Assembly (NCBI RefSeq): GCF_003932785.1
Contig: NZ_RQYT01000031.1
Location: 1-36,174 of the forward strand
Direction of reading: 5' to 3'
Length of the DNA stretch: 36,174 nucleotides
Source of the DNA: Arachnia propionica
GTDB taxonomy: Bacteria > Actinomycetota > Actinomycetes > Propionibacteriales > Propionibacteriaceae
Within the stretch, counting starts at the first letter, position 1, and each line of letters opens with the position of its first letter. Positions 1-36,174 of the stretch are shown here, one piece after another. A program made the translations under genes and the position numbers. Below the pieces are notes generated by a model. It saw nothing but the letters and a program-made list of their open reading frames with translations, did not search any database and was not told the DNA's origin.

Positions 1-23
1 TCCGAACCCCAAAATGACCGCAA

Positions 24-87
24 GCCTCACGCTCACACTACGTGAGGCACCAACCCACCCTTCGCGCTCATTCCTACGTGAGGCACC
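24..87. repeat. two-copy short repeat with a dyad, downstream of the asparaginase gene
   Basis: Read on the minus strand, GGTGCCTCACGTAG followed by a 2-3 nt variable stretch and TGAGCG occurs twice, at 87-65 and 51-30, about 36 bp apart. The second copy is also part of an inverted repeat: GCCTCACG at 24-31 and CGTGAGGC at 41-48, with a 9-nt loop. It lies just after the stop of the minus-strand asparaginase gene, so it could be a terminator, a protein-binding site or part of a dispersed extragenic repeat. The window edge hides any further copies. No coding potential was recognised in 1-134. Confidence 0.5.
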
Positions 88-134
88 TCGATCGTCTCCA
101 GGACGCCCCACACGACGACCGGGACGGCCCTTCC

Positions 135-1058
135 CTAGCGCTCGAGGCCCTCCAGCGCGGCGGTGAACTCCTCGTCGACGACGACCTCGCCGGGGCCACT
201 CGTCACCTCGTGGCCGAGCGCCCTGAGCACGGCGTCCATCACCTCGAAGCGACCACGACCCATGCCATCGGTCATCTTCAGGGCGATGCCGGTGCCGTCC
301 GGCAACCCCACGGCCAGCACCCCCTCGGCACCCACCTTGCAGACGGCGCCCGGCACCTGGTCGACGAGCTTCGCGACGCTCCCCCCGATGCAGGAGGTGT
401 ACTCCGCGTGGTTCCGGAAGGCATCGGCCACGAGCCGGGCGGGCCCGTCGGACTCGGTGGAGATGCGACCGAACCCGGCAGCCAGCCCGGGCAGGGTCGT
501 CGCGAAGGCCGGCGCGGTGCACCCGTCCACGACCGGCTCCCCGACGACACCGCAGTACTCGTCGATGACCTCGCGGATGCCCTGCTGCAGCGGATGGGAC
601 GGATCCCGGTAGTTCTCGACGGGCCATCCCGCCAGCAGACAGGTGCGCAGCATCGCCGCGTGCTTGCCGGAGCAGTTGTGGGCCAGCGGCTCCTTGTCCC
701 GCCCCGCGAGCAGCCAGGCCCGCATGGCCTCCGGATCGCCGGGCAGGTCGGCCGTGTGCTGGAAGTCGTCGACGCCGAGCCCGGAACGCTCGAGGATCGT
801 CAACGCCCCCCTGAGATGGATCTCCTGGCCGTGGTGGGAGGCACCCGCCAGGGCGAGCAGTTCACCGGTCAGGTCGAGCCCGCTGCGGAGCATGGCGATC
901 ACCTGGAAGGGTTTGAGGGCCGACCTCGGCAGGACCGGGGTCGCCATCTCCCCGAGGCTGAGCCGGACCCCCTCGGGACCACTGACGCAGAGTCGACCGC
1001 GATGAGCGGACTCCGCGACCCAACCCCGGTGCACATCGGCGAGACGAACATCGAACAC
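135..1058 (-). CDS. L-asparaginase II family protein
   Basis: A 307-residue protein of the asparaginase II family (PF06089), which hydrolyses asparagine to aspartate and ammonia and is unrelated to the E. coli AnsA/AnsB fold. Family blocks are visible: RSALKPFQ at residues 45-52, ASHHG at 73-77, HNCSGKH at 127-133 and DGCTAP at 178-183. The length is normal for the family, with no signal peptide or membrane segment, so it is expected in the cytoplasm. The start is GTG at 1058, giving MFDVRLADVHRG, the usual N-terminus; no ATG in this frame fits better. It is the last gene of a minus-strand run with the CPBP protease gene, 29 bp downstream of it, and probably co-transcribed. Family assignment is secure; substrate is inferred from the family. 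Confidence 0.88.
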   Translation of the reverse strand: MFDVRLADVHRGWVAESAHRGRLCVSGPEGVRLSLGEMATPVLPRSALKPFQVIAMLRSGLDLTGELLALAGASHHGQEIHLRGALTILERSGLGVDDFQHTADLPGDPEAMRAWLLAGRDKEPLAHNCSGKHAAMLRTCLLAGWPVENYRDPSHPLQQGIREVIDEYCGVVGEPVVDGCTAPAFATTLPGLAAGFGRISTESDGPARLVADAFRNHAEYTSCIGGSVAKLVDQVPGAVCKVGAEGVLAVGLPDGTGIALKMTDGMGRGRFEVMDAVLRALGHEVTSGPGEVVVDEEFTAALEGLER

Positions 1059-1087
1059 GACGGCAGTCTAGGGCCCCGAAGCCGTGT

Positions 1088-1993
1088 TCAGCGCAGCCCG
1101 GCCCCCGGGGTTCGTGTCGCGACGTTCATGCGTCTTCCGATCCACCTCGACGCCACCGCACACACCGCGAAGCCCAGAAGCGCCCACGCCGCGGCCCCCC
1201 ATGGGATGGCGGTCACCGCCGCCGTCGCCGCCACACCACCGGTGAACAGGGCGTAACCGAAGGCCATGAGGTTGTTCACCACGTGCACCGCGATGGCCGC
1301 CTCCAGGCCACCGGTGGCGATGACGAGGGCCCCGGCGACGAGCCCGAACCCGAGCCGATGAAGGAACAGGGGCGGGTTCTGGACACCGTGGAACACCGCG
1401 AAGACCACGGCTGACACCACCACCCCGACCCACGCCCGGCCCGCCAACGAGCCGATGGTCTGCTGCAGGTAACCACGGAAGAGGACCTCCTCCGCCGCGG
1501 CCTGGAGCGGCGAGCTGACGAGGATGATCCCGAGGAAGACGTACCAGCCGGGCTGGGGGGACTGCCAGTGCTGACCGGGCGACTCAGGGCCGATCCACAC
1601 GAGGAGGTTGAGCAGCACGACGGCCACGAGGGCGCACACGATGAGGTACCGCCACCGCATCCCCGGCTGCACCGACGCCGTCCAGACGACATCGGTGGCG
1701 TGCAGATGGCGCATGAGCACCCACACGACGAGGATCATCGAGGCCAGCCCCAGATGGCTTGCCAGCACCCCCTCCGGGAAGTGGTAGGCCAACGCCGCGC
1801 TGACGTGGCCGGGGACGTCGTCGACCTGACGGATCCCGGCGACGGCCATGACGACGACCATCGCGATGACCCCCGGCAGGATGAGGAACAGTCCCAGCAC
1901 GGTGACCGCCCCCAGCAGCAACTGGACGGGCGGTTGCCCGCGCAGCACGAGCGGGTGGACGACCCCGGAGGGCACCGGGAGCCCCCCGCTCAT
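1088..1993 (-). CDS. CPBP family intramembrane metalloprotease
   Basis: A 301-residue polytopic membrane protein with about seven or eight hydrophobic segments. The three CPBP (Abi/CAAX-protease-like, PF02517) motifs are present: EEVLFRG at 168-174 (EExxxR), FAVFH at 198-202 (FxxxH) and HVVNN at 237-241. The glutamates and the two histidines are the predicted catalytic and metal-binding residues. Bacterial members have been linked to bacteriocin immunity or membrane proteolysis; nothing here names a substrate. ATG at 1993 overlaps the stop of the upstream FAH-family gene as ATGA, so translation is coupled. It lies between two cytoplasmic enzymes, and the position looks like operon membership rather than a functional link. 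Confidence 0.85.
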
Positions 1994-2787
1994 GCCCCCG
2001 CCACGGGGTTGCTGAGGGCACCGAGTCCGTCGATCTCGACGGTGACGACATCACCGTCGGCCATCGCTCCCACCCCGGCCGGGGTTCCCGTGAGGATGAC
2101 GTCCCCGGGCAACAGGGTCGTGAACGAGGAGACGTGGACCACGAGTTCAGCGATGCCCCGCACCATCTGGGAGGTGTTGCCGGACTGACGGATCTCCTCC
2201 CCCAGCCTCGTCTCGATCCCGAGACGAGAGGCCTCGGCGAGGCTCAGGTGCGTGTTGATCCATGGGCCGAGCGGGCAGAAGGTGTCGGAGCCCTTGGCAC
2301 GGGTCCACTGCTCCCGCTGCCAGTCCCTGGCGGTCACGTCGTTCGCGATGGTGTAGCCGAAGATGACCTCCGGCACGCGTTCGAGGGGCACCTGCTTGCA
2401 GATGCGGCCGATGACCACGGCCAGCTCGCCCTCGTAGTGGAGGTCCTCGCATCCCTCCGGGCGCACGATCACATCCCCTGGGCCGATGACGCAGGTGTTC
2501 GGCTTGAGGAACAGCAACGGCTCCTCGGGGACGACGTTGCCGAGCTCCGCCGCGTGCTCAACGTAGTTGCGCCCCACCCCGACGATCTTGCTGCGCGGGA
2601 TGACCGGGGCGAGCAACCTCACCTCGTCGAGGTCGAACCGTGCCCCCGTGTAGTTCACGGCGACACCGGCCAGAGGGTCACCGGTGATGGCGGCGACGGT
2701 GTCCGGGTGATCGCCACCGTCCACGGCGAGTTCGATGATGCCGTAGGCGGGATCCTGACCGGCCGCGGCGAAACGAGCGATACGCAT
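1990..2787 (-). CDS. fumarylacetoacetate hydrolase family protein
   Basis: A 265-residue enzyme of the FAH superfamily, whose members hydrolyse, decarboxylate or isomerise 2-oxo acids with a divalent metal. The metal-binding acids are E119 and E121 in [11 protein letters not shown] and D150 in [15 protein letters not shown]165 lies in the following KGSDTF element, and the C-terminal TGTPAGVG loop is typical. Reported activities in the family include fumarylpyruvate hydrolase and oxaloacetate decarboxylase or tautomerase; sequence alone does not separate these. Its start lies 15 bp downstream of the cimA stop, an arrangement common in actinobacteria, which hints at a housekeeping role beside 2-oxo-acid synthesis. 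ATG at 2787 is the natural start. Confidence 0.85.
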
Positions 2788-2802
2788 GGGCGCAGCCTAC
2801 CG

Positions 2803-4377
2803 TCACAGATGCGTGATGATGCCGTAGCAGATCGCGTCGAAGAGGGCCTCCCACGACGCCTCGATCACATTGGTGCCGACCCCGACCGTCGTCCAGGTCA
2901 GGCCACCCCAGGACGTGTCGATGAGGGTGCGGACGATCGCATCGGTGCCGTGGCCCTCGTCGAGGATGCGCACCCGGTAGTCGGTCAGCTCGAACTCCGC
3001 GACCTCCGGGTAGGCCGGGGCGACGGCCTGCCGCAGCGCCTGGTCCATCGCGTTGACGGGGCCGTTGCCCTCGCCCACGACCATGTGTCGCTCGCCCTTC
3101 GCGGTGAGCTTCACCGTCGCCTCCGTGATGGAGACCCCGTCCCGCTCCTCCGTGAACACCCGCCACGAGTGCACCTCAACGGGAGCCATCGGCAGCCCCA
3201 GCTCGTCACGCAGCAGCAACTCGAAACTCGCGTCGGAGGCCTCGTAGGAGTACCCCTCGGCCTCCTTCGCCTTCACGAGATCCGTGATCCTGGCCGCGAC
3301 GTCCCTGTCGGCGAGGTCGAATCCCAGCTGCTGCCCCTTGATCTGGATGTTGGCCCGTCCGGCCATGTCGGAGATGAGCATCCGCATGTCGTTGCCGACC
3401 CGCGCCGGGTCGATGTGCTGGTACAGGTTGGCGTCGACCTTCACGGCGGAGGCGTGGAGGCCCCCCTTGTGGGCGAAGGCCGAGTGCCCCACGTAGGGCA
3501 TCCTGCCGAGGAGGGGCTGGTGGGCGACCAGGGCGATGGCATGGGCGACGCGGGTCAGCTCGGACAGCCTCCCCTCCGGCAGGACCCGCCAGTCGTACTT
3601 GAGTTCCAGGTTCGGGATGATGGTGGCGAGATCGGCGTTGCCGGTGCGTTCCCCGTACCCGTTGAACGTCCCCTGGACGTGCATGACACCGGCCTCGACT
3701 GCGGCGAGGGTGTTCGCGACGGCACAGCCCGAGTCGTTGTGGCAGTGGATCCCCAGCCGGGCCCCCGTGCCCGCGGCCGCCCTGACGACCTCCCCCATCC
3801 AACTGGGGAGCATGCCGCCGTTGGTGTCGCAGAGCACCACCACCTCGGCCCCCGCCTCGGCGGCGGCGGACACCACCGCCAGGGCATGGTCGGGGTTCGC
3901 GCGGTAGCCGTCGAAGAAGTGCTCGCAGTCGACGAAGACCCGCCGTCCCTGACCGACGAGGTACTCCACCGTGTCCGTGACCATCGCCAGATTCTCCACC
4001 AAGGAGGTCCTGAGTGCCCGAGTGACGTGTTCGTCGTGACTCTTCGCGACGACGCACACGTACTCGGTGCCAGCCTCCAGCAGCGCGGCCAGGAGCGGAT
4101 CCGTCGCGGCCGTGCCCCCGGGACGCCGGGTGGCGCCGAAGGCCACGAGCCGGGACGTCGTGAGTTCGAGCTCGCGCGCCCTGGCGAAGAACTCGGTGTC
4201 CGCGGGGTTGGCCCCCGGCCACCCGCCCTCGATGAAGGTGACCCCCAACTCGTCGAGATACCGGGCGATCCTCAGCTTGTCCTTCACGCTGAGATTGATC
4301 CCCTCCTGTTGACCACCGTCACGCAGGCTCGTGTCGAACAGGTGGAACTCCGCAGGGCGCTGTGGAACTCGGGACAT
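2803..4377 (-). CDS. cimA: (R)-citramalate synthase
   Basis: A 524-residue enzyme condensing pyruvate and acetyl-CoA to citramalate, the entry to threonine-independent isoleucine synthesis. The HMGL-like TIM barrel carries [13 protein letters not shown] at residues 14-26 (R19, D20), D184 in CDTNGG, and the metal-binding HCHND at 211-215. A C-terminal LeuA-type allosteric domain covers roughly 400-524, where isoleucine feedback would be expected. [15 protein letters not shown] is typical of CimA rather than 2-isopropylmalate synthase. The frame stays open far upstream, but ATG at 4377 has GAAGGAGAG a few bases before it and gives the family N-terminus. The gene is divergent from leuB, 96 bp away, and heads the minus-strand run. 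A weak -10-like TACCGT lies in the intergenic gap. Confidence 0.93.
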
Positions 4378-4460
4378 GATGCTCTCCTTCACCGTTCCGG
4401 CAACGGTAGGGCAATGTCTCGCGAGCTGGGAATCCGCTCCCCACGATCTGAGACACCCTC

Positions 4461-4466
4461 TAGTGT
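4461..4466 (+). promoter_or_regulatory. -10 element for a probably leaderless leuB mRNA
   Basis: TAGTGT (TANNNT) ends 7 nt before the leuB ATG at 4474. No Shine-Dalgarno sequence precedes the ATG, so transcription probably starts at or next to the start codon. No convincing -35 was seen. Confidence 0.55.
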
Positions 4467-4473
4467 TCACACC

Positions 4474-5526
4474 ATGACGAAACAGCGGTTGGCGATCATC
4501 GGCGGCGACGGGATCGGGCCGGAGGTGACCGCCGAGGCGTTGAAGGTGCTCCGCGCCGTCGCCGGACCGGATGCGTTCGAGGAGGTCCACTACGACCTGG
4601 GCGCCGAACGCTGGCAGCGCACCGGGGAGGTCCTGCCGGATTCGGTCCTGACGGAACTCGCCACCGTCGACGCCATCATGCTGGGAGCGGTCGGCGCCGC
4701 ACCGGGCTCGAAGGCCGTGCCCTCCGGGCTCCTGGAACGGGGCCTGCTGCTGAAACTTCGGTTCGCCTTCGACCACGGGGTGAACCTGCGACCGTCCCGT
4801 CTCCACCCGGGCGTCGACACCCCTCTGGCTCCCGAGGTCGTGGCGAAGGGGGACATCGACTTCGTCGTGGTGCGTGAGGGCACCGAGGGGCTCTACTGCG
4901 GCAACGGTGGCGCGGTGCGTTCCGGCACCGCCCAGGAGATCGCCACCGAGGTCTCCGTGAACACCGCCTTCGGCGTGGAACGGGTGATCCGTGACGCCTA
5001 CGAGCGTGCCCGTTCCCGTCGTGGCCGACTCACGCTGCTGCACAAGCACAACGTGCTGGTCCACGCCGGCGGCCTGTGGCAGCGGCTGTTCACCCAGGTC
5101 GGCGAGGAGTTCCCCGACGTGGAACGCAGCTACCTCCACATCGATGCGGCCATGATCGCGATGGTCGTCAACCCCGCCCAGTTCGACGTCATCGTGACCG
5201 ACAACCTGTTCGGCGACATCATCACCGATCTGGCGGCCGCCGTGACGGGCGGGATCGGACTGGCGGCATCGGCCAACATCAACACCTCGGGCGAGTTCCC
5301 CTCGATGTTCGAGCCCGTCCACGGCTCCGCCCCGGACATCGCAGGCAAGGGCGTGGCTGATCCCGTCGCTGCGATCAGCTCGGCCGCGCTGCTGTTGGCC
5401 CACCTCGGCCGGCCCGATCTGGCGGCCAGGATCGACGACGCCGTCGCGCACGAGATCTCCGCCCGCTCCGCCGGGCCCGTGTCGACCTCAAAGGTCGGCG
5501 ACCGGATCGCCGCTGCGGTCTCCTGA
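4474..5526 (+). CDS. leuB: 3-isopropylmalate dehydrogenase
   Basis: A 350-residue NAD-dependent dehydrogenase converting 3-isopropylmalate to 2-oxoisocaproate in leucine synthesis; in the citramalate route it also converts 3-methylmalate to 2-oxobutyrate. Features seen include the N-terminal GGDGIGPEV, the arginine-rich substrate loop ([17 protein letters not shown]), [15 protein letters not shown] in the actinobacterial LeuB form, the metal-binding [10 protein letters not shown], and [15 protein letters not shown] in the coenzyme site. Length is normal. The frame is open far upstream (antisense to cimA), but ATG at 4474 fits the family N-terminus and follows a -10 element by 7 nt. It is monocistronic, divergent from cimA, and ends at a strong bidirectional hairpin. 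Confidence 0.95.
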
Positions 5527-5546
5527 CGGACGATCTCATCAAGAGC

Positions 5547-5574
5547 GGAGGCGCTCCCATGTGGGAGCGCCTCC
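5547..5574. terminator. bidirectional terminator hairpin between leuB and the flotillin gene
   Basis: A perfect 13-bp inverted repeat, GGAGGCGCTCCCA at 5547-5559 and TGGGAGCGCCTCC at 5562-5574, with a minimal loop. It sits between convergent genes, so it can stop transcription from both sides. There is no long T tract on either strand, which is common for actinobacterial terminators. Confidence 0.75.
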
Positions 5575-5601
5575 ATCATCACCTGCCTCGCGGGGCCGCG
5601 A

Positions 5602-7113
5602 TCAGGCCTCGGTCGCCTCGCCCTTGACCACACCCTGGGCACCACCGGTGCGGGACTTCAGCATGTCCAGCACATCGATGCCCGTGGTGTTCTTGATCAT
5701 CTCCACCGTCTGCAGGACGTTGTCGTTGATCTGGCGCGGCAGCGCGGCCGCCCCGTCCGTCGAGACGACGGTGAGCTTGTCGATCGCGCCCATCGGGGCC
5801 GCGACCTTCTCCGCCACCTGCGGCAGCACCTCAACCAACATCTGGAGGACGGCGGCCTCGTTGTAGTTGGCGAAGGCCGCGGCCCGCTTGTCCATGGCCT
5901 CGGCCTCGGCGGCACCGATCGCGAGCACCGCGGCAGCCTTCGCCTCACCCTCGGCGCGGGTGGCCTCGGCCTCGGCGATACGACGGGCCTTCTCGGCCTC
6001 ACCGCGACGGGCACCCTCGATGGCCTCGGCCTCCGCCAGTGCGGCACGGCGCTGCTTCTCACCCTCACCGGTGAGCCGTGCCGTCTCGGCGGCGGCCTCG
6101 GCGTCGGCGATCGCAGCGGCCTTGCGGGCCTCGGCCTCGAAGATCTCCGAGTTCCGACGCGCCTGGGCCTGGGTCTCCGTCTCGTACCGCTTCGCATCCG
6201 CGGGCTTGCGGACCTCGGTGTCGAGCTGACGGTCCTTCAGTGCCGCCTGACGCACGGCCACCTTCTCCTGCTCGGCGAGGATCGCCTGGTCACGATCCGC
6301 CTGGGCCAGCGGGCCGGAGGCCGCGGCCTGGGCGCGAGCCGCGTCGGTCTCGGCCTTGATCTCGGCCTCCTTGAGCACCAGGGCCCGCTCCGAGATGGCG
6401 ATCTCCTGCTCCGCGGCGATACGGGCCTGCTCCGCCTCCCGGCGGGCGTTCGCCTCCGCGATGGCGGCGATCTGCCCGACCTTGGCCGATTCGGGACGCC
6501 CCAGGTCGGAGAGGTAGGTGCCGTCGTCGGTGATGTCCTGGATCTGGAAGGTGTCGAGCACGAGTCCCTGACCGGTCAGGGACGCCTCCGACTCGTCGGC
6601 CACCCGCTGGGCGAAGGCGGCACGGTCGCGAATGATCTGCTCGACGGAGAGACCACCGACGATCGACCGCAGGGCACCCGCGAGGGTCTCCTGGGTGAAG
6701 GTCTCGATCTCCTCCTGCTGCATGAGGAACCGCTGCGCGGCAGCGCGGATGGAGTCCTCGTTGCCACCGACCTTGACGATGGCAACACCGTCGAGGTTGA
6801 GCTTGATGCCCTGCCCGGACACGGCGTTGCGGATCTGGACCATGATGCGACGGCTCGACAGGTCGAGCACGTGGAGACGCTGGATGAGGGGGATGACGAA
6901 GACGCCGCCACCCATGATGACCTTCTGGCCGGACAGGTCCGTGGAGACAACACCGGTCTCGGGATTGGTGACCGCCCTCCCCTTCTGGCCCGTGATGATG
7001 TACGCCTCGTTGGGCCGCGCCACCCGGTACCGGCTGGCGATCAGCCAGATCACCAGGATGGCGAGGAGGATGACACCCCCGATACCCGTGAGGAGGGAGG
7101 AGAGTTCTGGCAT
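5602..7113 (-). CDS. flotillin-like SPFH-domain membrane scaffold protein
   Basis: A 503-residue flotillin family protein (FloA/YuaG type), a scaffold of membrane microdomains affecting fluidity and protease or secretion complexes. One N-terminal membrane segment spans about residues 7-27. The SPFH/PHB domain covers about 31-200, and a long Ala/Glu-rich coiled coil runs from about 215 to 420, with repeats such as AEAEA and EGEAKAAA. The C-terminus is short and conserved-looking. ATG at 7113 is preceded by GAAAGGA. The gene lies 12 bp downstream of an NfeD-like gene, the classical pairing in which NfeD partners a stomatin or flotillin. Transcription from the pair ends at the hairpin at 5547-5574. 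Confidence 0.9.
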   Translation of the reverse strand: MPELSSLLTGIGGVILLAILVIWLIASRYRVARPNEAYIITGQKGRAVTNPETGVVSTDLSGQKVIMGGGVFVIPLIQRLHVLDLSSRRIMVQIRNAVSGQGIKLNLDGVAIVKVGGNEDSIRAAAQRFLMQQEEIETFTQETLAGALRSIVGGLSVEQIIRDRAAFAQRVADESEASLTGQGLVLDTFQIQDITDDGTYLSDLGRPESAKVGQIAAIAEANARREAEQARIAAEQEIAISERALVLKEAEIKAETDAARAQAAASGPLAQADRDQAILAEQEKVAVRQAALKDRQLDTEVRKPADAKRYETETQAQARRNSEIFEAEARKAAAIADAEAAAETARLTGEGEKQRRAALAEAEAIEGARRGEAEKARRIAEAEATRAEGEAKAAAVLAIGAAEAEAMDKRAAAFANYNEAAVLQMLVEVLPQVAEKVAAPMGAIDKLTVVSTDGAAALPRQINDNVLQTVEMIKNTTGIDVLDMLKSRTGGAQGVVKGEATEA

Positions 7114-7125
7114 TGATGGTCCTTT

Positions 7126-7635
7126 CTACTGGGGTGGGAGTTCAGGAACGACGGGTCGGACCTCGACCGCCGTCGGGGAGATGATCGCGGAGACCCACAC
7201 CTGGGTTCCTGCGGGAATCGGGACGGGGGAGATGGCCGCCCGTTTGTCGTGGCTGCCGTGGATGCGGACCTCGCCGAATCCGGACGACGGGATGTCGGTG
7301 ACCACGCGGGCCTCGGAACCCACGAGTGCCTCGTTCTTCACGATCGCCCCGGATTCCCCCCGTTTGAGCCAGCGGGTGAGCCCCACGGCACCCCACGCCG
7401 CGAGGAAGCCGCTCACGAGACCCACGGGTACCGTCACCCAGAAGGTGTCGAGGAAGGCCGACGCCGCCAACCCTCCGAAGCCGAAGGCCCCCACGAAGGC
7501 GGCGATGGCGGAGACGGAGAAGATCTCCGAGTCGAACCCGTCGAAGTGGAAGGCCGCGTCGAAGAAGTCCCCCAGGATGATGAACACCGCGAGGGCCAGG
7601 GAACCAAGGATTCCGAGGATGAGAAAGATGCTCAT
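7126..7635 (-). CDS. NfeD-like membrane protein, flotillin partner
   Basis: A 169-residue protein with hydrophobic segments at about 3-22, 38-62 and 67-88 and a C-terminal OB-fold-like beta domain at about 104-163. This is the layout of short NfeD proteins that lack the ClpP-like protease domain. NfeD proteins are encoded next to flotillin or stomatin genes and are thought to bind them through the OB domain. ATG at 7635 has a good Shine-Dalgarno, GGGAGGAAA, about 10 nt upstream. It is first in a two-gene operon with the flotillin gene. Identification rests on topology and context more than on sharp motifs. Confidence 0.75.
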   Translation of the reverse strand: MSIFLILGILGSLALAVFIILGDFFDAAFHFDGFDSEIFSVSAIAAFVGAFGFGGLAASAFLDTFWVTVPVGLVSGFLAAWGAVGLTRWLKRGESGAIVKNEALVGSEARVVTDIPSSGFGEVRIHGSHDKRAAISPVPIPAGTQVWVSAIISPTAVEVRPVVPELPPQ

Positions 7636-7721
7636 CGGTGTGTTTCCTCCCGTCCTTGGCGTCTCCCAATGCTACCAAGACCCCGGGTCATCCCGGCCTT
7701 GGGCCGTCCCTCGAACGGCGA

Positions 7722-7755
7722 CACGGGGTGCCGACGCAGCCGTCGACACCCCGTG
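7722..7755 (-). terminator. hairpin terminator after ilvC
   Basis: CACGGGGTG at 7722-7730 pairs with CACCCCGTG at 7747-7755. Inside it CGACG pairs with CGTCG around a CAGC loop, with one mismatch between the two stems. It lies 25 bp after the ilvC stop and before the nfeD-like gene on the same strand, so it separates the two operons. Confidence 0.7.
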
Positions 7756-7780
7756 CACGTTGATTGGACCGGTACGTGAT

Positions 7781-11075
<3,295 letters not shown>

Positions 11076-11117
11076 GTCTCTCCCTTCGGTCTCGGCCTGC
11101 ACCGTTGCTTCCCCAAC

Positions 11118-11149
11118 AAAAAACCCTCGGCGCCTTGGGCGCGCGAGGG
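11118..11149 (-). terminator. attenuator terminator of the ilvBNC leader
   Basis: On the minus strand CCCTCG, a GCGCC/GGCGC inner stem with a CAA loop and one bulge, and CGAGGG form a stable hairpin (11149-11124). It is followed at once by six T (11123-11118). The ilvB start is 42 bp further on, so this is an intrinsic terminator inside the leader, not at an operon end. With the leader peptide upstream it matches classical transcription attenuation. Confidence 0.88.
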
Positions 11150-11177
11150 AGCGTCTCGACTGGTGGATCGAAACGCT
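11150..11177 (-). promoter_or_regulatory. leader hairpin between the leader-peptide stop and the attenuator
   Basis: AGCGTTTCGA at 11177-11168 pairs with TCGAGACGCT at 11159-11150 (nine Watson-Crick pairs and one U-G) around an 8-nt loop. It directly abuts the terminator stem. Its position suits a pause or alternative structure that changes with ribosome position on the leader peptide. The exact competing pairings would need folding calculations. Confidence 0.6.
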
Positions 11178-11178
11178 G

Positions 11179-11208
11179 TCAGACGATTACGAGCTGGCCG
11201 CTGGTCAT
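11179..11208 (-). CDS. ilvBNC leader peptide (branched-chain amino acid sensor)
   Basis: ATG ACC AGC GGC CAG CTC GTA ATC GTC TGA encodes MTSGQLVIV. The last four sense codons are Leu-Val-Ile-Val, so all three end products of the pathway are read just before the stop. The stop codon overlaps the bases leading into the leader hairpin, and the attenuator follows. Ribosome stalling when charged Leu, Val or Ile tRNA is scarce should favour readthrough into ilvB. No Shine-Dalgarno is present. The -10 element ends 6 nt before the ATG, so the mRNA is probably leaderless. Short actinobacterial ilvB leaders of this kind are known. Confidence 0.88.
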
Positions 11209-11214
11209 GGGCCA

Positions 11215-11243
11215 ACAATTGCGCCCCGGACGGTGCATGTCAA
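11215..11243 (-). promoter_or_regulatory. ilvBNC promoter
   Basis: A perfect -35 TTGACA (11243-11238) and a weak -10 AATTGT (11220-11215) are separated by 17 nt. The predicted start falls near 11208, the A of the leader-peptide ATG. The perfect -35 with a poor -10 is notable. 11244-11475 otherwise holds no recognisable gene. Confidence 0.75.
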
Positions 11244-11439
11244 GCACTTCTCCCCCACTGTCCTGCATCGTGAGACGGTTTCGCGGGCGAGCGGACAGGC
11301 ACATCCACTGCGGTCGTCACGATCCCCTCCTCCGGGCACCCTCGTGAAGGCCCGGGCCCAGCTCACCCCTGAACCTCGACATCGGGTCGAGGGTTGGGGA
11401 CCCCGGGACTTGGGCCAACGGAACCAAGATGCTTAACGT

Positions 11440-11452
11440 GACGTCGAACGTC
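11440..11452. promoter_or_regulatory. small palindrome upstream of the SH3/RlpA gene
   Basis: GACGT-CGA-ACGTC is a perfect 5-bp inverted repeat with a 3-nt spacer, 23 bp before the chosen start at 11476. It could be an operator, or chance in GC-rich DNA. Confidence 0.3.
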
Positions 11453-11475
11453 ATCGAATGATTCAGGAGTACCTC

Positions 11476-12546
11476 ATGAGCATGATCGATCACGTACGTC
11501 GTTTCTGCGTCGTCGCAGGGCTCACCGCTGTGCTCAGTGTCCCAGCGCCCGCGGTGTTCCCCACCACGACGGCCGTCGCGGCAGCCGGGGACACCGTGAC
11601 CGCTCGGGTGAACGTCAACATCAGGAGTGGCCCGGGCACCTCCCACCCGAGGCTCGGGCTGCTCCGGGCCGGACAGACCCTCCAGGCCCGGGGCTCCGCC
11701 GTCAACGGGTGGGTGCCGGTCTCCCACCGAGGTCGGGACGCCTGGGTCTCGGCGCCCCACGTCCGCACCAGCCCCGCCACCGCGCCCGTTCCCGCGGATG
11801 CGACCGCCATCGGGCAGGCGAGGACGACGACACGCCTCAACGTGCGGCCGCAGCCCAGCACCTCCAACCGCCCCCTGACGGTCCTCGCCAAGGGCGCCAC
11901 CGTCGGGACCACCGGGGTGGTGTCCGGGACGTGGACCCAGATCGTGTGGCGCAGCGGCACCGCCTGGGTGGCCTCCCGCTACCTGGCCAGTGGTGGTTCC
12001 GCCCCTGTCCCGGCCCCGGACCCCGTCGTCTCCCCGACCCCGACACCCGCGCCCGCCACCACCGGGTCCCGTTGGGCCACCACTGAACTGAACCTCTGGG
12101 TCTCCGCCACCGGCAGCCGATACCGCGGCACCGTCCCGAAGGGCACCGAACTCAGGATCACCGGTACCGTCAGTCGCGGCCGCGCCCAGGTGGTGTGGCG
12201 GGGAACCACGCGCTGGGTCACTGCCCGGTACCTCTCGGAGACCGCCCCGGGAACCGTCCCCACCGGCACCCAGTCCTGCCTCGCGTCGTTCTACGGCGAC
12301 GACACCGCCACGGCATCCGGGGAACCCTTCGACCGGTGGGCGATGAAAACCGCTCACCGGAGCCTGCCCTTCGGCACCCGTCTCAGGGTGACGAACCCGA
12401 GCAACGGCAAGTCCGTCGTCGTCACGGTCAACGATCGCGGCCCCTACGTCGCCGGACGCTGCCTCGACCTCACCACCGGCGCCTTCCGGGAGATCGCGGA
12501 CCTGGAGCAGGGGGTCATCAAGGTGAACTTCGAGATCGTGCGATGA
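11476..12546 (+). CDS. secreted protein with three SH3 domains and an RlpA-like double-psi beta-barrel
   Basis: A 356-residue exported protein likely to act on or bind peptidoglycan. A Sec signal peptide covers about residues 1-37, with probable cleavage near AVAAA. Three bacterial SH3-type modules follow (about 39-95, 113-171 and 199-254). A Pro-rich linker separates the second and third. The RlpA-type barrel spans 268-355, with ASFYG, TAHRSLPFGTRLRVTN, VNDRGPYV and GRCLDL. H294 and D320 match the pair implicated in RlpA lytic transglycosylase activity. I chose ATG at 11476 because AGGAG precedes it by 6 nt; ATG at 11458 adds six residues but has no such site. No lipobox is visible. Whether it cleaves glycan or only binds is open. 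Confidence 0.85.
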   Translation: MSMIDHVRRFCVVAGLTAVLSVPAPAVFPTTTAVAAAGDTVTARVNVNIRSGPGTSHPRLGLLRAGQTLQARGSAVNGWVPVSHRGRDAWVSAPHVRTSPATAPVPADATAIGQARTTTRLNVRPQPSTSNRPLTVLAKGATVGTTGVVSGTWTQIVWRSGTAWVASRYLASGGSAPVPAPDPVVSPTPTPAPATTGSRWATTELNLWVSATGSRYRGTVPKGTELRITGTVSRGRAQVVWRGTTRWVTARYLSETAPGTVPTGTQSCLASFYGDDTATASGEPFDRWAMKTAHRSLPFGTRLRVTNPSNGKSVVVTVNDRGPYVAGRCLDLTTGAFREIADLEQGVIKVNFEIVR

Positions 12547-12594
12547 ACGTGCCCCCTCTGTTGCGCGACGGGAGGGGTGCAGCATAGTTGTGGC

Positions 12595-15500
12595 ATGACC
12601 TCCGCCGCTGACATCGCCGCCATCAACCTACGCCTCCGTCTCCTGGACCTCCCGGTACCCAGCTCCACCTGGGACGAGACCGCAGCCGAGCTGGTCCGAC
12701 CGCTGCTGGCCCGTCAGCGGGAGTTCAACAGACGCCTGTCGCATCGGCTTCCCGCCGTGGACGGCCGCATCCAGGCCTTCCTCGACTCCTACCTCGAGGG
12801 GACGGGGACGAGCCCGCAGCTGCCACGTCAGACCCTCGTCCTCGATCAGGCGGGCTTGGCGAGGACGCTGTCCCTTCCCCTCAACGGGGACACCTTCACC
12901 TCCGACTACCTCAGCAGCTACCGCCTCGCCAACGGGATCCTGCACAACCCCGTGAACGATCGACGCACCACCAAGGGGGTCTTCCACATCGCGGAGGGTG
13001 GGCTGCCGATCCAGGACGACAAGCTGGCGGTACCGCGTGAGGTCTACGGTCGTCTCCTCGAACACGCCTTCAACCCCCCGCCCCGCACCATGGCCCTGCC
13101 CTACACGACGGGCCAGGAGGAGCCGGCGAGGGCGTGGGTGTCGCTGTTGCTGCGCCCCGTCGTGGTGCCCGAGGTCCCCGGTCAGTTCAGGGAACGGAGC
13201 CTGGAGATCCGTTTCTTCGCTCCCGGCACCCTCGTGGCGAACCTCGACTTCGTGGAGGGGATCTTCGGCAACGGCGGTGACCCCTACCTTCCGGAGAACG
13301 ACGCCTCTCTCATGCCCCGCGCCTGGACCGGCCACACGGGAGCCGTGATCCTGGCCCCCCACCTGACTCGGCTCACCAAGAAGGAGCTGGGCCTGCCCCA
13401 CGAGAAGGACGCCACCGAACGTCAACGCCGGGACGGGATGTGCTGGAGCAGCCCCGACGAGCTGTACAACGACGGCCAGGCCTTCAAGGTGTGCGCCAGG
13501 GACGAGCGCGGGGTCATCGTCACGGTCATCGCCGACAACTACTTCGGGTACTGCAAGAAGGAGGTCAAGGCGCAGATCAGTTACGCCGCGAACCTCCTCG
13601 GCCTCGTCGAGGAGGAGCATGCCGGGGGCGCCATCTGCTTCCCCCGCTACAACCTCGGGCAGCAGTTCACCGACAACTACGCCGACCCCAGCTACACCCT
13701 CGCCGACGTCATCGCCCGCGACCCACAACGCTTCATCCCGCAGCCGGAGGGCCACGCCGTCGACCGGGAGAACCCGTCGGTGGTCCTGGTGCCCCAGGGC
13801 TCCACGTACAGCCTGCGCACCCAGCAGGTGACCTGGGAGGTCGACGGGATCCCCGGCCGGATCCCCCTGCGCGCCGACCGCACCTACGTCGGGCCCGACG
13901 GCTACCTCGTCCAGTTGCAGCACCTGGCCAGCGACGGGGCCCAGTGGACGCTCATCGGGACCGCGCCCGTCACCACCCACTGCCACAAACCGGCCACGGT
14001 CTCCGGGGGCGGCAAGTCGGAGATCTCCAAGGCCATCACGGATGCCTTCATCACCGGCAACGCCTACGTGAGGGACTTCGACGAGGACATGTCCGCGGTC
14101 GCGGCGATCCTCGAGCGGGACTACTCCACCCGGTTCCGCGACCCTGCCCTGATGGGCAGCGACCAGCGCGCCGTCCTCTCCGACCAGCGGTCGGTCGGTT
14201 CGGTCATCAAACTCCTCTCCCCCTCCTCGGACTACACCGACGAGTACAACGTCTGGTTGGAGAGCATCCCCCACCACGTCAAGGAACTCGTCTTCGTCGT
14301 CAAACGCTTCTACCGGCCCGAATGGGGTGAGGACTGGGCCAGCCACTTCACCGTGGGCATCATCAACGGCCGCAAGGGCAGTTCCCTGCGCCTCGACGGT
14401 GAGAAGATCCACGTCAACATGCTCCGGGTGGGATTCGCGCCCGACGGTTCCTGGCGGCTGTTCGGACTGCGACACGACTTCCACCCCGCCGCCAAGATCC
14501 AGACGGAGGACGACATCACCGCCAGCATCGTGGTGCCCCCGGACGCAGCCGGGGCCCCCACCTCACGCAAGTTCGTCAAGAACTGCGAGAACCTCCTGTT
14601 CCAGCGACCCGACGACGCGAAGCATCGCGGCTACGACAAGCAGGCCGAGCTGGACATCGCCCAACCGGGGACGTTCCTGTCGAACTTCGAGCCCCTCGAC
14701 CAGCGTGCCGTGCGCGCGATGGTCGACAACGCCGTCGAGTTCAGTCAGTTCTCCGCACCCATGCAGGACCTGCTGCGCCGGTTCGCCTCGCAGGAGGAGT
14801 CCTCCCCCGCCTGGGTCGTCAGCTCCGCCCACACCCGGCTGGTCGGCGGCAAACGCTCCAAGAACCCCAGGTACCTGCAGGTGCGCCCGGACGTGGCGGC
14901 CCCGGAACGCTCAGCCCTCGCCGAACTGGCGGCACGGCTGCAACGCAAACTCCCGATGACCCGACCGTTGAAGCTGGCGGTGGACGTCGTCGCGGCCGGT
15001 CGACGCAACAATGCGGCCGAGGAGGGCGTGCCGCCGCTGTGTGCGTACTCCCCCCTGCACTTCATGGAACTCCCCGAGCTGTTCATGGAGTTCATCAGCT
15101 CCATGACGGGCAAGTCGCCCTCCACCACGGGTGCCGGCTCCGAGGGAGCGATGACCAAGGGTCCGTTCAATGCCCTGCCCGCCGTCTACGACCTCAACGC
15201 GGCCTTCCTCTCCTTCGCCCTGACGGGCTACGACGGCTGGTTGTCCAGCGCCGGGGTCGTCGGACCGCACGTGCGCGTCGACCATGACATCTCGCTGCTC
15301 GTGCCCGAGGTGTTCTCCAGGATGAGCCCCACGGAGCGGGACGCCGGGAACCTCATCGCCGACGGCTGCCTGGAACGCATCGAGGACTACGAGATCGACG
15401 GGGAGCTGATCCTCGCCTCGCGGCTGGGGTACCGGATGACGGAGAAGTTCGCGACGAAGTACTTCGGCCGGATCTTCCTCCACCCGCACGCCGTGTTCAC

Positions 15501-15975
15501 CCCCGAGATGCTCCGCCCGGAGCTGCAGGATCCGCAGGTCTTCGCCGACTCGGTCCGCACGATCTCGACGACCCACCGGCGGGTGGCGCGAAGCTACATC
15601 GAGGACGGCACCATCGCGCTGGCCGTTCCCCCGATCCGAGCGCTGCTCGAGATCATGGCGAACGGCCACACCGCGGACGGGCTCACCCTCGACGACGCCC
15701 CGTTCCGGGAGACCTTCTCCCGCGACTCCGTGCTGGCATCGCAGTGGTACGCCGCCCGGATCGATGCGCTGCGCGACGTCGAGGTGGCGAGGCTGGAACG
15801 ATCCCTCGACTCGATCGACGACTTCACCTCGAACGAACTGCACCGGCAGACGGCGAGCAGGCTGGGGCTGGCCGCCCGTCGTGCCTCCGTGGCGTCCCGG
15901 ATCAAGGACCTCCAGGAACAGCCCACGCTGCTGTGGGGGACCGTCGGGCGGCAGGTGCAGTGGCGACTGCCGTAG
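12595..15975 (+). CDS. probable PPi-type phosphoenolpyruvate carboxykinase (diphosphate)
   Basis: A 1126-residue cytoplasmic protein without signal peptide, membrane segment or short repeats. Its size and lineage match PPi-dependent PEPCK (EC 4.1.1.38), described from Propionibacterium and Entamoeba, which interconverts oxaloacetate plus PPi with PEP, CO2 and Pi. Two glycine-rich, lysine-containing loops could bind phosphate: SGGGKSEISK at 470-479 and GKSPSTTGAGSEGAMTKG at 839-856, followed by GPFNALPAVYDLNAAF. No Walker B, helicase, polymerase or adenylation motifs were found, and it does not have the FPSACGKTN loop of GTP-PEPCK. The call rests on remembered family length and taxon, not an alignment. 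ATG at 12595 is preceded by a -10-like CATAGT (12583-12588) and no Shine-Dalgarno. The next gene starts 10 bp downstream. Confidence 0.62.
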   Translation: MTSAADIAAINLRLRLLDLPVPSSTWDETAAELVRPLLARQREFNRRLSHRLPAVDGRIQAFLDSYLEGTGTSPQLPRQTLVLDQAGLARTLSLPLNGDTFTSDYLSSYRLANGILHNPVNDRRTTKGVFHIAEGGLPIQDDKLAVPREVYGRLLEHAFNPPPRTMALPYTTGQEEPARAWVSLLLRPVVVPEVPGQFRERSLEIRFFAPGTLVANLDFVEGIFGNGGDPYLPENDASLMPRAWTGHTGAVILAPHLTRLTKKELGLPHEKDATERQRRDGMCWSSPDELYNDGQAFKVCARDERGVIVTVIADNYFGYCKKEVKAQISYAANLLGLVEEEHAGGAICFPRYNLGQQFTDNYADPSYTLADVIARDPQRFIPQPEGHAVDRENPSVVLVPQGSTYSLRTQQVTWEVDGIPGRIPLRADRTYVGPDGYLVQLQHLASDGAQWTLIGTAPVTTHCHKPATVSGGGKSEISKAITDAFITGNAYVRDFDEDMSAVAAILERDYSTRFRDPALMGSDQRAVLSDQRSVGSVIKLLSPSSDYTDEYNVWLESIPHHVKELVFVVKRFYRPEWGEDWASHFTVGIINGRKGSSLRLDGEKIHVNMLRVGFAPDGSWRLFGLRHDFHPAAKIQTEDDITASIVVPPDAAGAPTSRKFVKNCENLLFQRPDDAKHRGYDKQAELDIAQPGTFLSNFEPLDQRAVRAMVDNAVEFSQFSAPMQDLLRRFASQEESSPAWVVSSAHTRLVGGKRSKNPRYLQVRPDVAAPERSALAELAARLQRKLPMTRPLKLAVDVVAAGRRNNAAEEGVPPLCAYSPLHFMELPELFMEFISSMTGKSPSTTGAGSEGAMTKGPFNALPAVYDLNAAFLSFALTGYDGWLSSAGVVGPHVRVDHDISLLVPEVFSRMSPTERDAGNLIADGCLERIEDYEIDGELILASRLGYRMTEKFATKYFGRIFLHPHAVFTPEMLRPELQDPQVFADSVRTISTTHRRVARSYIEDGTIALAVPPIRALLEIMANGHTADGLTLDDAPFRETFSRDSVLASQWYAARIDALRDVEVARLERSLDSIDDFTSNELHRQTASRLGLAARRASVASRIKDLQEQPTLLWGTVGRQVQWRLP

Positions 15976-15985
15976 CCTCCCCTTC

Positions 15986-17644
15986 ATGAGACGTCACGGC
16001 GTGGGGGTCCCGGGGGTGCTGGCCATGGCTGGCATCGTCGGGATCTCCGCCGCGACCGTCCACCTGAGCTGGCCCCACCGGGAACCCGGTCAGTCCCCCT
16101 TCGCGCCGCAGGACGGTGTCGCCTCGGCCCATCGGGAGGGGGAGGCGTGGGTCACCCACGATCACGCGATCACCCGCGGCGCACCCATGGCGGAGAGTGG
16201 GCCCGAGTGGGCGGTGCTCAGCCTGCCCGAGTTCAAGGACGTCCTCGCCGCGAACTGGTGGCTGCAGTTCACCACCCGGACGGAGGGAGCCGTCGTCTCC
16301 CACGGCACGGTGTTGCGCCTGTTGCGGGAGGGCCGGATCGAACGCACCCTCTCCATGACCGATGACGGTGAGGTCCATCTCTTCTCCCCTCCTCTGCTGG
16401 AACTCCCCGCCGATCCCCGCCCCGGGGACACGTGGAGTTCCAGTGGGACCCTCCGCTTCGTGGACGGGACCGGGGAATCCGCCTGGCAGTGGCAGGCACG
16501 GGCAGACACCCCTGAGGACGATCACCAGCGGGAATCCGGATGCCTCGTCGTCACGGGCACGCTCACCACGGGGGATCATCAGGAGGACCGGGAGGAGACC
16601 TGGTGCCCGGGACGAGGGGTGGTTCCCCAGCCCGGCGGCCGGTCCACCCTCCCGCCCCTGGATCTGTCGGACGACATCGCGTGGAACCCCGCGTCCTGGA
16701 CCCACTTCTCGGACCCGCTCACCCCGCCCGCACCGCTCATCTGGCACACCGGTCTCGCCCCGGTGGGCCGCGGGGACCTCCTGGTCCTGGCCCACGGATC
16801 CAGCGAGGACCTCATCTTCTCCCGGCTGCCCGACGCCTCGTTCCGGGCCCATCCCGGCGGGGACGTGCTCACCCTGGGCCGGCGAGGGGATCTCGTCCTC
16901 ACGACGACCACCACCCCGGCGTTGGTGGCCCACGACCTGCAGGGGCGGCGACGCTGGCAACGTCGACTGGCGGAGGTCGTCCCCGTCGAACCGGCCTTCT
17001 CCGGCGACAGGATCCTCGTGCAGGACGCGACCTCCACGATCACGGTCCTCGACGCGCACACCGGCAACGTCATCTGGGAGACCTTCCTGGATGATCCGCC
17101 CCGGGCGGCACCCATCTGGTGCGGGGAGCACGCGGTGGTCGCGACGGCGGAGGGCGTCGTGGGGCTCGACGGCGACGACGGTGGCGGGGACTGGGAGGTC
17201 GACCTGCCGGAGCCCACGACGGACCTGGCCTGCGTGGCCGGGAGGGTCGTCGCCCTCGGGCTGTCCCGGATCGAACTGCTCAACCCCAACGGGCAGCGTC
17301 TCAGCACGGCATCCCTGCCCCCGCAGGACACCCTGCGGGCAGGTTTCGACGTGGCGGGGGTCCTCGTGGCCCGCACCACGCAAGGGTTGCGTGGCTACTC
17401 CGTCGATGGTGGGAGGATCGTCCCCCTGTGGACCGAGGCGGGCGAGTTCGTGGATGTCGCGAGTGACGGACAGGTCCTCGCCGCGTTGACGAGGAAGCGC
17501 CTCGAGGTGTTCGACGCCACCGGGAACCTCGTCGACTCGTGGCGCATGCAGACGCTCCCGGGCGACGGCGAGGCCCGACTCGGGGTCACGGACAGGGGTG
17601 TGGTGAGCCTCGGATCGGACGGCTTCCTGAGGGGGACGCGATGA
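15986..17644 (+). CDS. membrane-anchored PQQ-like beta-propeller protein, function unknown
   Basis: A 552-residue protein with one N-terminal hydrophobic segment (about residues 8-27) after MRRHG, so it is probably anchored with its bulk outside the cell. About residues 50-235 form a beta-rich domain I cannot name. From about 255 onward, repeats of the PQQ/YVTN beta-propeller kind appear, such as LVAHDLQGRRRWQRRL and ITVLDAHTGNVIWETFL, in which a Trp closes each blade. These folds bind proteins or ligands; no PQQ-dehydrogenase catalytic motif is present. ATG at 15986 lies 10 bp after the PEPCK-like stop. The gene's own stop overlaps the next start as ATGA, so the next two proteins are probably made together. 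Confidence 0.65.
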   Translation: MRRHGVGVPGVLAMAGIVGISAATVHLSWPHREPGQSPFAPQDGVASAHREGEAWVTHDHAITRGAPMAESGPEWAVLSLPEFKDVLAANWWLQFTTRTEGAVVSHGTVLRLLREGRIERTLSMTDDGEVHLFSPPLLELPADPRPGDTWSSSGTLRFVDGTGESAWQWQARADTPEDDHQRESGCLVVTGTLTTGDHQEDREETWCPGRGVVPQPGGRSTLPPLDLSDDIAWNPASWTHFSDPLTPPAPLIWHTGLAPVGRGDLLVLAHGSSEDLIFSRLPDASFRAHPGGDVLTLGRRGDLVLTTTTTPALVAHDLQGRRRWQRRLAEVVPVEPAFSGDRILVQDATSTITVLDAHTGNVIWETFLDDPPRAAPIWCGEHAVVATAEGVVGLDGDDGGGDWEVDLPEPTTDLACVAGRVVALGLSRIELLNPNGQRLSTASLPPQDTLRAGFDVAGVLVARTTQGLRGYSVDGGRIVPLWTEAGEFVDVASDGQVLAALTRKRLEVFDATGNLVDSWRMQTLPGDGEARLGVTDRGVVSLGSDGFLRGTR

Positions 17645-19470
17645 TCGAGACCCTCCGGATCGTGTGGAACTCGGCCCTCGTGCGCCCCCTCGAGAGCGGA
17701 CTGGTTCGGCCCTCCCATTGGCATCCCACCCTACGGCTGCTCGGCGGCGTCATGGCCGCCCTCCTCCTGATCGGTGCCGGCACCGTCCTGGCCACCCCTT
17801 TCCTCCGAGCCGGCACGGATCTCGTCGAGGTCTGGCCCGGCATCCACATGCCCGCCGCGACCATGCCGCTCATCGCCGTCGGACTGTGGTTCTGTCTGAC
17901 CCTGCTCAACACGGCGGCATTGAGGGTGGGGTGGCCCCTGAAACTCCTCGCTCTGGCCCATCAGCTCGCCGGCTGCCTGCTGCTGATGCCGGTGTCGAGG
18001 GGTTCGTGGCTGTTCTGGGCCTCGCTGGGCGGTGTCGTCCTGTTCGGGCTGCTGCTGTTCCTGCCCCGTCGCCCGGGGTTCAGGACCTGGGAGTTCATGA
18101 CGGTGGCCCTCCTGACCTTCGTCAGCACCACGTTGCCGCTGCAAGGGACGATGTCCTGGCTGTCCCTCGGTCATGGCGACCTTCGTCCCACCCTCCTGGG
18201 GGGCCAGCTCCAGCTGGTCCTCATCCTGGCCGTCCCGAGCCTCACCGTGGCGGGCGCCACCCTGACGCAGTTGTCCGCCCAGATCGGCCTGGCCACGGGG
18301 ACGGCCCTGACGACCCGGGGCGCCCCTCGCTGGCTCATCGGCCTCCTCGTCGGCCTGTTGCTGTGGCGCAGCTGGTCCATCCTCTCCGACGCACTCGCCG
18401 AACCCCCCGACCACTTCCTGCCGTCACTGCTGTGGGCCGCCATCGCGGTGCTGGGCTCCTGGCTGGCCTGGCGCGGACTTCAGGGGCTGGCCTCCCGGGG
18501 ACCGGCCGGGGGCCCGGTCACCCTCATCGAGCCCTTCACGGCGGTGAGCTATCTCCTCGTCCTGGCCTCGGGCCTCGGCCTCCTCCTCCCCTCCTACGCC
18601 ACGGTGGCCACGCTGGTCATGACGCTGACGGGCACCACCGCTCCCCCATGGCTGACCCGGCTCACGGAACTCGGCAACCTCGACTGGTTCACCCGCCTCT
18701 TCAGGGTGCTCGCCGGACTGGTGCTGGTGGGCCTTGGCGTCAGGATGGCGCGGCGACGGGGAATCTGGCAGGTCGGGGCCCTCGCCGCCACCTTCGTCAT
18801 CCTGCAGGCCTTCAGCCTGGCAGCCGCCGTGGTGCCCGTCGACCTCCATCTGTCCATCACCCCGACCGCGATCGCGGTGTGGCTGCACCTCGCCCTCGTC
18901 GCCGCGACGGTGTGGGTCCTGGCCGACGGCCAATGGCGCCCCCGCAGCGCGGCCCTGTTGCTGGGTGTGGCCGCCGCCCAGACACTGGGGGACTTCCGTT
19001 TCTTCCTCGACGATCCGCTGGCCGCACTGTTCGGTGCCTCCGCTGTGGCCGCCCTCCTGATCGGCTTGATGTGGCGTCTGCTGACCGACGGTGAGTTCAC
19101 CCACGAGGAGTCCCGCCTGCTCCCCCGGGACTCACGCATCCTGCTGTACCTGGCGAGCGCGGGATTCGCCATCACCTTCCTCGTCTTCGGTGCAGCCGTG
19201 CGGAGCAACATGTGGTTCATCGACCTCGAGACCGTGGAGGAGCACGGCGACTGGGTCTACGCGCCCGCCCTCCTCGTCACGCTGAGTCTCGTCGGGGTCA
19301 CCCAGGCCGTCGCGGCAGACTCCATCCCCCCTCCGACTCGACCACCCAACCCCGTTCCACCAGTTCCGCCACCGCCGCCAGCACCACCGGGACCGCCAGG
19401 CCCGTGGCAGCGGACAACCATTCCGCCCCGGCCACCCCGCGGGTCGGCATGGCCTCACGGACGGCCCTGA
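17641..19470 (+). CDS. polytopic membrane protein of unknown function with a proline-rich tail
   Basis: A 609-residue protein with roughly 12-14 hydrophobic segments up to about residue 556, and no transporter or enzyme motif I recognise. A charged amphipathic region occurs near residues 470-490 (TDGEFTHEESRLLPRDSR). Residues 561-609 are an almost pure Pro tail (PPTRPPNPVPP, then PPPPPAPPGPPGP). This tail is read antisense through the end of dprA. ATG at 17641 overlaps the beta-propeller gene's stop as ATGA, which argues for a two-protein complex of a polytopic core and an extracytoplasmic propeller. The tail may be a by-product of the overlap, not a selected domain. Confidence 0.6.
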   Translation: MIETLRIVWNSALVRPLESGLVRPSHWHPTLRLLGGVMAALLLIGAGTVLATPFLRAGTDLVEVWPGIHMPAATMPLIAVGLWFCLTLLNTAALRVGWPLKLLALAHQLAGCLLLMPVSRGSWLFWASLGGVVLFGLLLFLPRRPGFRTWEFMTVALLTFVSTTLPLQGTMSWLSLGHGDLRPTLLGGQLQLVLILAVPSLTVAGATLTQLSAQIGLATGTALTTRGAPRWLIGLLVGLLLWRSWSILSDALAEPPDHFLPSLLWAAIAVLGSWLAWRGLQGLASRGPAGGPVTLIEPFTAVSYLLVLASGLGLLLPSYATVATLVMTLTGTTAPPWLTRLTELGNLDWFTRLFRVLAGLVLVGLGVRMARRRGIWQVGALAATFVILQAFSLAAAVVPVDLHLSITPTAIAVWLHLALVAATVWVLADGQWRPRSAALLLGVAAAQTLGDFRFFLDDPLAALFGASAVAALLIGLMWRLLTDGEFTHEESRLLPRDSRILLYLASAGFAITFLVFGAAVRSNMWFIDLETVEEHGDWVYAPALLVTLSLVGVTQAVAADSIPPPTRPPNPVPPVPPPPPAPPGPPGPWQRTTIPPRPPRGSAWPHGRP

Positions 19471-20407
19471 GCTGCGGCGGAAGTGTCTCCAACGGCTCAG
19501 CCGGTCCCCGCAGCAGTGGTTCGGCGACACTGCCGAGGGGCTCCAACAGGGCGAGGACGTCATCGACGCAGGTGACGAGCGACGCGGACCCATCCCGGAT
19601 CATGTGGTGGGTCGCCATGGACATCGAGGAGGTGACGGGTCCCGGGACCGCCATGAGGATCCGGCACATCTCCCCCGCCCAGGCCGCCGTGTTCCGTGCC
19701 CCCGACCTTGCCCCCGCCTCCACGACGATGGTCCCGACCGCCAGGGCGGCGATGATCCGGTTGCGCGCCAGGAAGGTTCCCCGAACCGGTTGCTGCCCGG
19801 GCGGGAGCTCCGTCCACACCGTTCCCCGGCCCTCGATCTGCCGCCGAAGCCGCTCATGGGTGGTGGGGTAGGTCCTGTCGATGCCCGTGGCCATGACAGC
19901 CGCTGAGCTCCCGCCGACGGCGAGGGCCGCACGGTGGGCCGCCGCGTCGATCCCGAACGCCATCCCGGAGATGACACACCACCCTGCATCGGCAAGTCCC
20001 GCCGCCAGTTCCTCGGCGACGTGGAGCCCGTAGCCGGTTGCGGCCCGGGCGCCGACGATCGCGACGGATCGTCCCGGAAGGTGGCCCTCGGCACTCCCGG
20101 TCACCCAGACCCCGATGGGTTCACCTCCCATCTCCCCCACGCACGCGTCGCCGAGCGCCGCGAACTCCCGGGGCCACTGCTCATCGCCTGGGATGAGGAA
20201 ACGCGCTCCGCAGCGGGCCGTCTCCTCCGCCAGGACCTGCGGCTCCACCGTCCGGGCGCGACGTCCCAACGCGGTGGTCTCCCCCTGCGCCCGCACCGCG
20301 TGCCACACCTCCTCGGGTCCGTGGCTCCTGATGAGTTGAGCCAGTCTCGGATCCGCCACGTGGTTGAGAGCGCACAGCCCCATGCGTGCCAGTCTTTCCT
20401 CGTCCAT
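19298..20407 (-). CDS. dprA: DNA-processing protein A (DprA)
   Basis: A 369-residue protein that binds incoming single-stranded DNA and loads RecA during transformation. A helical N-terminal region precedes the Rossmann-like domain, with GARAAT at 119-124, SGMAFGID at 147-154 and NRIIA at 216-220. A C-terminal winged-helix-like domain covers about 305-365. The frame extends upstream, but ATG at 20407 shares one base with the comM stop (TGATG), and MDEERLARMGLCALNHV is a typical N-terminus. The last 57 codons overlap the convergent membrane-protein gene. The winged helix is conserved-looking, so the dprA frame is the constrained one there. Last gene of yraN-comM-dprA. Confidence 0.93.
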   Translation of the reverse strand: MDEERLARMGLCALNHVADPRLAQLIRSHGPEEVWHAVRAQGETTALGRRARTVEPQVLAEETARCGARFLIPGDEQWPREFAALGDACVGEMGGEPIGVWVTGSAEGHLPGRSVAIVGARAATGYGLHVAEELAAGLADAGWCVISGMAFGIDAAAHRAALAVGGSSAAVMATGIDRTYPTTHERLRRQIEGRGTVWTELPPGQQPVRGTFLARNRIIAALAVGTIVVEAGARSGARNTAAWAGEMCRILMAVPGPVTSSMSMATHHMIRDGSASLVTCVDDVLALLEPLGSVAEPLLRGPAEPLETLPPQLRAVREAMPTRGVAGAEWLSAATGLAVPVVLAAVAELVERGWVVESEGGWSLPRRPG

Positions 20408-21939
20408 CAGACCGCGCTCCCGAGCGTTCCCTGCCGCATCGCCATGGCGATGCGCAGTGAGGTGGCGGAAATGACCTCCTCCTCCGCAAGGTCGGCCACC
20501 GTCCAGGCCAGCCGCAACACCTTGTCCACCCCGCGGGCGCTGAGCTGTCCCCGGGCGAGGGCCCGCTCGAGCGGGGCAACGTCCTCTGGGAGCGGAAGCT
20601 CCCTCCTGATGAAGGGGCCGGGGACCTCGCCGTTGGTGCGCCACGGGGTGCCGGCCAGCCGGCGTCGTTGTCGATCCCGGGCCGCCGCGACCCGTTCAGC
20701 GATCGTCGCGCTGCCCTCCGGGGGAGGTCCTTCGGTGGAGACGATGCTCTGCCGGATGGGCAGCATCTGGTGCCGGATGTCGATGCGGTCCATCACCGGC
20801 CCGGTGAGCCGTTCCTGGTACCGCCGCACCGTCACCGGGGCGCACGTGCACTCCTTGCCCACCACCCCGGCGAAGCCACAGGGACACGGGTTGGCCGCCA
20901 GTACCAGCTGGAAACTGGCCGGGTACCGGACCTGCCCGCTCGCCCTGCCGATGGTGACCCAGCCGCATTCGAGCGGGGTCCGGAGACTGTCCAGGATCCG
21001 GGCCCCGAACTCCGGGGCCTCGTCGAGGAACAGCACGCCTCGATGGGCGAGCGAGATCGCCCCTGGGCGCACCACACGGGCACCTCCTCCGATGATGGCC
21101 GCCGCGCTCGACGAATGGTGCGGGTCCGCGTAGGGCGGTCGGAGCAGGAGCCCCGAGCTCAGGTCCTCACCGGCCAACGAATGAAGGGCCGAGACCTCGA
21201 CGGCCTCGTCGTTGTCCAGCGGCGGGAGGATGCTGGGGAGTCTTGCGGCCAGCATCGTCTTGCCGACCCCGGGGGCGCCGTGGAGAAGCACATGGTGTCG
21301 ACCCGCAGCGGCCACCTCCATGACCCAGCGCCCCTCCGCGTGACCGTGCACGTCGCGGAAATCCTTCACGGGGCTCTCCTCCGCCCCCTCCGTGGGGTCC
21401 GGGGATGGATGGTCGGGTTCAGGGATCTCTCCCCTCAGGACCGCCTGCAACTGCCCGAGGTCCGAGAGGGGCACGCTGCGGATGCCTGGCACCAGGGCCG
21501 CCTCCGCGGCCTGGGAGGCGGGGACGAACGCGGAGTCGAAGCCCGCCCTGCTGGCCGCGAACAGTGCGGGAAGGATCCCTGAGGCACGCCGCAGGCGCCC
21601 GTCCAGGCCCAGTTCTCCCCAGTAGACGTGGCGGCGTGTCGCCGTGGCCGGCACCTGCCCCGTGACGGCCAGCTGGGCCGCAGCGATGGCCAGGTCGTAA
21701 TGGGTCCCCGCCTTGGGGAGGTTGGCCGGTGTCAGGTTGATGGTCACGAGCCCCGAGTGCCACTCCAGGCCGGCTCCCAGCACTGCTGCCCGGACCCGCT
21801 CCTTGGCTTGGGAGAGAGCGGCGTCCGGCAGGCCGACGAGGGCGATCCGGGGCAGGCCACCGCCCCGCGCCACCTCCACCTCGACGGGTTCACCATCGAT
21901 CCCGTTGAGGGCCACGGACCAGGCTGAGGCGGTCAACAT
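20407..21939 (-). CDS. comM: YifB/ComM family Mg-chelatase-like AAA ATPase
   Basis: A 510-residue AAA+ ATPase of the ComM/YifB family; ComM of Vibrio is a branch-migration helicase acting in natural transformation. An N-terminal ChlI-like (Lon-S5-fold) domain spans about 5-165. The Walker A motif GAPGVGKT is at 221-228 and Walker B GVLFLDE at 301-307. The Cys-rich NPCPCGFAG, followed by CTC in a Mg-chelatase insertion, and the C-terminal helical domain (about 415-505) are present. ATG at 21939 was chosen over a much longer upstream frame because it starts the family block MLTASAWSVALNGIDG; it overlaps the yraN stop by 7 bp. Neighbour dprA supports a DNA-uptake or recombination role. Confidence 0.93.
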   Translation of the reverse strand: MLTASAWSVALNGIDGEPVEVEVARGGGLPRIALVGLPDAALSQAKERVRAAVLGAGLEWHSGLVTINLTPANLPKAGTHYDLAIAAAQLAVTGQVPATATRRHVYWGELGLDGRLRRASGILPALFAASRAGFDSAFVPASQAAEAALVPGIRSVPLSDLGQLQAVLRGEIPEPDHPSPDPTEGAEESPVKDFRDVHGHAEGRWVMEVAAAGRHHVLLHGAPGVGKTMLAARLPSILPPLDNDEAVEVSALHSLAGEDLSSGLLLRPPYADPHHSSSAAAIIGGGARVVRPGAISLAHRGVLFLDEAPEFGARILDSLRTPLECGWVTIGRASGQVRYPASFQLVLAANPCPCGFAGVVGKECTCAPVTVRRYQERLTGPVMDRIDIRHQMLPIRQSIVSTEGPPPEGSATIAERVAAARDRQRRRLAGTPWRTNGEVPGPFIRRELPLPEDVAPLERALARGQLSARGVDKVLRLAWTVADLAEEEVISATSLRIAMAMRQGTLGSAV

Positions 21940-22310
21940 CCGTCGATCCCCTTCACGTGTCGTAGCCGCGGCTCCTCCCCGGGGATGAGCAGCACCCCGA
22001 TGGCATCCAGCCGCAACGTCGGGGCCGGGACCGCGTGCTCCGCCAGCCACAGCAGGCAGAGCTGCCGCAGCTTTCCCTGCTTGCGCCATGTCACGGCGTC
22101 GAGTGGGTCGCCGAAACCGAGTCCGGCCCGGGTCTTGACCTCGACGAAGACCAGGGCGTCTGCCTCCGGGTCGAAGGCGACGATGTCCAGTTCCCCGTCC
22201 CGGCATCGCCAGTTCCGGTCGAGGATGTGCCACCCGAGGGTGGCCAGGTGACGCACGGCGAGTTCCTCGCCGCGACGTCCCAGTGCGTGTGGTGCGGTGA
22301 CTGCGTTCAC
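21933..22310 (-). CDS. yraN: YraN family (UPF0102) nuclease-like protein
   Basis: A 125-residue protein of the YraN family, a small PD-(D/E)xK restriction-endonuclease-like fold with unproven activity. The motif residues are visible: GRRGEELAVRHL near the N-terminus, RDGELDIVAFD, and VFVEVKTR, which supply the Glu, Asp and Glu-x-Lys of the core. I chose GTG at 22310, which has GGAGGT five bases upstream and gives the usual MNAVTAPHALGRRGE start; an ATG at 22394 would add 28 unrelated residues. It is first in the translationally overlapping yraN-comM-dprA set, the standard actinobacterial order. Confidence 0.88.
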   Translation of the reverse strand: MNAVTAPHALGRRGEELAVRHLATLGWHILDRNWRCRDGELDIVAFDPEADALVFVEVKTRAGLGFGDPLDAVTWRKQGKLRQLCLLWLAEHAVPAPTLRLDAIGVLLIPGEEPRLRHVKGIDGC

Positions 22311-22370
22311 GATGACCTCCTGCCACTTCCTAGGGCAGGAAAGGTCCCCCAGAACGCTTCTCCACAGCCG

Positions 22371-22458
22371 GTTCCGTGAACAGGGGCATGCCATCCTTGG
22401 AGCTGTCGAAGCCGGTGCTGGTGCAGATCGCTGTCAGGTTTGGCATGCTTCTCGGAAC
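22371..22458. repeat. long-range inverted repeat in the yraN/FAD-oxidoreductase intergenic gap
   Basis: GTTCCG (22371-22376) and GGCATGCC (22385-22392) are matched in reverse by GGCATGC (22442-22448) and CGGAAC (22453-22458). The two paired blocks are separated by an arm of 8 or 4 nt and an approximately 50-nt loop. GGCATGCC is itself palindromic. It lies in the 244-bp divergent region between yraN and the FAD-oxidoreductase gene. It could be a paired binding site for one regulator; no -10/-35 set stood out. Confidence 0.35.
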
Positions 22459-22554
22459 AGGGTCGAGGCGACCACACCCGAGGATCCCGTCGGGCACGAG
22501 GGATCCGGGAGGGCGCGGTGCACCGGCCACCGGATCGCACCTCGGGAGCACACC

Positions 22555-23790
22555 ATGGACACGACAGACCTCACCGCAGACGTCATCGTCGTCGGCGCCG
22601 GCGTCGCAGGCCTCGCAGCGGCACGCCGCCTTCGGGACCTGGAGCACACCGTCACCGTCCTGGAGGCCAGTGACCGCATCGGCGGCCGGATCACCACCGA
22701 TGAGGTGGACGGCTTCCTCGTGGATCGAGGCTTCCAGGTCCTCAATCCTGCCTATCGGCACCTCGGGCGGAGCATCGACGTGTCACGCCTGGGAATGCGT
22801 CCATTCCCGCGGGCCGTTCGGGTGCGTACGGACCACGGTCTCGTCGAGTTGGTCGATCCGACCCGTCGCCCTCAGGCCCTACCCGCGATGCTGAGATCGG
22901 GACTCCTCGGGAAGCAGGATCTGGCGGCCGTGCGCCTGTTGATGCAGCTCCGGGGCGTGGACAGCACCCGAGGGGAGGCCTTCGACCGTGTCGGGTTCAC
23001 CGGCCCCCTGCGCCGCAGGGTCGTCGATCCCTTCCTCTCGGGTGTCGTCTGTGAGCGGGACGGGAGCACGTCCTGGCACCACACGGCTTGGCTGATCGGT
23101 CGTTTCGTCGCCGGCACCCCCGGGCTTCCGAGCGGCGGCATGCGCACCCTTCCGCGTCTCCTGGCCGAAGGGCTCGACGTCCGAACGGGACAGCACGTCA
23201 CCACCATCGAGCCGACTGACGGGCTGGTACGGGTCACAACCCGTGGCGGGGAGGTGCTGTCCTGCCGAATCGTCATCGTCGCCGCTGGCCCGGAGGCGAC
23301 CTGTTCGCTCACCAACCACCCCGCTCCGCCGATGCGAGGCACCCGGACCTTCTGGTTCAGCACCAGTGAATCCCCCAGTGACAGCCCTGCCATTCACATC
23401 GACGGCCGGGAACGAGCCGACGTCGGGCACCCCGTCGTGACCAGCTGCGTCATCAGTCATCTCGCTCCCGAGTACGCCCCGGATGGACAACACCTCGTGG
23501 CAGCACTCACGCTCACCGCTGACAACGACCCCACCGAGGAGAACACCCGCCATCACCTCTCCGAGCTCTTCGGCGTCGACACGGGGCCATGGCGGATGAT
23601 CGCGACCCAGGACATCCCGGGGACCCTGCCCGCCGTGTTGCCGGGAGAAGCGGCAGGGCCACGCGTCGAACGCAACGGGGCTGTCATCTCGTGCGGGGAC
23701 CACTTCGGCAATGCCTCCACCGACGGCGCCATGGCCTCCGGACATCAGGCCGCCCGGCTGGCCGCCCAGGTGATTCGGAACCCGATGTGA
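22555..23790 (+). CDS. FAD-dependent oxidoreductase, amine oxidase / phytoene-desaturase-like
   Basis: A 411-residue flavoprotein. The N-terminal dinucleotide fold has VVGAGVAGLAAA (GxGxxG at 14-19), an acidic ribose-binding LEAS and DRIGGR. A C-terminal FAD contact region reads SCGDHFGNASTDGAMASG. This is the NAD(P)-binding/amine-oxidase-like superfamily that includes carotene desaturases and monoamine oxidases; the substrate cannot be told. HHTAWLIGRFVAGTPGLPSGGMRTLP resembles actinobacterial family members of unknown substrate. ATG at 22555 has GGGAG nearby. It stands directly upstream of the photolyase gene on the same strand, 109 bp apart, which may reflect shared light or oxidative-stress control; a hairpin lies between them. 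Confidence 0.8.
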   Translation: MDTTDLTADVIVVGAGVAGLAAARRLRDLEHTVTVLEASDRIGGRITTDEVDGFLVDRGFQVLNPAYRHLGRSIDVSRLGMRPFPRAVRVRTDHGLVELVDPTRRPQALPAMLRSGLLGKQDLAAVRLLMQLRGVDSTRGEAFDRVGFTGPLRRRVVDPFLSGVVCERDGSTSWHHTAWLIGRFVAGTPGLPSGGMRTLPRLLAEGLDVRTGQHVTTIEPTDGLVRVTTRGGEVLSCRIVIVAAGPEATCSLTNHPAPPMRGTRTFWFSTSESPSDSPAIHIDGRERADVGHPVVTSCVISHLAPEYAPDGQHLVAALTLTADNDPTEENTRHHLSELFGVDTGPWRMIATQDIPGTLPAVLPGEAAGPRVERNGAVISCGDHFGNASTDGAMASGHQAARLAAQVIRNPM

Positions 23791-23814
23791 GACCCGGGAG
23801 CCGTCCGACATTCC

Positions 23815-23834
23815 GCCGGGACGCTCGTCCCGGC
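23815..23834 (+). terminator. hairpin between the FAD-oxidoreductase and photolyase genes
   Basis: GCCGGGAC (23815-23822) and GTCCCGGC (23827-23834) form a perfect 8-bp stem with a GCTC loop, 24 bp after the oxidoreductase stop. It is terminator-like; a weak CTTT run follows some 15 nt later. It suggests that the photolyase has its own promoter, or that readthrough is partial. Confidence 0.55.
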
Positions 23835-23899
23835 TGCCCGTCCCACGTCGCTTTCCCCGGACGCGATCACGGCCACGGCAACGACCCGGGAGGACACCC

Positions 23900-25321
23900 A
23901 TGACGACGTTGCTGTGGCTCCGCGACGACCTGAGGCTGACCGATCACGAGGCGCTGAGCGCCTCCAGCGACGACGCCAGGGCGCACGATGGGTGCGTGGT
24001 CGCCCTGTGGATCCGGGAGCAACTCCCGGACTCGGCGGAACCCGGGCTGGGGGCACGTCCGCTGGGGGCACGTCCGCTGGGGGCGGCCAGCCGCTGGTGG
24101 ACCCACCGCAGCCTGGCCGAACTGGCGCCCCGACTTGCCGAACTCGGCATCCCCCTGTTGTTCACCCGAGGGGATCCACGCGAGATCGTCCCCCGGGTGG
24201 CCCACGCGCTGGGTGCCTCCACCGTGCGATGGTCACGTCGCTACGCCCCGGGCGCCAGAGCCTTGGATGCCATGGTGAAGAGCGCCGTCCTCCAGAGCGG
24301 GATCCGGGCCCACAGCCATCCGGGAGCGCTGCTCGTCGAACCCTGGCTGGTCTCCACCGCCTCGGGCGGTCATTACAGCGTCTTCACGCCATTCCATCGA
24401 GCCGCAGCAGCGGTTCCGACGGGCCCACTTCGTGCCGTTCCCTCACTCCTGCCAGAGCCTGACGCGGCAATCCGTGACGCCATGGCACGCCTCGCGGCGG
24501 ACCGCGTCACCTGCTCCCTCGACGAGCTGGGCCTGCTCGACCACAGCCCACCGTGGTGGCGTGACACCGTGGAACAGCACTGGTGTCCGGGGGAACTGGC
24601 TGCCCTGGAGCGACTCGACAGGACGAACACCTGGCTGGGGTCCTACGCCACGAGTCGGGACCTGCCCGCCGACCCCGATTCGACGAGCAGGCTCTCCCCC
24701 CATCTCAGGTCTGGGGAGATCTCCCCCAGAACACTGCTCCTGGCGGCCCAGGGCCGATCCCTGCCATCGAAGGATGTGACGGCCTGGGTCAGGCAGTTGT
24801 ACTGGCGGGAGTTCTGTTGGCACCTGACCTACCACGTCCCGAATCTGCGGCACCGCCCGCTGCGCCAGCGTTTCGAGGACTTCCCGTACCAGGAGTCGCC
24901 GGAGTTGCTGCGTGCCTGGCAGCGGGGGCACACAGGCATCGACCTGGTCGATGCGGGCATGCTCGAGCTGTGGCACACCGGTTGGATGCACAATCGCGTC
25001 CGTATGGTCACCGCATCACTCCTCACCAAGAACATGTTGCAACCATGGTGGCTCGGGGAGCAGTGGTTCTGGGACACCCTGGTGGATGCCGACGAGGCCA
25101 ACAACCCGGTCCAGTGGCAGTGGGTGGCCGGGTGCGGCGCTGACGCAGCCCCGTACTTCCGGGTGTTCAACCCGGACCTGCAGGCCCGGCGGCATGACCC
25201 GGACAATCGCTACATCGGACGATGGCTGTCGCTTCGGGAACCGGGTGGCATCACCCCCGTGGTGGATCTCGCGGAGTCCCGTCGAGCAGCCCTCGAGGCC
25301 TATGAGATCATCCGGGACTGA
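23900..25321 (+). CDS. phr: deoxyribodipyrimidine photolyase
   Basis: A 473-residue cryptochrome/photolyase family enzyme that uses FADH- and blue light to split cyclobutane pyrimidine dimers. The N-terminal antenna-binding alpha/beta domain begins MTTLLWLRDDLRLTDHEAL. The FAD domain has TSRLSPHL at 262-269, WREFCWHLTYH, the GHTGIDLVDAGML and TGWMHNRVRM blocks, DADEANNPVQWQW at 396-408, and AAPYFRVFNP from 416. These fit a class I CPD photolyase rather than a (6-4) enzyme or plant-type cryptochrome. ATG at 23900 follows GGGAGG. An in-frame LGARP repeat interrupts the first domain at about residues 50-60. Length is normal. Confidence 0.93.
   Translation: MTTLLWLRDDLRLTDHEALSASSDDARAHDGCVVALWIREQLPDSAEPGLGARPLGARPLGAASRWWTHRSLAELAPRLAELGIPLLFTRGDPREIVPRVAHALGASTVRWSRRYAPGARALDAMVKSAVLQSGIRAHSHPGALLVEPWLVSTASGGHYSVFTPFHRAAAAVPTGPLRAVPSLLPEPDAAIRDAMARLAADRVTCSLDELGLLDHSPPWWRDTVEQHWCPGELAALERLDRTNTWLGSYATSRDLPADPDSTSRLSPHLRSGEISPRTLLLAAQGRSLPSKDVTAWVRQLYWREFCWHLTYHVPNLRHRPLRQRFEDFPYQESPELLRAWQRGHTGIDLVDAGMLELWHTGWMHNRVRMVTASLLTKNMLQPWWLGEQWFWDTLVDADEANNPVQWQWVAGCGADAAPYFRVFNPDLQARRHDPDNRYIGRWLSLREPGGITPVVDLAESRRAALEAYEIIRD
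24047..24084 (+). repeat. in-frame 15-bp tandem repeat within the photolyase gene
   Basis: CTGGGGGCACGTCCG occurs twice in tandem (24047-24061 and 24062-24076) with a partial third copy (24077-24084). It encodes LGARP-LGARP-LGA in the N-terminal domain. Because the unit is 15 bp, copy-number changes would keep the frame. It sits in what is probably a surface loop. Confidence 0.85.
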
Positions 25322-25391
25322 CCTCGGGAATCTCAGGTGGTCATGGGGACACTCCCGGGACCACAGTGGATGTGCCCGTCCGCGCACCCTC

Positions 25392-25397
25392 TAACAT
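25392..25397 (+). promoter_or_regulatory. -10 element for a probably leaderless peptidase mRNA
   Basis: TAACAT ends 7 nt before the ATG at 25405, with no Shine-Dalgarno between. The spacing matches the elements upstream of leuB and the zincin gene. Confidence 0.55.
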
Positions 25398-25404
25398 GTC
25401 GGTC

Positions 25405-27342
25405 ATGCGCCCCGACCAACTGGATGCCATGCCGATCCTGTCCCGCCCCACGCTCCATCCCAGTGGGGATCATGCGGTGGTGGCCGTTTCCCACGCCAGC
25501 TTCAGGGTCGACGACCAGGTCGGTCAGCTGTGGCGCGTCCCCCTCGACGGTGGTCGGTGTCGGCGGATCACCCGCGGCTATCACGACACCTCACCCCGTT
25601 TCTCCCCCGACGGGAGGCTGTTGGCTTTTCTGCGTCGCCATCCCGGCACCCCGGCCCAGCTGTTCGTCGCCCCCGCGGCCGGAGGGGAGCCCGTCCAGGT
25701 CACCGATCAGCCCTTGGGGGTGTCCTCCTTCAGCTTCTCGGATGACTCGTCCCGTGTGGTGTTCATCGCCCGGGTCCCCGAGCAGGGACGGTACGGCACC
25801 GTCGAGGACATCGACGCGGCCCACGAATCCCCGCGGGCCTTCAGCCAGTTCCAGACCAGGCACAACGGGCTCGGGTGGTTCCGCGACCGCCCGGCCCAGG
25901 TGTTCACGGTCACGCTCCCGGATCCCGAGGACGAACCCCATCTCACACCGAGCGGTCAGGGCGAGGTCCACGGCATCGAGGAGGGCTCGGAGTTCCCCGA
26001 GGCCATCCGGATGACCCAGGACGACCTCGACTGGGCCACCCCCATCCTCGACGCGGACGGCGCCGTCATCGCGGCGGCGAACCGCCGGGGCGATCACACG
26101 CTGGCCAGCGACCTGTGGCGCCTGCGTCAGGGCCACGAACCGGTCTGCCTCACCCCGGAGCTGACCACGGACACCCACTCCCCGTGCCGGTCGGGCGACC
26201 GCCTGTACTTCGCGGCGGGGGACCTGGGGGACGGCATCGACTTCGTCGGCCACCACCCCACGGTGTGGCTGGCTGACGAACCCTCCCGGCAGCTGGAGGA
26301 TCTCACCGTGGTGGGGCCCTTCGCCGCCATGTCGGAGGGGAGGATCGTCGTTCCCACCGCGCACCGCGGCACCCAACGTGCCGTGATCGTCTCCCCGGAT
26401 GCCACGCACACCATCGAGGACGACACCTGGGACGTGGAGGCCGTGGCCGCCGCCGGTGACGTCGTCGTCGCGACGGTGACGAGCGCCACGAGCACCGGCG
26501 AGCTGGCGGTGCTCCGGGAGGGACGCTGGGAGGTGCTCACCGATTTCGGCGCGGCTCTCGGCGGGGCCGCGCGACCCCGGGAGCTGCACGCCACCGCCCC
26601 CGACGGGTACCCCGTGCACGGCTGGCTGCTCACCCCCGCCGGTCCCGGACCCCATCCCGTGCTGCTCATGATCCACGGCGGCCCCTACAGCGCCTACCGC
26701 CGGACCTTCTTCGACGAGGCCCAGGTGGCCGTGGCGGCAGGGTACGCCGTGGTGATGTGCAACCCCCGGGGCTCCTGGGGCTACGGCACCGACCACGGCA
26801 GGGCGATCAAGGGCGACATGGGCAACCTCGATGCCAAGGATGTGCTCGCCTTCCTCGACCACTGCCTCACGGTCGAGGCCTCCCTCGACGCCGACCGGGT
26901 CGGCATCATGGGCGGCTCCTACGGTGGTTTCCTCACCGCCTGGATCATCGCTCACGAGCACCGGTTCCGTGCTGCCATCGTGGAACGTGCCTTCCTCGAC
27001 ACCTGGAGCTTCATCGGCTCCTCCGACATCGGCTGGTTCTTCCCCCAGCAGTACACCAGCCCTGACCACGCCGAGGCGGACCGTCAATCACCCATGAACC
27101 TGGCCCACCGGGTGAGGACCCCCACGCTGGTGATCCACTCCGAGCAGGATCTGCGTTGCCCCATCCATCAGGGACTCCAGTACCACGCGCTGTTGAAGCA
27201 GGCGGGGGTGGAAACGGAGATGCTGGTGTTCCCCGGGGAGAACCACGAACTGACCCGTTCGGGTACGCCGTGGCACCGGCGGCAGCGCTTCGAGGCGGTC
27301 ATGGCCTTCTGGGCGAAGCACCTGCCGGTGCGTCAGCCCTGA
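25405..27342 (+). CDS. S9 family prolyl oligopeptidase / acylaminoacyl-peptidase-like
   Basis: A 645-residue serine peptidase. The N-terminal two-thirds is a beta-propeller with WD40-like/TolB-type repeats (RLLAFLRR, DDSSRVVFIA) that gates the active site. The C-terminal alpha/beta-hydrolase domain (from about 390) holds the catalytic triad: S505 in GGSYGGF, D582 in HSEQDLRCP and H614 in GENHEL. HGGPYSAY is the oxyanion region. There is no signal peptide, so it is likely cytoplasmic and active on short peptides. I chose ATG at 25405 because a TAACAT -10 element ends 7 nt upstream; the frame is open to 25366 but without supporting signals. Its stop overlaps the convergent DUF2469 gene by 10 bp. 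Confidence 0.9.
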   Translation: MRPDQLDAMPILSRPTLHPSGDHAVVAVSHASFRVDDQVGQLWRVPLDGGRCRRITRGYHDTSPRFSPDGRLLAFLRRHPGTPAQLFVAPAAGGEPVQVTDQPLGVSSFSFSDDSSRVVFIARVPEQGRYGTVEDIDAAHESPRAFSQFQTRHNGLGWFRDRPAQVFTVTLPDPEDEPHLTPSGQGEVHGIEEGSEFPEAIRMTQDDLDWATPILDADGAVIAAANRRGDHTLASDLWRLRQGHEPVCLTPELTTDTHSPCRSGDRLYFAAGDLGDGIDFVGHHPTVWLADEPSRQLEDLTVVGPFAAMSEGRIVVPTAHRGTQRAVIVSPDATHTIEDDTWDVEAVAAAGDVVVATVTSATSTGELAVLREGRWEVLTDFGAALGGAARPRELHATAPDGYPVHGWLLTPAGPGPHPVLLMIHGGPYSAYRRTFFDEAQVAVAAGYAVVMCNPRGSWGYGTDHGRAIKGDMGNLDAKDVLAFLDHCLTVEASLDADRVGIMGGSYGGFLTAWIIAHEHRFRAAIVERAFLDTWSFIGSSDIGWFFPQQYTSPDHAEADRQSPMNLAHRVRTPTLVIHSEQDLRCPIHQGLQYHALLKQAGVETEMLVFPGENHELTRSGTPWHRRQRFEAVMAFWAKHLPVRQP

Positions 27343-27644
27343 TCCGGTACCTGGAAGTCCGAATGGGCGATCTCCTCGATGGAGACGTCACGGAAGGTGA
27401 GCACCTTCGCCGACTTCACGAAGCGGGCCGGGCGGTACATGTCCCACACCCACGCGTCGCCCATCGACACCTCGTAGTAGACGTCCCCACCCTCGGTGCG
27501 GACCTTGAGGTCGACGGCGTTGCACAGGTAGAAGCGACGTTCGGTCTCCACCGCATAGGTGAAGATGCTGACCACGTCCTTGTACTCGTGGTAGAGGTCA
27601 AGCTCCAGCTTGCTCTCGTACTGCTCCAGCTCTTCTGCGCTCAT
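27333..27644 (-). CDS. DUF2469 family protein
   Basis: A 103-residue protein of the actinobacterial DUF2469 family (PF10611), found almost always next to rnhB; its function is unknown. The N-terminal block [24 protein letters not shown] is diagnostic in look, and aromatic residues ([17 protein letters not shown]) dominate the middle. There is no membrane segment or signal. ATG at 27644 overlaps the rnhB stop as ATGA, so it is translationally coupled to RNase HII. Its 3' end overlaps the S9 peptidase gene by 10 bp, tail to tail, with no terminator between. Confidence 0.9.
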
Positions 27645-28261
27645 GGTGAGCCCACTCTAGCCGCATCCGCGACGCACGAGTAGCTCATGCGGTGGAGCGT
27701 CGTCGGTCCGAGCTCGGCCAGGGCCTTGATGTGGGCCTGGGTGCAGTAACCCTTGTGGCCGGCCAGGCCGTAGCCGGGGAACTCCGCGTCGTGGGCCACC
27801 ATCATGGCGTCCCGCGTCACCTTGGCGACGATCGATGCGGCACTCACACACGCCGCCACCTTGTCGCCCTTCCACACCGCCAGTCCCGGGATGCCCAGGC
27901 CATCGACGGGGAACCCGTCGGTCAGGACGAAGGCGGGACGCACCGACAGTCGGGCGACGGCCCGACGCATCCCCTGGATGTCCGCCTCATGCATGCCCAA
28001 CGCGTCGCACTCGGCCGCCTCCACACGGACCCACGACACGGCGAGGGCCTGCTCGAGGATCCGCTCGCACAGGGCCTCCCGTTTCCTCGCGGTGAGGGCC
28101 TTGGAGTCGTCGAGACCGGCAATGGGGCGCCCGGGATCGAGGATCACCGCGGCCGCGACGAGTGGGCCCGCGCAGGCCCCACGCCCGGCCTCGTCGACAC
28201 CGGCCACGGGGGCCAGCCCGGAGTCGGCGAGGAGTTGTTCGTATCCGCCGCCGGTCAACAC
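27641..28261 (-). CDS. rnhB: ribonuclease HII
   Basis: A 206-residue RNase HII, which removes ribonucleotides and RNA from RNA-DNA hybrids. The first catalytic pair D23-E24 is in [17 protein letters not shown] follows at 51-54. A third acidic residue, D115, is in FVLTDGFPV, and D151 lies after the ASIVAKVTR block. The N-terminus is ambiguous: GTG at 28261 (7 bp overlap with the lepB stop) or TTG at 28258 (4 bp overlap, TTGA), and neither has a strong Shine-Dalgarno. I took GTG. The frame extends much further upstream, but that part is antisense-like filler inside lepB. Co-transcribed with lepB and DUF2469. Confidence 0.93.
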
Positions 28262-29043
28262 CCCGGCGGGGCTTCCAGGATGACGGGATCGGCGGGGGGC
28301 GGCTCCGTCGGGTCGGGAACCGAGGCGTAGACCTCCGGCACCCGGAACGTGGCGAGTCGGTCGAGCGGCGCGACGATCGCGACGGCGGCCCCCACGACCT
28401 TGTCCCGTGGGACGAAGGCGGCCGCTCCCTTCACGCCTGAGGTTCCGTCCTGCTGCAGCCGGCATCGGGAGTCCGCCGAGGCGTTGCGATGGTCCCCCAT
28501 GACGAACAGGTGTCCCTCGGGAACCACGACGTCGAAGGTCACGCTGGAGGGGACCACCTGGACCCCGCTCTCGGTGAAGAGATAGCTGCTCTCGTCGATC
28601 GCGGTTCCGTTCACGGTCACCGCACCGTCCTCGGTGCAGCACTTGACCCGGTCACCGGGCATGCCGATGACACGTTTGATGAGGTACTCGACCCCGGAGT
28701 TCGGGAGGATCCCGATGAACTCGAGGACCTGCTTGGCCGGGCTCGTGTCCTTCGTCGACGGTGGCAGCCAGGTGCCGGGATCGGCGAAGACGACGACGTC
28801 GCCCCGCTGGAAGCCGCCGATCTTGGAGACGATGACACGATCGCCGACCTGCAGCGTGTTCTCCATGGAGCCGCTGGGGATGACGAACATCTGCGCGATG
28901 AAGCTCCGCATCACGATGATGATGACGAGAGCAACCGCCAGGAGGGCGCCGATCTCCCCCACCGCCCCCAGGATCTTGCGTCCGAGGGATCGCGGTCGCT
29001 TCTCCGCGGTCGTTTCGGGGGCGGTCTCCTCAGCCTCGCTCAC
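28255..29043 (-). CDS. lepB: type I signal peptidase
   Basis: A 262-residue membrane serine protease that removes signal peptides from secreted proteins. A charged N-terminus is followed by one membrane segment (about 31-46) and the catalytic domain. S59 in IPSGSM and K123 in [12 protein letters not shown] form the Ser-Lys dyad, and [11 protein letters not shown] is the conserved box E. I chose GTG at 29043, which has GAAGGAG six bases upstream; a TTG at 29061 is less likely. It is the first gene of lepB-rnhB-DUF2469, separated from rplS by a strong terminator, and a TAGGGT in the terminator loop (29093-29088) may be its -10 element. Confidence 0.94.
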
Positions 29044-29067
29044 TGTTACTCCTTCAGACAACGAAAC

Positions 29068-29105
29068 GGCCCGCGCCGTCGGGACTCACCCTACCGGCGC
29101 GGGCC
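29068..29105 (-). terminator. terminator after rplS
   Basis: A perfect 11-bp stem, GGCCCGCGCCG (29105-29095, minus strand) with CGGCGCGGGCC (29078-29068), has a 16-nt loop. It is followed by a T-rich stretch, GTTTCGTTGT. It separates the rplS transcript from lepB. Confidence 0.8.
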
Positions 29106-29182
29106 TGGTACGAGCATGTGGGAAGCGCGGAGAGGCGGAAACCACTGCGGTCACCCCGGTGCCCCTGTCCGCGCATCCCCTC

Positions 29183-29533
29183 TCAGGCGCGCTTCTCCTT
29201 GATCTTCGCAGCCTTGCCGCGCAGACCCCGCAGGTAGTAGAGCTTGGCGCGACGCACGTCGCCGCGGCGCTCCACCTCGATCTTCTCGATGATGGGGCTG
29301 TGGAGCGGGAAGGTGCGCTCGATGCCGACGCCGAAGCTGACCTTGCGGACCGTGAAGGCCTCCTGGACGCCACCGGCGTTGCGGGCGATCACGACACCGG
29401 CGAAGACCTGGATACGGGAGCGGTTGCCCTCGATGACTCGCACGTGCACGCGCACGGAGTCACCGGCACGGAACTCGGGCACATCGGTGCGGAGCGAGGC
29501 CTCGTCGATGGCCTTGATGATCGGGTTGGTCAT
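29183..29533 (-). CDS. rplS: 50S ribosomal protein L19
   Basis: A 116-residue L19 of normal size, at the 30S-50S interface. The family blocks [27 protein letters not shown] and the C-terminal [18 protein letters not shown] are intact. ATG at 29533 has GAGGAAC upstream and gives [11 protein letters not shown] 120-nt leader runs from a possible promoter near 29653-29682 to the start. In most actinobacteria rplS follows trmD directly; here sdhCAB lies between. Confidence 0.98.
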
Positions 29534-29652
29534 GATGTTCCTCGTCAGTGCCACAGGACACCGCGGTAGTTGTGGTTCCGAACGGCCCCGGACGATCCCC
29601 CTGTGGCAGGAGCCGGAGCACGACGGGCCACCCTCACGGGCAGCAGCCCCCA

Positions 29653-29682
29653 AGTATGCCAGTCGCGGGCCGCACAAGCCAA
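29653..29682 (-). promoter_or_regulatory. possible rplS promoter
   Basis: CATACT (29658-29653) as -10 and TTGGCT (29682-29677) as -35 are 18 nt apart, just downstream of the sdh terminator hairpin. Both match the consensus only moderately. Confidence 0.4.
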
Positions 29683-29715
29683 CGTGGGGCGCCCGGATGT
29701 CCGGACGCCCCACGT
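29682..29715 (-). terminator. terminator after sdhCAB
   Basis: ACGTGGGGCG (29715-29706, minus strand) pairs with CGCCCCACGT (29691-29682). An inner CCGG/CCGG stem closes the hairpin, with one A-C mismatch between the two stems. It lies 28 bp after the sdhB stop and is followed by TTGGCTTG. Confidence 0.75.
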
Positions 29716-29743
29716 GGGTGGCAGGGAGCGGGTGGGTTCCCTC

Positions 29744-30489
29744 TTACTTCCCGTCGCCCTTGAACAGCGACTTGATGAGGTCGCGGTTCAGCTGGGAGAT
29801 CGACTCGAGCGGGATGCCCTTCGGGCACACCGCGGCGCACTCACCGATGTTGGTGCAGTTGCCGAAGCCCTCCTCGTCGTGCTGGGCCACCATCGCCTTG
29901 ACGCGACGGTACCGTTCGGGCTGGCCCTGCGGGAGCATCGCGAGGTGGGTGATCTTGGCCGCGGTGAAGAGCATGCCCGAGGAGTTCGGGCATGCCGCGA
30001 CACACGCACCACAACCGATGCAGGTGGCGTTGTCGAAGGCCCGGTCGGCCTCGCGCTTCGGCGCGGGGGTGGCGTGGGCGTCCGGGGCCGAACCCGTGTT
30101 CGACGAGATGTAGCCGCCGGAGGCGATGATCCGGTCCAGGGCGGTGCGGTCGACGGCCAGGTCCTTGATGACCGGGAACGCGCCCGCACGCCACGGCTCG
30201 ATCTCGATCGTGGCCCCGTCGGCGAAGGACCGCATGTGGAGCTGGCAGGTGGTGGTGGCGGAGCCGCCGTGGGCGACACCGTTGATCACCACACCACACA
30301 TGCCACAGATGCCCTCACGGCAGTCGTGATCGAAGGCCACGGGCTCCTTGTTCTCGGCGGTGAGCTGCTCGTTGAGCATGTCCAACATCTCGAGGAAGGA
30401 CATGTCCTCGGACACCCCGTCGAGGTGGTAGTCGACCATCTGGCCGGTCGCGTTGGGACCGGCCTGGCGCCAGATGCGCAGCTTGAGCT

Positions 30490-30493
<4 letters not shown>
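29744..30493 (-). CDS. sdhB: succinate dehydrogenase iron-sulfur subunit
   Basis: A 249-residue electron-transfer subunit of complex II on the cytoplasmic face, linking the flavoprotein to the cytochrome. The plant-type [2Fe-2S] ligands are C58, C63, C66 and C83. C158, C161, C164 and C168 ([12 protein letters not shown]) and C213, C219 and C223 supply the [4Fe-4S] and [3Fe-4S] clusters. GTG at 30493 overlaps the sdhA stop as GTGA and has CGGAG upstream. It is the last gene of sdhCAB, with a terminator just after it. Confidence 0.95.
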
Positions 30494-32490
<1,997 letters not shown>

Positions 32491-32498
32491 GGTGCTAC

Positions 32499-33209
32499 TC
32501 ACTTCAGGATTCCGAAGGCAACGGCCAAGGGCATGATCATGAAGCCGATGTACAGGACCACGGCCACGAAGATCGCGATGATGTTGAGCCACTTGCGGGA
32601 GTTAGCCGAGAGGTTCGCCCCGAGGGTGGCGAAGGCACTCCACAGGCCGTGGCGGATGTGCATGCAGATCAGCACCATGCAGATGGCGTAGAACGCGAGG
32701 ATCCACCACTGCTGGAAGCCCGCCAGCACCATCGTGTGCGGATGCTCGGCCTTGCCGCCGAGGATGCCGGGGACGATCGTGAACTGGATGAGGTGGAAGA
32801 TCACGAAGAGCAGGATGATGACACCACCCCAGCGCATGGTGCGCGCGGAGTAGGTCTGGGCCCGACGCTTCGTCACCTGGTACTTGTCACCGCGGTTGCG
32901 GATCGTCTTGGCGGACAGGGTCGCCGCGGACCAGATGTGCAGGGCGATCGCGGCGAGCAGCCCGAAGCGGAAGATCCAGATGAAGGTGCCTGCCGGGAGG
33001 ACGGGGTACAACAGCCCGCCGTCGTCGGAGGCCCCCTTCAGCCAGTGCGCGTAGTGATCGAAGGCCTCGTAGCCCAGGAACATCTTGAGGTTGCCGTACA
33101 TGTGCACGAGCAGGAACGCGATCATGATCAGACCGGAGACGGCCATGATGGCCTTCCGGGTGACCGTGGAGCGTACCGCCCGCTGATGGGTCGTCAGTGT
33201 TGTTGCCAC
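32499..33209 (-). CDS. sdhC: succinate dehydrogenase cytochrome b subunit (type B)
   Basis: A 236-residue membrane anchor with five hydrophobic segments. H36, H91, H139 and H184 sit in four of these, matching the four axial ligands of the two b hemes in type B complex II (Wolinella/Bacillus type), so no SdhD is needed and none is present. Menaquinone is the expected partner. GTG at 33209 lacks a Shine-Dalgarno; a TAGAGT -10 element ends 6 nt before it, which suggests a leaderless mRNA for the whole operon. The first gene of sdhCAB, it lies between trmD and rplS. Confidence 0.93.
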
Positions 33210-33215
33210 GGGCTC

Positions 33216-33221
33216 ACTCTA
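33216..33221 (-). promoter_or_regulatory. -10 element of the sdhCAB operon
   Basis: TAGAGT on the minus strand is followed by GAGCCC and the sdhC GTG. No -35 is clear. The 132-bp gap to trmD (33210-33341) is unusually A+T-rich and has a CAATTT (33306) / AAATTG (33331) inverted pair. It is a good place for regulator sites, but none is identified. Confidence 0.55.
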
Positions 33222-33341
33222 GCCCCCCGATCCGGGCGACGTCGCAGGGGGCGGGGAATTTACTACAGGGTGTCGGGAAACACGCCGAAATCCCCCATCT
33301 CAAGGCAATTTAGACAAAAATCGCTGTGCGAAATTGACGCC

Positions 33342-34055
33342 TCAGCGCCCCTCCACGAGGGGATCGTCGAGCAGGTCCGGGCGGCGGGTACGCGTCCGAT
33401 CCATGGCCTGCTCCCGGCGCCACCGCGCGATCGCCCCGTGGTTGCCGCTGAGGAGGATCTCAGGCACCTGACGGCCACGCCACTCGGCGGGCTTGGTGTA
33501 GTTCGGGTACTCCAGGAGGCGATGACCCGGGGCGTGGGACTCCTCGACGAGGGAGTCGGGGTTGCCGATCACCCCGGGCAGCAACCGCACCACGGCCTCG
33601 GTGATGGCGAGCACCGCCACCTCTCCCCCGTTGAGGACGTAGTCGCCGAGGCTCACCTCGACCAGGTCGTAGTGCGCCGCGCAGTGATCGAGGACCCGTT
33701 GGTCAATGCCCTCGTAACGCCCGCAGGCGAAGACCAGCCGGGGTCGTGCGGCGAGATCGTAGGCGAGGGCCTGGCTGAACGGCACCCCCGTCGGGGTGGG
33801 TACCACGACGCACATGGGGGCGGGATGCTCCTGTTCGAGGGCGTCGAGGGCCTCGCCCCAGGGCTCGGGCTTCATCACCATGCCTGCTCCCCCACCGTAG
33901 GGGGTGTCGTCGGTGGTGTGGTGTCGATCGTGGGTCCAGGTGCGCAGATCGTGGACGGCGAGGTCGATGACCCCCGATTCGATCGCCTTGCCGACGAGGG
34001 AGAGACGCAGCGGCGCCAGGTACTCCGGGAAGATCGTGACGACGTCGATCCTCAT
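33342..34055 (-). CDS. trmD: tRNA (guanine-N1)-methyltransferase
   Basis: A 237-residue SPOUT methyltransferase that makes m1G37 in tRNA and prevents frameshifting. The N-terminal [13 protein letters not shown] is typical. The trefoil-knot SAM site is [10 protein letters not shown] (111-120) and [13 protein letters not shown] (135-147). [13 protein letters not shown] and the C-terminal domain [13 protein letters not shown] are complete. ATG at 34055 overlaps the rimM stop as ATGA. The last gene of the rpsP-KH-rimM-trmD operon, it has no strong terminator before the A+T-rich gap. Confidence 0.97.
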
Positions 34056-34570
34056 CCCTCGTCCTCCAGCAGCCCCCCGACATCCGCGAGGCGCACGTGG
34101 CCCTGCTCCAGATCGACGGTGGGCACGAGGGCCTTGACGAAGGGCACGAGTCGGTCCCCGCCGTCGGTACGCACCGTGAGGCAGTCCTGGGCGGGGAGAT
34201 GGAGGACCTCCACGACGACGCCGACGTCCACTCCTGCCGCATCGAGGACCCGCAGGCCCACCAGCTGGCGGTCGAAGTACTCCTCCGGTTCGCTGGGCTG
34301 CTCGTCGGCCGACACGAGGACCATGAGTTTCTCCCCGCGCAGCGTCTCGACGGCGGTCCGGTCGGGGAAACCGACGAAGGACACGAGCAGGCGCCCCCGG
34401 TCCCACCGCAGCCGTTCGATCTCGAGGACCCGCCCCGAGATGAGACGCAGCCCGGACCCCGGCTGAAACCGGCGTCCGGGCTCGTCGGTACGCAGATCGA
34501 CGTGGACGTCACCGCGGATGCCGTGGGCCCTGCCCACGACACCCACGATCACCTCAACCAGATCGGCCAA
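34052..34570 (-). CDS. rimM: 16S rRNA processing protein RimM
   Basis: A 172-residue factor for maturation of the 30S head that binds S19. The N-terminal RimM barrel (about 8-90) has [16 protein letters not shown], and the PRC-barrel domain covers about 98-168 ([15 protein letters not shown]). The start is uncertain: TTG at 34570 gives six residues before the conserved VIVG block and follows the KH gene by 9 bp. An internal GTG at 34552 is possible. No clear Shine-Dalgarno precedes either. Confidence 0.92.
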
Positions 34571-34579
34571 GGCAGTGAC

Positions 34580-34837
34580 TCAGCGGCGACGCGGTCGGTC
34601 GACATCCACGAAGTCGACGCGGACGTGTTCGTTGCCGGCGAGTGCCGTCACCACGGTGCGCAGCGCCGATGCGGTGCGCCCCTGGCGGCCGATGACCTTG
34701 CCGACGTCCTCGGGATTCACCCTCACCTCGAGGAGGCGGCCACGCCGGAGGTCCTTGTCCCGAACGGTCACGTCGTCCGGGTTGGCGACGATTCCGGCGA
34801 CGAGGTGCTCAAGCGCGTCGGCCAGCATGGTGCTCAC
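34580..34837 (-). CDS. khpA: KH-domain RNA-binding protein (KhpA type)
   Basis: An 85-residue single KH-domain protein. The GxxG loop is in GKVIGRQG (46-53), and the N-terminal [20 protein letters not shown] is the family pattern. Such proteins bind RNA and, in firmicutes, pair with KhpB. I took GTG at 34837, overlapping the rpsP stop as GTGA; ATG at 34828 would give three residues fewer. It sits between rpsP and rimM, as is usual for actinobacteria. Confidence 0.93.
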
Positions 34838-35316
34838 GCCTCGGCGGCCTCGTCAGCCGCGGCCTCGTCGGCGGCGGGCTCCTCGGCGGCGGCCTCGGTC
34901 TCAGCCTCGGCGGCCTTCTTGGCGGCCTCCTCCTCGGCCTTCTTGCGGGCCTTGGAGATGGCGGGCGCTACGGCGTCGCCGTCCTCCGCGAGGGCCTTGG
35001 CGAACTCGGCCTCACGATCGCGACGCTCAGGCTGCGGATCGATGCCGGAGGGGCTGGTGTCGCCGGTGAACTTCTGCCAGTCGCCGGAACGCTTCAGGAT
35101 GGCGATGACGGCCTCAGTCGGCTGGGCGCCCACGGACAGCCAGTACTGGGCGCGCTCGGAGTCGACGCGGATGACCGAGGGATCGTTCTTGGGGTGGTAG
35201 ATGCCGATCTCCTCGATCGCCTGGCCGTCACGCTTGGCGCGCGAGTCCATCACGACGATGCGGTAGTGGGGCGAGCGGATCTTGCCGAGTCGCTTCAGAC
35301 GAATCTTGGTAGCCAC
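34834..35316 (-). CDS. rpsP: 30S ribosomal protein S16 with an extended tail
   Basis: A 160-residue S16. Residues 1-80 are the ribosomal core ([41 protein letters not shown]). The rest, about 80 residues, is an Ala/Glu/Lys-rich low-complexity tail ([15 protein letters not shown], then [16 protein letters not shown]), as in other actinobacterial S16 proteins. GTG at 35316 gives MATKIRL; AGGAG lies about 12 nt upstream. It is first in rpsP-KH-rimM-trmD. No ffh is encoded upstream; a divergent zincin gene is found there instead. Confidence 0.96.
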
Positions 35317-35497
35317 GGGTGTGGATTCTCCTGTGTGTGAAGTCTGGGTCCAGACGAGTTGGGTGACTGGCCGCGCGCGTGTGGGGCACGCGGGCGGTCC
35401 GCCGAGGACAACCATGCTCGCCGGGTTGAGAGGGCGCCAGCGACAGGTGCTGGGCCATTCTGCCAGATGAAGCCACCTGTCCCCAAGCCGACGTGCG

Positions 35498-35503
35498 TAT
35501 CAT
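35498..35503 (+). promoter_or_regulatory. -10 element for a probably leaderless zincin mRNA
   Basis: TATCAT is followed by 7 nt and GTG at 35511. It supports the downstream GTG as start over the in-frame GTG at 35493, which would lie upstream of the transcript. Confidence 0.6.
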
Positions 35504-35510
35504 CGAGCGC

Positions 35511-35855
35511 GTGGAGATCAGCGAGGACGATTTCGAGGCGCTGGTGACGGAGGCCCTGGCGGACCTGCCGACCGAGATCCTCGATGGTCTGGACAACGTC
35601 GTGATCGTGACGGAGGACGAACCCGAGGACGGCTCCGACACACTGGGGGTCTACGAGGGCACGGCACTCACTGAGCGGGACTCCTCCTGGTTCGGCGCGT
35701 TGCCGGACCGCGTCGTGTTGTTCCGGGGCCCGCTGACCAGGATGTGCGAGGACGAGGACGAACTGTACGAGGAGATCGCCATCACCCTGGTCCATGAGAT
35801 CGGCCACTTCCACGGCATCGACGAGGACCGCCTCCACGAACTCGGCTGGGGCTGA
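35511..35855 (+). CDS. small zincin-like metallopeptidase
   Basis: A 114-residue protein of the bacterial minimal zincin family (PF06262). HEIGH at 95-99 gives two zinc ligands and the catalytic Glu, followed by FHGIDEDRLHELGWG. In an HExxHxxGxxD layout the third ligand falls on E105, flanked by D104 and D106, so the third ligand is not certain. There is no signal peptide. I chose GTG at 35511 (MEISEDDFEALV) because a TATCAT -10 element ends 7 nt upstream and the N-terminus fits the family. The biological substrate is unknown. It is divergent from rpsP and ends at a hairpin. Confidence 0.87.
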   Translation: MEISEDDFEALVTEALADLPTEILDGLDNVVIVTEDEPEDGSDTLGVYEGTALTERDSSWFGALPDRVVLFRGPLTRMCEDEDELYEEIAITLVHEIGHFHGIDEDRLHELGWG

Positions 35856-35861
35856 TCGGGG

Positions 35862-35896
35862 TCCCGGCCGGTCGCCCCGCCGCCCGCCGGCCGGGA
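35862..35896 (+). terminator. hairpin after the zincin gene
   Basis: TCCCGGCCGG (35862-35871) and CCGGCCGGGA (35887-35896) are a perfect 10-bp inverted repeat with a 15-nt C/G-rich loop, 6 bp after the stop. A second, weaker stem, CCAGCC with GGCTGG flanking a C8 run, follows at about 35939-35972. No gene is seen in 35856-36045. Confidence 0.65.
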
Positions 35897-36045
35897 TCCG
35901 CTCAAGTACCAGAGGAGGTTGGAGTCTCGACGCTCCGTCCCAGCCGACCCCCCCCAAAGTGGCGGGGCTGGAGTCAGGTGGGATGTCCTTGGCGCGAGCT
36001 AGCATGGCGGTGGTTGTTGTCCTGTGTCTGCGGGGAGGACGTGTC

Positions 36046-36174
36046 ATGGCTGACTTGAGTTTGGATGAATTGAATGCGGCGCAGGATGTGGTGTGGGATT
36101 TCGATGTGAGTTCGAGTCTTGCTGAGGCGTTGCGGTCGGCTGCGGTGAGGGTGGAGGCGCAGGTGGGGGTGCGT
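36046..36174 (+). CDS. 5' end of a probable DUF222/HNH-type protein (truncated by the window)
   Basis: The first 43 codons of a gene running off the window. ATG at 36046 has a strong GGGGAGGAC upstream. The start, MADLSLDELNAAQDVVWDF, and the helical SLAEALRSAAVRVEAQ resemble N-termini of DUF222 proteins, which often carry an HNH nuclease and occur as dispersed multicopy elements in actinobacteria. This is a weak, partial match. Codon use is very different from the rest of the window: only 2 of 43 third positions are C, 27 are G and 13 are T. Confidence 0.5.
   Translation, partial: MADLSLDELNAAQDVVWDFDVSSSLAEALRSAAVRVEAQVGVR

Follow-up and report, generated by a model that had tools for sequence, protein, structure and literature searches.

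The closest described systems are the ilvB leaders of Corynebacterium glutamicum, Mycobacterium tuberculosis and Streptomyces, whose features are given here as they stand in the available portions of the cited reports. The ilvBNC leader peptide of C. glutamicum lacks a ribosome-binding site (Morbach et al. 2000). Its RNA starts one nucleotide from the start codon, replacement of the valine codons by alanine codons abolishes the valine response, and mutation of the start codon lowers expression by 80% (PMC11857589). The peptide has 15 aa, there is a three-base overlap between the antiterminator and the base of the terminator, and a third hairpin, an anti-antiterminator, has been proposed. The ilvB1 leader of M. 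tuberculosis has 166 nt and LVVI control codons. Replacement of these codons gives low, unresponsive expression; pathway inhibition gives readthrough, which is lost with Ala codons; the antiterminator is masked by a ribosome at the stop codon, and terminator and antiterminator are called mutually exclusive (PMC13236596). Starvation leads to readthrough in both organisms, and GUA is a marked control codon in both leaders (PMC11857589, PMC13236596). The ilvL leader of Streptomyces lividans is described as "transcribed leaderless" (PMC8079986). Seliverstov et al. (2005) predicted ilvB leaders in Corynebacterium, Mycobacterium and Streptomyces; the available text of that paper leaves the mechanism open and does not name Propionibacteriaceae for ilvB (PMC1262725). 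A search of the open-access literature for ilvB with Propionibacterium, Cutibacterium or Propionibacter found no paper on a Propionibacteriaceae ilvB leader.

In the present work, an element upstream of ilvBNC was analyzed in a 36,174-nt stretch of Arachnia propionica DNA (the window). The element fits the actinobacterial ilvB leader-peptide attenuators: it lies 5' of ilvBNC and has a Leu/Val/Ile ORF and a U-tract terminator, as do the candidates of Seliverstov et al. (PMC1262725). With C. glutamicum and the ilvB-II motif it shares a Leu/Val/Ile peptide without a ribosome-binding site, a GUA codon and a hairpin directly before the terminator, according to the accessible parts of the reports (PMC11857589, PMC10272879). 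The window peptide differs from that of C. glutamicum in having 9 aa and a stop codon before the hairpin, with no overlap and no third hairpin kept in predicted folds. The element order is that of the Streptomyces ilvL MRTRILVLGKRVG, which is called leaderless (PMC8079986), and the control codons, including GUA, and the predicted masking by a ribosome at the stop codon resemble those of M. tuberculosis ilvB1. Thus, the leaderless ilvB attenuator type is already known, and the present element is a further member of it with a short tail-less peptide and a non-overlapping junction. The results carry the ilvB attenuators known from experiments over to Propionibacteriaceae and indicate which codons are able to act.

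Locus, promoter and predicted start of the leader RNA

The host draft genome has 3.49 Mb in 181 contigs. All genes and leader features given here lie on the minus strand. The gene for the large subunit of acetolactate synthase, ilvB (9339–11075), was identified by Pfam TPP enzyme domains, TIGR00118 and NCBIfam NF005860 (1013.5 bits, cut-off 881). The small-subunit gene ilvN (8836–9360) matched NCBIfam NF008864 and TIGR00119 over cut-off. The ketol-acid reductoisomerase gene ilvC (7781–8812) was assigned by a family match, and its start was set provisionally at the first M within the match. Directly downstream of ilvC is a Flotillin/Band 7 gene (5605–7113, Pfam), adjoined by an NfeD-like gene (7126–7635) below the Pfam cut-off. 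About 5 kb downstream of the ilvC region lies a LeuA-like branched-chain ORF (2806–5451), whose residues 369–874 match HMGL-like, HCS_D2 and LeuA_dimer. It is a second LeuA-like gene, besides one at G000:C127, and probably codes for citramalate synthase. A narrow scripted search (TTGAC plus a short ORF) found no leader at leuA or at the cimA-like gene of the same genome.

The IlvB protein was at most 92% identical to those of same-genus genomes; the nearest named loci were an unclassified Propionibacteriaceae MAG (86%), an uncultured Arachnia (83%) and Tessaracoccus massiliensis (82%). The genus group (the Tessaracoccus/Arachnia group of Propionibacteriaceae) was sampled as 34 loci, from 30 of 36 same-genus genomes searched and 4 named loci. 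The named loci L031 and L033 duplicated the upstream regions of L008 and L029, and L019 had the same leader as L018, which left 31 distinct leaders. With 76 other loci, the total was 110. Outside the genus group, the ORF script gave no candidate in 13/76 loci and an evidently wrong ORF at a few others (L036, L043, L102), and the leader was visible by eye in L035 and others without a scripted candidate. The terminator script gave none in 11/76 of these loci and a wrong stem by eye in several (L039, L089, L096, L098, L109, L110). A U-tract terminator between the ORF and ilvB was present in 34/34 genus-group loci and, by script with a few wrong picks, in 99/110 loci overall. Gap and footprint counts cover 88 loci (84 distinct) with an ORF, a terminator and a distance of 40–140 nt from ORF start to terminator; L039 and L096 fell outside this range and were left out.

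The −35 element TTGACA (11243–11238) was followed after 17 nt by a weak −10 element AATTGT (11220–11215), and 6 nt later by the ATG at 11208. The terminator T run ended 42 nt before the ilvB ATG at 11075, and AAGGGAGAG was a Shine-Dalgarno-like match ahead of ilvB. Base-by-base re-reading confirmed the coordinates and spacings of the initial annotation, including its 42-bp distance to ilvB.

Within a search window of 32–40 nt, the first T of TTGACA preceded the start codon by 35 nt in 25 and by 36 nt in 9 of the 34 genus-group loci; the start codon was ATG in 26 and GTG in 8. The same search gave 35–37 nt in 61 of the 63 other loci having a candidate. The chance of this arrangement was estimated with a pattern of TTGAC, a start codon 35–37 nt on, and an ORF of 6–20 codons with at least three Leu/Ile/Val. 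The pattern fitted 32/32 distinct genus-group upstream regions and 6/3200 dinucleotide shuffles; outside the genus group it fitted 49/76 regions and 6/7600 shuffles. Since the genus-group relatives are not independent, the count of 32/32 shows constraint, not 32 separate origins.

In the −10 element, the A at position 2 and the T at position 6 were, by eye, the only bases that recurred in relatives. A generic consensus scanner reported neither a promoter-like nor a terminator-like site between 10900 and 11500, so the −10 element would rank as weak in E. coli, and the terminator stem, with one bulge, misses the scanner pattern. The spacing of 35–36 nt and a −10 element just before the start codon suggest that RNA starts at the start codon. 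The leader RNA is thus likely to be leaderless, with a predicted start at ATG 11208 or about a nucleotide off, and the fixed spacing in 34/34 genus-group loci supports the leaderless start proposed earlier.

The claimed lack of a Shine-Dalgarno sequence held in the window, where no match was found 5' of the small ORF. The genus group was mixed: 22/31 leaders had a match of 3–5 nt, of chance size, which would fall in or near the −10 element. Loading without a Shine-Dalgarno sequence had been put forward as a variation on the enteric scheme; it is not new, since such ilvB leaders have been reported for C. glutamicum and S. lividans in the portions of the literature available.

Leader peptide, control codons and modeled ribosome position

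The leader ORF (11208–11179, TGA 11181–11179) codes for the 9-aa peptide MTSGQLVIV, and its start is the predicted RNA 5' end. A Leu/Val/Ile-bearing ORF of 9–11 codons, with a T6 terminator, was found in 34/34 genus-group loci, so the peptide is conserved among the ilvB leaders of relatives.

Codon usage in the leaders was compared with that of the ilvB genes only. Exactly one in-frame GTA was present in each of the 31 distinct genus-group leaders, and in the corresponding ilvB genes GTA made up 2.0% of 1534 Val codons. In the genus group, CTC accounted for 33/39 leader Leu codons against 40% in ilvB, and ATT for 11/44 leader Ile codons against 6.5%. Beyond the genus group, 54/137 leader Val codons were GTA, in a tally that holds a few mispicked ORFs.

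In the ribosome model, the front edge was placed 12 nt 3' of the first base in the A-site codon. In the window, the H1 hairpin (11177–11150) kept −15.2 kcal/mol when CTC occupied the A site; the values for GTA, ATC and the final GTC were −14.9, −9.2 and −3.7, and the value for the stop codon was 0. In the 31 genus leaders, ribosomes at the first, second and last branched-chain codons and at the stop left on average −15.5, −14.7, −4.5 and −0.9 kcal/mol of structure before the terminator, respectively; the same means for 53 other leaders were −22.3, −21.5, −10.0 and −2.9 kcal/mol. The contrast between first codon and stop persisted with the ribosome front at 9–16 nt (−15.5 to −13.0 vs. −2.5 to −0.7 kcal/mol). 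The GTA value depended on the edge, with −15.5 kcal/mol at 9 nt and only −5.5 kcal/mol at 16 nt. The distance from control codon to H1 was 13–17 nt in the 34 genus-group loci and 12–15 nt in the 37 other loci with a match to the codon pattern.

The initial annotation had proposed that the peptide senses all three end products. This holds in part: the codons are unequal, with Leu CTC and Val GTA leaving H1 intact or nearly so and Ile ATC leaving it partly. On the footprint model, sensing would be narrowed to Leu CTC and Val GTA (11193–11188), with Ile in part; the invariant single GTA and its rarity in ilvB also support these control codons.

With a ribosome at the stop codon, 14–23 nt (median 19) of RNA remained free before the terminator, which leaves the terminator free. 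The stop codon was 1–5 nt ahead of H1 in the genus group, where loops were short. In most of the sampled Streptomyces, unlike here, it was 11 nt inside H1, with loops of 28–50 nt. In the model, both stop positions put the terminating ribosome over the H1 5' arm.

The junction between H1 and the terminator

H1 consists of 11 pairs, two of them G-U, with a loop of 6, and the intrinsic terminator follows with 0 nt between them (stem 11149–11124, T6 11123–11118). The fold of 11214–11076 had z = −2.56. A stem abutting the terminator was present in 31/31 distinct genus leaders. In the alignment of these leaders, 94.8% of H1 and terminator cells were standard pairs, compared with 37.5–46.6% when partners were slid by 1–3 columns, and the covariation score and the number of two-sided cells were above 500/500 shuffles. 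Two H1 pairs changed on both sides, a number reached by 205/500 shuffles, so genus covariation is thin, and further pair types were fewer than in shuffles. In a phylum-wide sample, the own H1 5' arm paired better than the mean foreign arm for 43 of 45 distinct 3' arms; over all 68, the own arm was matched by 14% of the foreign ones. The combined evidence of alignment pairing, covariation and arm swaps indicates that H1 is real.

The gap between H1 and terminator was searched from a 4-base overlap to a 20-base gap. It was 0 nt in 24 and 1 nt in 7 of the 31 genus leaders, the window having 0 nt, so the three-base overlap of the Corynebacterium ilvB-II motif was absent from all of them. Over the 84 distinct leaders, the gap was 0–2 nt in 72, an overlap of 1–4 bases in 10, and 8 or 17 nt in 2; shuffled leaders had a gap of 0–2 nt in 16%. 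It was also 0 nt in the Streptomyces loci examined here. The H1 loop ranged from 3 to 50 nt across the sampled leaders. The conserved feature is therefore the H1-terminator junction rather than the size of H1.

In the enteric model, the antiterminator takes bases from the terminator. Here, H1 and terminator share zero bases. Minimum-free-energy folds held both hairpins together in 31/31 genus leaders, whether untranslated or freed from the H1 start, and outside the genus in 40/52 untranslated and 49/52 freed leaders. No antiterminator exclusive with the terminator by pairing, as in the enteric trp/ilv type, was visible in any of the 31 genus folds of this kind, and pairing does not explain an antiterminator role of H1. 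Folding for competing structures thus gave coexisting hairpins in every predicted genus fold. The earlier description of a complete attenuator was too strong in its first word, because a competing antiterminator of the enteric type was not found; the attenuator itself is supported.

Two candidate alternative structures were rejected. A conserved 2:3 antiterminator was absent from the genus consensus structure and from the minimum-free-energy folds, which are no proof of absence. By eye, the Leu-Val codons CUCGU also looked able to pair with the terminator 3' arm, but a halted ribosome would cover these bases, and the match varies.

Proposed mechanism and alternatives

The element is most likely an attenuator of ilvBNC transcription that depends on ribosomes and has a leaderless leader peptide. 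This agrees in part with the reading first proposed, and the conserved layout, the Leu/Val/Ile peptide, and the hairpin with its terminator support it. The RNA would begin at or near ATG 11208, and the ribosome would load straight on the 5' end, as the spacing and the published relatives suggest. When charged Leu- and Val-tRNA are present, the computed geometry predicts that the ribosome reaches TGA 11181, its front covers the H1 5' arm and no H1 forms. With about 19 nt of free RNA before it, the terminator would fold and transcription would end. Under Leu or Val shortage, the ribosome is predicted to stall at an A-site CTC or GTA, where its front stops just short of H1, and H1 would form. By analogy with C. 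glutamicum and M. tuberculosis, formed H1 would lead to readthrough into ilvB. The direction, with H1 forming on starvation and favoring readthrough, follows from the geometry and the published physiology.

Since H1 and terminator share no bases, steric hindrance is the likeliest route by which H1 could act. A rigid stem joined to the terminator base might impede closure of the final terminator pairs within the RNA exit channel, and the terminator 5' strand may be kept from being drawn into this channel. Antitermination by abutment, in which a linkerless ribosome-controlled hairpin blocks termination sterically and not by base competition, is put forward only tentatively and is rather doubtful. 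As part of this reading, and equally tentatively, the three-base overlap of C. glutamicum could be one end of an Actinomycetota range of −4 to +2 nt, which covered 82/84 leaders. A limited literature search on upstream hairpins, the exit channel and antitermination found no paper testing this mechanism. If abutment alone antiterminates, predictors of terminators and attenuators that demand shared bases miss a class of switch. The spacing of H1 and terminator, in bases, is a single variable that could bear both on how the antiterminator works and on why the codon mutants of Streptomyces coelicolor kept regulation.

Several observations stand against the proposed attenuator. Mutations of the ilvB codons in S. 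coelicolor were reported, in the available part of that paper, to have no effect on regulation (PMC1262725), and clustered hairpins have been argued to favor termination (PMC8355165, available text). In addition, H1 was kept in the predicted folds of 31/31 untranslated genus leaders. The attenuator model therefore predicts readthrough without translation, counter to the C. glutamicum start-codon mutant, whose leader has an extra hairpin.

That mutant would be explained by a classical trp-like attenuator, where H1 is only a 1:2 pause or protector hairpin, an unrecognised antiterminator (weak, transient or tertiary) forms on stalling, and no translation means full termination. The three-hairpin model with its three-base overlap (PMC11857589) points the same way, and H1 of the window was predicted to extend slightly into the terminator 5' arm while the 3' arm was unmade. 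However, this extension uses bases covered by a ribosome at GTA and is absent from the genus consensus structure, and the coexistence of H1 and terminator in all predicted folds of the 31 genus leaders also argues against this explanation, which is considered unlikely. Attenuation could also operate as usual on a small ORF translated from a longer RNA started upstream. The weak −10 element, the scanner result and the short purine matches before the ORF in some relatives (22/31) are consistent with such an RNA, but the fixed spacing within and outside the genus group and the published leaderless starts of C. glutamicum and S. lividans ilvB make it quite improbable.

Control could lie mainly with a DNA-binding regulator of the IclR type, NdgR-like, at an operator-like site 5' of the −35 element, the leader being a constant terminator. 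A GTCTCA..AT..AGGAC site was found 33 nt ahead of TTGACA, a simple pattern of it matched 15/31 genus leaders, and NdgR binds upstream of S. coelicolor ilvB according to the portion of the literature available; the ineffective codon mutations (PMC1262725) would also fit. Such control leaves the conserved leader ORF, the rare GTA and the codon-to-hairpin spacing unexplained, and 16/31 leaders lack the pattern, although many have a related GTCTTACAT site by eye. It is judged very unlikely. A leader that binds a metabolite or tRNA (ppGpp riboswitch, T-box) in place of a peptide sensor would resemble the elements controlling ilv genes in Firmicutes (PMC10272879, available text). The element is short, though, and its reading frame is the most strongly conserved part. 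No Rfam family reached the gathering score in the window, and a relaxed Rfam scan of 11000–11480 gave low scores only, mostly for eukaryotic families and snoRNAs. The probability of this explanation is minimal.

A putative operator, GTCTCACGATGCAGGAC, was located at 11276–11260 on the minus strand. It is an imperfect inverted repeat that starts 33 nt upstream of TTGACA, and the simple pattern placed it at 31–33 nt in 15/31 genus leaders. It resembles the 15-bp motif GTCCAC...GGAC of NdgR (IclR family), given in the accessible literature as lying upstream of S. coelicolor ilvB.

Leaders varied widely outside the genus group (L036–L110, for example L047, L059 and L084). Freshwater actinobacterial MAGs had long Ser/Val-rich leader peptides (for example MQEKLALISSSSVIVVVIR) and a GC-poor terminator, with the same H1-terminator junction. 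Two loci, L059 and L098, both titled Bifidobacterium breve MAG, had ilvB leaders dissimilar to each other. The L059 leader is of the freshwater actinobacterial type, which suggests that record titles may be mislabelled.
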